DNA from: an uncultured Chlorobiales bacterium
GTDB lineage: Bacteria > Bacteroidota > Chlorobiia > Chlorobiales > Chlorobiaceae
Direction: 5' to 3'
Assembly (NCBI GenBank): GCA_903929135.1
Contig: CAIYTH010000002.1
Location: 1 to 64,000 of the forward strand
Length of the DNA: 64,000 nt
Translations under genes and position numbers: made by a program
The notes under the pieces: generated by a model
What the model saw: the letters and a program-made list of their open reading frames with translations, nothing else
Told to the model about the DNA's origin: nothing
The model's database searches: none
Shown: positions 1 to 64,000 of the stretch, piece by piece
How positions within the stretch are numbered: the first letter of the stretch is position 1
Layout: each line of letters opens with the position of its first letter

Positions 1-999
1 ACCTATGGACATCCTGAAATCACAACGGTAAAGACTGGTGTCGGCAACAACCCTGGTATACTGATTTCCGGCCATGACCTGCGCGATATGGAGGAGCTTC
101 TCCGCCAGACCGAAGGCACGGGAGTGGATGTCTATACCCATTGCGAGATGCTTCCTGCCCACTATTACCCGGCGTTCAAGAAGTACAGCCACTTCGTCGG
201 CAACTACGGCAACTCCTGGTGGGCTCAGGACCGCGAGTTCGACAGCTTCAACGGTCCGATCCTCATGACCACCAACTGCATCGTGCCGGTTCGTGAGTCT
301 TACCGTCACCGCATGTTCACCACCGGCATGGCGGGGTATCCCGGCCTGAAGCACCTTCCTGCGCGTGTCGAAGGTGGGGAAAAGGACTTTTCCGGGATTA
401 TCGAACTGGCAAAAACCTGTGCTCCTCCGACAGAAATCGAGAACGGTGAGATCGTCGGCGGGTTCGCCCACACCCAGGTGCTCGCTCTGGCAGACAAGGT
501 GGTCGACGCGGTCAAATCGGGCGCCATCAAGCGGTTTGTGGTCATGGCGGGTTGCGACGGCAGGCACGCATCGCGGCAGTACTACACCGATGTCGCCGCT
601 GCGCTTCCGAAGGAAACGGTCATCCTGACCGCCGGCTGCGCCAAGTACCGCTACAACAAGCTGCCGCTCGGCGACATCGGCGGTATACCGCGGGTGCTCG
701 ATGCTGGCCAGTGCAACGACTCCTATTCGCTGGCCGTGATCGCCCTCAAGCTCAAGGAGGTGTTCGGGCTTGACGACATCAACGACCTGCCCATCTCCTT
801 CGATATCGCCTGGTACGAGCAGAAAGCGGTCACGGTGCTGCTTGCCCTGCTCTTTCTCGGAGTCAAAGGCATCAGGCTCGGGCCGACGTTGCCGGAGTTC
901 CTCACCCCGAACATCGCTGCGGCCATCGTTGAGAAGTTCGACCTGAAACCCATCGGGTCGGTCGAAGCGGACATAGAGGCCATGATGGCCGGCGCCTGA
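1..999 (+). CDS. hcp: Hydroxylamine reductase / hybrid cluster protein, C-terminal part (5' truncated by window edge)
   Basis: Frame is open from base 1 ([57 protein letters not shown]...); Hcp-type motifs [33 protein letters not shown]. Confidence 0.95.
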
Positions 1000-1017
1000 G
1001 TCCTGCTCCTGCCAATC

Positions 1018-1051
1018 GGAAGGCGGGCTTCGGCCCGTCTTTCCTTTTTCC
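1018..1051 (+). terminator. Rho-independent terminator after hcp
   Basis: ggaaggcggg-cttcgg-cccgtctttcc followed by ttttt. Confidence 0.7.
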
Positions 1052-1119
1052 GGGAAAACCGGCCGCTGCCGACACCTGGAGGGGTGTAAAGTCTGCGGGA
1101 ATTTATAGGTAATAGCTGT

Positions 1120-1260
1120 ATATTACTGCTGTAAAAAGCTGCCTTTCTGGGGGAGTTCCTGAGTCGGGTACAGATCCGGCTTCATACAGCGGCTGCCCCT
1201 GCCGTGCAGATAAGCAATTCATCAGTACAGGCTATGCCCACCACCAGCCGGAGGTAATCC
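1120..1260 (+). promoter_or_regulatory. Candidate structured 5' leader, weak cobalamin-riboswitch-like signals
   Basis: Leader has GGGGGAGTTCC..CGGGTACAGATCCGG..GGCTGCCCCTGCCG..AGATAAGC and AGCCGGAGG overlapping the RBS; partial match to the B12-riboswitch core (GGGAA..GTG.AA..CCGG..GCTGCCCC) immediately upstream of a B12-binding radical SAM gene. Confidence 0.3.
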
Positions 1261-1263
1261 GTA

Positions 1264-3090
1264 ATGGCATTTTTCAGGAACATCTGTCTTGTCGAGGCTC
1301 CACAGACATTCGTCACTCCATTTCCGAGATTCATCACCGATTGCATCGGCGTCTGCTACCTCGCAGCTGCCGTCGAAGACATTGCCGAAAGTCTGGTCAT
1401 TCCGGAGAATTACTACAACGACCAGCTTCCCGTAAGCTTCGAGCATCTCATGAAAAGCCGCAAAATCGATCTTGTGGCCATCTCTTCCATGACCGGCGGG
1501 TTCAACAATGCGGTTCGTCTCGCCGAAATAGCGAAGCGGCAGGGAGCCTACGTGGTCATGGGCGGGTTCCATCCGACAGCGCTTCCGGAAGAGGTATTGA
1601 AGCTGGATTGCGTCGACCTGGTTGCTATAGGCGAAGGGGAATCCACCTTCAGGGAGCTGGTGCAGCGGGGCCCGTCGCGAGAGGTCAAAGGGCTTGCCTG
1701 GCAGGAGGGAGGCGGAATCGTCTACACTGGTGATCGCGATCTGATCGAGGATGTGGATTCCATCCGGTACCCTCTGCGCGCCCTCAGGCCGGAACGTTTC
1801 GGGGAGAAGGGGGACGACTATACCATCGACACCATCTACACGTCGAGGGGATGCCCCTGGTCATGTTCGTTCTGCGCCAACGACAAGATGCACAAGCACT
1901 GGCGCGGCAGGAGCGCGGAGAATGTCGTCGAGGAGATCGCCATGCTGCACAACCCGAAGAAGAAGAAGCTCCTCAAGATCTGGGACGCCAACTTCCTGAC
2001 CAACATCAAGCGTGCGGAAAGGATCTGCGACCTGATGATCGAGCGGGGGTTCACCAATTTCAGGATCATGACCGAGACGAGGGCAAAGGATATCGTCCGT
2101 GCCGAACGCATCCTCGAAAAGCTCCGCGCCGTCGGGCTCAACAAGGTCGGCCTCGGCATCGAAAGTCCGAATCCCCAGACCCTCGAACTGATGAACAAGA
2201 AGAACTCGCTCAGCGATGTTTCCCGGGCCATCGAGCTTCTCGATCATCACGGCATCGGAGCGGAGGGGTACTTCATCATCGGGCACCAGTCCGAGAGCGA
2301 AAAGGACACCATGGCCTACCCCGAGTTTGCGAAATCCCTCGGGCTCAAGCAGTCCCTGTTCATGTCGATGACGCCCTATCCCGGCACGAGGATTTTCGAG
2401 GAGTACCGGAGCGAAGGCAACATCACCTCCACCGACTGGGACCTCTACAACAACTTCTCTCCGGTCATCAGGACCTCCAGCATGGATACCCATGACCTGG
2501 TCAGGATGATGGCCTATTGCAACGTGGCCTTCTGCAACTATCGCTCACTGCTCAAAAGGGACAGCGAAGGAGCCGCACTCCTGGTCTTCCTGAAGGACCT
2601 TTTCCAGCTCGTCTTCCTGTTCAAGGTGAACAAGACGTTGCGAGGGCAGGAAGTCTCCACGATCATATTCGAGGCGTTCACTCGCTATCTCGACACGCAT
2701 CCCCGCATCGAGTACGCCCCGAAAGTTCCGGCAACTCCACTGAAACAGCCGCTGGCCTTCAGTCTCGAACACCCTTCAGGGGAGCGTATCGATTTCGTGA
2801 TCCGCCAGCAGGGCAACCTGCGGGTGATGACCATGCGGAAGGTAGCCCGCGGAAACGGTCCTGCCCCAGGTCCTGTAGTGAGCCTCGAAAAGGTGGTGGA
2901 TGCGGCATTTTCGATTCCCATGGACATTCTCATGCGTCTTCTTTACAGGAACGAGCTCATGCGGAACAATCCGGGCCGACTGACCCGGCGACAGGCTTTC
3001 GCCCTGGTTGCCGACAAGGAGGTCCGCCAGGCAGCTGCGAGGTTTCTCAAATTGTACCGTGGCTGTTTCCGTGGAAGGAAAGCAGCCTGA
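1264..3090 (+). CDS. B12-binding domain / radical SAM protein with extra C-terminal domain
   Basis: N-terminal cobalamin-binding-like region ([23 protein letters not shown]), CX3CX2C in [33 protein letters not shown]; about 200-aa C-terminal extension. Confidence 0.88.
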
Positions 3091-3762
3091 ATGAGAACCG
3101 GTACCATGATCCGGGCGGTTTTGTGGGATAACGACGGATTGCTTCTCGACAGCGAAGCCCTGTTTTTCAGCCTGACAAAGCGGTTCTTCGCCGAGGCAGG
3201 CATTCATCTCGACGAGGCCTACTGGGGTATCGAATATCTGGGCAATGCGAAACACAGTGTCCAGATCGCCCGTGAACTCGGTATGGCTCCCGATCTGGCA
3301 GAAAAGCTCCTTGATAGAAGGAATGACGCGTTTGTCGAACGTATCAGGCACTCCGTGCCGCTGATGCCGAAGGTTCGGGAAACCATCGAAGCGCTGAGAG
3401 GGCAGGTGCGCCTCGGCCTGGTGACCGGCAGCCCCCGCGACAAGGTCGAACTCATGCATGGACCTGCCGGTTTGCTCGACCGGTTCGACGTGATCGTCAC
3501 GGACGACGACGTCTCGAACCCGAAACCGCATCCAGAACCTTACCTGAAGGCGCTCGAATCGCTGGGCCTGAGTCCGGAGGAGTGTCTTGCCGTCGAAGAT
3601 TCCCGGCGCGGCCTCTCGTCGGCCTATGCTGCCGGCATCCCCTGCATCGTCGTTCCGAACGCGCTGACGAAAGTGCAGAGCTTCGAGCTTGCCTATGCCG
3701 TTGAGGACGACGTTTCCGGCGTCCTGAAGCATCTCCATGCGAGGAACAGACATTCCGCATGA
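3091..3762 (+). CDS. HAD-superfamily hydrolase (beta-phosphoglucomutase-like phosphatase); start may be 3109
   Basis: IRAVLWDNDGLLLDSE, GLVTGSPRDKVEL, KPHPEPYLKALESLGLSPEECLAVEDSRRGLSSAYAAG. Confidence 0.88.
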   Translation: MRTGTMIRAVLWDNDGLLLDSEALFFSLTKRFFAEAGIHLDEAYWGIEYLGNAKHSVQIARELGMAPDLAEKLLDRRNDAFVERIRHSVPLMPKVRETIEALRGQVRLGLVTGSPRDKVELMHGPAGLLDRFDVIVTDDDVSNPKPHPEPYLKALESLGLSPEECLAVEDSRRGLSSAYAAGIPCIVVPNALTKVQSFELAYAVEDDVSGVLKHLHARNRHSA

Positions 3763-3866
3763 CACGGGAAAAGTTGCTATCTTTCGTCATTGAAAACATC
3801 TATTGACGATATCCTGATTTGCCCTCCCCCATGCATATGACGGTATTCCATTGCCAATACTGACCC

Positions 3867-5381
3867 ATGGCAGATTCTCCGAATCACCGCATTGATGGCC
3901 CGACTGCGATCGCAGCTGGAATCTCCCTCCTGATTTTCGCATACGTCGCGATACGTGCCGCCACGCTCTGCATCACGGTCGATGAGGCGCTGACCTACAA
4001 TTGGCACGTTACGGGCGGCTGGTGGCAGATCGTGATGTTCAGGACTCCGGGACTGCCGGACAACAACCATGTGCTGTTCACGCTGCTCAGCAAAATTTCG
4101 GTCATGCTGTTCGGCCTGACCGAGTTGACGCTCCGGCTTCCGAGCCTGCTCGGTACCATCTTCTATCTCGTCGGGCTGAACCTCTGCCTGCGACGCATCG
4201 TTCCCGGCTGGCGGCAGGTTGTCGGGGTCCTTGCCGTCGGCTTGAGTCCTTACGTGGTGGACTTCCTGGGACTCGCTCGCGGATACGGACTGGGACTTGG
4301 CTTCACCATGCTTGGCCTGGCCGCCCTGCTTTCGTCGCTAACCGGGACGCCCGGCAAGGTCCGGGCGACGACCGCACTGTCGAGCCTGCTTCTCTTTGCC
4401 CTCGCGGCGTTGTCGAACCTCTCTTTTCTCCTGGTCCTGGGAGCGGCAATGATCATCATCGCCCTCTTCCTGGCCTGGTCGTGGGTGGCTGCCCGGAGCG
4501 TCACGGACTCTGCGGAATCACCCTGGCTGCTCCTGGTGAAGATTTTCGTCCCGGTGGTTCCGATCATCGCCTACCTGGCCATACCGCTCGGGATCATTCA
4601 GAAGGGAAAGCTTTTCGATATGGGGGGGCATAACGGATTCTGGGAAGATACGGTCATCAGCCTCTTCTATGGTACCGTCTACAATAGTCCCTGGCTTCTG
4701 GAGCTGGACAGCCTTCTGCTTGAATGGATAATGGTGGCGGCGCTTTTCGTCCCTGTTGCGCTCGTGGTGCTGAGCCGTTCGGACAAACGGAAATTCGCCG
4801 TGTTTTCAGTACTCGCCGGCATGACAGCCACGGTCATCCTCGAAAGTATCGCACAGAACTCCCTGATGCATGTCGCGTTCCTTCACGGACGCCGGGGAAT
4901 CTACCTCATTCCACTGTTTCTGCTCACGGTGCTTGCCCTTGGCGATCCGCCCCGGGGAGTGTCCCGCTGGTTCTCCGCGCTTGCCCTGACGATCGGCCTT
5001 CTGGTTCCGGCGGTTTTTGCCGTAAACGGTTTGACATCCATGAATTTCCATTACATCTTTGACTGGAACGAGTACGGGGGCACACGTGCGGCCATGGCAG
5101 CCGTCAAGGAGAGTATCCAGCGGGAGAAGCTCGACGTGCCGGTCCTGATGCGCGCCAACTGGTTGCTGGAACCCAGCATGAGCTTCTACCGGCGCTCCAT
5201 GGGCCTCGAAACCCTTCTCTATCCGGTCAGGCAGGGCGGGCTTGACGGTCCCGCAGATTTTTATTACGGTTATGCCCGGGATGAGGGGACGATGACAAAG
5301 TATGGCGCCCGTCCATTGCTGCGGCAACCCGGCTCCGGAACGCTTCTGTTCGAGCGTACCGGCAAAGAGTCCAGGCAATGA
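3867..5381 (+). CDS. Polytopic membrane glycosyltransferase-like protein (GT-C/PMT-like), GtrC-type candidate
   Basis: Many hydrophobic helices, N-terminal ITVDEALTYN acidic motif typical of GT-C loops; paralogous to 16538..18055. Confidence 0.65.
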   Translation: MADSPNHRIDGPTAIAAGISLLIFAYVAIRAATLCITVDEALTYNWHVTGGWWQIVMFRTPGLPDNNHVLFTLLSKISVMLFGLTELTLRLPSLLGTIFYLVGLNLCLRRIVPGWRQVVGVLAVGLSPYVVDFLGLARGYGLGLGFTMLGLAALLSSLTGTPGKVRATTALSSLLLFALAALSNLSFLLVLGAAMIIIALFLAWSWVAARSVTDSAESPWLLLVKIFVPVVPIIAYLAIPLGIIQKGKLFDMGGHNGFWEDTVISLFYGTVYNSPWLLELDSLLLEWIMVAALFVPVALVVLSRSDKRKFAVFSVLAGMTATVILESIAQNSLMHVAFLHGRRGIYLIPLFLLTVLALGDPPRGVSRWFSALALTIGLLVPAVFAVNGLTSMNFHYIFDWNEYGGTRAAMAAVKESIQREKLDVPVLMRANWLLEPSMSFYRRSMGLETLLYPVRQGGLDGPADFYYGYARDEGTMTKYGARPLLRQPGSGTLLFERTGKESRQ

Positions 5382-5482
5382 GTTCCGGACGGATGCCGGC
5401 GGTCAGCCGCCATGTTCTGCAGTGATGCGTTATTACTCCGGCAATCAAAGGTTTCGACTGTCTTTAATGCAAGCCATCTTTC

Positions 5483-5567
5483 TTTTGTCATTCTGAGTCT
5501 CATGTTATACTGAGTCTCATGTCATTCAAAGTCTCATGTCATTCAAAGTCTCTTGTCATTCTGAGCG
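5483..5567. repeat. Five tandem copies of a 17-bp unit (TCATGTCATTC(TG/AA)AGTC)
   Basis: 5483-5499, 5500-5516, 5517-5533, 5534-5550, 5551-5567, exact 17-bp period. Confidence 0.92.
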
Positions 5568-5642
5568 GAGCGAAGAATCCAGAACTCATTGTTTCAAAAA
5601 ATGATGGATTCTTCATTGCGCTACGCTTCATTCAGAATGACA
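5554..5642. mobile_element. MITE/REP-like inverted repeat element
   Basis: Left arm TGTCATTCTGAGCGGAGCGAAGAATCCA (5554-5581), imperfect inverted right arm TGGATTCTTCATTGCGCTACGCTTCATTCAGAATGACA (5605-5642). Confidence 0.75.
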
Positions 5643-5734
5643 GGGTGTTTTCTCGGATACCATTGCGAGTTTTAGTTGCCGGAGTAACAAGCAGCCGACA
5701 GAACCGATTTTACTCTACAGGAGGAGAACACCAT

Positions 5735-6673
5735 ATGTCGTATCGAGGCCTGAACGTAGCCCTTACCATTCCCTGTTACAACGAGGAGGCTGCGATCGCC
5801 CAGGTGATCCGGGACTTCCGCAAGGCGATGCCCGGCCTGGAGATCTACGTCTTCGACAACAATTCCACCGACAGGACGGCTGCCATGGCGCGAGCGGAAG
5901 AGGCTCATGTCATCAACGTCCCGTTGCCGGGAAAAGGAAACGTGGTTCGACGGATGTTTGCCGATGTCGAAACCGATATCTACATCATGGTCGACGGAGA
6001 CGCCACCTATGACGCCCCGTCGGTGACCAGGCTGGTCGACAAGCTGATCGACGAGCATCTCGACATGGTGGTCGGCTGTCGCGAGGCGCGTGCGGACGTG
6101 GCCGGCGAAGCCTACCGGCGAGGGCACCAGTGGGGCAACCGCATGCTGACGCAAAGCACGGTGAACATCTTCGGCGGCGGTTTCACCGACATGCTCTCCG
6201 GGTACCGCGCCTTTTCGAAACGGTATGTGAAATCCTTTCCTGCGCTGTCCCACGGCTTCGAAATCGAGACCGAGCTGACCGTTCATGCGCTGGAACTCAG
6301 GATGCCCTTCGGCGAAGTCATGACCCCCTATTATGCGCGGCTGGAAGGGTCCGAAAGCAAACTCTCGACCTATCGTGACGGATGGCGGATCCTCAAAACC
6401 ATATTCCGCCTCTACATGAGCGAACGGCCGTTTTCGTTCTACGGCATCTGCGCTGCCCTTATGGCCGCCGTTGCCATCATGATCTCCATCCCGGTCATCA
6501 TCGAATACCTGCATACGGGGCTCGTCCCCCGTTTTCCCACCATCATCCTTTCCGCATCGATGATGGTCTGTTCGCTGCTGTCGCTGATGTGCGGCCTGAT
6601 TCTTGACAACGTCACCAGGGGGCGGCACGAAATGAAGCGGCTTGCCTACCTCACAATTCCGTTTCGTGCCTGA
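5735..6673 (+). CDS. Family 2 glycosyltransferase with two C-terminal TM helices (GtrB/DPMS-like)
   Basis: LNVALTIPCYNEEAAIAQVIRDF, FDNNSTDRT, MVDGDATYD, LSGYRAFSKRYV; RBS aggagg before ATG 5735; the longer ORF start (5519) lies inside the repeat. Confidence 0.88.
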   Translation: MSYRGLNVALTIPCYNEEAAIAQVIRDFRKAMPGLEIYVFDNNSTDRTAAMARAEEAHVINVPLPGKGNVVRRMFADVETDIYIMVDGDATYDAPSVTRLVDKLIDEHLDMVVGCREARADVAGEAYRRGHQWGNRMLTQSTVNIFGGGFTDMLSGYRAFSKRYVKSFPALSHGFEIETELTVHALELRMPFGEVMTPYYARLEGSESKLSTYRDGWRILKTIFRLYMSERPFSFYGICAALMAAVAIMISIPVIIEYLHTGLVPRFPTIILSASMMVCSLLSLMCGLILDNVTRGRHEMKRLAYLTIPFRA

Positions 6674-7101
6674 TGGCGCAGGAAGTGCATAAGGACAGGG
6701 TGGTCAGGGTTTCGGCCCAATTCTTCTGGTTCGGGATCGCCGGCCTCATCGGCTTCCTGGTCGATTCGGGCGTCCTGTACCTCCTCAAGGAGGCCATGGG
6801 GGTCTATGCGGCCCGCGCGGTTTCATTCATCGCCGCCGCCTTCTCGACATGGCTCTTCAACCGTGCGATCACGTTCCGGGAGCAGAAGTCCGGCCATTCG
6901 ACCTCGAAGGAGTTCGGTCTCTACCTCGCGCTGATGATGATCGGCGGAAGCGTCAACTATGGCGTCTACGCACTGCTGATCTCCAGGGAAGCCCTGGTCG
7001 CACAGCACCCGGTGCTCGGCGTCGCCGCCGGCAGCCTCGCAGGCATGGTCATCAACCTGCTGACCTCACGTTTCCTCCTGTTCCGGCACAGCCATTCTTG
7101 A
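6673..7101 (+). CDS. GtrA-like family membrane protein (polyprenyl-linked sugar flippase type)
   Basis: QFFWFGIAGLIGFLVDSGVLYLL...FNRAITFRE; overlaps the preceding GT stop (TGATG). Confidence 0.88.
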   Translation: MAQEVHKDRVVRVSAQFFWFGIAGLIGFLVDSGVLYLLKEAMGVYAARAVSFIAAAFSTWLFNRAITFREQKSGHSTSKEFGLYLALMMIGGSVNYGVYALLISREALVAQHPVLGVAAGSLAGMVINLLTSRFLLFRHSHS

Positions 7102-7231
7102 AATCCTCCGCGCCTGACGCACCGGTGTCAGGACTTTGCTGTTTCCACCTTCCTGTCCGGGTTTTCTTGTGCGCTCCATCGGTTTATTTTATACTGAGAT
7201 AGAACCTGGGTAACCATAATCGCTCCTCTTT

Positions 7232-8473
7232 ATGCAGGAAAAAGCACAAGCAAGCATTCGTGACGTCGTGAGCCTGCCGGTCATCGTGGCCGCGCTCGGC
7301 TATTTCGTCGATATCTACGACCTCGTCCTCTTCAGCATCGTCCGTGTGCCGAGCCTGAAGTCGTTCGGACTCCAGGGTAAGGAGCTGATCGATTACGGCG
7401 TCTTCCTGCTGAACATGCAGATGATCGGCATGCTCGTCGGGGGCATCCTCTGGGGGTGGCTCGGCGACCGGAAGGGTCGGCTGAAGATCATGTTCGGCTC
7501 GATCCTGATGTATTCGCTGGCCAACATCGCCAACGGACTGGTGACGACGCTGCCTGCCTATGCGTTCTTCAGGTTCGTGGCCGGCGTCGGCCTGGCCGGG
7601 GAGCTCGGGGCCGGCATTACGCTGGTTTCCGAGGTGCTGCACACTCGCGTGCGGGGATACGGCACGATGCTTGTCGCTTCCATCGGCGTGTCGGGGGCGA
7701 TCCTCGCCAACTTCGTGGCAAATGCCTACGAGTGGCGAAACGCGTTCTTCATCGGCGGTGGGCTCGGCCTGCTGCTCCTGTTCGCCCGAATCAGGGTGTC
7801 GGAGTCAGGGATGTTCAAGACCATGGAAGAGCAGGATGGGATCAGCAAGGGGAACCTGCTTGCACTGTTCACAGGAAAGGAACGGTTCCTGCGCTACCTC
7901 AACTCGATCCTCATCGGGGTGCCGATCTGGTTCGTCGTCGGGGTGCTGATCACCTTTTCGCCTGAGTTCGCCTCGTCGTTCCATATCTCGGGCGAGGTGT
8001 CGGCCGGCAACGCGGTGATGTACTGTTACCTCGGGCTGGTGTTCGGCGACCTGTCGAGCGGGCTGCTGAGCCAGCTTTTCAAAAGCAGGAAGAAGGCCGT
8101 CCTCCTGTTCATGGTGATGACGATCGCTTCGGTGGGGCTCTACTTCAGCCAGGGCGGGGCGAGCCCGCAGTACTTCTATGGTGTCTGTGCCGCACTCGGC
8201 TTCTCGGGCGGGTACTGGGCCATCTTCGTGACCGTGGCCGCGGAGCAGTTCGGGACCAACCTCAGGGCGACGGTCGCCACCACCGTTCCCAACCTGGTCA
8301 GGGGGATGGTGGTGCCGATCACGATGCTGTTCCAGTTCACCCGCGGGCGTTTCGGTCTCGAAACGGGTGCGCTCATCGTCGGCGGCATCTGCATGGCGCT
8401 TGCCCTGGTTTCGCTCTTCGCGCTCGAAGAGACCTTCCACAAGGACCTGGATTACTTCGAAGAATTTATGTGA
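7232..8473 (+). CDS. MFS transporter
   Basis: 12-TM-like profile, GGILWGWLGDRKGRLKIMFGSILMYSLANIANG (MFS loop 2-3 motif). Confidence 0.88.
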   Translation: MQEKAQASIRDVVSLPVIVAALGYFVDIYDLVLFSIVRVPSLKSFGLQGKELIDYGVFLLNMQMIGMLVGGILWGWLGDRKGRLKIMFGSILMYSLANIANGLVTTLPAYAFFRFVAGVGLAGELGAGITLVSEVLHTRVRGYGTMLVASIGVSGAILANFVANAYEWRNAFFIGGGLGLLLLFARIRVSESGMFKTMEEQDGISKGNLLALFTGKERFLRYLNSILIGVPIWFVVGVLITFSPEFASSFHISGEVSAGNAVMYCYLGLVFGDLSSGLLSQLFKSRKKAVLLFMVMTIASVGLYFSQGGASPQYFYGVCAALGFSGGYWAIFVTVAAEQFGTNLRATVATTVPNLVRGMVVPITMLFQFTRGRFGLETGALIVGGICMALALVSLFALEETFHKDLDYFEEFM

Positions 8474-8514
8474 GGATTACTTGAGTTTGCCCATGAACGT
8501 TACCTGGAGGCTCC

Positions 8515-8946
8515 ATGGAGAAGATTGCAACCGCCCTTCCGGAAAACATTGTCATTTTCGACGGTGTCTGCAACCTCTGTGAATTCTCGGTCAATTTCAT
8601 TTTTGAGCGTGATTCCGCCGGGCAGTTCTATTTCACCCCAGCCCAGTCTCCTCTTGGCGCATCCTTGCTCAAGCGTTTCGGCATCAACACATCGCGTCTC
8701 GACACCGTTGTGCTGGTCAGGGATGGCCTCGCCTTCACCCGAAGCGCAGCTGCCATAGAAATCGCCTCGAAACTCGACAATCCGTGGAATCTGCTCACCG
8801 TATTCCAGGCCGTACCTGAACCTTTGCGCGATATGCTCTATGACCTGATAGCCCAGAACCGGTATCAGCTCTTCGGAAAAAAAGAGGCGTGCATGCTGCC
8901 CTCCGAAGCGCTGCGCAAGCGCTTTATCGAAGAAATCCCGGCATAG
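8515..8946 (+). CDS. DCC-family thiol-disulfide oxidoreductase-like protein (DUF393)
   Basis: [23 protein letters not shown] DxxC-xxC motif. Confidence 0.88.
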
Positions 8947-9052
8947 TCCGCCAGACGGAAGGTTCCCCAGTCTCTCAGGTCCCTGGAACGCTCCCTGCGC
9001 TTACGGTACAACGTCCCCAAGTTATTCAACAAGGTCACACGCACCTGAATCC

Positions 9053-9247
9053 TCAGAGACCGTGTGCTGCCTTGAACTGGTTGGCCTCCTGTACGGCGGC
9101 GACAAGCTTTTCTGAGAGCCCAGGCATCTTATTGTAGTCTACCCAGAGCGAATCTTCGACGATATCATGGATCTGCGATGCGATATCAATTGCGATCCGT
9201 TTACGCTTGGCAAGCTCTTTTTTCAGCTCGCTGGCCTCTTCTGACAT
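9053..9247 (-). CDS. Small helical protein (possibly CCE_0567/DUF683-like)
   Basis: MSEEASELKKELAKRKRIAIDIASQIHDIVEDSLWVDYNKMPGLSEKLVAAVQEANQF; good RBS before 9247; family assignment tentative. Confidence 0.6.
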   Translation of the reverse strand: MSEEASELKKELAKRKRIAIDIASQIHDIVEDSLWVDYNKMPGLSEKLVAAVQEANQFKAAHGL

Positions 9248-9689
9248 GATCTTTCTCCTTGGAATTATACGGTTAGATAAATACTCCGATCGGCAACCAT
9301 CTGCACTGTCCCCCTCGAAAACCCGCCATGCCCGACACCGGCACACACGTTCCGAGTTAGCCAACGCGATTACAACGGCAACGTGAACGATACAATGCCG
9401 ATACCGATGTATGTGCTAAGTTCAGGCTCGTAAGTTACTGAGGTAAAAAAACATCCGCCCGCATAAATTCCAAGGGTTCTGATCGGTAAGACATCGCCCC
9501 CAAAGACGCATTCTTTCTATCATCCTGTTCCCGCCTTCACGGCTTTACCACGGCTTCAATAATCTACACATCCCGCGACCTGCATGATGCCGGTGTTGTA
9601 ACAAGCTCGTAAAAAGAGTAACTATAAATCATTAGGGTTCTACGTCTCCTGTTTTCCTTCCGCACAATTTCAAGAGCTGAGGTGTTGCC

Positions 9690-10517
9690 ATGTACAAGTT
9701 CATTGCCGATAACGTCGTGGTCTTCGATGTCGAGTGGGTACCGGATCCGGCGTCGGGCAGACGGATTTACAAGCTGCCGGAAACGGCCTCTGACGCTGAG
9801 GTGCTCGAGGTCATGTGGCGGGAGGGCGGCGCCACACCGGAGGATCCCCGACCGTACCTGAAAACGGTGATGTGCAGGATCGTTTCCATCGCGGCGGTTG
9901 TTCGAAAGAAGGTACGTGGTGACGTAAGGCTTGAGCTCATTTCCCTCCCCGGCCTTCATGACGGCGTGCAGCCTGAAGGGAAGATCATCCGGCAGTTCCT
10001 GGAAGCCGTCGGGAATCTGGGAGCACAGCTTGTGGGGTTCAACTCCTCGAATGCCGACCTGCCGATCCTGTTCCAGAGGGCACTGGCGAACAGGGTGACG
10101 GCGCCGACCTTCTGCCATCGTCCGGACAAGCCATGGGAGGGAGCCGATTATTTCGCCCGGTACAGCGATTTCAACATCGATCTCAAGAATGAGGTCGGTG
10201 GCTATGGAAAAGCGAGTTCGTCGCTCCACGAATTGGCGACATCGCTGGGAATTCCAGGCAAAATGGGAACCGATGGTTCCAACGTGGTCGATTTATGGCG
10301 CTTCGGCGACATCAGGAAAATCGTCGAATACAATCAGCACGACGCTCTTTCCACCTATCTGGTGTGGCTGAGGACCGCCTACTTTTCAGGGAGACTGACG
10401 GACGATGCGTTTGTGCGCGAAGAGCAACTGCTGGAAAGCCTGCTCAATCAGGAGATCGGGGACGGTTCGGAACACCTGGGGCTGTATCTCGATGCCTGGA
10501 AAGCGTTGCGTCAGTAG
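9690..10517 (+). CDS. Predicted 3'-5' exonuclease (PolB-like exonuclease fold)
   Basis: VVFDVEWVPD, LVGFNSSNADLPIL, DLKNEVGGYGK...SLHELATSLGIPGK, YNQHDALSTYLVWLR. Confidence 0.82.
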   Translation: MYKFIADNVVVFDVEWVPDPASGRRIYKLPETASDAEVLEVMWREGGATPEDPRPYLKTVMCRIVSIAAVVRKKVRGDVRLELISLPGLHDGVQPEGKIIRQFLEAVGNLGAQLVGFNSSNADLPILFQRALANRVTAPTFCHRPDKPWEGADYFARYSDFNIDLKNEVGGYGKASSSLHELATSLGIPGKMGTDGSNVVDLWRFGDIRKIVEYNQHDALSTYLVWLRTAYFSGRLTDDAFVREEQLLESLLNQEIGDGSEHLGLYLDAWKALRQ

Positions 10518-10569
10518 CCTGGTGCCCGGGATGTCCCCCTGCTCATGCAACGGAAAAGGGATAATTCAC

Positions 10570-11466
10570 ATGTCAGACAATGCCGCTGGTCGTTTTTTTG
10601 AATTTCTGAATTGGCTTCTCAATCCGTACCATGGGTTGCAGACGACGGAAGTCTATGATCTGATCGGCACCACCTCGCTCACCGAGCATCGGCTGTATCT
10701 GAATCTCGGCTACTGGCGGGATGTCGGAACCATCGATGACGCCAGTGAGGCGCTCGCTCTGCTGGTGGCGAAACGGGGTGGCATGGGTGCGGGTGACGTG
10801 GTCCTGGATTGCGGGTATGGTTTTGGCGACCAGGACATTCTCTGGGCCAGGGACATGAAGCCTGCGAAAATCATCGGGCTGAATATCACGAAGTCCCAGG
10901 TAGGGCGGGCCCGGATGAATGTCGCTGATGCCGGGCTTGAGAAGACGATAGATTTACGGGAAGGTTCGGCAACGGAGATGCCCATTGAACATGATTCCGT
11001 CGATCTGGTCGTTTCCCTGGAAAGCGCCTTCCACTACAGGACCCGTGAGGATTTTTTCAGGGAGGCGTACCGGGTGTTGCGACCTGGCGGCCGGCTGGTC
11101 ACGGCTGACATCGTGCCGACAATAAACTCCGACAACCCCTTCAGGCGGCTTGAGCAATGGATTTCATGGAACATGGTGGCAGGGAAATTCAACATTCCGC
11201 CGGAAAACTACTATTTGATCCCCTCCTATAGCGAAAAGCTTTCCAGAGCCGGATTCGTCGATATCGACATCAGGTCGATACGTGACGATGTCTATGCGCC
11301 CCTGCATGAGTACCTGTCAAGAGATCAGTCATTTGTCAACAAGTTGCCCCCGGTGGCGAAGATCATGGCAAAATGGGCATTTTCCCGCCCTGCAGAGAGC
11401 GTCTACGCCGGCCTGGACTATATCCTGGCATATTCCGAAAAGCCGGGGAAGTCTCAGGAGATCTGA
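10570..11466 (+). CDS. SAM-dependent class I methyltransferase
   Basis: VVLDCGYGFGDQDI, IGLNITKSQVGRARMNV, LVVSLESAFHYRTREDFFREAYRVLRPGGRLVTADIVP. Confidence 0.85.
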   Translation: MSDNAAGRFFEFLNWLLNPYHGLQTTEVYDLIGTTSLTEHRLYLNLGYWRDVGTIDDASEALALLVAKRGGMGAGDVVLDCGYGFGDQDILWARDMKPAKIIGLNITKSQVGRARMNVADAGLEKTIDLREGSATEMPIEHDSVDLVVSLESAFHYRTREDFFREAYRVLRPGGRLVTADIVPTINSDNPFRRLEQWISWNMVAGKFNIPPENYYLIPSYSEKLSRAGFVDIDIRSIRDDVYAPLHEYLSRDQSFVNKLPPVAKIMAKWAFSRPAESVYAGLDYILAYSEKPGKSQEI

Positions 11467-11758
11467 GGATGGCCAGGTGCTTCAAACACGTACAAGAGGG
11501 TCTCTGAGAAAAACAGGGGAGGTTGTTCAGTAAGCGCAATAACTCGATTCCGAAACACGGTCATCCTGGTTGAGCCAAGACGTATGTGGGACGACTGTTA
11601 TTGGCAGTTCTGCAGATCGTTGATGAGCACCAACTGGATCTCCACGGTCTGGACGAGGCGCTCCCATTGGCGTGATAGATACATCGAATTGCGCAATGGG
11701 CATTTAATTTGTAAATTATTGCGAATACAGCAACAAATACCCCCAAAATGCTGTTGCT

Positions 11759-12124
11759 ATGAATGAAGTGTGGCAATTGAATAGTGAATTTGCCGTCGGC
11801 CGCCTTTTCAAGAAGTTTGCAGAACGTTACCCTCGCGAGTTTGAGTCGTGTGGCGCCAACTTGCAGCGCCTTTTGAATTTCCTGAATTCCGGCTTTCAGC
11901 TGTCGGTATTGGCCCAAAATCTATCATTTTTCAGGTCTGAGAGAGAGGGTCTATTTCGTATCGGGCAAAGTGGCGTCAAAAGTGCCAAGGAGACTCGTCT
12001 TTACGTTTTCCCTCACGAAGCCGGCAAGACCGTTTTCATTCTTGATATCGGGACCAAAGAAACGCAGCATGACGACATTGCTTCAGCCCGGAAAACTATC
12101 CAGGAGATCAGACGTAATTTTTGA
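11759..12124 (+). CDS. RelE/HigB-like putative toxin
   Basis: 121 aa; C-terminal ETRLYVFPHEAGKTVFILDIGTKETQHDDIASARKTIQEIRR resembles the RelE/HigB fold; followed 21 bp later by an XRE regulator. Confidence 0.6.
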   Translation: MNEVWQLNSEFAVGRLFKKFAERYPREFESCGANLQRLLNFLNSGFQLSVLAQNLSFFRSEREGLFRIGQSGVKSAKETRLYVFPHEAGKTVFILDIGTKETQHDDIASARKTIQEIRRNF

Positions 12125-12145
12125 CCGGCCTAATTCAACGGAGGA

Positions 12146-12712
12146 ATGATGGACCAGCATATATCCAATTCTGCTGCCGAGGCGTTTGCTGCCTTGTCTG
12201 GGGATAGGAGTTTAACGGATCGCATACAGGTAGAGGTCAACAGGTGCAAGCTTGTTGACACGCTCGTCCAGATGAGGCTCCAGAAAGGGGTTTCGCAGAA
12301 ACAGCTTGCTGAACGAATGAAATGTGCGCCAAGCAAGATATCAAGACTTGAGGCAGGGAGCGATGATGCCCTGAAAATCGCTGATGTGAAAGACTATGTG
12401 CTCGGGCTCAATATCGGGATGGCGATGATATTTGAAGATCAGGAGCTTCCGGTTGCCGAGCAGATCAAGCAGCATGTCTTTTCGATTCACGACAAGCTTG
12501 AGCGTCTCGTCAAAATTGCCGCTACTGTTGACGGTGATAAGGAGATCATTGATAAAATCAATCAGTTCTACAAAGAGGTACTCTTCAATTTCATAACGAA
12601 ATTCCATGCAAGCCATTCTATGCTTTGCATGGTTACCGCGTCTCCCGAAGCGCAACATAAGGAATCCATGGCGCCTTTGAAAACGCTTGAGCGTTGCAAT
12701 TCCGGGGTGTAA
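12146..12712 (+). CDS. XRE-family HTH protein, putative HigA-like antitoxin with long C-terminal extension
   Basis: LVDTLVQMRLQKGVSQKQLAERMKCAPSKISRLEAGSDDALKIADVKDYVLGLNI. Confidence 0.78.
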   Translation: MMDQHISNSAAEAFAALSGDRSLTDRIQVEVNRCKLVDTLVQMRLQKGVSQKQLAERMKCAPSKISRLEAGSDDALKIADVKDYVLGLNIGMAMIFEDQELPVAEQIKQHVFSIHDKLERLVKIAATVDGDKEIIDKINQFYKEVLFNFITKFHASHSMLCMVTASPEAQHKESMAPLKTLERCNSGV

Positions 12713-12862
12713 GCTGTTGAGAACTGATGGCCATCGATGACTGTTAGCACAAACTCTCAAAGGCAGGAATCTGATCCGGGTTCTTCGAATCGCCTTTACG
12801 GCTTCGAACGGACCCGGGGAAGTGACGCGCTGTCAGCAATCCTGGTTGGGTATGCGACTTGC

Positions 12863-15709
12863 TTATTTCCCCATCGCTTCCATCTCCATTTTCAGGTACC
12901 TGCCGGTATGCGAGTCCTCCCTCGCCGCGATCTGCTCCGGTGTGCCTTCCGCCACCAGTGACCCTCCACCGCCGCCGCCTTCCGGGCCGAGGTCGATGAT
13001 CCAGTCGCTGTTCCTGATGATGTCGAGGTTGTGCTCGATGATGATGACCGTGTTGCCCTTGTCGGCAAGCCGCCGGAGCACCTCGAGCAGGTGCTGGATG
13101 TCCTGGAAGTGCAGGCCGGTGGTCGGTTCGTCGAGGATGTACAGGGTCTTTCCCGTCTGGATCTTCGCCAGTTCGGCCGAGAGCTTGATTCGCTGGGCCT
13201 CTCCGCCGGAGAGCAGGGGAGAGGGCTGGCCGAGCTTCAGGTAGCCGAGTCCGACGCTCTGCATGGTGGTCAGGATCCTCCGGATCCGAGGGAAGTCGAC
13301 GAAGAACTCCGCTGCCTCCTCGATGGGCATCTCGAGCACGTCGGCGATCGATTTGCCCCGGTACTTGACCTGCAGGGTCTCGCGGTTGTAGCGCTCCCCC
13401 TTGCAGTGTTCGCACTGGACGTAGACGTCCGGCAGGAAGTTCATCTCGATTTTCCTGGTGCCGGCCCCCTGGCACACCTCGCATCTGCCGCCCTTGACGT
13501 TGAAGCTGAAGCGTCCCGCCTTGTAGCCCCTGATCTGGGCTTCGGGAAGGCGGGTGAAGAAGTCCCGGACGAAGGTGAAGGCCCCCGTGTAGGTCGCCGG
13601 GTTCGAGCGGGGCGTCCGTCCGATCGGGGACTGGTCGACGTTGACCACCTTGTCGAGAAGTCCGAGGCCTTCGATGCCGACGCATGGCAGCGTGAGGATC
13701 TTGGAACGGTAGAAGTGGCGCGCGAGAAGCGGATAGAGGGTTTCATTGATCAAGGTCGACTTGCCGGAGCCGCTCACCCCCGTGACGCTGATGAGCGAGC
13801 CGAGCGGAAACGCCACGTCGACGTTCTTCAGGTTGTTGCCCCGGCAGCCCTTGATGCGGAGCCAGTTCGGTTCTATCCTGCTTTCGGGCGCTTCGGAAGG
13901 GAAGGAGACCTGTTTCGTGCCGTTCAGGTAGCCGGCGGTGATCGACCGGTCGTCGAGTTCCGATGCAGCTCCCTGGGCGACCACTTCACCGCCGTATTCG
14001 CCGGCTCCCGGCCCGAGGTCGATGATCTCGTCGGCAAGGAGCATGGTGTCCTTGTCGTGCTCGACCACCAGCACGGTGTTGCCCAGGTCCCTGAGCCGCT
14101 GCAGCGACTCGATGAGCTTGTGGTTGTCACGCTGGTGCAGGCCGATGCTCGGTTCGTCGAGCACGTACAGCACGCCCGAGAGCTGCGATCCGAGCTGGGA
14201 TGCCAGCCTGATGCGCTGGGCTTCGCCGCCTGAAAGGGTCTGCGAGTTCCGGTCGAGGCTCAGGTAGCCGAGCCCGACGTTCAGGAGGAACTCAAGCCGC
14301 TTGGTGATTTCGTGCAGCACCGGGGTGGCAATGAGCAGCTCCTTCGGGCTCAGGCGTGGCGGCAATGCGACAAAGAACCCGAGTGCTTCGGGCAGCGGGA
14401 GCGCCTCTACCTCTGCGATGTTGAGTCCTCCTATTTTGACCTGCAGGCTCTCCTGCTTCAGGCGGGCGCCTCCGCATACCGGGCAGCTCTGCCGGACCAT
14501 GAAGCTTTCCGCCCACTCCCGCAGCTTCGGCGTATTCGCGTTCACCCGGATCTCCTCGACGTAGGGAACCGCCCCCTGGAAGTTCTGCGGATAGAGGTGC
14601 TCCTTGCCGGAGTAAGTGTAGCCGACGTCGAACGTGCGCGTTCCGGAACCGTAGAGCAGGATGTCGAGCGCCTCCTTCGGTACCTTCAGTAGCGGGGTGT
14701 CGAGCGCGAAGCCGAAGGATTTCGCGATCGACCGGATGATCTGCCAGAGGTTCCGCTTGCCCGGCTTGCCGAACGGTTCGATTCCGCCCTCGTCGAGCGA
14801 TCGCTGCATGTCGGGCACCATCAGTTCGGCAGAAAGCTGCATGATGTCGCCGAGGCCGTTGCACTCAGGGCAGGCTCCGTAAGGCGAGTTGAAGCTGAAC
14901 TGGTTCGGGGCGAGGGTGTCAACCGGCACCGTACCGTCCGAATAGGCGTACTTCGTGCTGAAATAGATGTCCTTGCGGTCGCCGTCGTCCAGTGCGCAGA
15001 TTGCAGACGATTTGTGCTCCGACATCGACACGGCGAGTGCGACGGTCTCCTTGAGGCGGTCGGCGATGGCAGGGCCGGCCACGAGGCGGTCGACGACCAG
15101 GTCGATGTTGTGGCTCTTGTACCGTTCGAGCTGCATGCCGACGCTCATCTCGACATATTCGCCGTCGACGCGTGCCCTGAGGAACCCTTTTTTGACGAGG
15201 CGTTCGAAGAGCTCGCGGTAGTGTCCCTTGCGACCGGTGACGAGGGGAGAGAGAATCTGGATCCTGGAGCCGGCCGGGAGTTCCATGATGGAGCTGCAGA
15301 TGCTCTCCTCGCTCTGTTTCTGCAGCATATGGCCCGTGGCGGGATCGTATCGCCTTCCGGCCTTTGCGTACAGCAACCTGACGAAATCGTGGATTTCAGT
15401 GACCGTTCCGACCGTTGACCGCGGGGAGCGGTTGGTGCTTTTCTGGTCGATCGAGATGACCGGGGAGAGCCCCTCGATGAAGTCGACGTCGGGTCGTTCG
15501 ATGTTGCCGATGAACTGACGTGCATAGGGCGAGAGCGTCTCCATGAAACGCCTCTGGCCTTCCGCGTAGATCGTGTCGAACGCGAGGCTCGATTTTCCCG
15601 AACCCGAAATGCCCGTAATGACGACCAGTTTGTTGCGGGGGATCTTGAGGGAGACGTTCTTGAGGTTGTGAACCCTCGCCCCGCGTATGGTGATGTGGCT
15701 GAAATCCAT
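12863..15709 (-). CDS. uvrA: Excinuclease ABC subunit A
   Basis: [55 protein letters not shown]; two ABC modules, Zn fingers CPECNGLG / CEVCQGAG. Confidence 0.97.
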
Positions 15710-16054
15710 GAAACGTGCTTGCTCTCTATACTGATGTCTGTTTAACAATGTAGGAATGTTCCGGCAATCGGCAACGTGTATTCCCGGTAACGGGTTCAAC
15801 GGGAAGGCGATGAAGAACGTTCACACCCTTGAAAAAACCTTTGAAAATCGAAGTTGTGCCGTATATTCATGCTGTCCAAAAACAAGGACGCATGTTTCGG
15901 CAACTCCATGTGGTGTGACGAGCGTGTGGAGATCTGCTCGGACGGCACAGGGAAGCGAAAGTATGTTTCTTTGCCCGCCGACAGAGAATCGAATCGCGAA
16001 ACGCTGTGTGGTGGTGCCCCTTATGCATCAAAACCGATAAATCGATATACTGCC

Positions 16055-16222
16055 ATGGAACCCATGTACAAACAGCAGGCTGAGCCCGGCAAGCAGTGCC
16101 AGGATTGCCAGAGCTTCACCATCAATCCGACCAATCCTGCCGCCGGCACCTGCTTCGGCAAGGATGTCGTCGCCCAGGGCGGCTGCATGTTCTTCAAGAA
16201 AAAAGAGGACGAGCAGAAATAA
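16055..16222 (+). CDS. 55-aa four-Cys HiPIP-like iron-sulfur protein candidate
   Basis: MEPMYKQQAEPGKQCQDCQSFTINPTNPAAGTCFGKDVVAQGGCMFFKKKEDEQK; CX2C-X(n)-GxCxxGKxV...GxC spacing like HiPIP. Confidence 0.65.
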   Translation: MEPMYKQQAEPGKQCQDCQSFTINPTNPAAGTCFGKDVVAQGGCMFFKKKEDEQK

Positions 16223-16251
16223 GATCTCCGTCGCCTGACGGTCGTCATCAT

Positions 16252-16300
16252 GCAAGGCTTCCGGGTGGAGATCCCTCTCCGTCCGGAAGCCTTGCTTATT
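16252..16300 (+). terminator. Rho-independent terminator
   Basis: Perfect 13-bp stem gcaaggcttccgg / ccggaagccttgc then ttattt. Confidence 0.75.
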
Positions 16301-16537
16301 TACGGTTCGGGATGGACGGATGACTGGCAGGCTCTTTCTGCCGCCTGCTTCAGGGGGTTTTGCATGCTGATTTCTTCTGAAACGGGAGGTTGTTCGAGTG
16401 CTTTCAAAGGCAATAAAGCGTTATGGACAATCAGCCCAGGCATTGGGTGGTTTTCTTGCAAAACGCTATTTTTATGAAAACAGCAGCCCGTTATCCCCTC
16501 CGAGCAGAAGACGCAACATTTTCGCGTGGACTGACTT

Positions 16538-18055
16538 ATGGCTTACATCCCGCATCGCCGCATCAATGGCCCGACGCTGGTCACTGCAGGAGTGTCCCTG
16601 CTCGTGTTCGCGTATGTCGCGACGCGTGCAGCAAAGCTCTGCATCACGATCGATGAGGCGGCGACCTACAACTCGCATGTGACGGGGGGATGGCTCGATA
16701 TCATCCTTTTCAGAACGGACGGACTGCCGGACAACAACCACCTGCTGCATACCCTGCTCTGCAAGGCTTCGGTCATGCTGTTCGGCCTGTCGGAGCTGAC
16801 CCTCAGGATCCCGTCGCTGCTCGGATGCCTCTTTTACCTGCTGGGCGTCAACCTTTGTCTCCGGCGGATCGTTTCGGGCTGGAGGATCGTGCCGGGTTTT
16901 CTTGCTGTCGGGATGAATCCCTATGTGCTCGACTATCTCGGTCTGGCGAGAGGTTACGGGCTCGGGCTCGGCTTCACCATGCTCGGGCTTGCCGCGCTGC
17001 TGTCGTCGTTCACCGAAAGCAGCGGAAAGGTCGGGGTCGTCACCGCGCAGGCGGGCATGGTGCTGTTCTGCCTTGCCGCGCTGTCGAACCTTTCGTACCT
17101 GCTGGTTCTTTGTTCGGCGATGCTTCTGGTCGGCATGTTTCTGGTGAGCCCGGGAATTTTCGACCGCCGGCTTCCGCAATTCTCCGGCTCCACGTGGCCC
17201 GTCCTGATGGTCAAAATCATCTTGCCGGCGGTTCCGTTCCTCGCGTACCTGGCGTTTCCGATCGGCATCATCCGCAAACAGAAGCTTTTCGGTGAGGGCG
17301 GGCATGAGGGATTCTGGGCAGATACCGTGACCGGCCTCATCCAGGGGACGGCTTACGACAGTCTGAGGCTCTGGCACAACATCGATGCAATGGTGGCCTG
17401 GGTCATGGTATCCTCGCTGTTCGTGCCCCTTGCCATCATCGTCCTGCGTCGCACGGACGAAAGGAAATTCCTTGTCCTCTGCCTTCTCGCCGGGATGACC
17501 TTCGTCGTTTCCCTGTTGAGCCTCGCCCAGCACTACCTCTTCCATGTCGCGTTCCTGCTGGGCCGTCGAGGCATGTTCCTTATCCCGCTTTTCCTGCTCA
17601 CGCTTCTTGCGCTTGGCGATCCACCCCGCCATGCTTCACGCTGGTATGTTCTTACGGCCATGCTTTTCGGCCTGCTGGCGCCGTCGTTACTTGCGGTTCA
17701 CGATGTGGCCTCCATGAATCTCCGCACCATCAATGACTGGAACTGTTACGAAGGCAACCGGCCGGCGATGCTCGCTATCAGGAGTGCGATCGGTTGGGGG
17801 ACGCCCGAGCGGCCTCGAAAGATCCGAGTCAACGGTGACTTTGAAGGCAGCATGAACTTCTACCGGAGCATGTTCGGCATGGAGCGGTTGCTGCTGCCGA
17901 TCAGGGACGACGGGCTTGATGGTTCGGCGGATTTTTACTTTGGCCACACCAGCGATGCGGTGACCATGGCCAGGTACGGAGCACGGCCTTTGCTCGTGCA
18001 TCAGGCCAGCGGTACGGTGCTCTACGAGCGGGCCGGAGAGGATTCGCGACGATGA
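16538..18055 (+). CDS. Polytopic membrane glycosyltransferase-like protein (GT-C/PMT-like), paralog of 3867..5381
   Basis: Shares DGLPDNNH, SVMLFGL.ELTLR.PSLLG, NLCLRRIV.GWR, LGLARGYGLGLGFTMLGLAALLSS, HVAFL.GRRG..LIPLFLLT.LALGDPPR. Confidence 0.7.
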   Translation: MAYIPHRRINGPTLVTAGVSLLVFAYVATRAAKLCITIDEAATYNSHVTGGWLDIILFRTDGLPDNNHLLHTLLCKASVMLFGLSELTLRIPSLLGCLFYLLGVNLCLRRIVSGWRIVPGFLAVGMNPYVLDYLGLARGYGLGLGFTMLGLAALLSSFTESSGKVGVVTAQAGMVLFCLAALSNLSYLLVLCSAMLLVGMFLVSPGIFDRRLPQFSGSTWPVLMVKIILPAVPFLAYLAFPIGIIRKQKLFGEGGHEGFWADTVTGLIQGTAYDSLRLWHNIDAMVAWVMVSSLFVPLAIIVLRRTDERKFLVLCLLAGMTFVVSLLSLAQHYLFHVAFLLGRRGMFLIPLFLLTLLALGDPPRHASRWYVLTAMLFGLLAPSLLAVHDVASMNLRTINDWNCYEGNRPAMLAIRSAIGWGTPERPRKIRVNGDFEGSMNFYRSMFGMERLLLPIRDDGLDGSADFYFGHTSDAVTMARYGARPLLVHQASGTVLYERAGEDSRR

Positions 18056-18151
18056 GTGACAGTCCGGGCCAGGGATCTTCCTTTCCCCATCACGAAACGG
18101 TATATTCCAGGGGCGTCAAGCCTTTTCTTGAACTCTTCTTTGCTGGATATT

Positions 18152-18394
18152 ATGTATGATTTTCATGCTCGAGCCTCTTCCGGGAAAGGAGATGTATCCG
18201 ATCCTGAAACGTGTCCTACATGCAGGGGCGCTGGGACGGTCCGCTTGACGGTCATGAAGGAGTGCTTCAACTGCGACGGTACCGGTACCGTGCTTGGGCA
18301 ACCCTGTGCATGTTGCTCCGGAAGCAGGCCGGTCATGGTGTCCAAAGAGGAGAAACTCTGTCTTACCTGTCTCGGAACGACCTATGCCCAGTGA
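18152..18394 (+). CDS. Standalone DnaJ-type zinc-finger-like protein
   Basis: CPTCRGAGTV...CFNCDGTGTV...CACCSGSRPV...CLTCLGTT: four CxxC(x)G-like repeats. Confidence 0.65.
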   Translation: MYDFHARASSGKGDVSDPETCPTCRGAGTVRLTVMKECFNCDGTGTVLGQPCACCSGSRPVMVSKEEKLCLTCLGTTYAQ

Positions 18395-18510
18395 CCGGAA
18401 GGTGGATCGGGTCTCTTCTGACCCTCTTTTCGTGGTATTTCCGTGCGTAACAGCTCCTCATCGACTTTGGAGAACCCTTTGAGCCATTCCCGTCTCACCC
18501 GGTCCCATGT

Positions 18511-21234
18511 TCAGCCGGACCTGGCCCTGTAGGGGCGAGCTTCGACCTTACGGTAGTTGTGCAGCATCTGGCTGACCATATCCATAAAGCTTTTGATTGC
18601 GAACGGTTTCTGGATGAAGTTCACTCCTTCAGCCAGTTTGTTGAAATGCGTGATCATCTCCTGTGCATAACCTGACATGAAGAGCGTCTTCATGCTCGGC
18701 CTGCTGGTTTCGAGATGGTCGCTCAACCGGACACCGTTCATGTCGGGAAGGACGATATCGGTTACCAGCAGGTCGATTTTATCCGGGAACTGTTCGGATA
18801 TGCTGATGGCGGTTCTGGCATCCTGGGCGGCAAGCGTCGTGTAGCCTTTTTCACTCAGGAGCCCGGTCAGGATTTTGAGTATGCTGGGCTCGTCTTCGAC
18901 AAGAAGGATCGTTTCTCTGGCATTCCGCACAAGCGTCAGTTTATCATCGGCATCGCTCTCCTCTTTCGACTCTTCATGCAGGGGAAGATAGACGTCGAAT
19001 GTGGTGCCCGAACCGATCCGGGTTCGGCAATCGATAAAGCCGTGGTTTTGCTTCAGCACGCCATAGACAGTCGAAAGCCCGAGTCCGGTGCCTTTGCCGA
19101 CATCCTTGGTGGTGAAGAAGGGCTCGAAAATATGAGGAAGGGTTTTCGGGTCGATGCCGGTGCCTGTGTCGGAGACCGAAAGCCTCACATAGTCGCCCGG
19201 CATCTGGCAGGCGTGTCCCATTGCACAGTCGATGGCGTCGATATGAACAGCAGTCGAATCGATCGTGATGGTCCCGTTTTCCGCGATGGCGTCTCTCGAA
19301 TTGATGCAGAAATTGACGATGATCTGGTCGAGCTGTGACGGATCGATATGAACGCAGAGATCCCGGGAGTTCGGCTGCCACACAAACTGAATGTTGCTGC
19401 CGATGAGGCCCCTGAGCATCGGGAGCAGATTTTCGATCTCCCTGTTCAGGAATATCGTCCTGGGCGAGGCGGCTTCTCTTCGTGCAAAAGCAAGGAGTTG
19501 CCGGGTAAGGTTGGCTGATCGCGCTGCGGATTGTTCAATGTTCCTGATATGCTCAACGAGCGACGACGATTTATCGACGCGCTCGAGCAGCAGTTCGGTG
19601 TTGCCGAGGATGGCCGTAAGCGCGTTGTTGAAGTCGTGGGCAATGCCGCCGGCGAGCTGGCCCACCAGCTCCATCTTCTGCGACTGTTGAAACAGCAATT
19701 GCAGTTGCTCGAACTCCTCCTCCTCCTCCTTTCGGTCGGTGATGTCCTGAACGATTCCAAGGATGTGGGTTGCCTTGCCGCTGTCATCGAACTGGATCGT
19801 GCCTGAAGTCCAGATCCAGCGGGTTTCTCCGGTTGCGCTGACGATCCGGCATTCGAACGCATGGTCCCTCTTTTTTTTGATCGAACTCGTGACAATGGAC
19901 TTGATCCTCTCACGGTCTTCAGGTACGACATGGTCGATGAAATTGTCGAAAGACCATTCTGTCGCCAGCATATCATAGCCGAAGATGCGGGCGTGTTCAA
20001 GGGTCCTGAGTACGGTGAGGTCTTCGAGATTCAGTTCCCACCAGCCGATGTGGCATTTTTCGAGGGCGAAGTCGAGGTGTGCACGGCTCCGGTGCAGTTC
20101 GTGCTCGATCTGCTTCTGCTCTGAGATGTCGATGGCCGTTCCGCAATAACGGATAACGTTGCCATGACTGTCGAATATCGGTCTGCCGATTGCCATGATC
20201 CAGTGGATCGACGAGTCCTGGTGCAGGACCCGATATTCGATGTTCAGGTCGGCTTTGGATTGAGCGGCACTTTTGACGGCATTGACGACCATTTTACGAT
20301 CGTCAGGATGAACGGCACTTGCCCAGGTCTTGAACGAAGGTTGATTCTTTTTTTTCTCCAGTCCGAACAAAGGCCAGATCTCGTCTGACCAGAGGACTTC
20401 ATCGGTTTTGACGTTCCAGTCCCAGACGCCGGAATCTGCAGCTTCCATGGCGAGGCTGAGCCATCTCTTGTATCCGGTCAATGCCTCCTCGACCTGTTTC
20501 TGCTCATCGATATCGATGCCCACGACCACGAGGTAGGGTTGGTTGGTGACGATGGCTCGCCTGGCATGGATCGAGAACCACGTCATCCGCTGCCGGTCTC
20601 CCTGGATGAACATTCTTGCTTCATCGTTTTCGTCGACACCTGACTCGATGACATTCAGGAACTTCTCGTTGATGTGATCCCTGTCATCGGGGTGGAAAAG
20701 TTCGAGCGGATTGTTTCCCTGGATCTCATGCCTGCTGTCGCCGAACAGGTCGAATGCGTATTCATTGCACCCGACCAGCAGCCCATGGTCGTCGAGAATG
20801 AAAACCGCTCCCGGTATGGCGTCGAGAAGGGTCCTGAAGACGAGATTGTCCTTATGCGCCTGCAGTTCGGCGTTCTTCAGTTCGGTAATATCCTGGACGA
20901 TGACAAGCAGGCGGTTGATTTCACCATCGGGCAGGGTGGAGGGATAAACGGAATGTCTCCAGATTTTTCCGTCCTGCTCGTCTTCGAAGATCAGGTGTTT
21001 GCCTGTTCGAAGCACCTCCTTGACCCGTTCATGCCGATTGGCGGTTATGTCGGGTTGGAGCTGAATGGATGCAAGCAGTTCATAAATGTTTGAACCGCGG
21101 ATTTCCTGGATATTGCTGAAGAATTGAGCGGCGAATGCTCTGTTGGCATCAAGAATCGTTCCGGCAGGGTCCATAACAAAAACCGCATCGGGGAAATCCT
21201 TGAACAACCCGAACTCTGCGTTATCAAATGACAT
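18511..21234 (-). CDS. Multi-PAS hybrid sensor histidine kinase with C-terminal receiver domain
   Basis: Several PAS/PAC blocks, [96 protein letters not shown] extends to 21339, start uncertain. Confidence 0.93.
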
Positions 21235-21502
21235 GTCTTTTGTGCGGATATATTCATCAAGGGGGGAGTAGATGCGACGAAGGGTATATCTGCATGGGGT
21301 CTCTACCTGAAATATACCATAAAGACGTCTTGCCGGCACTATCCAGTATACTTATTTTACATGGTCAATGCGGCTGTTCCGGGGAGACGGACTCTTGTGA
21401 TTCCACTCAGTCGTTGAACGACTGGTCGATGTCCGCCGATCCTGTGGCCGGCAGCCGGAAAATGAAGAAGAGGCATTCTGTAATCATGATAACAGAGGAG
21501 AG

Positions 21503-21817
21503 GTGCAAATGATGCCGTTGTTTTATAGACGAAGCGATGAATCTCTGGCGCTGAAATGCCCCGAATGCGGCGGGTTTTATCTTCAGTTCAAGAACATCGA
21601 GGTTTTCGACGTCGACGAAGATGATAAAAACGACCAGGGCCTGCATGTGTCCGTCGACCATGAGGTGGCTTCAGTCGACAGGCAGCTCGACAGCGTCATG
21701 GGTAAGCGGCGACACGGGATCGTCATTCGATTCATTTGCGGTGAATGCGCCAAGCAGTCATGGTTCAAGATCAACCAGCATAACGGGAACACGCTGGTCG
21801 ATTTTTCGATTATTTAG
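21503..21817 (+). CDS. Small zinc-ribbon-like hypothetical protein
   Basis: LKCPECGGFYLQFKN ... IRFICGECAKQSWFKINQHNGNT. Confidence 0.6.
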   Translation: MQMMPLFYRRSDESLALKCPECGGFYLQFKNIEVFDVDEDDKNDQGLHVSVDHEVASVDRQLDSVMGKRRHGIVIRFICGECAKQSWFKINQHNGNTLVDFSII

Positions 21818-21973
21818 CACATTGCCGGAACCGCTCATGGAACAGGCGGGGTACGATGCCGATTCGCAGGGCTCCCTCTGGATATTGTGCCTTGACTGTT
21901 CGTATATTCGTTCATGAATCCACCTTCCTGAAGGTAGCAGTGAACCCCAAGCCAATTTCAACGCGACGAAGAT

Positions 21974-22267
21974 ATGATGGATATGTCAAGCTGGATGTTC
22001 ATTTTCGTGATGAGCATCGGGTGCGGAATCGCATGCATGATCATAGCGTATAACAAAGGGTATAGAGGTAATCAGATTTTCGGATGGCTCGCCGCAGGTC
22101 TGTTTTTCAGTATTTTCGGCCTGATCGCCGTCATTCTCACTTCCCACGGTTCCGAAGCGTCGCATGCCGTCAGATCCTCCGCCGCCTGCCGACACTGCGG
22201 GGCTCCTCTCCCTGTCGAAGCCGCCCGATGCATAAATTGCGGTGCGAACACCTCCCCGGCCTCGTAA
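21974..22267 (+). CDS. Two-TM protein with C-terminal zinc ribbon
   Basis: Hydrophobic N-terminal region then CRHCGAPLPVEAARCINCG. Confidence 0.65.
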   Translation: MMDMSSWMFIFVMSIGCGIACMIIAYNKGYRGNQIFGWLAAGLFFSIFGLIAVILTSHGSEASHAVRSSAACRHCGAPLPVEAARCINCGANTSPAS

Positions 22268-22389
22268 AGCCGGGTTTCCCGACAGGTTGTGCTCGATGCG
22301 ACCAGTCACGGATCCGGAATTTGCAGTACAATGGTCTCCTGCTTTTGAATCGACCTCTGGTAACCTCCAAAACCGAAAGGAACATCGAC

Positions 22390-22533
22390 ATGAAGAAAAG
22401 CATTCTTCTTATCGCGGGCATTGCCGGACTGCTGATGGCCATCGCTCCACAGACCAGCGTATTTGCCAGGAGCCGTCATCATCATCGTCACCATTACCGC
22501 CCGCATCATCCACATCGCATCCACAGACGATAG
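22390..22533 (+). CDS. Histidine-rich secreted small peptide
   Basis: MKKSILLIAGIAGLLMAIAPQTSVFA|RSRHHHRHHYRPHHPHRIHRR; signal peptide plus His-rich tail. Confidence 0.6.
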   Translation: MKKSILLIAGIAGLLMAIAPQTSVFARSRHHHRHHYRPHHPHRIHRR

Positions 22534-22714
22534 GCTTTGCAGCAACAGGTGATGCCGATCATTTCAAAAGGGCGTCGGACCGATCCGGCGCCCTGTTTTG
22601 CTTGTTCTCCGATTATTGTGTTGCTCGTTCCCCGTCATAGAAGTACTTTTCCGGGATGAAAACATCTGGCCGTTAAGGCCGAAGCCATACCATATAATCA
22701 TTGCGGAGGGTGCC

Positions 22715-22942
22715 ATGTTCGGAGAGATGGATTTGATCATTATCGGAGGGATAGCCCTGCTGCTGTTCGGTCCGAAGAAAATTCCCGATTTGATGAAAGG
22801 GCTGGGTCATGGTTTGAAAGAGTTCAAGAAAGCGCAGTCCGAGTTCGAAGAGGAGGTCAAGAAGCCGATTGTCTCCTATGACAAGACCGGGAAGCAGGAA
22901 CATGCGGAGAAGCCTGCCGAACCGGGGAGCAAGAGCGCATAA
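22715..22942 (+). CDS. tatA: Sec-independent translocase TatA/E-type protein
   Basis: [47 protein letters not shown]. Confidence 0.93.
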
Positions 22943-23057
22943 CGCTCAGACCGGGCGTTTTCTGCCCGATCTTTTCGTATATTTTTTTTAAATGCTTTTT
23001 GACGAAGCATTTCCTGTCAGGCCTGCAAACCGGATCAATCATCAATACGGAGCAACC

Positions 23058-23246
23058 ATGAAGAAAAATATGGGTCAGAAAGATCGAATCGTCCGTGTCA
23101 TTCTAGGCGTGACCATGCTGGTTTATGCCGTTGTTTTTCAGAATATGGTCGGTCTGGTCGGCGTGATTCCGCTGCTCACCGGAGCGAGCGGCTATTGCCC
23201 TCTTTATAGCGTGCTCGGTATCCAGTCATTCCGTTTCGAGGATTGA
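23058..23246 (+). CDS. DUF2892 (YgaP-like transmembrane) protein
   Basis: MKKNMGQKDRIVRVILGVTMLVYAVVFQNMVGLVGVIPLLTGASGYCPLYSVLGI. Confidence 0.85.
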   Translation: MKKNMGQKDRIVRVILGVTMLVYAVVFQNMVGLVGVIPLLTGASGYCPLYSVLGIQSFRFED

Positions 23247-23272
23247 GACTCATTTTTCTTGCTTCAAGCACA

Positions 23273-23306
23273 ACAGGAAAGGCGGCCAACCGGCCGCCTT
23301 TCCTGT
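23273..23306 (+). terminator. Rho-independent terminator
   Basis: acaggaaaggcggcc-aacc-ggccgcctttcctgt stem. Confidence 0.75.
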
Positions 23307-23424
23307 TGTGGGGGGATATGGGGATGAATTGACGATTATTTCGGATCCGTATGCTGGTTACTCGAACGATCAGTGAATTGGATTGAAGATTGTGGCTGTA
23401 TGACGAATGTAAAACTTAACGTGA

Positions 23425-24054
23425 TTGACCATGCAGGGGAACCTGGCGGATACGGTTGTGGTGCTGGATTTCGAAACCTCCGGCTTGTCTCCGGAGTATG
23501 GCGATCGGGCGATCGAGATCGGGGCCGTGCTTGTCGAGGACGGGGCGATTGTCGACCGTTTTCAGAAGCTGATGAATCCAGGGTTCCGGATCAATTCATT
23601 CATCGAGGGATATACGGGTATCACCAACGAGATGCTGAAGGATCAGCCTTGCTGTGAGGTGGTGATGGCTGAGTTTTCGGAGTTTGTCGCCGGTCATAAT
23701 ATCGTCGCGCACAACGCGTCATTCGACAGGCGCTTTCTCGATTCCGAGCTGAAACGGATTCATCTGGTTCATGACGGCGGTTGTTGCTGCTCGCTGCTGC
23801 TGTCGCGTCGGATCTACCAGGATGCCCCGAACCATAAGCTGCAGACATTGGTGACACATGCTGGAATCAGTCAGACAGGTAAGTTCCACAGGGCTCTGGC
23901 CGATGCCGAGATGACCGCCCGTTTATGGTTGTCGATGATCGAGCGTATTCGTCAGCAATACGGGATACCGGCAATTTCCTTTGACCAGCTGAGTGAACTG
24001 TCGCGAATCGACAGGTTGTATGTTCATGGTTATCTTCGTTCGCTGGCGAAATGA
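23425..24054 (+). CDS. DnaQ-like 3'-5' exonuclease (Pol III epsilon family); start possibly 23431
   Basis: [57 protein letters not shown]. Confidence 0.9.
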
Positions 24055-24093
24055 GTCTTCGGTGATCCGGTCTCGTTTGAAAAGCAGCAACAG

Positions 24094-24120
24094 AAAAAGG
24101 CGGCCAACTGGCCGCCTATT
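24094..24120. terminator. Bidirectional terminator between convergent genes
   Basis: aggcggcc-aact-ggccgcct with flanking A/T runs. Confidence 0.65.
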
Positions 24121-24142
24121 TCGCTGTGTATGATCCGGGAGC

Positions 24143-26890
24143 TTAGTCCAGGAGCGCTGCTCTCGCTGCTGAGAGCCTTGCGATCGGGACGCGGAACGGG
24201 CTGCAGGAGACATAGTTCAGTCCGGTCTTGTGGCAGAACTCGACCGTGGCGGGATCGCCGCCGTGTTCGCCGCAGATGCCGAGCTTGAGGTCCGGTTTGA
24301 CCGAACGTCCCTCCTTGGCCGACAAGCTGAGCAGGCGGCCGACACCGTCCTTGTCGATGCTTTCGAACGGGTCGCGGTCGAAGATCTCCTGCTGCTGATA
24401 GATCGGCAGGAACTGGCCGGAGTCGTCTCGACTCATGCCGAGGGCCATCTGGGTCAGGTCGTTGGTGCCGTAGCTGAAGAAGTCCGCAGCCTTGGCAATC
24501 TGGTCGGAGGTGAGCGCAGCGCGCGGAACCTCGATCATGGTGCCGACCAGGTACTTGACGCCGATGCCCAGTTCTGCGATGACGCTGCGGGCGGTCTTGT
24601 GGATGATTTCGCTGGTGATTTCGAGCTCCTTGACGGTGCTGACGAGCGGAACCATGATTTCAGGAACGATCTCCTGGCCCTCTTTCTTGATCTTGCAGGC
24701 TGCCTCGATGATTGCTCGTGACTGCATGACGATGATCTCAGGGTGCAGGATGCCGAGCCGGCAGCCGCGGAGGCCAAGCATCGGGTTGAATTCGTGCAGG
24801 CTGCTGATGCGCTGCTTGATCTCGGCGCTGCTCTTGCCGATCTTGCCGGCCAGGTCGTCGATCTCGGCGTCGGTGTGAGGCAGGAACTCGTGCAGCGGCG
24901 GATCGAGGAGCCTGATGGTGACCGGTCGGGCGCCCATGGCCTTGAAGAGGCCGTAGAAGTCGTTTCTCTGGTAGGGGAGGAGTTTGTCGAGCGCCGCCTT
25001 GCGTCCTGCGACATCGTCGGCGAGGATCATTTCGCGCATGGCGTCGATGCGGTCGCCGCCGAAGAACATGTGCTCGGTACGGCAGAGGCCGATACCTTCG
25101 GCGCCGAAGGTGATGGCGATCTCGGCCTGGTCGGGCTGGTCGGCGTTGGTGCGGATGTTGAGCTTGCGGTACTTGTCGGCCCACTGCATGAGCTGGTCGT
25201 ATATCTTGAAGGTCGGAGCGTTCTCTTTGGCAAGGGTCTTGTCAACCAGCACCTCAATGATCTCGGAGTTCTTGGTCTTGACCTTGCCGGCGATCACTTC
25301 ACCGGTGCTGCCGTCGATGGAGATGTAGTCGCCCTCCTTGAGCACGATATCCTTGCCGTTGACCCGCATCTCGCCCGTCTTGTAGTCGATCCTGAGGGCT
25401 CCGCAGCCTGCGACGCAGACCTTGCCCATCTGGCGCGCCACGAGGGCTGCGTGTGAGGTCATGCCGCCACGCTCCGTGAGGATGCCTTCGGCAACGGCCA
25501 TGCCTTTGATGTCTTCGGGAGAGGTCTCGATCCTGACGAGGACGACCTCTTCACCGCGCGCGCTGCCTTCCATCGCGTCATCGGCGTTGAAATAGATCTT
25601 TCCGGTGGCTGCGCCCGGACCGGCGTTGAGTCCGGTGGCGAGAAGCCGTCCTGCTTCGATGGCGGCACGTTTCTCATTGAGGTCGAATACCGGACGGAGG
25701 AGCTGGTTGAGCTGTTCGGGCTCGATCCTGCGAAGCACCTCCTTCTCGTCGATCAGCCCTTCGTTGAACATGTCGACGGCGATCTTGATAGCGGCAAAAC
25801 CGGTACGTTTTCCGACGCGGCACTGCAGCATGAAGAGCGTGTTGTTCTCGATGGTGAACTCGATGTCCATCATATCGCGGTAGTGCTTCTCGAGGATTGA
25901 ACGGATCTCTTCGAGCTGATCGTAGATGGTCTCGTTCTCCTTGCGGAGCTGTTCGATCTTCAGCGGAGTCCTGGTGCCGGCGACGACGTCCTCGCCCTGG
26001 GCGTTCATCAGGTACTCGCCGTAGAAGATGTTGTCACCTGCAGCCGCGTCCCTCGTGAAGGCTACGCCGGTGCCGCAGTTCTCGCCCATATTGCCGAACA
26101 CCATCGCCTGGACGTTGCAGGCCGTGCCCCAGTATCCGGGGATGTGGTTGAGCTTGCGGTAGACGATTGCCCGTTCGTTGTTCCAGCTGTTGAACACGGC
26201 GCCGATGGCTCCACGGAGCTGTTCGGTCGGGTCTTCGGGGAAGGTCCTGCCGGTCTTGTCGAGGATGGCTTTCTTGTATTTGGAGACCAGGTCCTTCAGG
26301 TCTTCGACCTGGAAATCGGTATCGAGGTCGATGCCGAGCTCATGCTTCTTTTTTTCCAGAATCTCCTCGAAGGGGTCGATCTGCTTCTTGTCGGCAGGTT
26401 TCAGGTCGAGCACCACGTCGCCGTACATCGATACGAAGCGGCGGTAGCAGTCCCAGGCGAAGCGCTCGTTGCCGGACTTCCTTGCAAGGCCGGCGACCGT
26501 GATGTCGTTGAGGCCGAGATTGAGGATGGTGTCCATCATGCCGGGCATAGAGGCGCGTGCGCCGGAACGGACGGATACGAGGAGCGGGTTTTCAGGGTCG
26601 CCGAACTTCTTGCCCAGGTACTCCTCGATCTTTTTCATCGCGGCCGGGATGTCCCTGTCGAAGAGGTTTGCCGGGTAGTTTTTCTGGTTGTCGTAGTAGT
26701 AGGTGCAGACTTCGGTGGAGAGGGTGAATCCGGGGGGCACAGGCAGGCCGATGTTGGCCATTTCCGCCAGGTTGGCGCCTTTGCCACCCAACAGGTTTTT
26801 CATGGAAGCATCACCTTCGGCAGCACCGCCGGCAAAACTGTAGATGTATTGCTTTGCTGCGGCAGATTCGTCAACTTGAGAATTCGGCAT
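24143..26890 (-). CDS. ppdK: Pyruvate, phosphate dikinase
   Basis: [84 protein letters not shown]. Confidence 0.97.
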
Positions 26891-27058
26891 GTTTGTCTGG
26901 AGTGTCTGGAGTGAACAAGAAGGTCAACCCATCGTTGAACCCGAAAAAAAACGCGAGAAAAAATGAAAAACAGCTTTTGATCTGCTAATTTTCAGAGCTG
27001 AAATTTAACAGAAAATATGGTCTGGAAAAACTCCGGCGGAGAAGGATTGTAACTAAAT

Positions 27059-27946
27059 ATGGAAAGTGCTGCGTTCGTATTTGTTCTGCAGGTGCTCAGG
27101 ATTTCCGTGCCCTACCTCCTCGCCTCGGTAGGTGCATCTTTTTCGGAAAGGAGCGGGGTGGTCAATCTTGCCCTTGAGGGGCTGATCCTGGCAGGCGCTT
27201 TCGGTGCGGCGATCGGGCAGCATCTGACCGGTTCAGCCTGGGCGGGCGTCGGCTGTGCCCTGCTGCTCGGGCTGCTCATCGCCCTTGTCCATGCATTCGT
27301 GACCATCACGCTGAAGGTCGACCAGATCGTCAGCGGAATCGCCCTGAACATCCTCGTCATGGGATCGACCCGCTTCGGACTTTCCCTGGTGTTCGGAAGC
27401 GTGATGAACTCGGCACGGATCGCCGGTATGGATTCCTCTTCGGTGCTGGTCGATCCTCTGTTCCTCATCGCGATGCTGTCGGTTGCGGTCGGTCAGTTCA
27501 TCATGTTCAGGACGCCGTTCGGCCTGAGGCTTCGCGCGGCAGGGGAAAGTGCCGAAACGGTCGAGACGGCCGGCGTGAATGTCCGTCGCCTGCGGTATTC
27601 CGGGGTTCTGGTTTCCGGGGCGCTCGCCGCGCTCGGCGGGGCATTTCTCGTGTACCAGCAGCACAGCTTCACGGATAACATGTCGGCCGGACGGGGTTAT
27701 ATCGCACTTGCCGCCATGATCATCGGCAAATGGTCGCCGGCAGGCGCCGGGCTGGCCAGCCTCCTGTTCGCCTCGACGGAGGCCATGCAGATGTGGGTTC
27801 AGACGGGCTGGCTTCCGACGCAGCTCGTGCAGTCACTTCCGTATGTGATCACCCTCGTCGTGCTTGCCGGTTTTGTCGGCAGGTCGACTCCTCCGGCTGA
27901 GGTCGGGGTGCCGTACGATACGGAAGTCAAGTCAGGGGAACTCTGA
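27059..27946 (+). CDS. ABC transporter permease (nucleoside/BMP-type family)
   Basis: LRISVPYLLASVGASFSERSGVVNLALEGLILAGAF; GRGYIALAAMIIGKWSPAGAGLASLLFA. Confidence 0.88.
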   Translation: MESAAFVFVLQVLRISVPYLLASVGASFSERSGVVNLALEGLILAGAFGAAIGQHLTGSAWAGVGCALLLGLLIALVHAFVTITLKVDQIVSGIALNILVMGSTRFGLSLVFGSVMNSARIAGMDSSSVLVDPLFLIAMLSVAVGQFIMFRTPFGLRLRAAGESAETVETAGVNVRRLRYSGVLVSGALAALGGAFLVYQQHSFTDNMSAGRGYIALAAMIIGKWSPAGAGLASLLFASTEAMQMWVQTGWLPTQLVQSLPYVITLVVLAGFVGRSTPPAEVGVPYDTEVKSGEL

Positions 27947-27949
27947 ATA

Positions 27950-28606
27950 TCAGCAGAGTTCGAGCACTTTGCTGACCAGCGCATCGATGCCTTCGGCTAC
28001 CATGCCGATCGACGGACCGAGCATGTAGGCCGGGGTGCTTACGATTTTTCCCCTGCTGCTCACGACGATATCCCTGACGCCGGCATCGATGTGGCGTGCT
28101 CCCAGAGCCTCGATGTCGGCTGCGGTATCCCGGTCGTTCCCGATCGTCAGCTCGACTTTTTCCGAACCGAACAGCTTGGCCGCGATGACAGGTGCGATGC
28201 ACATGAACCCGATCGGCTTTCCGGCGCTGTGGAAGGCCAGGATCGCCTGCGCGACTTCCGGGATGATTTCGAATGCGCTTCCCCTGATGGCATAGTCGCC
28301 CAGGTTCTTTGCCGCTCCGAAACCGCCGGGGATGATCAGGGCGTCAAGGTTGGACGGGTCGATCTGCTTGAGGTCGGTAATGTTTCCGCGTGCGATGCGG
28401 GCAGACTCGACCAGTACGTTCCGCCGCTCGCCGTCGGCAACTTCACCGGTCAGGTGGTTGATGACGTTGAGCTGCCCGATGTCAGGAGCGAAACAGACCG
28501 CATGTGCGCCTGCGTTGTCGAGGGAAAGCAGCGTCAGCACCACTTCCTGGATTTCTGATCCGTCGTTGACTCCGCAACCGGAGAGGATGACGCCAATTTG
28601 TTTCAT
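27950..28606 (-). CDS. elbB: Isoprenoid biosynthesis glyoxalase ElbB-like (DJ-1/PfpI family)
   Basis: MKQIGVILSGCGVNDGSEIQEVVLTLLSLDNAGAHAVCFAPD; LDALIIPGGFGAAKNLGDYA; GKPIGFMCIAPVIAAK. Confidence 0.92.
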   Translation of the reverse strand: MKQIGVILSGCGVNDGSEIQEVVLTLLSLDNAGAHAVCFAPDIGQLNVINHLTGEVADGERRNVLVESARIARGNITDLKQIDPSNLDALIIPGGFGAAKNLGDYAIRGSAFEIIPEVAQAILAFHSAGKPIGFMCIAPVIAAKLFGSEKVELTIGNDRDTAADIEALGARHIDAGVRDIVVSSRGKIVSTPAYMLGPSIGMVAEGIDALVSKVLELC

Positions 28607-28740
28607 GATCGATATATGTCGGGAGGGTTTCGGATAAGCTGGTCGGTGACCTTACGGACTGAGGGAAAGGTTAAGCAAATTGCCCCATTTTTGAAACCTG
28701 ATCTCCCTCGGCATGTCGGGCAGCAGTCGTCAGGCGATAA

Positions 28741-29253
28741 TCAGGAACCCTTTCGGGGCAGGCGGGGAATGAATTTGCCGGTCCGGTCAGCATAATCACG
28801 GTAGTCCGGATGCCGTTCCGTGAGCCAGGACTCCTCCCGGGATGCCTTGAAGCTGAAGAACATGCATATGACGACCGTCAGGGCGAGGTGTGCGACGCTT
28901 GCCGTGAAGATCGTCCAGCCGATGGCTGCGAGCATCATGGAGGTATACAGAGGATGTCGGACCAGCCCGTAGACCCCGCTCCTGACCAGCTGGTTTTCAT
29001 CGACAGGATAAGGGAGCGGGGTCAGGTATTTCCTGATGGCGAGTATGCCGCCGCCAAGGAAGAGTGCCGCTGCGGTCCAGCAGAAGCCGAGCAGCAGGTA
29101 ACGCGCAGGAGTTGATGCGAGGAATGGTTCGCTGCCCTGGAGTTCAGGCCATCGCGGGGTCAGGACGAACATCGCGGCCAGCAGCACCTGCAGCACCACA
29201 AGGTGCTCTCCGCGGCTGCCGAACCTTGCGCCGGTTTTTTTCTGTTTTTCCAT
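28741..29253 (-). CDS. Isoprenylcysteine carboxyl methyltransferase-family membrane protein
   Basis: LVRSGVYGLVRHPLYTSMMLAAIGW ... REESWLTERHPDYRDYADRTGKFIPR. Confidence 0.85.
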   Translation of the reverse strand: MEKQKKTGARFGSRGEHLVVLQVLLAAMFVLTPRWPELQGSEPFLASTPARYLLLGFCWTAAALFLGGGILAIRKYLTPLPYPVDENQLVRSGVYGLVRHPLYTSMMLAAIGWTIFTASVAHLALTVVICMFFSFKASREESWLTERHPDYRDYADRTGKFIPRLPRKGS

Positions 29254-29351
29254 CGGCTGATGCGATAATTGACTGAAACCGCTATCTTTAAAGCTACGTA
29301 TACGTATGATTTATACCGAAATATCCTTTTAATCGTTCAGATACTTCCAGC

Positions 29352-29894
29352 ATGATCACCCCTCAGGAAACCCTTCTACTTGTCGTCGATGTTCAGGGCA
29401 AACTTGCCACTGCGGTGTTCCAGCCCGAGCTGGTGGAGAAGCATATCAGCAAGCTGATCAGGTCGTGCACGCTTCTCGGTATACCTGCGCTGTACACCGA
29501 GCAGTACCCCAAAGGCCTGGGGCATACCGTCGAGCCCTTGAGGGAGTTGCTCTCCGAACAGGCGCCGTATGAAAAGCTGTCGTTCAGCTGCTGCGGCAAC
29601 GAGGCTTTCATGAGGCGCCTCCGTTCGCTTGGTCGCAATGACATCCTCGTCGTCGGCATGGAGACCCATGTCTGCGTCTACCAGACCTGCATCGAGCTTC
29701 TCGAGTTCGGCTACAACGTGCACATCGTCACCGATGCGGTTTCTTCGAGGAGCGTGGAGAACAAGGCGCTCGGCATCAGATGCATCGAGCGCGCCGGCGG
29801 CATTCCCACCAGCACCGAAATGGCCATTTTCGAACTCCTGCGCGTGGCCGAAGGCGAGACCTTCAAGGCGATTTCAAAGATCATCAAGGAGTAA
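29352..29894 (+). CDS. Isochorismatase-family hydrolase
   Basis: LLVVDVQGKLA; ILVVGMETHVCVYQTCIELLEFGYNVHIVTDAVSSR. Confidence 0.92.
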   Translation: MITPQETLLLVVDVQGKLATAVFQPELVEKHISKLIRSCTLLGIPALYTEQYPKGLGHTVEPLRELLSEQAPYEKLSFSCCGNEAFMRRLRSLGRNDILVVGMETHVCVYQTCIELLEFGYNVHIVTDAVSSRSVENKALGIRCIERAGGIPTSTEMAIFELLRVAEGETFKAISKIIKE

Positions 29895-29991
29895 CATGCG
29901 CCGTGTTTCGGGTCGGTGCTCCGATGGCGACATGCCATTGGACACGCTGAAACCCGAAATGCTCACTGCGTGGTTTCCCGCATTTTCCCGA

Positions 29992-31056
29992 TTAGGGGAG
30001 GATGGCGAGCAGCATTTCTTCCAGCACCGCCTTGCCTTCATAGAGGTCGGGTTCGATCGACAGGTAGCAGCATCCTGCATTTGCGAGCAGATCGCCCAGT
30101 TCGCGGTCGTCCCTGATGCGGAACCAGTCCTTTTCCGTCGTGACCGGCAGGAGCCCGAGCCGCTTCGAATCGGCAAGGATCGACCTGACCGATTCTGCGC
30201 TGTAGGGTTGATGGTCACGGAAAAACCTCGTCTCGACGACCTCAGCACCTGCCTCCCCGAGGCTGTGGACGAATCCCTCCGGTGCGCCGATTCCCGCAAA
30301 TGCCAGCACCCTGAGCCCGGTCGTCGGGATGCTATCCAGGGCGGATGTTCCCTTGCTGCCGACCGGCAGCAGTTTTCCGGGCAGGATTCTGGACAGTACT
30401 ACAGGCTTCCCGTAAGGCTTAAGGGCTTCGACGATGGAGGCTGAACGGTTTCCGTCGGTGATTTTGCCGAGGATGAAGATGCCGGCACGCGAGAGTCCGC
30501 GAAGCGGCTCGCGGAGGCGGCCGGCAGGCAGCACCCGGGCCTGCACCAGGGGTTCGCCGGCGTTGATCACCACGATGTCGAGCTCCCTGGCGATCTTCCT
30601 GTGCTGGAATGCGTCGTCGAGCACGATCACGTCCGGCAACCTCCCTGCGAACCTGCGCATGAGCAGCTCCACCCCCTCCTGCCGTTTCTCGGCCACGACC
30701 ACGATCGAGGCGGGATTACGAGTGGCGAGCATGGCGGTCTCGTCACCGGCGTCGCGGCTGCCGAGCATGATTTCCCTGCCGTCCGAGACCAACAGGGCTC
30801 CTTTGGTCCGGCGTCCGTATCCCCGCGAGATGATGGCCGTCGATTTGCCGGATGCGTGGTAGAATTTGACGATCCAGTCGACCAGCGGCGTCTTGCCGGT
30901 GCCGCCGGCGGTGATGTTGCCGACCGAGACCACGGGGAGGGGAGCGCGCCACGTCCTGAAGATCCCGAGGTCGTAGAGTGCGTTGCGGCACCTCATGGCG
31001 AAGCCGTACAGGAGCCCGGCCGGTCCCGTCAGGATGGATGCGAGGTTCTCAGGCAT
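29992..31056 (-). CDS. lpxK: Tetraacyldisaccharide 4'-kinase
   Basis: VVSVGNITAGGTGKTPLVDWI; ISRGYGRRTKGALLVSDG; DVIVLDDAFQHRKIARELDIVVI. Confidence 0.95.
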   Translation of the reverse strand: MPENLASILTGPAGLLYGFAMRCRNALYDLGIFRTWRAPLPVVSVGNITAGGTGKTPLVDWIVKFYHASGKSTAIISRGYGRRTKGALLVSDGREIMLGSRDAGDETAMLATRNPASIVVVAEKRQEGVELLMRRFAGRLPDVIVLDDAFQHRKIARELDIVVINAGEPLVQARVLPAGRLREPLRGLSRAGIFILGKITDGNRSASIVEALKPYGKPVVLSRILPGKLLPVGSKGTSALDSIPTTGLRVLAFAGIGAPEGFVHSLGEAGAEVVETRFFRDHQPYSAESVRSILADSKRLGLLPVTTEKDWFRIRDDRELGDLLANAGCCYLSIEPDLYEGKAVLEEMLLAILP

Positions 31057-31669
31057 GGGCGAAGCGTTCGGAAAGCCTGTTGGCGAACTCGTGAAGCTCC
31101 TCTTCAGAGAAAAACGGGGGGACGTCGATCAGGTGGAGCGTAACCACCACCCTGCTGAACGGCATTGGGATTTCGAACTGGTCCCAGCTTCGCAGTTTGC
31201 GTGCATTCCCGTGGGTAATGTCGGCGAAGAGGATGGGCGCCCGGTTTTCCGATGCCAGCCTCACCGTGCCATACTTGAACCGGTGGATCGGGCCGCGGGG
31301 CCCATCGGGGGTGACGGCCACGACTCCTCCTGAGCTCAGCGCTCCGGCGATGCCCTCCCGGACGGCGTCGCGGCCCCTGGAGCTCGATCCCCTGATGAGG
31401 CGGTAGCCGAGCCGTCCGAGGGTGTCTGAAAGGATCTGTCCGTCGGACGAGAGGCTCACCACGGCAGCGGGTGAGGAATCCGGAAAAAGGCGCTGGACGA
31501 GCAGCCAGCCGGTAGCCATGCTCCCGTGCCAGAATGCGAAGATGATCCCGCTACGGGCTGAAGGCAACCCTTCCGCCGGAACGCGGAGATCCAGACGCAG
31601 GCTGGCGAAGAGCATTTTCAGCAATGGCGCAAGCAGCCGCGTGCCGATCTTTTTCAGGATGATATTCAC
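31049..31669 (-). CDS. Lysophospholipid acyltransferase-like protein (DUF374)
   Basis: IIFAFWHGSMATGWLLV; RGSSSRGRDAVREGI; VVAVTPDGPRGPIHRFKYGTVRLA. Confidence 0.9.
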   Translation of the reverse strand: MNIILKKIGTRLLAPLLKMLFASLRLDLRVPAEGLPSARSGIIFAFWHGSMATGWLLVQRLFPDSSPAAVVSLSSDGQILSDTLGRLGYRLIRGSSSRGRDAVREGIAGALSSGGVVAVTPDGPRGPIHRFKYGTVRLASENRAPILFADITHGNARKLRSWDQFEIPMPFSRVVVTLHLIDVPPFFSEEELHEFANRLSERFAHA

Positions 31670-31838
31670 GAGGGGCGAGGGTGTCAGGAAACGCAGTCGA
31701 GGTTTTCCGACAGGAATTTTTTTAATTGCTTTTTGATGCTTCCTGCATTATATACATCCAGCATTCAGCCGGGTGTAATTTAACAATCCACGCCGACAAA
31801 CCACAGGGTGTTTTGAGGCTATTGCTTCACACGTCAAC

Positions 31839-33122
31839 ATGAATATTCTGATCATCGGAAGCGGAGCCAGGGAGCATGCCATGGCCTGGGCCGCGCTGCG
31901 CAACGGGAAGGTTTCCAGGGTCTTCGTGGCGCCGGGCAACGGCGGAACGGCCATGATGGGCGGCAGGGTTTCCAACGTGCCGCTCAAGGCGACCGATGTC
32001 GATGCCCTGTACGACTTCGCAGTCAGCGAAAAGATCGACCTGACCATCGTCGGACCGGAACAGCCGCTGGAGCTCGGGCTCGTGAACCGCTTCCGCAGCG
32101 CCGGACAGAGGATCGTCGGACCCACCTGCGAGGCTGCAAGGCTCGAGACCAGCAAGGTGTTCGCCAAGGAGTTCATGCGGCGGCATGGCATTCCGACGGC
32201 CGGGTACCATATTTTTCATGACGTTGCTGCCGCGAATAGCCATGTTGAAAGGCTTGCCGCCGGTTCCTGGCCGCAAGTCATCAAGGCCAGCGGAATTTGC
32301 GCAGGCAAGGGAGTGATCATTGCGCTGACCCAAGGGGAAGCGCTGGCCGCGAATACGGCGATGTTCGAATCGCGCATTTTTGGTGATGCCGCGGATGAAG
32401 TGGTCTACGAGGATTTCCTCGCCGGCCAGGAGGCGAGCGTTTTCGCCCTGACCGACGGCAAGCAGTACAGGCTTTTTCTCGCAGCACAGGACCACAAACG
32501 CATCGGCGAAGGCGACACAGGCAAGAACACCGGTGGCATGGGAGCATACGCCCCGGCACCGCTGGTCACGCCCGACGTGATGCGAAAGGTCGAGGAGCGC
32601 ATCATCAGGCCGACCCTCGAGGGTATGGCCGCCGAGGGGTATCCCTATACCGGTTTTCTCTACGTCGGTCTGATGATCGACAACGGTGAGCCGTCGGTGG
32701 TCGAGTTCAACGCGAGGCTCGGAGACCCGGAGACCCAGGTGGTGCTGCCGCTCCTGAAAAGCGATTTCGTCGACGCGCTCCTGGCGAGCCTCGACGGCAG
32801 CCTCGGTTCCGTGCCTTTCGAGATGCATGACGGCGCAGGCGCCACGGTGGTCATGGCTTCGGCAGGCTATCCCGACGCTTACGAGACGGGCGCTGAGATC
32901 ACCATCGATCAAGCTGTCGAAGGGATCGGGGGGGTGACCGTGTTCCACGCCGGAACGAAACAGGATGGGCAGAAACTGGTGACGGCCGGGGGACGGGTGC
33001 TGACGGTGACGGCGCTTGGCGGCGGGCTCAAAGAGGCGCTCGACAGGGCCTATGAAGGTATCGGAAAGATAAAGTTTGAAGGGGCGTATTTCCGGCGCGA
33101 CATCGGCGCCAAAGCCATCTGA
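31839..33122 (+). CDS. purD: Phosphoribosylamine--glycine ligase
   Basis: MNILIIGSGAREHAMAWA; GPEQPLELGLVNRFR; VIKASGICAGKGVI; DHKRIGEGDTGKNTGGMGAYAPAPL; EFNARLGDPETQVVLPLL. Confidence 0.97.
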   Translation: MNILIIGSGAREHAMAWAALRNGKVSRVFVAPGNGGTAMMGGRVSNVPLKATDVDALYDFAVSEKIDLTIVGPEQPLELGLVNRFRSAGQRIVGPTCEAARLETSKVFAKEFMRRHGIPTAGYHIFHDVAAANSHVERLAAGSWPQVIKASGICAGKGVIIALTQGEALAANTAMFESRIFGDAADEVVYEDFLAGQEASVFALTDGKQYRLFLAAQDHKRIGEGDTGKNTGGMGAYAPAPLVTPDVMRKVEERIIRPTLEGMAAEGYPYTGFLYVGLMIDNGEPSVVEFNARLGDPETQVVLPLLKSDFVDALLASLDGSLGSVPFEMHDGAGATVVMASAGYPDAYETGAEITIDQAVEGIGGVTVFHAGTKQDGQKLVTAGGRVLTVTALGGGLKEALDRAYEGIGKIKFEGAYFRRDIGAKAI

Positions 33123-33212
33123 TCAAGTTGTCATATTCAGGGAGTCTTGAAAAAGTGTCATGTGCGTATCGCGGAATACGTTTTCAAGGCGCCCTTCATT
33201 GAGTAGTCTGCA

Positions 33213-33644
33213 ATGAAACTACCTCGTCGAAAGTTCGAAATCATCCAGGAACAGGCCGTCAGGGAGTTGCCCAACGAATGCTGCGGCCTGCTGGTCGGCA
33301 GGAAGGTCGTCGACCATCGCGGCAACATCGACAACATCGTTCTCGAGGTCGCGCCATGCCGGAACAGCCTCTACTATGGACGCGAGACCAGCTTCGAAAT
33401 CTCGTTCCGGGAGTATGAGGATGTGGAGCGTGAAGCACGCGGCCTGGGGTTCGACATCATCGGCTCGTACCACTCGCACATCAACTCCTCTGCGGTGCCC
33501 TCGAAGCACGATATCGACTTCGCGCGGCCAGGCCACTCCATGATCATCATTTCTCTCTACGGGGGCGCTCCCAGGGAGGTTACCTCATGGTTGCGCCGGG
33601 ATTCGGGGGGGTTTCACCAGGAGCAGATCAGGGTGATGGAATAA
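33213..33644 (+). CDS. M67-family (JAMM/MPN+) metallopeptidase
   Basis: ECCGLLVGRK ... GSYHSHINSSAVPSKHDIDFA (E..HxHxxxxxxxSxxD). Confidence 0.9.
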   Translation: MKLPRRKFEIIQEQAVRELPNECCGLLVGRKVVDHRGNIDNIVLEVAPCRNSLYYGRETSFEISFREYEDVEREARGLGFDIIGSYHSHINSSAVPSKHDIDFARPGHSMIIISLYGGAPREVTSWLRRDSGGFHQEQIRVME

Positions 33645-33652
33645 CGGTGCGG

Positions 33653-33703
33653 TCGTAACGCGTGACAGCGGATTCGTGACGTGTCTCGTGTCTCGCGTCA
33701 CGG
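33653..33703. repeat. CGTGAC/GTCACG-rich intergenic repeat
   Basis: gtaacgcgtgacagcggattcgtgacgtgtctcgtgtctcgcgtcacgg. Confidence 0.5.
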
Positions 33704-33787
33704 TTCCCGGCCGTCCTGAAACTCGGAAAAATATTTTGTACATTACGAAACTGAAAGTTTACCACAAGATTTAAACGCGGAATCAAA

Positions 33788-35275
33788 GTGCCAAAACGCG
33801 AGGATATCAAGTCTATTTTAGTGATCGGTGCGGGCCCTATCGTCATCGGACAGGCCTGCGAGTTCGACTACTCGGGCACCCAGGCATGCCGTGCCCTCAA
33901 AGAGGATGGATACCGGGTCATTCTGGTCAACAGCAACCCGGCCACCATCATGACCGATATCGAGCTTGCCGATGCAACCTATATCGAGCCCATCACCCCT
34001 GAATATGTCGCCAAGATCATCGAGAAGGAGAAGCCGGACGCGCTGCTCCCGACCATGGGCGGCCAGACTGCGCTGAACACGGCGGTCAAGCTGGCCGAGT
34101 CGGGCGTGCTCGAGCGCCACGGTGTCGAACTGATCGGCGCCAAGCTTCGCGCCATCCGCAAGGCCGAGAATCGCGAGTTTTTCAGCGATGCCATGAAGAA
34201 GCTCGGCCTCGAGATGGCCAAGGGCTTTTTCGTGCGCAACGAGAAGGAGGCCAGGGAGGCCCTCGATGAGATCGGCCTGCCGATCGTCATCCGTCCTTCG
34301 TTCACGCTTGGCGGCACCGGCGGCGGTTTCGCCGAAACCAAGTCAGACTATTATGATGCCGTGCGCCACGGTCTTGCCGAAAGCCCGATCGGCGAGGTGC
34401 TTGTCGAGGAGTGCCTGAACGGCTGGAAAGAGTATGAGCTCGAGGTCATCCGCGACCTGGCCGACAACGTGATCATCGTCTGTTCGATCGAGAACGTCGA
34501 TCCGATGGGTGTCCATACCGGAGACAGCATTACGGTCGCCCCTGCTCAGACCCTTACCGACCGCCAGTACCAGGAGCTGCGCGATGCATCGATCAGGATT
34601 ATCCGCGAAATCGGCGTCGAAACCGGCGGCAGCAACATCCAGTTCGCCATCAACCCGAAGGACGGACGCATCGTTATCATCGAGATGAACCCGAGGGTCT
34701 CCAGAAGCTCTGCGCTTGCCTCGAAAGCGACGGGATTCCCGATCGCCAAGGTGGCCGCCAAGCTTGCCGTGGGTTACACGCTGGACGAGATCATCAACGA
34801 CATCACGAAGTCAACGCCGGCGAGCTTCGAACCATCGATCGACTACTGCGTGGTGAAAGTGCCCCGCTGGGACTTCGAGAAGTTCAAGAACGTCGATGCC
34901 CGCCTCGGCGTGCAGATGAAGTCGGTCGGCGAGGTCATGGCGTTCGGCCGTAACTTCCGGGAGGCGTTGCAGAAGTCGCTGCGAGGCCTCGAAATCGGCC
35001 GTGCAGGACTCGGCAGCGATGGCAAGGATATTATGAACGTGATCGACATGACCCAGCAGCAGCGCCAGTTCGCCAAGGAGGACCTGCTCGAGAAGATCAA
35101 GATTCCGAAGGCCGACAGGATGTTCTACCTTCGTTACGCCTTCCAGGCCGGAGCGACCGTCGAGGAGATCCATCAGTCGACGGGCATCGATCCGTGGTTT
35201 CTCGACAACATCCGCCAGATCGTCGAGTTCGAGGGCGAGCTCAGGGAGCTGGCCGCTGCAGACAGCGAGTCATGA
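33788..35275 (+). CDS. carB: Carbamoyl-phosphate synthase large chain, half-length (495 aa)
   Basis: [108 protein letters not shown]; ends in a natural stop after the N-terminal half plus linker. Confidence 0.95.
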
Positions 35276-36048
35276 CCTACCTGACAAGGATCCTAGAAAC
35301 CAAGGCAGAAGAGGTAGCGGCTCTCAGGAAGGAACGGCCAGGGCAACGCTATCGCGAGATTTGCCGCGACCTTGCTCCCGCAAGGGATTTCCTTGCTGCC
35401 GTCACCGGCAGCGACAAGGGGATACGGCTCATCTCTGAAATCAAGAAGGCATCTCCTTCGCGCGGCGTGCTTGTAGAGGATTTCAGGCCGCTGGAGCTGG
35501 CTGCAGGGTATGTCGCACTCGGTGCTTCAGCATTCTCCGTCCTTACCGACCGGCTCTATTTCCAGGGTTCGCCCGATTACCTCAGGGCGGTGTCGGCGGC
35601 TTTCCCCCTTCCGGTTCTCCGCAAGGACTTCATCATCGACGAGACCCAGATCTATGATACCCGTCTCATGGGCGCCGATGCGGCGCTGCTGATCGTTGCG
35701 GCTCTCGATCCCGTCCAGCTGAGGGATTACCTCCAGCTTTTCGGTGAGCTGGGACTCCATGCGCTGGTCGAGGTGCATGACCGGCATGAGCTCGATACGG
35801 CAATCGAACAGGGCGCTCGCATCGTCGGAGTCAACAACCGTGACCTGAGGGACTTCACGGTCGATCTGCAGACCTCGGTGCAACTCCGGGCCGCCATGCC
35901 GGACGACGTCGTCGCCGTCGCCGAGAGCGGACTGAAGAGCAAGGCAGATATCGTCATGATGCAGGAGGCCTCATTCGATGCCGCGCTCATCGGTGAAGGC
36001 CTGCTTATCAGCGATGAACTGAAGCAGTTCTCCTGGCAGAAGCCTTAA
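35272..36048 (+). CDS. trpC: Indole-3-glycerol phosphate synthase
   Basis: [76 protein letters not shown] overlap with carB stop. Confidence 0.95.
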
Positions 36049-36064
36049 GGGAGCCTGTTTGGTA

Positions 36065-36109
36065 TGGACAGGATGGACGAAATGGACATGATGGACTGAA
36101 TGGACAGCG
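36065..36109. repeat. Degenerate 9-bp tandem repeat TGGACNNNA x5
   Basis: tggacagga tggacgaaa tggacatga tggactgaa tggacagcg. Confidence 0.88.
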
Positions 36110-36148
36110 AAGGCGATTCCTGAGCTGATTATGAAATAAGAGAATTGA

Positions 36149-36174
36149 AAAAGCCCCGGGAGACCGGGGCTTTT
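36149..36174. terminator. Terminator between trpC and rpe (convergent)
   Basis: aaaagccccgg-gaga-ccggggctttt perfect 11-bp stem. Confidence 0.85.
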
Positions 36175-36185
36175 GACGTTCAGGA

Positions 36186-36848
36186 TCAGGCGAGGCCCTT
36201 GATTTTTCTGGCTGCTGCGGCAGGATCGGCGGCCCTGAAAAAGGCCGTGCCGGCGATGAGTGCGTCGGCTCCGGCGGCGGAGAGTTCGGCCGCGTTCTCT
36301 TCGGTTACGCCTCCGTCAACGGCAATGAGCATCTGCGGATTCATGTTCCGGCGCATCTGGTCAAGACGGGCGATCTTGTCGATCGACGAGGGAATGAATT
36401 TCTGGCCGCCGAAACCGGGGTTGACCGACATCAGCAGGACGAGGTCGAGGTCCGGAAGGATCGATTCAAGCACTGAAACCGGGGTGGCAGGATTGATCGA
36501 AACGCCCGCTTTCGCTCCCAGGCTTCTGATGAACTGTATCGTGCGGTGCAGGTGGGGGCACGCTTCCTGGTGCACGGTGACCTGATGTGAGCCGGCCTTC
36601 ACGAAATCCTCGATATAGCGGTCAGGATCGGCAATCATCAGGTGCGTGTCGACGACGAGGCTGGTGTTTTTGGCGATCGCCTGGACGACGATCGGGCCGA
36701 AAGTGATGTTGGGTACGAATGCTCCGTCCATGACGTCGCAGTGTATCCAGTCCGCACCCGCCTTCTCGGCCAGTTCGAGCGAAGATTTCAGGTCGGAGAA
36801 ATCCGCCGAGAGGATCGACGGTGCAATGAGCGTTGATTTGCCTGGCAT
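36186..36848 (-). CDS. rpe: Ribulose-phosphate 3-epimerase
   Basis: LIAPSILSADFSDLKSSLELAEKAGADWIHCDVMDGAFVPNITFGP; SVNPGFGGQKFIPSS; VDGGVTEENA. Confidence 0.96.
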   Translation of the reverse strand: MPGKSTLIAPSILSADFSDLKSSLELAEKAGADWIHCDVMDGAFVPNITFGPIVVQAIAKNTSLVVDTHLMIADPDRYIEDFVKAGSHQVTVHQEACPHLHRTIQFIRSLGAKAGVSINPATPVSVLESILPDLDLVLLMSVNPGFGGQKFIPSSIDKIARLDQMRRNMNPQMLIAVDGGVTEENAAELSAAGADALIAGTAFFRAADPAAAARKIKGLA

Positions 36849-36892
36849 AACGGTTACTGCGCTATTGTTGGGAAAAAAGAGGGTTTTAGATA

Positions 36893-39142
36893 TCAAAAAG
36901 CCTCGCCAATTCCAAAATTGAAGGTGAGGTTCTTCAGGCTCCAGTCCCGTATCTGCCATGTGTCGTCGATTGCGGCCGGATCGTGGACTTTCCATGCGAA
37001 GTCGAACCTGAACGGACCGATGGGCGAACCGATGCGCATGCCGGCTCCGGCATCCCAGGCGAAGTCGCGCCTGAGCGATTCAAAGGTCAATGCGTAAGGG
37101 CCCTTGCGATCCCAGATGTTGCCGATGTCGGTGAACAGGGTTATGCCTGAGGACTGGCCGAGAAACCTGAAGAGCTTCATGCGGTACTCCATGCCCAGCT
37201 CGAGCTTTATGTCCGCGCCGAAGTTCGAAGCCGCCACACTGACGCTGTTCGCCGGGCCGAGGGTGTTGAAGAGCCATCCCCGCATGCTGTTGGAGCCGCC
37301 AGCATAGAAGCGGCGGTCTTCAGGTGTGGTGTTCGACTTGCCGTAAGGGTTCATCCATCCCATCGAGATCCTGCCTGCAAGCTGCCGGTCGGGAGACAGG
37401 TCTTTTGCAAACGAAACCTGTGTATCGAACTTGTAGTATTGTGAATAGGCTGTGCCGAAGATCTGCGGATCCGAGTTCTGGAAATTCTGATAGCTTTTCG
37501 TGTCGATGTATTTGTCGATCAGCCAGAAAAGGCTGCCGGACTCTTCTGCCGTGGCGCTGACGTTCCATGTCGTTTTCCTGAATATGGACGGGGTGTTCCG
37601 GTTCGAATAGTTGTACTGCAGCCGGAAGGTCTGGTTTATCCTTTTCTGGAGAAGACTGTCTATTCCTTTTGTTACCGCAGCTTCGTTGTTCGGATTGATG
37701 CCGATATTGCTGGCGAGCTGTGATTTGAAAAGCTGCCTGAAGCCGCGCAGCGAGTCCTTCTGGGCAAGCTGAATTTCGAAAAAGTCGAAATTCAGACGAG
37801 ACGCGTTGGTGAGGCGCGTGCTGTAGCTGGCCCTGATGAGCTCCTTGTGGCTTGTCAGCAGCACCGGAAGCGTCGATTGTGAGTACTCCGCTGTCGTGGT
37901 CACCATGGCGCCCTGCCGTTTCAGGACCGGCATGGCCAGATTTCCCTTCAGGCTCAGGTCATAGAGTCGTGCGTGGTCGTACTGGTCCGGGGTCATGCTC
38001 CCGACCAGGTTGTTTTTCGTGGTGGTCTGTGCGCCATAATCGACCGAAAGCCGCAACTGCTCGGCACCGCCGAAGAGGTTCCTGTTCTCATAGGCGAGCG
38101 AGCTGCCGAGGAAGAGGGGTCCGTAACGGTTATCGACCAGGAGCTTCGGCTCGATCAGGTGTTTCGGGCTCGGGATGAGATGGATTGTCGTATAAAGGGT
38201 GCTCTTCTTCAGGGAGTCGTTTTCGATCGAAATCGATGAGAACAGGTTTGTGGAGCCGAAATTCTGCAGGGTACGCTGCTCGAGCGAATGCTTCGTCGAA
38301 TTGCCCGGCCGATAGGCGACCGAGTAGGTGATCAGGTCATTCGAAAGCTTCTGCCTTCCGTAGATCGTCACCGCCACGCTGTCACGCATGAAGCTGCTGG
38401 CCGTTTTCCGGTCATCCTTCTGGAGCGGATCATGGACCACGACGTTGACGGGCCCGTAGGAGACCTTGCCGGGTAGATTGATGAGATAATGGATGCCGGC
38501 GTTCAGCCCGACAGTATCGACCTTGATCCTGATGCTGTCCGGATGGAACATCGCGTATCCGTGGTCCCTGAAGAACTCAAGGGTACGCTCCCTTTCCAGG
38601 ATAAGCTTTTCCACCGAGAAGATATCCTTTTCCTTGATCCTGCTCTGGGAGATGTACCGCATCCGGAGCCTGGACGGCAGGCTGTCGATTCCTTTATAGG
38701 TGATCGTATCGACCTTCGACGGCTTGTTTTCATGAATACGGATCAGCAGGTCGACTTTTCTCCGGTTGCTTCTGCGCGTAATGGTGGTGTCGACGGAGGT
38801 CGAGAAATAGCCCTTGTAGGTGTAGAGCTTTTTGATCAGGCCAACATCCTTGTCGAAGTCATCGGGGATGAACGGTCGGGCAGAGCTGGCGAAAAGGCCG
38901 GTTCCGAGGAACGAACTGGAGGTTGTGGTCAGCATGATGCCCAGGATCTCGTCGGTCGAGGCGGCCTTGTTGCCCTTGATAGTGATGTGTCTGACGGTGA
39001 CGGGCTGGGTCTTGTCGGATGACGATCCGTTCCTGGCCTGGATCGCCTCGGGGGAGAGGAGAAGGCATGTCAGGACGAGCACCCGGGTCGTCCTGAAGCG
39101 GGAAGTCAGTTTAAAAAAAAAACATTTCAGCCTTTGGCTCAC
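36893..39142 (-). CDS. BamA/TamA (Omp85/D15)-type outer membrane protein
   Basis: POTRA-like N-terminus (VRHITIKGNKAASTDEILGIM), C-terminal beta-barrel with FYAGGSNSMRGW, LFTDIGNIWD, GAGMRIGSPIGPFRFDFAW, NFGIGEAF; GTG start overlaps upstream stop. Confidence 0.88.
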   Translation of the reverse strand: MSQRLKCFFFKLTSRFRTTRVLVLTCLLLSPEAIQARNGSSSDKTQPVTVRHITIKGNKAASTDEILGIMLTTTSSSFLGTGLFASSARPFIPDDFDKDVGLIKKLYTYKGYFSTSVDTTITRRSNRRKVDLLIRIHENKPSKVDTITYKGIDSLPSRLRMRYISQSRIKEKDIFSVEKLILERERTLEFFRDHGYAMFHPDSIRIKVDTVGLNAGIHYLINLPGKVSYGPVNVVVHDPLQKDDRKTASSFMRDSVAVTIYGRQKLSNDLITYSVAYRPGNSTKHSLEQRTLQNFGSTNLFSSISIENDSLKKSTLYTTIHLIPSPKHLIEPKLLVDNRYGPLFLGSSLAYENRNLFGGAEQLRLSVDYGAQTTTKNNLVGSMTPDQYDHARLYDLSLKGNLAMPVLKRQGAMVTTTAEYSQSTLPVLLTSHKELIRASYSTRLTNASRLNFDFFEIQLAQKDSLRGFRQLFKSQLASNIGINPNNEAAVTKGIDSLLQKRINQTFRLQYNYSNRNTPSIFRKTTWNVSATAEESGSLFWLIDKYIDTKSYQNFQNSDPQIFGTAYSQYYKFDTQVSFAKDLSPDRQLAGRISMGWMNPYGKSNTTPEDRRFYAGGSNSMRGWLFNTLGPANSVSVAASNFGADIKLELGMEYRMKLFRFLGQSSGITLFTDIGNIWDRKGPYALTFESLRRDFAWDAGAGMRIGSPIGPFRFDFAWKVHDPAAIDDTWQIRDWSLKNLTFNFGIGEAF

Positions 39143-39366
39143 GTTAATGGTTCTTCGTCGCTGTAGCCGAAATCTTCATCTGTCGGGTAGTCCGGCCAGA
39201 TCTCCTCAAGGCTTTCGTAGAGCTCGTCGCTTTCCGGAAGGTCGAGCAGATTGTCGACAACCTGCTGCGGGGCACCGGTCCTGTTTGCGTAATTGATCAG
39301 TTCATCCTTGGTAACAGGCCACGGCGCATCGGCGATATATCGGGCGAGATCGAGATTCCAGTACAT
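39139..39366 (-). CDS. Small acidic DUF2795-like protein
   Basis: MYWNLDLARYIADAPWPVTKDELINYANRTGAPQQVVDNLLDLPESDELYESLEEIWPDYPTDEDF. Confidence 0.85.
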   Translation of the reverse strand: MYWNLDLARYIADAPWPVTKDELINYANRTGAPQQVVDNLLDLPESDELYESLEEIWPDYPTDEDFGYSDEEPLT

Positions 39367-39390
39367 ACTGTCGCTAGATGATTATTCAGG

Positions 39391-40215
39391 TTAAGAGTTG
39401 TTGTCGTCCTGGTCCTGCATCGCGTCATGCAGGGTCATGAACTTGTCGGGGGAGAGGCCCTCCGGCAAAAATGCCGACGGATTGACCACGACGTTGTCCT
39501 TGCGCACTTCATAATGGAGATGCGGTCCGGTCGAGAGTCCGGAATTACCGGAGAATGCGATGACGTCGCCGCGCCGGACGTGCTGTCCCTGCCTGATGAG
39601 GGCTTTCGAAAGATGGGCATAAACCGTCTGGTAGCCGTTGCCATGGTTGATGATCACCTGTTTTCCGTATCCTTTCTCGAAACCGGAATAGAGCACTGTT
39701 CCGTCGGCAGTCGCGATCACTCTCGAGCCCATAGGGGCAGAAAAATCGGTGCCGGCGTGAAAGAGCATGCGTTTCAGGATCGGGTGCTCTCGCATGCCGA
39801 ATGCGCTCGAGATGTCGCCTTCTACCGGTTTGATCGAAGGCATCGAGGCGATGATCGACGTTCCCTTTCCGGAGGAGGATTTCGTCCTGCCGCTTTGTTC
39901 ATGCTCCCTGTCGATCTGAATGATGAGTTTTTCGATCATCTGCTCGGTCGTCGAAATCAGTTCGTCGGGTGAATCGGATGAAATGAAATCCCGATCGGAG
40001 GAGGCGGAGTGCTTATGCCTGGCGGATTTTTTGGCCATCGTGGATCTCCCGGCGGCATGGAGCGCATCCCGGCCTGAAACGGAAAGCAGGGCAGGTTGGA
40101 CAACAAGGAAAAAAAGTGTTGTCAATGCAGCAATCATGAGCCCTGAACGCACTCTTTCAGGCTTCGCGACCATGTCGATTTTGGCAAGGTAAGCAAGCCT
40201 TTTGGAAGAATACAT
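39391..40215 (-). CDS. M23-family peptidoglycan metallopeptidase
   Basis: ISSAFGMREHPILKRMLFHAGTDFSAPMGSRVIATADGTVLYSG...YAHLSKALIRQGQHVRRGDVIAFSGNSGLSTGPHLHYEVRKD. Confidence 0.93.
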   Translation of the reverse strand: MYSSKRLAYLAKIDMVAKPERVRSGLMIAALTTLFFLVVQPALLSVSGRDALHAAGRSTMAKKSARHKHSASSDRDFISSDSPDELISTTEQMIEKLIIQIDREHEQSGRTKSSSGKGTSIIASMPSIKPVEGDISSAFGMREHPILKRMLFHAGTDFSAPMGSRVIATADGTVLYSGFEKGYGKQVIINHGNGYQTVYAHLSKALIRQGQHVRRGDVIAFSGNSGLSTGPHLHYEVRKDNVVVNPSAFLPEGLSPDKFMTLHDAMQDQDDNNS

Positions 40216-40300
40216 TCAGTGTTCGATTGATTTCATGAGAAGGGTAGAGTCGTTTGAAATTCCGTGAAATATAAAAAAAGTTTTCAGTATTAATCAAAGC

Positions 40301-43129
40301 CTAGTGGGCTTCCAGCCAGTTTTTTCCGACACCGGTCTCGACCTCGACCGGCACGTTGCGCACTCCGCATTCGACCGCCGCATCGATCATGCAGCGCTCT
40401 ACAAGCACCTGCAACGCCTCTTTTTCCTCCTCGGATGTTTCGAACAGCAGTTCATCGTGAACCTGGAGGAGCATTGCCGAACGGAGCTTCTCTTCCGCGA
40501 TCCTGCGGCTCACCGAGCACATGGCGTACTTGATGATGTCTGCGGCCGTTCCCTGGATCGGCGTGTTCATGGCAACGCGTTCAGCGGCCTTGCGCACGTT
40601 CACGTTCGTACTGTTCAGGTCAGGGATGTAGCGCCGCCTTCCCATCAGCGTCGAAACGTACCCTTTTTCCCTTGCTTCGGCTATGGTCGCCAGGAGCGAA
40701 CTGAACATGCCGGGGTATTTCGCCATATAGGTATCGATGATCTCCTTTGCCTCCTTCTGCGGGATGCCGAGACGCTGGGAAAGCCCGAAAGGCTGGATGC
40801 CGTAGAGGACGCCGAAGTTGACCTCCTTCGCCTTGCGTCGCATGTCCGAGGTCACTTCTTCGGTGTCGAAGATGACGCGGGCCGTGGCCGCATGGATATC
40901 CTCGCGGTTCCTGAACGCCTCGATGAGCCCCGTGTCGCCGGAGAGTTCAGCCGCGATCCTGAGCTCGATCTGCGAATAGTCGGCCGACAGCAGCAGGTTT
41001 CCCTTTCCGGAAGGAATGAACGCCCGGCGGATCTCCTTGCCGAGTGCCGTGCGGATCGGAATGTTCTGAAGGTTCGGGTTCGATGACGACAACCGCCCGG
41101 TAGCCGTGACGAACTGGTTGAACGAGGTGTGCAGCCTGCCGGTCTCCCGGTGTATCATCTTCGGAAGCGCCTCGATGTAGGTCGTCTTGAGCTTCTGCAG
41201 GCTGCGGTATTCGAGGAGGTCCGATGCGATCGGGTGCAGGCCGGCAAGCTCTTCGAGGATCTGGACGTTGGTTGAGTAGCCGGTCTTGGTGGCCTTTTTC
41301 GCTGGCAGCTTCAGCACGTTGAACAGGATGTTGGCGAGCTGCTTCGGGGAATCGATGTTGAACGGTTCGCCGGCCGCCGCATGGATTTTTTCGGAAAGCA
41401 GCGCCAGTTCACGGTTCACGATCTCCGAAGTGCGTTCGAGGTGGGCTGTGTCGATCGATATGCCCAGGTGCTCCATTCCGGCAAGTACCCTGACCAGCGG
41501 GAACTCGAGCACTTCACAGACCCGGAGGAGTTCAGGAGCAGCCGAGAGCAGCCCTGTGAGGGTCTCTTTCAGCCTCATGGCGATATCGGAGTCCTGGCAG
41601 CCGTAGTCGGAAAGTTTCTGAGGATCGACGTCGAAGATGTGGATCGGCGATTTCCCCTCGCCGACGAGCTCCGTGAATTTCGTCGTCCGGCACCCGAGGT
41701 GCTTTGCTGCGAGGTCATCGAGGTTGTGTTTCCCTTCCGGGTCGAGGACGTAGCTGGCAAGCATGGTATCGAACGCCACCGGGGAGAGGTCGATGCCGTA
41801 ACGCTTGAGCACGAGCAGGTCGTACTTGAGGTTCTGGCCGCTTTTCGGCAGCGCCGCTCCTTCGAGCAGGGGTTTGAGGCGGGGCATTACCTTTCCGGCG
41901 TCCAGGCCGCTCTTGCCGAAGTAGACGAAAAAGGCCTCCTTCGCTTCGACCGAGAAGGAGATGCCGGCAATTTCAGCCTCGAAAGTGTCGAGGCTCGTGG
42001 TCTCCGTGTCGACGGCGAAGCCGCCTGAATGCTCGAGTTTCCGGACCAGCATGTCGAGAGCCTCATCGGTGTCGACCAGCGTGTAGGTCGATCCTTCCCG
42101 GGCCGGTATGAGTTCGACGCCTTCGTCCATGCCGTCCGCATCACCGGCTTCCTTGCCGGCGGGCGGCGCGATGTGCAGCAGGGACGGGATCCTTGCCGCG
42201 ATGTTCCTCAGCTCCAGCCGGTTCAGTATCGCAAACAGCGCTTCCCGGTCGGGCGAGCCGCAGCGCAACTCGTCGAGGGTAACCGGCATCTCGAGGTCGG
42301 TGCGGATCGTGACCAGTTCCCTGACCAGCGGCATCATCTCCCTGAACTCCTCGAGGCTGTTTCTCGTTTTCGGCGAAATGGCGTCCAGATGGCTGTATAT
42401 CCCTTCGAGCGAACCATATTTTTCGAGCAGGCCGGAGGCCGTCTTGGGGCCGATGCCCTTGGCGCCGGGGATGTTGTCCGAGGTGTCGCCGGTCAACGTC
42501 AGCAGGTCGATGAACTGCTCCGGCGGCACGCCGAACTGTTCGGTTATCTCTTTCGGACCCATAAGTTCGAAGTCGTTCTGCTTCTTGCCCGGCTTCAGGA
42601 TGCGCACGCCGTCGTGCACCAGTTGCGCCATATCCTTGTCCGGGGTGACGATGTAGACCTGGCAGGTGCTTTCGAACTTGCGGGCCGCCGTGCCGAGCAG
42701 GTCGTCGGCTTCGAAGCCCGGCATGATCACGATCGGGATGCCGAAGGCGCCGATCAGCCCGGTGATCTCGCCGAGCTGGCTGATGAGATCTTCAGGCGGG
42801 GCTGGCCGGTTTGCCTTGTAGGCTTCATAGCGGTCGTGCCTGAAGGTCTTCTCACGGCTGTCGAAAGCCACGGCAAGGTATTCGGGGCTGTATGCCTCGA
42901 TGATCCTGAGCAGGCTCGATGCAAAGCCGAAGACTGCGCCTGTCGGCTGGCCTTCACGGGTGGTCATTCTCGCCTGCTGGAGGGCAAAGAAGGCGCGGTA
43001 GACCATCGCCATGCCGTCGAGAAGGAAGAGGGAGGGCTTGCGGCCGGGCTCCGCCGGAGTGGATGCCCCGGGGCGTTCATCGGGTGGCGCCGGGGCCGCG
43101 AAAAGGTCGAACTGGGAGTCGTTCTTCAT
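40301..43129 (-). CDS. polA: DNA polymerase I
   Basis: 5' nuclease (FLLDGMAMVYRAFFALQ..PGFEADDLLGTAA), 3'-5' exo (GFAVDTETTSLD), polymerase (SADYSQIELRIAAELSGD, KEVNFGVLYGIQPFGLS, LLQVHDELLFE); true start at MKNDSQFDLF (43129) overlapping the pheA stop. Confidence 0.96.
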   Translation of the reverse strand: MKNDSQFDLFAAPAPPDERPGASTPAEPGRKPSLFLLDGMAMVYRAFFALQQARMTTREGQPTGAVFGFASSLLRIIEAYSPEYLAVAFDSREKTFRHDRYEAYKANRPAPPEDLISQLGEITGLIGAFGIPIVIMPGFEADDLLGTAARKFESTCQVYIVTPDKDMAQLVHDGVRILKPGKKQNDFELMGPKEITEQFGVPPEQFIDLLTLTGDTSDNIPGAKGIGPKTASGLLEKYGSLEGIYSHLDAISPKTRNSLEEFREMMPLVRELVTIRTDLEMPVTLDELRCGSPDREALFAILNRLELRNIAARIPSLLHIAPPAGKEAGDADGMDEGVELIPAREGSTYTLVDTDEALDMLVRKLEHSGGFAVDTETTSLDTFEAEIAGISFSVEAKEAFFVYFGKSGLDAGKVMPRLKPLLEGAALPKSGQNLKYDLLVLKRYGIDLSPVAFDTMLASYVLDPEGKHNLDDLAAKHLGCRTTKFTELVGEGKSPIHIFDVDPQKLSDYGCQDSDIAMRLKETLTGLLSAAPELLRVCEVLEFPLVRVLAGMEHLGISIDTAHLERTSEIVNRELALLSEKIHAAAGEPFNIDSPKQLANILFNVLKLPAKKATKTGYSTNVQILEELAGLHPIASDLLEYRSLQKLKTTYIEALPKMIHRETGRLHTSFNQFVTATGRLSSSNPNLQNIPIRTALGKEIRRAFIPSGKGNLLLSADYSQIELRIAAELSGDTGLIEAFRNREDIHAATARVIFDTEEVTSDMRRKAKEVNFGVLYGIQPFGLSQRLGIPQKEAKEIIDTYMAKYPGMFSSLLATIAEAREKGYVSTLMGRRRYIPDLNSTNVNVRKAAERVAMNTPIQGTAADIIKYAMCSVSRRIAEEKLRSAMLLQVHDELLFETSEEEKEALQVLVERCMIDAAVECGVRNVPVEVETGVGKNWLEAH

Positions 43130-43968
43130 GGATTCACGACGCCGTAGCTTCCCAGCACCTTGAGCATCGTGGCGAATTCGCCGAGGTGTTCGAGGGCGTT
43201 GTGGATGTTCGGGGTGTCCCGATGACCGATGAAATCGGCATAGAAGAGGTATTCGAACGCCTTCTTCCTTGAGGGGCGCGACTCGATCTTGGTCAGGTCG
43301 ATGTTGCGCAGGGCGAGCGTGGCCATAGCCTTGAACAGGGAGCCCGGTTCGTTCGGCAGGGAAAAGACGATCGAGGTCTTCTGCTGCGTGGTGTCGGGCC
43401 GGTTTTTCAGGTGCGAAACGTCGGGGTTGTCCTGGTGGGCGATGCAGAAGAAGCGGGTGATGTTCCACTCCTCGTCGGCCAGGTTTTCGCGCAGGATCTC
43501 GAGCCCGTAGAGTTCTGCGGCCCTTTTGGATGCGATGGCGAGGATGCGGGGATCGCCGCCGGCTGCCACGATCTTGGCGCTGCCTGCCGTGTCGTAGGCG
43601 GCTTCAGCCTTGATGGCGGGATGTTCTGCGATGAAGTTGCGGCACTGTGCGAGGGCCTGCGGGTGGGAAAGCACCTTGACCGCCGTATCGGCCGACGACC
43701 CGGGCAGGCCGAGCAGGCAGTGTTCGACCTTGACGAAGGTTTCGGCGAGGATGACTACCGGCTGGTGCTGCAGGAGGTCGTAGTTCTGGTGGATGCTGCC
43801 TCCGAGCGAGTTTTCGATCGGAACCACACCATAATCGGTCTTCTTTGCGACCACAGCGGCAAACACGTCGTCGAAGGTTTCGTAGGGTTGCGGGGTGCCG
43901 AACCTGAGGGCTGCGATTTCGCTGTAGGCTCCGGGTTCGCCCTGATAACCGATCAACCAGTTTGTCAT
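43126..43968 (-). CDS. pheA: Prephenate dehydratase with ACT domain
   Basis: IGYQGEPGAYSEIAALRF; VVPIENSLGGSIHQNYDLL; TSIVFSLPNEPGSLFKAMATLALRNIDLTKIESRPSRKKAFEYLFYADF. Confidence 0.95.
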   Translation of the reverse strand: MTNWLIGYQGEPGAYSEIAALRFGTPQPYETFDDVFAAVVAKKTDYGVVPIENSLGGSIHQNYDLLQHQPVVILAETFVKVEHCLLGLPGSSADTAVKVLSHPQALAQCRNFIAEHPAIKAEAAYDTAGSAKIVAAGGDPRILAIASKRAAELYGLEILRENLADEEWNITRFFCIAHQDNPDVSHLKNRPDTTQQKTSIVFSLPNEPGSLFKAMATLALRNIDLTKIESRPSRKKAFEYLFYADFIGHRDTPNIHNALEHLGEFATMLKVLGSYGVVNP

Positions 43969-44088
43969 TCTTTGTTCTTGTGATTAATTTATCTTACCCT
44001 CGCAGATTCGATTTTGCTTTCATTGAAAATAAAATCTTTTATCATAAACGCGACATTTCGGGAACACATCAATAATCTGCCGTAACTT

Positions 44089-44841
44089 ATGTCTGGACAC
44101 AGTAAATGGGCGACGATCAAGCGCAAGAAGGCCTCGACCGACCAGAAGCGGGGAAACCTGTTCACCAAGCTCGTCAAGGAGATCACCATTGCCGCCAAGA
44201 TGGGCGGGGGAGATCCGAACGGTAACCCGAGGCTCCGGCTTGCCATCGATACCGCCCGGGCAAACTCGATGCCGATGGACAACATCCAGCGAGCCATCAA
44301 GAAGGGGACCGGCGAGCTCGAGGGTGCCACGTACGAGGAGATCACCTACGAAGGCTACGGACCCGGCGGCATAGCCCTGATCATCGAGACTGCCACCGAT
44401 AACAGGAACCGCACGGTGGCCGATATCCGCCACCTCATGAGCCGGAACGGCGGTTCGCTCGGCGAAAGCGGCAGCGTCGCCTGGATGTTCCAGCGCAAAG
44501 GGTCGGTCGACGTGCCGAAGTCGGCCGTCACCGAGGACAGTCTCATGGAACTGCTGCTCGACGCGGGACTCGAAGAGCTCGAGGCTGGCGACGAGCTGTT
44601 CTATACGGTGCTTACCGACGTCAAGGATCTCGAATCGGCCAAAAAGGCGCTCGAGGATGCCCGCATCTCTTTCGAGAATGCGAAGGTAGACCTGCTGCCC
44701 GACAATTACGTCGAACTCGAAGCCGAGGACGCCACGAAGGCGATCAAGCTGATCGACGCACTCGAAAGCTGTGACGATGTCCAGGTGGTCTACAGCAACA
44801 TGGAGATCAGCGAGAACGCCATGCAAAGCCTGGGTGACTGA
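44089..44841 (+). CDS. yebC: YebC/PmpR-family regulator
   Basis: [53 protein letters not shown]. Confidence 0.97.
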
Positions 44842-44844
44842 CGC

Positions 44845-45417
44845 ATGATCGTCATGGGAATCGATCCCGGGAGCAGGAACACCGGATACGGTGTCATCCG
44901 CTTCAGCGAGGGGTGCTGTTCGGTCGTCTCCTGCGGCGTTATCCGCATGAAAAGTTCGACCCCCCTGGCCGAAAGGATCGGACAGATATGGACAGGCCTC
45001 GAGGAGGTGGTTGCGTCGGCGAAGCCTGAGGTCATGGCGATCGAAACCGCTTTTGTAGGACGCAACGTCAGGAGCGCACTGATCCTGGGGCAGGTGAGGG
45101 GGGCGATGCTCGCGCTTGCCACGAGAAATGGCCTTCCGGTGCGTGAATACGCTCCGAGGGAGGTCAAGCTGTGCGTCACGGGTAGCGGTGCGGCGGGAAA
45201 GGAGCAGGTCGCATCGATGCTTTCGAGGCTTCTCGGGTTTGGCGAATCATCCATGCCGTCCGACGTCACCGATGCCCTCGGCATCGCGTACTGCGATATT
45301 TCGAGGAACGCCCTTGCAATGGTCGGCGTGCGGCGTTCAAAGGAGGGCAACGTTCTGAAGAGGAAAAAGCAGGGGTGGTCGGCTTTCATCGACGACCATC
45401 CGGAACTGGTTGCCTGA
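44845..45417 (+). CDS. ruvC: Crossover junction endodeoxyribonuclease RuvC
   Basis: [56 protein letters not shown]. Confidence 0.95.
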
Positions 45418-45523
45418 CTGCGTATTGCCTTCCGAAGGGCTCCGATACGGTCTTTGTGTTCTCATGCTTCTATTTCCGGCATTCGCGTCGATTTTCGTTC
45501 ACACTGACTAAACGTAACGAACC

Positions 45524-46078
45524 GTGCAGGGACATATCTTCAATCTTCCCAATTGCCTGAGTTTTCTGAGGATCCTGCTGATTCCCTGGTTCATCTATTA
45601 CCTGCATGCCGGACGGACGGAGGTGGCGATCGTCATCATGATCATCGCGCTCCTTTCCGACTGGTTCGACGGTCGTGCCGCCAGGTGGACCAACGAGGTA
45701 TCTGATATGGGGAAGATCCTCGATCCACTGGCCGACAAGCTCTGCCTTGCCAGCGTTGCGGTCTATTTCCTCTGGAAAGGGGATCTTCCGGTCTGGTTCG
45801 TGGTGTTCGTCGTACTGCGCGACCTGCTCATTTTCATCGGGGCGGCATGGATACGCCACCGTCACAATGTGCTGACCACCTCGCTCTGGCCAGGCAAGTG
45901 GGCAGTCGGTTTCGTTTCCATCATGTTCATCTCCATGATCTGGCCACATCCGTTTTTTGCCCGCTATCCTGTCAAGGATTTCTTCATGTACCTCTCCGCA
46001 GTGATGCTGTTCTATTCGTTTCTCGAGTACTGCGTCCGTTTCTACCGGATCAGGCAGGGGCTCGATTACCAGGCATGA
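45524..46078 (+). CDS. CDP-alcohol phosphatidyltransferase (PgsA-like)
   Basis: NLPNCLSFLRILLIPWFIYYL; LSDWFDGRAARWTNEVSDMGKILDPLADKL (DGxxAR..GxxxDPxxDK). Confidence 0.9.
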   Translation: MQGHIFNLPNCLSFLRILLIPWFIYYLHAGRTEVAIVIMIIALLSDWFDGRAARWTNEVSDMGKILDPLADKLCLASVAVYFLWKGDLPVWFVVFVVLRDLLIFIGAAWIRHRHNVLTTSLWPGKWAVGFVSIMFISMIWPHPFFARYPVKDFFMYLSAVMLFYSFLEYCVRFYRIRQGLDYQA

Positions 46079-46194
46079 CGGTTCCCGGATCTCCTTTGCC
46101 GGCAAGGCTCGGCGCAGGTGTAGTCCCTGGTGTGTTTTATGAACGCCTGAATATGGACTACTGTATACCAAACCGAAGACAATACAGGTTAGTT

Positions 46195-46316
46195 AATGTA
46201 TAAGTGATTGTTATCAAGTCACTTATTTGATTATTAACGGCGTTGTCCACAGATGTTGAAAATGTGGACAACTTGTTGGCAACCTGTTGGCAGGAGTGTT
46301 GGCAAGCTGTGGAAAT
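46195..46316. other. oriC-like cluster: AT-rich segment, inverted DnaA-box-like sites, three phased TGTTGGCA repeats
   Basis: TTGTCCACA 46243-46251, TGTGGACAA 46263-46271, TGTTGGCA at 46274, 46285, 46297 (11- and 12-bp spacing), TGTGGAAAT 46308; IR TAAGTGA..TCACTTA just upstream. Confidence 0.45.
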
Positions 46317-46357
46317 AACAGGAAAAGCCCCGTCTTTGCGGGGCTTTTCCTGTTATT
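46314..46357 (-). terminator. Strong terminator hairpin after lpxC-fabZ
   Basis: Perfect 19-bp stem aataacaggaaaagccccg / cggggcttttcctgttatt. Confidence 0.88.
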
Positions 46358-46367
46358 GTATGCGGTA

Positions 46368-47771
46368 TCAGCTGTTCTTGTTCATGACCGTGGCCATGAG
46401 GGAGGCCTCACAGACCAATTCGCCCCGGACATAGGCTTTTGCGTCGAACTGGCAGACGGTTCTGCGCTTGTTGGTCATGACGGCTTCGATGACGAGGGTG
46501 TCGCCGGGGAGCACCGGTTTGCGGAACCGGGCCTTGTCGATGCCCATGAAGAATACCACCGAATCCTTGATGTTCTCTTTTCCGTTGAGCATGATGATGC
46601 CGCCGGTCTGCGCCATGGCTTCGATGATGAGCACACCGGGCATGACCGGATTTCCCGGGAAATGCCCCTGGAAGAATGGCTCGTTCATGGTGACGTTCTT
46701 GATCGAGACGATCTTCTCGTCGAGCTTGAACTCGACGATCTTGTCGATCAGGAGGAACGGATAACGGTGCGGCAGGATGTTGAGGATGGCGTTGATGTCA
46801 AAAATGACGCCGGCTTTCTTTTCGTGCTGGTATTGGCGGGCCAGCTTGTTCCGGTCGGCATATTTCTTGAGCTGCTTGACGAATTCCACGTTCGATGCGT
46901 GTCCCGGTCTTGCGGCGAGCACCTGCGCCTTGACGGGCATGCCAAGCAGGGCGAGGTCGCCGAGCAGGTCGAGAAGCTTGTGGCGTGCGGGTTCGTTCGG
47001 GAAGCGCAGTTCGCGGTTGTTCAGGATGCCGTTCTGTCCGAGCACCAGATGCGAGCTGCTGATACCGATCTTGTCGGCGAGCCCCTGTATCTCGGCCTGT
47101 TCGAGCTGTTTGTCGACGATGACGATGGCGTTGTCGACGTCGCCGCCCTTGATGATGCCCTGGTTGGCGAGGGCTTCGACTTCGCTCAGGAAGCAGAAGG
47201 TCCGGCAGGGTGCGAAATCCTTGAGAAACTCCTTGTTGAGGTCGAACAGCCCGGAATGCTGTGAACCCAGGGCGGGGTTCTTGTAGTCGACCATGACCGT
47301 GGTCCTGAAGCTGTCGAGCGGCAGGGCCACGATATCGACGCCCTGTTCGGAGTTGTGGTATTCGATGGTCTCATCGATGACCAGGTAGTTTTTAGGTTCG
47401 TCCTGTTCGGCGATGCCGGCCGAGATGATGGCCTCGGCGAACGGTCGGGAGCTGCCGTCCATGACCGGTGGCTCGGGGCCGCTGAGCTCGATGCGGCAGT
47501 TGTCGATCTGGAGTCCGTAGAGGGCGGCAAGGACATGTTCGGTGGTGTGCACTTTCACTTCGCCGATGGCGATGGTTGTGCCGCGCCGGACATCCACCAC
47601 ATTATCGATCAGAGCAGGAATTTCGGGGCAGTCGACAATGTCGTTTCGAACGAAGGTGTAGCCGTAGTTCGGCGGTGCAGGCTTGAACGTGATCGTGCAT
47701 TCCTGGCCGGTGTGGAGGCCGATTCCCTGGAGGGAGACTTCGTTCTGGAGGGTGCGCTGATTAATGAGCAT
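46368..47771 (-). CDS. lpxC-fabZ: Bifunctional UDP-3-O-acyl-GlcNAc deacetylase / 3-hydroxyacyl-ACP dehydratase (LpxC-FabZ fusion)
   Basis: N-terminal LpxC (NEVSLQGIGLHTGQECTITFKPA, TTEHVLAALYGL) and C-terminal FabZ (INAILNILPHRYPFLLIDKIVEF, NEPFFQGHFPGNPVMPGVLIIEAMAQ). Confidence 0.96.
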   Translation of the reverse strand: MLINQRTLQNEVSLQGIGLHTGQECTITFKPAPPNYGYTFVRNDIVDCPEIPALIDNVVDVRRGTTIAIGEVKVHTTEHVLAALYGLQIDNCRIELSGPEPPVMDGSSRPFAEAIISAGIAEQDEPKNYLVIDETIEYHNSEQGVDIVALPLDSFRTTVMVDYKNPALGSQHSGLFDLNKEFLKDFAPCRTFCFLSEVEALANQGIIKGGDVDNAIVIVDKQLEQAEIQGLADKIGISSSHLVLGQNGILNNRELRFPNEPARHKLLDLLGDLALLGMPVKAQVLAARPGHASNVEFVKQLKKYADRNKLARQYQHEKKAGVIFDINAILNILPHRYPFLLIDKIVEFKLDEKIVSIKNVTMNEPFFQGHFPGNPVMPGVLIIEAMAQTGGIIMLNGKENIKDSVVFFMGIDKARFRKPVLPGDTLVIEAVMTNKRRTVCQFDAKAYVRGELVCEASLMATVMNKNS

Positions 47772-47849
47772 GGATGAGTGATGCTAAGTGATAAAAGGTC
47801 CAAGATACGAAAGCGCACCATACTCTTCAAATCGGCGGAAAGGCGGGTT

Positions 47850-48665
47850 TCACAGCCGTTTGTCCTGCCGGAGCTCGCCGTCGAAATGGCGCAGCGCCAT
47901 TTCGAGCAGCATGGGATGGGTGACGGAGCTTCCGGCCAGGATGCTGTGATGCTCAAAGAGATCGCCACTCCCGTCGAAACCGGTGACGATGCCTCCGGCT
48001 TCTCGAACCAGCAGCACTCCGGCAGCGTAATCCCAGGGATAGAGCCGGTATTCCCAGAATCCGTCGAACCGACCGGCCGCAGTGTAGGCGAGGTCGATGG
48101 CTGCCGAGCCGGCCCGCCTGATGCCAGCCGAGTCGTGCACGACCTCCTTCATCATGGCCAGGTAGGAGTCGAGGTAATGGTACTCCTTGAACGGCACTCC
48201 GGTGGCAATCAGGAAACTCCCTTTCGAATCCCGGTCCGAAACCCGGATTCGCCTGCCGTTCAGGAAGGCTCCCTCGCCTTTCGCAGCCGTGAACAGCTCC
48301 CCGAGCACCGGCTGGAAGACAACTCCGGCAAGCAGGTCGCCGTCGGCGCCCCTCAGGGCGATGCTGATCGCAAAAACAGGGAAGGAGTGGATGAAGTTCA
48401 GGGTGCCGTCGAGAGGATCGACGATCCAGGTCCGACCCGAAGCGCCGTCGTTCAGGGTGCCCTCTTCGCAGAGCAGGCTGTCCTCGGGGAAACTCGCCAG
48501 GATGATCGCGGAGATTGCCGCTTCGCACTGACGGTCGACCTCGGTGACGAAATCCTTGTACTCCTTGGCCACGATCTCGGAGCTGGTCAGTTCGCCGAAT
48601 CGGGAGATGGTGATTGCCCCTGCCGCTTCGGCGGCCCTGACGGCGGTTTCGAGTTCCTTGTTCAT
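47850..48665 (-). CDS. Inositol monophosphatase family protein
   Basis: FVTEVDRQCEAAI; DSLLCEEG; TWIVDPLDGTLNFIHSFPVFAISIAL; RRAGSAAIDLAYTAAGRFDGFWEYRLYPWDYAAGVLLVREAGG. Confidence 0.94.
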   Translation of the reverse strand: MNKELETAVRAAEAAGAITISRFGELTSSEIVAKEYKDFVTEVDRQCEAAISAIILASFPEDSLLCEEGTLNDGASGRTWIVDPLDGTLNFIHSFPVFAISIALRGADGDLLAGVVFQPVLGELFTAAKGEGAFLNGRRIRVSDRDSKGSFLIATGVPFKEYHYLDSYLAMMKEVVHDSAGIRRAGSAAIDLAYTAAGRFDGFWEYRLYPWDYAAGVLLVREAGGIVTGFDGSGDLFEHHSILAGSSVTHPMLLEMALRHFDGELRQDKRL

Positions 48666-48830
48666 TTCGCTGGTGAATGGTTGCGGGTTCCGCAGGGAAT
48701 ATATGATTTACCCGGTCTATTTGCGCCTGTGGGGGAATTATCAGTAAACGGCGGCGTTATCATCTATTATGCATGAAACCATCAACTTCACGGGAAGATG
48801 CATCTCTTCCGGTGCAAAACCAGGCCATCC

Positions 48831-49307
48831 ATGAACAACAAATTACTCACGGTGGTGCTCTGCATCGCCATCTGCATGCTTTTCGCCTTTGCCGGCAGCC
48901 TGTTTACGCCTGTGCCCGGTTCGTGGTACTATACGACGCTCCAGAAGCCGTCATGGAATCCACCGGACTGGTTATTTCCCCCGGTCTGGACGGTGCTGTT
49001 CATCCTGATGGGCATTTCGCTCTCCATGGTGCTCGGAGCCGGAATCGAGAAAAGCGAGGTCAGGCGGGGAGTGGTGCTCTTCGGCATCCAGCTTTTCCTG
49101 AACCTGGGTTGGTCAGCCACATTTTTCGGCATGAGGTCCCCGCTGGGCGGTTTTGCTGAAATCCTGGTGCTTTGGCTGGCCATCGTCGCGACCATGGCGG
49201 CGTTTGCCAGGGTATCGTCGAAGGCCGCCATATTGCTGGTGCCATACCTGGTGTGGGTAAGCTTCGCCTCATACCTGACGTTCACCATAGCGAGGCTCAA
49301 TCCGTGA
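48831..49307 (+). CDS. tspO: TspO/MBR-family protein
   Basis: SWYYTTLQKPSWNPPDWLFPPVWTVLFILMGISL; NLGWSATFFGMRSPLGGFAEI. Confidence 0.94.
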   Translation: MNNKLLTVVLCIAICMLFAFAGSLFTPVPGSWYYTTLQKPSWNPPDWLFPPVWTVLFILMGISLSMVLGAGIEKSEVRRGVVLFGIQLFLNLGWSATFFGMRSPLGGFAEILVLWLAIVATMAAFARVSSKAAILLVPYLVWVSFASYLTFTIARLNP

Positions 49308-49324
49308 CGAGTGACCCGTGACGG
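49303..49324. repeat. CGTGAC-rich repeat overlapping the tspO stop
   Basis: ccgtgacgagtgacccgtgacg. Confidence 0.4.
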
Positions 49325-49350
49325 ATGGCTTCATAAATCCAATGCCGGCC

Positions 49351-49839
49351 TTACTCGAAAAGCGACTCGAGTACCACGATCTCTTTTTTCCCGTTGTCTG
49401 CTGCGATCTTTTTGACCGTCCGGCTGGCATCTGCGACTTTCAGGCCGCTTTTCCCCAGCTTTTCGACAGCCTGTTCAGGTGTCAGGTGAACGAGCCCGGC
49501 AACGGTTTCGAGGGGTGCTGCGGCGAGGGTTGCGCTGATCTTCATGAACGGATTGCCGTGGCCTCCCCTGCCGGGAATCGTGATTGACGCAATGACAATG
49601 ATCGCGCCGGCAGTGATGATGGCAAGGGCGCTCCTGCTGCTGAAGTAGTTCTTGAACGATTTCCAGTGGGCTGCGGTGTGGAAAACAGCTCCTGCGACGA
49701 ATGCCCAGCTCAGCCATTCATGGACAGGCTTGACCCACCCCGCCTCCTGATGGAAAAACAGCATGAGGCCGGTTATGCCCGAAACGATGAATGCGGAGAT
49801 GACCAGCGGGGTTGCCCAGGATTTGAACGTCGGTTTCAT
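49351..49839 (-). CDS. Membrane protein with DUF4405-like N-terminus
   Basis: WATPLVISAFIVSGITGLMLFFHQEAGWVKPVHEWLSWAFVAGAVFHTAAHWKSFKNYF. Confidence 0.75.
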   Translation of the reverse strand: MKPTFKSWATPLVISAFIVSGITGLMLFFHQEAGWVKPVHEWLSWAFVAGAVFHTAAHWKSFKNYFSSRSALAIITAGAIIVIASITIPGRGGHGNPFMKISATLAAAPLETVAGLVHLTPEQAVEKLGKSGLKVADASRTVKKIAADNGKKEIVVLESLFE

Positions 49840-49920
49840 GAACTCGGTCAGTTAGGTTGAAATGTCATCTGTTGTCTGTTATGAATGACGACGTTACGCC
49901 CTGATCCTGTCGGTGGCAGT

Positions 49921-49959
49921 AAAAAAGAGAGAGCGGCTTTCGGCCGCTCTCTCTTTTTT
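49921..49959. terminator. Strong symmetrical terminator
   Basis: Perfect 17-bp stem AAAAAAGAGAGAGCGGC-tttcg-GCCGCTCTCTCTTTTTT. Confidence 0.92.
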
Positions 49960-49988
49960 GTGCTTTTCAGCTTCCGGTATGTCGGGGC

Positions 49989-51968
<1,980 letters not shown>

Positions 51969-52363
51969 TGATACACGGTTTGATTTTTTGAAAAAAAAGC
52001 ACCCCCCGCCCAAAGTGGGAGGTGAATGACGCAGACGGTGTTACAGCCGGAGATGCAGCTCGGGCCCGGCTGGAGGGCCCTTCAAAATTGTTAACGGCCA
52101 ATTTACACAAAAAAACAGATGATGCCAACTACGCCATTTATTACAGCACAAAACAGGTCCCGGGAGTGAGGCCGCCGTCGTTGGCGGCCGGAGGCTGCGC
52201 TGACGTAAGCCGGGATGGCCGGACTTGCCGGGGTATTGCACCGCAGGATCGGCAGGTCGGTGGGCATCCCCTCGGTGTCGGCGCTTCTGCTTTGAGCATC
52301 AGGGAACCAGGGCGCAGCCCGACCCCGGGGAACCGGGCCGTGCCGTGCTTTGTCCAGGAGCTT

Positions 52364-54784
52364 TTACAGGGGCTTGACGGCGAAGTTGACAAGCTTGCCC
52401 GGTACGGCGATCTCCTTGACAATCGCCTGACCTTCGAGGAACTTCACGACGCTTTCGACCTTTTTCGCCTCCTCGATCAGCTGCTCCTTCGGGCACTGCA
52501 CGGGAGCTTCGAAGGTTCCCCTGAGCTTTCCGTTGACCTGGACGGCGATCGTCACCACATCGTCACTGGCCAGCGCCGGGTCGAAAACCGGCCACAGGGC
52601 GCCGCTGATCGAAGGCCCGTTGCCGAGGTTCTCCCATAGCTCTTCGGTGATGTGCGGCGCGTAAGGCGAGAGCAGAGTCAGCACGGTTTCGACAGCTTCG
52701 CGGCTGTAGCAGCCGGCCTTGTGCAGTTCGTTGACCAGCACCATCATTTCGGAGATGGCCGTGTTGAACTTGAGCTGTTCGGTGTCTTCGGTCACCTTCC
52801 TGATCGCCTTGTGCATCCTTTTGAGGATCGCATGTCCACTCCTGTCGGAGGTGATTCTCGGTGACGTTCCGTTCTCTTCCCAGACCAGCCTCCAGACCTT
52901 TCCGAGGAAGCGGCTGATGCCTTCGATGCCGTTCGTGTTCCAGGGCTTGACCTGCTCCAGCGGGCCGAGGAACATCTCGTAGAGCCTGACGGCATCGGCG
53001 CCGTAGGCATCGAGGACCTGGTCTGCAGGGATGACGTTGCCGCGCGACTTGGACATCTTCTCGTTGTCTTCACCGAGGATCATGCCCTGGTTGAAGAGGC
53101 GCTGGAAGGGCTCTTTCGTGCTCACCACACCGAGGTCGTAGAGCACCTTGTGCCAGAACCTCGAGTAGAGCAGGTGCAGCACGGCGTGCTCGGCGCCGCC
53201 GATGTAGAGGTCGACGTTCATCCAGTAGCGCTCTTTCGAGGGTTCGACGAGCTGGCCGTCGTTCGATGGATCGATGAACCGGAGGTAGTACCAGCAGCTT
53301 CCGGCCCACTGCGGCATCGTGTTGGTCTCGCGTCGGAAACCGCCGTGTTCGTCGGTGCCGAAGAGCCACTCCCCGATGTTAGCCAGGGGGGATTCTCCGG
53401 TCGATGTCGGATGGTAGGCTTCGACTTCCGGCAGGGTCAGCGGCAGGGCGGTCTCGGGACGCATCGTTCCGTCATCGTAGTGCCTGATCGGGATCGGTTC
53501 GCCCCAGTAGCGCTGACGGCTGAACACCCAGTCCCTGAGCCTGTAATTGACTTTCCTCTTGCCCTTGCCCTTCGATTCGAGCCAGGAGGCCATGCGGTCG
53601 AAGGCCGTTTTGAACTCCAGGCCGTCGATGCTGACCTCGTCGTTCGACGAGTTCACGCTGACGCTCTCCTTGCCTTCGAATACGGCTTCCTGCACGTCGT
53701 GGGGGCTTCTGACGACCTCCCTGATCGGAAGGTCGAATTTCTTCGCGAATTCCCAGTCACGGCTGTCGTGGGCAGGCACCGACATGATGGCGCCGGTGCC
53801 GTAGCTGGTCAGGACGAAGTCTGATATCCATACCGGCAGGGTTTCGCCGTTCGCGGGGTTGACGGCGTACGATCCGGTGAAGACTCCGCTCTTCTCCTTC
53901 TGCAGCCCGGTTCGTTCAAGCTCGGTTTTCAGCTTCGCCTTTTCGATATAGGACCTGACCGCCGTGAGCTGCTGGGCTATGGCCAGTTTCTCGGCAAGCG
54001 GGTGTTCGGGGGAGATGACCAGGTAGGTCGCTCCGAACAGGGTGTCGGGTCGGGTGGTGTAGACCTTCAGGTGCGTCCTGTGGCAAGGGAGCTCGAAATC
54101 GATTTCGACCCCTTCGGAGCGGCCGATCCAGTTGCGCTGCATCTGCTTGACGTTTTCGGGCCAGTCGAGGCCATCCAGGTCTTCGATCAGGCGTTCGGCA
54201 TACGCGGTGATCCTCAGCACCCACTGCCGGAGCGGCTTCCTGACGACCGTGTACCCGTCGGCCAGTTTTTCGTCGACCTCTTCGTTGGCCAGCACCACCT
54301 TGAGCTCCTCGCACCAGTTGACGTCGATCTCCGACATGTAGGCAAGGCCCATCTCGTAGAGCTTCAGGAAGATCCATTGCGTCCACTTGAAATATCCCGG
54401 ATCGGTCGTGTTGACCTCCCTGCTCCAGTCGTAGGAGAAGCCCATGCTCTTCAGGGTCTCCCGGAAGCTGGCGACGTTATTCTCGGTCGTGAACCTCGGG
54501 TGGGTGCCGGTCCTGATGGCGAACTGCTCCGCCGGCAGGCCGAATGCATCCCAGCCCATCGGGTGCAGGACATTACAGCCGCGGCTCCTCTTGTAGCGCG
54601 CGACGATGTCCGTGGCCGTGTAACCTTCGAGGTGGCCGACATGCAGTCCCGAGCCGCTCGGGTAGGGGAACATGTCGAGCACGTAGTATTTCGGTTTGTC
54701 CTGGGCGGTGCCGGTGGCGAAGGTGTTCTCCGCACACCAGCGCGCCTGCCATTTTTTTTCGATCGCTGAAAAGTCGTACCTCAT
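52364..54784 (-). CDS. leuS: Leucyl-tRNA synthetase
   Basis: [53 protein letters not shown]. Confidence 0.97.
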
Positions 54785-54845
54785 GATGCTCTTGTCGTTT
54801 TGGGAATGAACCCGGGAAGATAAGCCTGTATCGTCAATCAACAAA

Positions 54846-54887
54846 AAAGGCAGTGCAGGGCTCATTCCGACGCCTGCACTGCCTTTC
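54846..54887 (-). terminator. Terminator between pnp and leuS
   Basis: aaaggcagtgcagg ... cctgcactgccttt stem. Confidence 0.75.
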
Positions 54888-54904
54888 ATACCGTTCTGGT
54901 CCCT

Positions 54905-57103
54905 TCAGCCCTGCGGCGCGGGGTCGGAGCCGTTCTGTCCGCCTGCCGCATCGGTGTCGAGCAGCGCCTTCATGGAGAGGGCGAACTTGGTTTTGCCGGT
55001 ACGCGGGTCCTTGCGTACGTCGATCAGCTTGACCTTGACGCGATCACCCGGCTTCAGCACGTCGCTCACCCTGGCGATGCGCTCGCGTGAAATTTCCGAG
55101 ATATGCACCAGGCCGTCGGTCTTCGGCAGGAACTCGACGAAAGCGCCGAGCTCGTCGCGGATGTCGCGGACCTTGCCCATGTAGACCGTGCCTACCTCGG
55201 GCTTCGAAATCAGGGTCTTGATGGTCTCAAGCGCGGCGGCCGTGCCTTCCGGGCTCGAGCAGGCGATGGTCACGGTGCCGTCGTCTTCGATGTTGATCTC
55301 TGCGCCGGTCTCTTCGGTGATGCTCCTGATGGTTTCTCCACCCTTGCCGATAACCATGCCGATGGCGTCCACCGGGATCTGGATGGTGGTGAGGCGCGGT
55401 GCGTACCTGCCGATGTCGGCACGCGATTCGGGAATGGCCTCGTTCATGACGTCCAGGATGTGCAGGCGTCCGTGGCGGGCCTGTTCGAGGGCGGTCTCAA
55501 GGATATGGTAGTCGAGGCCGTCGATCTTGATGTCCATCTGGCAGGCGGTGATGCCGTCCCTGGTGCCGGAGACCTTGAAATCCATGTCGCCGAGATGGTC
55601 CTCGTTGCCGAGGATATCCGACAGCACGGCGTAGTGGTCGCCCTCCTTGATGAGGCCCATGGCGATACCGGAGACCGCCTTGCGCAGCGGTACGCCGCCG
55701 TCCATGGCCGCGAGGGTTCCGCCGCAGACCGAAGCCATCGAAGAGGAGCCGTTCGACTCGAGGATGTCGGAGACGATGCGGACGGTGTACGGGAACTCCT
55801 GTTCCGGAGGCATGACCATCCTGATGGCGCGTTCGGCGAGGTTGCCGTGTCCGATTTCACGGCGTCCGGTGCCGCCGAGCCGGCCGGTCTCGCCGACCGA
55901 GAACGGTGGGAAGTTGTAGTGCAGCATGAATCGCTTGTCGCGGTCGTCCGTCAGGGTATCGACCGACTGGGCATCCTTCTTGGTGCCGAGGGTCAGGGTG
56001 ACGAGCGCCTGGGTCTCTCCGCGGGTGAACAGTGCCGAGCCGTGCGCCCTCGGGATGAGCCCGAGCTCGATGCTGATCGGCCTGACCTGGTCGAGTTTGC
56101 GTCCGTCGAGGCGCTTTTTGTCGTCGAGGATCATGTGGCGCATCACCTTCTTCTCTACCGAATGGATGCACTCGTCGATCATGTGTTCGCTCAGGCAGAG
56201 TGCTTTCGAGGGCTCCGCTTCGATATCCGCAGGGGTGATCGAGCTGAAGCGTTCGAGGGTTTTCCTGATGGTCTCCTTGTAGATCGCCTTGGTCCTGTCT
56301 GCGCGCTCCTCCTTGGCGAGCGGGGTATAGGCCAGCTCCTTCAGTCCGGCGGCGCAGAGACCCTCGACGACCGAGACGAGCTCGGACGGGGCGACGGTCG
56401 GAGCGAACGGACGTTTCGCTTTGGCCACTTCGGCAGCGAGCTCTTTCTGGACGCGGCAGATCTTCTTGATGGCGTTATGGCCGTACTTGATGGCGTCGAG
56501 CATCTCGGCTTCGGAGATCTCCTTCATTTCGCCCTCGAGCATGCAGATGGTGTCCTCGGTACCGCCGATGCAGATGTCGAGGTCGCTCTGCGCCAGCTCG
56601 TTGGTGTCGGGGTTGATGAGGAAGGCCCCTTTGATGCGGCCGACGCGGACTTCAGACATCGGGTTGGCGAAAGGGATGTCGGACACCATGATTGCTGCCG
56701 AGGCGGCGATGCCTCCGAGCACGTCGGAGTCGTTGATGGTGTCTGAGGAGATGACCGAAATGATGACCTGGGTCTCCTGGTAGTAACCGTCAGGGAAGAG
56801 GGGGCGGAGGGCCCGGTCGATCAGCCTGGCGGAGAGAATCTCTTTTTCGGAGGGGCGGCCTTCACGTTTGAAGAAGCCACCGGGGAACTTGCCGGCTGCC
56901 GAGTACTTTTCACGGTATTCGACCTGCAGCGGGAAAAAGTCCTGGTTCGGGTTCGGCGGTGTTTTACTCGAAACGACCGTGGCGATCACCATGGTGTCGT
57001 GAAGTCTGACGACAGCGGCACCATCGGCCTGTTTGGCCATTTTTCCGGTTTCGATCGTGATGATCTTGCCCTGTCCAAGATCGATTTCTTTTTTAATAAA
57101 CAT
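54905..57103 (-). CDS. pnp: Polyribonucleotide nucleotidyltransferase
   Basis: two RNase PH domains, KH ([36 protein letters not shown]) and S1 ([36 protein letters not shown]). Confidence 0.97.
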
Positions 57104-57251
57104 GGAAATCAATTGAAGTTAGTGATGTTGAACCTTTCCGGTGGATCTTCAGGCTGCTGCGTACTGTCTGCAGTGGTCAGGAGGTAAATGCCGGTCGTGG
57201 TCGTAAAGAAATCATAATTTGACATGTCGCATAATATAATACAATTTTATC

Positions 57252-57362
57252 GTGCTGCGTAACACGAATCGCGAATCGTAAAACACGTAATTCTTAACGC
57301 GTGACACGAAACGCATAACTTTTGATTTTTCATCCGACACTTGTCACGCGTCACGATCCACG
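57252..57362. repeat. Intergenic (C)GTGACAC/ACGCGT-rich degenerate repeat
   Basis: gtaacacgaatcgcgaatcgtaaaacacgtaattcttaacgcgtgacacgaaacgc...cttgtcacgcgtcacgatccacgatcc. Confidence 0.55.
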
Positions 57363-58220
57363 ATCCTCCCCGCACACGTATTTCCAGTTGTCGATGAGCC
57401 GCGTCGAACCGAGCCGGACGGCCATGATCAGGCGATAGGCTTTTCCCGGAATCGCATCGGCCGCCGGTTCGAACGTATCTTCTTCGACGAAGCAGAGGTA
57501 GTCGGTCCTGGCTGCAGACTCAGCATGCACGATCGACTCGGCCTCTTTCGCGATGGCGGCGAGATCGTTCCGGCCGGACTCGGTCTCCTGCTGCGCATGG
57601 CGGATCGCCCGGAACAGCGCAGTCGCCTGCTGCCGCTCTTCGAAAGAGAGGTAGATGTTGCGCGAACTGGTCGCGAGGCCGTCACCCTCGCGAGCAATCG
57701 GGGCACCCTCGATCACCGTGCCGATGTTCAGGTCGGCAACGACCCTCCTGATCACGGCGACCTGTTGGGCATCCTTCTCGCCGAAGACCGCAAAGTGCGG
57801 GCGGGTGATGCCGAGCAGCTTGACTACGACCGTGGCGACTCCATTGAAGTGCCCGGGCCGCAGGCGGCCTTCGAAGCTGCCGGCCATGGGGCCGGGGTCG
57901 ATGGAGGTGCTGAACCCTTCAGGGTACATCTGCTCCGCGGATGGGGCGAACAGGTAGTCGACGCCGGCTGAGCGTGCGAGGGCGGAATCCTGCTCGAAAG
58001 GCCTCGGATAGCGTTCGAAGTCTTCGTCGGGCCCGAACTGTGTCGGGTTGACGAATACGGTCATGATCACGATGCCGGCCTTTTTCTTTGCCAGGCGCAC
58101 CAGGCTGAGATGCCCTTCGTGCAGGGCCCCCATGGTCATGACGACGCCGATGAACTGATGCTGGAGCCTGAGGCTCTCGGCAATCGACTGCATCTCGGTG
58201 GGTTCAGTGATGATCCGCAT
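57351..58220 (-). CDS. panC: Pantothenate synthetase
   Basis: [73 protein letters not shown]. Confidence 0.96.
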
Positions 58221-58935
58221 GCTCTTTCGACTGTTTTGGGCGTTTTCCGCCCGGATGGATCACGACGACGAATTCACCGCGTGTCTGGCCGCTCGGAAAG
58301 TGTGCGAGGAGGGAGTCCGGCGTTCCGCTGACGTACTCTTCGTGAAGCTTGGTGATTTCCCTGGCAATGAAGAGCTCCGGGTCGGGAAAATTGCTCTTCA
58401 CCTCTTCGAGAAGCTTCTGGATCCTGTGGGGCGACTCGTAGAGCACCACCGTGCTGCCGAGCGAGGCGAGGAATTCCATACGGCTTTTCCTTCCTTTCTT
58501 GTGGGGGAGGAAGCCTGCGAAGAAGAAGCTGCTGACCGGCAGCGGGCAGACCGACAGTGCAGCGGTCACTGCGCTCGGACCCGGTATCGGGATGACGCCG
58601 AATCCCCTGGCGTGGAGCGAGTTTGCCATGCTGTATCCCGGATCGCTGATGCCGGGGGTGCCGGCGTCGGTGACCATCGCGACGTCGGTACCCTCTTCGA
58701 GGATGGCGGTGACCTGTTCGACCGCCCGCTCCTCGTTGAAACTGTGGTAGCTTACAAGCTTCTTGCCCTGGATGCCGAAGTGCCTGAGCAGGATCGAGGT
58801 GCGCCGAGTGTCTTCGCAGGCGATCGCACCGGCGTCGCGCAGCGTGCTGACTGCCCGGAAGGTCATGTCGTCGAGATTGCCGAGAGGAGTGGCGACTACG
58901 TAAAGGGTGCCCTTATGTTGGCTTCGGGTGCTCAA
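58204..58935 (-). CDS. rsmI: 16S rRNA (cytidine(1402)-2'-O)-methyltransferase
   Basis: [81 protein letters not shown] extends to 59055, start uncertain (TTG at 58935 suggested). Confidence 0.92.
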
Positions 58936-59053
58936 AATGTTCTGGTCTTCTCCCGGTTCGGTTCGAGGGCGCCTTTGTTTGGAGGATTTAGCTTGTATAT
59001 TAGTATAGCAAAAGCAGTAAATATGACAAAGACAAACCGTTTGATGTCGGGCC

Positions 59054-60037
59054 ATGGAGCATGAAGAGATTCTTTCGGTCAGTAACCTGAGCGTTCATTT
59101 CCCGGTCCGGAAGGCTGGACTGTTCGGAGGCGGCGTGGTGTCGAGGGCCGTCAACGGCGTCTCTTTCGAGGTCATGAAGGGCGAAACCCTCGGATTGGTC
59201 GGGGAGTCGGGTTGCGGCAAGACTACCCTGGGAAGGGCTATCGTCAGGCTGGTGCAACCATCGAAGGGAGGAAAGGTCCTGTTTCGCGGACGCGACATCA
59301 CGGCCCTTGAAAACAACCGGTTCCGCCCGCTGCGCAAAGAGATGCAGATGATTTTCCAGGATCCCTTCGGTTCGCTCAACCCGCGCCTGACGGTCGGCCA
59401 GATGCTCGGAGAGGTGCTCCGGGTGCACGGTGTCACCAGGGGAGGTGAGGCGACGGCCAAAAAGGTCAGGGATCTGCTCGACACGGTCGGACTGAACCGG
59501 GAGTACGTCAACCGCTATCCGCATGAATTTTCCGGCGGGCAGCGCCAGCGGGTCGGCATCGCAAGGGCGCTGGCCGTCAATCCTTCGTTCATCATCTGCG
59601 ACGAACCGGTATCGGCGCTCGACGTTTCCATCCAGTCCCAGATCATCAACCTGCTCAAGGACCTTCAGCGGGAGTTCGGCCTGACCTACCTGTTTATCGC
59701 CCATGACCTTTCTGTGGTCGAGTATATCTCCGACCGGGTGGCCGTGATGTACCTCGGCAAGATCGTGGAGATCACCGACGGCGAGACCCTCTACGCCAGC
59801 CCGAAACACCCTTACACCCAGGCGCTGCTTTCGGCCATACCGCTTCCTGAGCTCGGCCACAGGAAGGAGCGCATCATGCTCAAGGGCGACCTGCCCGGCC
59901 CCCTTGCCATTCCGAAAGGGTGCAGCTTCCACCCCCGCTGTCCCTTTGCGTTCGCCGAATGCCGGGAGCGCGAGCCCGAGCTGCTGCCCCTGAAGGAGAA
60001 CCCTGCCCAGAGGGTGAGCTGCCTTCTCTACCAATGA
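59054..60037 (+). CDS. Oligopeptide/dipeptide ABC transporter ATP-binding protein (OppF/DppF-like)
   Basis: GLVGESGCGKTTLGRAIVRLVQPSKG; YPHEFSGGQRQRVGIARALAVNPSFIICDEPVSALDVSIQSQIINLL; C-terminal CSFHPRCPFAFAEC. Confidence 0.94.
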   Translation: MEHEEILSVSNLSVHFPVRKAGLFGGGVVSRAVNGVSFEVMKGETLGLVGESGCGKTTLGRAIVRLVQPSKGGKVLFRGRDITALENNRFRPLRKEMQMIFQDPFGSLNPRLTVGQMLGEVLRVHGVTRGGEATAKKVRDLLDTVGLNREYVNRYPHEFSGGQRQRVGIARALAVNPSFIICDEPVSALDVSIQSQIINLLKDLQREFGLTYLFIAHDLSVVEYISDRVAVMYLGKIVEITDGETLYASPKHPYTQALLSAIPLPELGHRKERIMLKGDLPGPLAIPKGCSFHPRCPFAFAECREREPELLPLKENPAQRVSCLLYQ

Positions 60038-60059
60038 ACCATTACCGACAAGCCGGAAC

Positions 60060-61847
60060 ATGACCGACAAACAAAAGAGGCGCGGATGCTGGCGCGCCGG
60101 ATGCCTGACGCTCGTTATCGCACCGCTTGCCATCCTGGCCGTTGCATGGGCGCTGGTTTCATGGAGCCACCGGCTCCCTGACCGTTTCGTGCTCAAGCTT
60201 GCCGTCGGCGGGCAGATCGACGAGCGTCCTGCGGATGCGGTTGCATTCCCGCTCGCAAAAGAGCGGCAGCTCCTCTCGCTTCAGGAGCTGCTGCAGATCA
60301 TGGAGCGCGCCCGGACGGACGGGAGGGTGCGCTCGGTGCTCCTCAATATCGACGGCGTGTCGGCTCCTCCGGCAAAGATCGGCCAGCTCAGGCGCTCCAT
60401 CGAGGCGCTGAGGAGTTCCGGCAAGAAAGTGACGGCGTTCCTCCGTTCGCCCGAGGACAAGGATTACCTGCTGGCGGTGGCCTGCGACTCGGTTGTGGTG
60501 CAGAAAGGCTCCTGGCTGCTGCTCGACGGACTCAAGGCCGAGATGTTCTTCCTTGCCGATCCGCTCAAAAAGCTCGGAGTGACCTTCCAGGCATCGCAGT
60601 GGAAAAAGTACAAGAGCGCCGTCGAAACCTTTACGAGAAGCTCGTCGAGTCCCGAGAGCCGCGAAGAGGTCGGCCAGCTCCTCGACCAGGCCTGGGATGA
60701 CTACCTCGGCTACGTTTCCGCCCGCCGGCATATCGACCGTGACGCCTTCAGGACGGTGGTCGACTCCGTGGCCGTGCTCTCCCCGGAAAAGGCCCTGTCA
60801 CAACACCTTGTCGACCGCGTGTCGAGCGCCTGGCAGCTCGAGAAGGAGTACGAGAAACGCTATGCTGCGAAGGCCGGCGAACTCTTCGTCGGCGGCCACG
60901 TCTACCTGCAGGAGACTGGCGGCCTGAGTGTTTCCGGCAAGGGCGGCACGGTGGCCGTGATCAACGTCACCGGCCCGATCGTCAGCGGCGGCATCACCGA
61001 GATGGCCGATGGGGAAGGGATCAGCGAGGGGACCTTCAGGCAGGCGATCAAGACGGCCATGGACGACAACGAGGTGAAGGCGATCGTACTCAGGATCGAC
61101 AGCCCCGGCGGCGAAGCCATGGCGGCTTCTTCCATGCTCGAGATGATCGATGCGGCACGCAGGACGAAACCGGTCGTGGCCTCGATGTCGGGCGTCGCGG
61201 CTTCCGGCGGCTACATGGTGGCCCTCGGCGCCGACCGTATTTTCGCCGAACCGATGACCGTGACCGGTTCGATCGGTGTGTTTGCCTTGAAGCCGGACAT
61301 CAGCGGCCTCCTGAAGATGACCGGAGTGAACCGCGAGGTGATCGTCCGCGGGCGGTATGCCGACGCCCATACGCCGTTCAAGCCGCTTGACGAGGCGTCG
61401 TTCAGGAAGTTCGACGAAACCTCCGGGGATATCTACCGCGATTTCGTCGGCAAGGTCGCTTCACGCCGGAGGATGAGCTTCGAACGGGCCGATTCCCTGG
61501 CCGGCGGTCGGGTATGGACCGGCAGGAAAGCGCTTGAGGTCGGGCTCGTCGACGGCATCGGCGGCCTTGACGACGCCGTCAAGGCCGCCCGGAAACTGGC
61601 GAAGATGGACGCCTCGAAAACCCCGGCCATGATCTACCTCCCGGCTGCACGGACATGGGCCGATTACCTGTTCGGCGACTCTTCGAGCCTCGGGCCAGGC
61701 TTCGCTTCGCGCCTCGTCTCGCTCTACGTCAGGCAAGCTGCGCCGCTGGCCCGCTCCATTCCCGGCCTCGGTACCGCCAGCCTGCTCCTTCGCACGGATT
61801 CTCCGCAGGTGCTGGCGATCGATCCGGTCGAGGTGATCATCCGCTGA
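60060..61847 (+). CDS. sppA: Signal peptide peptidase SppA, long form
   Basis: N-terminal TM, VRSVLLNIDGVSAPPAKIGQLRRSIEALRSSGKKV; VLRIDSPGGEAMAASSMLEMID; SMSGVAASGGYMVALGADRIFAEPMTVTGSIGVF. Confidence 0.95.
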   Translation: MTDKQKRRGCWRAGCLTLVIAPLAILAVAWALVSWSHRLPDRFVLKLAVGGQIDERPADAVAFPLAKERQLLSLQELLQIMERARTDGRVRSVLLNIDGVSAPPAKIGQLRRSIEALRSSGKKVTAFLRSPEDKDYLLAVACDSVVVQKGSWLLLDGLKAEMFFLADPLKKLGVTFQASQWKKYKSAVETFTRSSSSPESREEVGQLLDQAWDDYLGYVSARRHIDRDAFRTVVDSVAVLSPEKALSQHLVDRVSSAWQLEKEYEKRYAAKAGELFVGGHVYLQETGGLSVSGKGGTVAVINVTGPIVSGGITEMADGEGISEGTFRQAIKTAMDDNEVKAIVLRIDSPGGEAMAASSMLEMIDAARRTKPVVASMSGVAASGGYMVALGADRIFAEPMTVTGSIGVFALKPDISGLLKMTGVNREVIVRGRYADAHTPFKPLDEASFRKFDETSGDIYRDFVGKVASRRRMSFERADSLAGGRVWTGRKALEVGLVDGIGGLDDAVKAARKLAKMDASKTPAMIYLPAARTWADYLFGDSSSLGPGFASRLVSLYVRQAAPLARSIPGLGTASLLLRTDSPQVLAIDPVEVIIR

Positions 61848-62257
61848 CCATCCACTCGCAGGGTCTTCCGGCCAGAAACGCCGGAACCCTGTCGAGGTTC
61901 CGTTGCCGGATGCTCCGCATGTTATGATTCATATTGTTTGTTCTTTATTTCCCCGATAGTTACCTTGTATGAAAATTCAGCAATACCCCCTTCCTGCTGA
62001 ACCCCCGTTTCGATTCCCCCGTTGTTGCCCCCGATAGCAGAAGATCAGACGCCCGGTGATCGTCTTTGCGTGAGCATGTATCAGCCTGTGTCCTTGCATG
62101 CTTCCCCGGTGTCGTCGAGATCGTCAGTCCCGATGCCGTTGCCGACAGCTTTGCCGATGTCGATCGACTGCGGATGGACGCATGGCTGTATCGCCCGAAA
62201 TCCCCTCAATGTTCTCCGACTCGTTCGAGACTCGAATAACTTTGCCCGATACCTACG

Positions 62258-63166
62258 ATGAGTGTTGAAAAATCTTCAGGAGACGCGGGAACGCGTGAGC
62301 CCGGCTGGACCGAGCGCAATTCTGCGTGGTCAGTTGTTCTGGCCAGTATCATCGTTGCGCTGGCGGGACTTTATGTCGGGTATGTGTTCAACCAGAATCA
62401 GCTCGAGATCGCTCGAATCAACAACCAGAAGCAGCTTGAGTTGACGCAGTTCAGGGAGATGTCCGGCCTCCTGCCTAAGCTGGTTTCGGAAAATATCAAC
62501 GAGCGGAGGTATACTGCTCTTGCCCTCGGGCTGTATGGCAAGGTTGCCATACGACCGCTGATCACGTTGCTGAACGATGACGATGCCAATGTGAGGGAAA
62601 GCGCCTCGAAATCGTTGTCTGCCATAGGGGGCGATGCCGTTGAACCCCTGGTGAACACGTTCAGGGACAACCACAACAGCGACCAGGTTCGGGCCCAGTC
62701 CCTGGAGACGCTCGATGAGATGCGGGCTCAGATTGTGCTTGTATTGTCGAGATCGGTGTTTGAAGCGCGTTCAACATCGGGTCTCCGCACCAGGGAGACC
62801 GCCGCGCGTATTATCGGGAACATGAAGGATAAAGCCAGCGTGCAGCTGCTGTTGAACTACCTTAAAGCGCCCCACGACTTCACGCTGGAAGAGGAGAAGC
62901 GTGTCGCAAGGGCTGTCCTGCATGCATTGGGGGGCATCGGTGACACACAGGCGATCGAGGACATTTTCACCTTCGTCATGAAAGTTCCGGACGAGGAGCT
63001 GCGGAAGAGTGCGGAAGAAGCCCTGGTGGGTTCCAGCGGTAATATCGTCTACAACAGGGACATCGTGACGGCAAAGATCAGGACGATCATGGAGGCTGAC
63101 AGCAGCGATACGGTGAGTAAAGCCGCATCGGAAGTTTTTGATTTGCAGCAGCAGCGGTATGAGTGA
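62258..63166 (+). CDS. Membrane-anchored HEAT-repeat protein
   Basis: N-terminal TM (VVLASIIVALAGLYVGYVF) then HEAT-like repeats (IRPLITLLNDDDANVRESASKSLSAIGGDAVEPLVNTFRD). Confidence 0.75.
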   Translation: MSVEKSSGDAGTREPGWTERNSAWSVVLASIIVALAGLYVGYVFNQNQLEIARINNQKQLELTQFREMSGLLPKLVSENINERRYTALALGLYGKVAIRPLITLLNDDDANVRESASKSLSAIGGDAVEPLVNTFRDNHNSDQVRAQSLETLDEMRAQIVLVLSRSVFEARSTSGLRTRETAARIIGNMKDKASVQLLLNYLKAPHDFTLEEEKRVARAVLHALGGIGDTQAIEDIFTFVMKVPDEELRKSAEEALVGSSGNIVYNRDIVTAKIRTIMEADSSDTVSKAASEVFDLQQQRYE

Positions 63167-63309
63167 CGGAGCCCACTGCCGGGGCTGCCATCATGGCACC
63201 GGCACCGTCGCCTCCATCGACCGGTTCCCTCCTCGCTGACCGGTCGACCCTTCCGCTCGTCTCCTTTCCGTGCCTTGCCCGGCGGCTATCATGCCGCAGT
63301 TCCGACCCT

Positions 63310-64000
63310 TCAGAAGTTCCAGAACTCCCGGTCCAGGTTCCGGTACTGGATGCCCTGCACCAGATGCTTCATCTCTATCCTTTCGGCTCCCTCGAGGTCG
63401 GCGATCGTCCGGCTGACCTTGAGGATGCGGTCGTGCGCCCTGGCCGACAGGTTCAGGCGGTTCATGGCCTCCATGAGGCGGTCGGAGCTTTGCCGGTCGA
63501 GCTCGCAGAACCGGCGGATCAGCTTCGAGTTCATCTGGGAGTTGGTGAATATCCTCGGGGAGGGAAGCGCCGCGAACCTCGCCTGCTGGATGCTGCGGGC
63601 CGCGATGACCCTCTTCCTGATGTCGCGAGAACATTCCGCGGTCGTGGATGAGAAGAGGTCGGCGTTCTCGACCCTGGGCACGTCGATGTGGATGTCGATC
63701 CTGTCGAGCAGCGGACCCGAGATTCTGGAAAGGTATCGCCGGATCTGCTCGGGAGAGGCGGTCGGCAGGCCGTCGCGATCCTTCAGCGCGCCAGCCGGGC
63801 TGGGGTTCATGGCTGCCACCAGCATGAACCCAGCCGGGTATCGGGTCGTCAGCGCGGCCCTCGACACGGTGACCTCGCGATCCTCCAGCGGTTGCCGGAG
63901 CACCTCGAGGGCGCTGCGCGTGAACTCCGGCAGTTCGTCGAGAAAGAGCACGCCGTTGTGCGAGAGGCTCACTTCGCCCGGCCTCGCCTGGGCCCCGCCC
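63310..64000 (-). CDS. YifB/ComM-family Mg-chelatase-like AAA ATPase, C-terminal part (truncated by window edge)
   Basis: Open to window end: GGAQARPGEVSLSHNGVLFLDELPEFTRSALEVLRQPLEDREVTVSRA; RISGPLLDRIDIHIDVPRV. Confidence 0.95.
   Translation of the reverse strand, partial: GGAQARPGEVSLSHNGVLFLDELPEFTRSALEVLRQPLEDREVTVSRAALTTRYPAGFMLVAAMNPSPAGALKDRDGLPTASPEQIRRYLSRISGPLLDRIDIHIDVPRVENADLFSSTTAECSRDIRKRVIAARSIQQARFAALPSPRIFTNSQMNSKLIRRFCELDRQSSDRLMEAMNRLNLSARAHDRILKVSRTIADLEGAERIEMKHLVQGIQYRNLDREFWNF

Follow-up and report, generated by a model that had tools for sequence, protein, structure and literature searches.

The window analysed here is a stretch of 64,000 nucleotides from a draft genome of the Chlorobiaceae (2.14 Mb in 62 contigs), and the site of interest within it is a non-coding gap where a pgsA-like gene and an lpxC-fabZ gene converge on a cluster of DnaA-box-like sequences. 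The two flanking genes, already named as such in a first-pass annotation made from the letters of the DNA, were confirmed by their Pfam domains, and the LpxC-FabZ protein of the window shares 89–93% identity with its counterparts in Chlorobaculum and related drafts. From left to right, the genes and the features between them are the following:

45524–46078, plus strand: pgsA-like gene (CDP-alcohol phosphatidyltransferase), an open reading frame matching Pfam PF01066 (E = 2.6e-36); left neighbour, convergent
46152–46160, minus strand: box B, TATGGACTA, degenerate in the window; placed by a 64-locus alignment, strand given in the sense of TTATCNACA
46160–46240 (about): AT-rich segment between box B and the array, GC 25–35%
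46199–46226: AT-rich dyad of 28 bp, TATAAGTGATTGTTATCAAGTCACTTAT, centred at about 46213 and containing the inverted repeat of the first-pass annotation
46243–46251, plus strand: DnaA-box-like TTGTCCACA, in the orientation opposed to the array
46254–46262, minus strand: array box TGTTGAAAA, a motif match absent from the first-pass annotation
46263–46271, minus strand: array box TGTGGACAA, the inverse of TTGTCCACA; the conserved core TGTKGAYAACTTGTKG begins here
46274–46282, minus strand: array box TGTTGGCAA, a motif match
46285–46293, minus strand: array box TGTTGGCAG, with one mismatch
46297–46305, minus strand: array box TGTTGGCAA, a motif match and the second occurrence of this sequence
46308–46316, minus strand: array box TGTGGAAAT, with one mismatch
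46314–46357: perfect terminator-like hairpin of 19 bp, between the array and the lpxC-fabZ stop
46368–47771, minus strand: lpxC-fabZ fusion gene, an open reading frame matching Pfam PF03331 (E = 2.6e-90) and PF07977 (E = 4.2e-36); right neighbour, convergent

When considered from the point of view of its parts, the segment 46243–46316 holds seven DnaA-box-like 9-mers, six on the same strand about 11 bp apart (starting at 46254, 46263, 46274, 46285, 46297 and 46308) and an inverted one at 46243. All the sequences named at first reading are found at this locus, including three repeats of TGTTGGCA at 11- and 12-bp spacing, which start at 46274, 46285 and 46297. Read on the other strand, these repeats are variants of the shared loose 9-mer TTNYCMACA, and since they fit the box 9-mer, the array consists of six same-strand boxes plus one inverted box. 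The pair formed by TTGTCCACA and its inverse is likewise present, but the gap between them is 11 bp and not the 12 bp originally given. The AT-rich DNA with a TAAGTGA/TCACTTA inverted repeat also stands as described, the arms of the dyad being ATAAGTGA at 46200–46207 and TCACTTAT at 46219–46226. In the family, box B takes the form TATTGATAA followed by CTTT. It is important to stress that the TGTTGGCA boxes score weakly against the E. coli consensus, the TGTTGGCA sequence departing from the E. coli box at several positions.

The box cluster at this locus is not due to chance. The motif TGTKGRNA occurs 21 times in the window versus 23 times in resampled sequence, and seven of the 21 matches fall within 80 bp at the locus, compared with a maximum of three in 100 first-order resampled windows; this is the only box cluster in the 64 kb. 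Clusters of at least three boxes are confined to dnaA and the pgsA/lpxC locus in a 1.59-Mb sample from four single-contig relatives, and whole-genome counts of TTATCCACA with one mismatch reveal no enrichment (217 versus 206 in the control). Thus, single boxes are not enriched genome-wide, and the signal lies in clustering and phasing only.

Conservation and geometry of the element

Conservation in relatives had been put forward as a check on the motif, and it holds: apart from the window itself, 63 of 74 Chlorobiaceae relatives have the array in the same pgsA/lpxC gap, on the downstream side of lpxC. The 16-bp core TGTKGAYAACTTGTKG, which contains TGTGGATAA or TGTTGATAA, is present in 84 of the 86 family genomes, usually in one to three copies each, versus one match in total for the reversed control. 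The same core was found in two of 12 genomes from other families of the class, and the lpxC genes of these outgroup families have neither a box cluster nor a recognised pgsA neighbour. An 11-bp phasing applies to 136 of about 200 box spacings in the arrays of the relatives and the window, and the boxes of 64 loci run head to tail (168 forward, 13 reverse); the inverted box is only partly conserved and is missing from most relatives. The site is absent from the gap in the C. luteolum/C. phaeovibrioides group and in some other genomes, and its loss in that group indicates that it is dispensable there. In one genome (G030), phased boxes are present in the gap although the exact 16-mer is absent. 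At another locus (L066), the gene beside lpxC resembles, by eye, an ABC-transporter permease and not pgsA, a swap that speaks for a rearranged neighbourhood where the element is absent.

Box B, the dyad and array A form one rigid module, which is new in the present analysis. In the 64-locus alignment, the outlying same-strand box B (TATTGATAACTTT) precedes the array by 108–110 bp in 52 of 61 loci. The centre of the dyad is 49–50 bp ahead of the array in 42 of 46, box B and array A each standing about 50 bp from that centre. Mean pairwise identity is highest in the core (91%), lower in box B (78%) and the dyad (53%), and falls to 33% and 38% in the two spacers; such low identity at rigid distances indicates that the length of the spacers is kept and their sequence is not. 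Among the loci tabulated, the lpxC stop lies anywhere between 86 and 234 bp from the array.

The E. coli IHF consensus was also considered as the element lying between the boxes and was set aside as unconvincing, with exact matches to WATCAANNNNTTR in only 3 of 64 spacers; allowing one mismatch, it occurs in 26 of 64 spacers versus 8 of 64 shuffled ones. Counts over whole elements (54 of 64 within one mismatch) were discarded, because the TTGATA within the boxes confounds them.

Recurrence of the module and position of the origin

The dyad and its boxes recur at four other places: the glnA/kdsC gap, the side of a DedA gene in Chlorobium, the region upstream of dnaA and the dnaA-dnaN gap. A second copy near dnaA had been suggested as something to look for, and clusters are indeed found at dnaA in the relatives, with perfect TTATCCACA among the 9-mers packed around this gene. 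A search of five single-contig genomes with a looser phased pair gave 29 matches versus one in the control, mostly at dnaA, pgsA/lpxC and glnA/kdsC and, in G024, at the DedA locus; about six of the 29 fall outside all four loci. A dyad position model trained only on the pgsA/lpxC site produced a fixed-position match beating first-order resampled controls (p ≤ 0.1) at 14 of 15 kdsC sites, 9 of 11 DedA-side sites, 15 of 16 dnaA-dnaN gaps and 15 of 17 regions upstream of dnaA, the compared loci being related and the counts therefore not independent events. Taken by itself, the AT-rich dyad is not a rare motif (127 matches at a score of at least 15 in 1.66 Mb), so that its signal may be partly a composition effect. 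Box distances on either side of the dyad centre are about 52/50 at the pgsA/lpxC site, 97/96–107 or 84–95 at kdsC, 86/92 on the DedA side, 37/40 between dnaA and dnaN, and 31, 96, 107/16 upstream of dnaA.

The second of these satellites, in the glnA/kdsC gap (G000:C50:92790–92805 in the draft genome; L162–L191; G016:1194079 and G019:784208), lies 36–43% of the chromosome from dnaA, with about 110–150 bp separating its array from kdsC downstream, an interval that holds a conserved AAAAGTGATATATT segment. A third satellite, seen only in the Chlorobium-type genus, lies at L239:3427 (G024:C1:2158426) and also in L240, L241, L243, L245, L247, L249, L250, L252, L255 and L256, flanked by a DedA-family gene and, in L239, by a radical-SAM-like gene. 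It is present even where the pgsA/lpxC site has been lost, and in G024 (2,364,842 bp) it stands beside the DedA-family (VTT) gene at 8.7% of the chromosome from dnaA. Upstream of dnaA itself, some genomes carry two opposed core copies 1 bp apart that make a near-perfect palindrome (G026:C57:68766/68783; G036:C15:22961/22978; G037:C6:56326/56343; G050:C14:3822/3839).

No dnaA or dnaN had been noticed near the site, in agreement with the position of dnaA on a separate contig of the draft genome (G000:C53). GC skew, measured on sampled 20-kb stretches, locates the origin of the relatives elsewhere. In G002, a single contig of 2,289,249 bp, dnaA begins near base 167; the first 1.1 Mb or so has a positive skew and everything beyond 1.24 Mb a negative one, and the sign change coincides with the contig ends carrying dnaA; the pgsA/lpxC array lies inside, at about 567.5 kb, or 24.8% of the chromosome from dnaA. 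The sign change of G019 (2,154,946 bp) is also found around the contig ends, where dnaA sits, and that of G016, whose dnaA is at 2.148 Mb, is blurred over about 2.1–2.24 Mb and 0–20 kb. In G016 the site maps to 461.8 kb, in G019 to 1,572 kb and in G001 to 531 kb; the skew has the same sign to its left and right in all three, and in the window the skew stays positive across 46 kb. The computed distances of the site from dnaA (24.7%, 27.2% and 19.1% of the chromosome in G016, G019 and G001, respectively) are similar, which is not independent evidence, because pgsA, ruvC and lpxC travel with the site. The chromosomal origin, one of three options offered in the first-pass annotation, is contradicted by these data, since the skew of the relatives changes at or near dnaA and the site lies well inside one replichore; an active origin at the site was rejected on the basis of the skew. 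In its layout the site does show a DnaA-box cluster beside an AT-rich region, and such a dense cluster is insufficient for calling an origin.

In most relatives, a DnaA-like box upstream of dnaN is followed, after a short spacer, by CAA-type repeats and AT-rich DNA, and a CAA/TTG-type repeat adjoins a DnaA box in 13 of 16 dnaA-dnaN gaps and at none of the satellites. Judged by its sequence, this module is a likely candidate for the true origin of the Chlorobiaceae. It resembles, with the repeats compared regardless of strand or register, the order DnaA-box, spacer and DnaA-trio described as broadly conserved in origins (PMC8287927), and in Melioribacter roseus, a deeper relative, the origin has been predicted between dnaA and dnaN (PMC3534657). 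The box, CAA-type repeat and AT-rich stretch near dnaN can be seen at L001:2521–2809 and in the dnaA-dnaN gaps of L209–L237.

A putative DnaA-regulating satellite

The site is probably a non-origin DnaA-binding regulatory satellite, similar in kind to datA or DARS, which would act by titration or nucleotide switching on bent DNA. With the origin contradicted and the motif conserved at the locus, the two other original options, a DnaA-titration site or a regulatory element, are supported as predictions, and the site is the dense, conserved, non-origin DnaA-box cluster expected of a titration site. DnaA would oligomerise head to tail on the phased array A, whose boxes follow one another in one direction at roughly one helical turn, an arrangement that suits a DnaA filament. 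The AT-rich dyad would then be folded, either by a DNA-bending protein (possibly one of the two clear HU/IHF-family proteins encoded in the draft genome) or through the flexibility of the DNA alone, and this would bring DnaA on box B, about 50 bp across, to the array; a second box at a fixed distance across the dyad suits a bend joining both DnaA groups. The resulting complex may sequester DnaA or alter its nucleotide state, either by datA-like ATP hydrolysis or by DARS-like exchange, and thereby help to time the firing of dnaA/oriC. Transcription through datA and DARS impairs their function (PMC5010248), and by analogy the convergent, hairpin-bounded position of the site fits such transcription-sensitive elements.

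In E. coli datA, an IHF site lies between boxes 2 and 3, which share one strand (PMC10380432), and the locus hydrolyses DnaA-ATP and also titrates DnaA (PMC5835720). The present site is non-coding and non-origin as well, with same-strand boxes at fixed spacing on both sides of what may be a bending site, the dyad, and extra boxes beside one of them. It differs from datA in its longer phased array of Chlorobiaceae-type boxes, its near-symmetric arms, its dyad in place of an IHF consensus and its several copies per genome, and no sequence homology is claimed; the resemblance is one of layout. DARS loci reactivate DnaA, and DARS1 and DARS2 share with the site their nature as non-coding intergenic DnaA-box clusters far from oriC, with more than one per genome. 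DARS requires head-to-head boxes I and II plus box III (PMC10380432), whereas the array here is head to tail, with one partly conserved opposing box in the window. Non-origin DnaA-box clusters also restrain initiation in Bacillus subtilis and Streptomyces, where they are described close to oriC (PMC4585315), unlike the present one, which is 19–27% of the chromosome away and has a dyad-centred geometry. Finally, origins of the dnaA-dnaN type, as predicted in Melioribacter roseus, also combine phased DnaA boxes with AT-rich DNA, but the site is off the skew minimum, away from dnaA and devoid of a box-adjacent trinucleotide repeat. It is filed here under DnaA-regulating satellite loci, neither as datA nor as DARS.

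A broader proposal, which we advance tentatively as one that may or may not hold, is that the Chlorobiaceae possess a multi-site DnaA control of their own, not homologous to datA or DARS, in which one module, with DnaA boxes set at fixed distances to either side of an AT-rich dyad, would be reused at dnaA/oriC and in two or three satellites distributed over the chromosome and would be read by DnaA together with a putative dyad-binding or bending protein.

Among the other explanations, it is improbable that the site serves as a rarely used origin (during replication restart or DnaA overproduction), whether dormant, secondary or copied from an ancestral origin module: the array and dyad are common to the site and the dnaA regions, and the AT-rich DNA contains TTATT/TTGTT-type words, but unwinding needs no rigid symmetric box-dyad-box spacing, the skew passes the site without inflection, and no trinucleotide repeat adjoins a box there. 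DnaA acts as a transcription factor in other bacteria, and the copy at kdsC precedes a gene with the conserved AAAAGTGATATATT segment; a DnaA-responsive transcription element for a neighbouring gene or an unannotated RNA is nevertheless unlikely, given that both neighbours end towards the site, which is thus at neither promoter, that no Rfam family was found in the 64-kb window, that promoter-like matches at the site are close to the chance level, and that the same design occurs in differing gene contexts. It is very unlikely that the 9-mers are read by another protein, such as a chromosome organiser or partition protein. The distance of TGTTGGCA from the E. coli box and a dyad with no assigned binding protein would agree with this, but the same 9-mers surround dnaA, the conserved core includes TGTGGATAA or TGTTGATAA, and the DnaA of the draft genome carries the standard DNA-binding domain (PF08299). 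Least credible of all is an active chromosomal origin whose neighbouring AT-rich DNA is opened by array-bound DnaA, since, despite the phased boxes adjoining that DNA and a dyad common to the site and the dnaA-dnaN region, the skew of G002 changes about 568 kb away, the skew does not change sign across the site in G016, G019, G001 or the window, the CAA/TTG repeat is missing beside the boxes, and one clade has lost the site.

Among the papers covered by our literature search, none deals with DnaA boxes in Chlorobium and none with the pgsA/lpxC locus. DnaA-controlling satellites have been worked out mainly in E. coli, where they are served by IHF and Fis, and the module described here supplies exact sites and spacings for testing. 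If the regulatory reading is true, rigid, repeated DnaA modules kept at several places on the chromosome by bacteria with no obvious Hda gene would mean that such control evolved differently elsewhere. Only one DnaA-family gene is present in the draft genome, and for this reason no Hda is seen there. Extra weak DnaA-domain matches of about 250–300 aa occur in G022, G024, G026, G059, G065 and others; these are probably IstB/IS21-type transposition helpers and not Hda, and the DnaA query sequence also matches the IstB_IS21 family.
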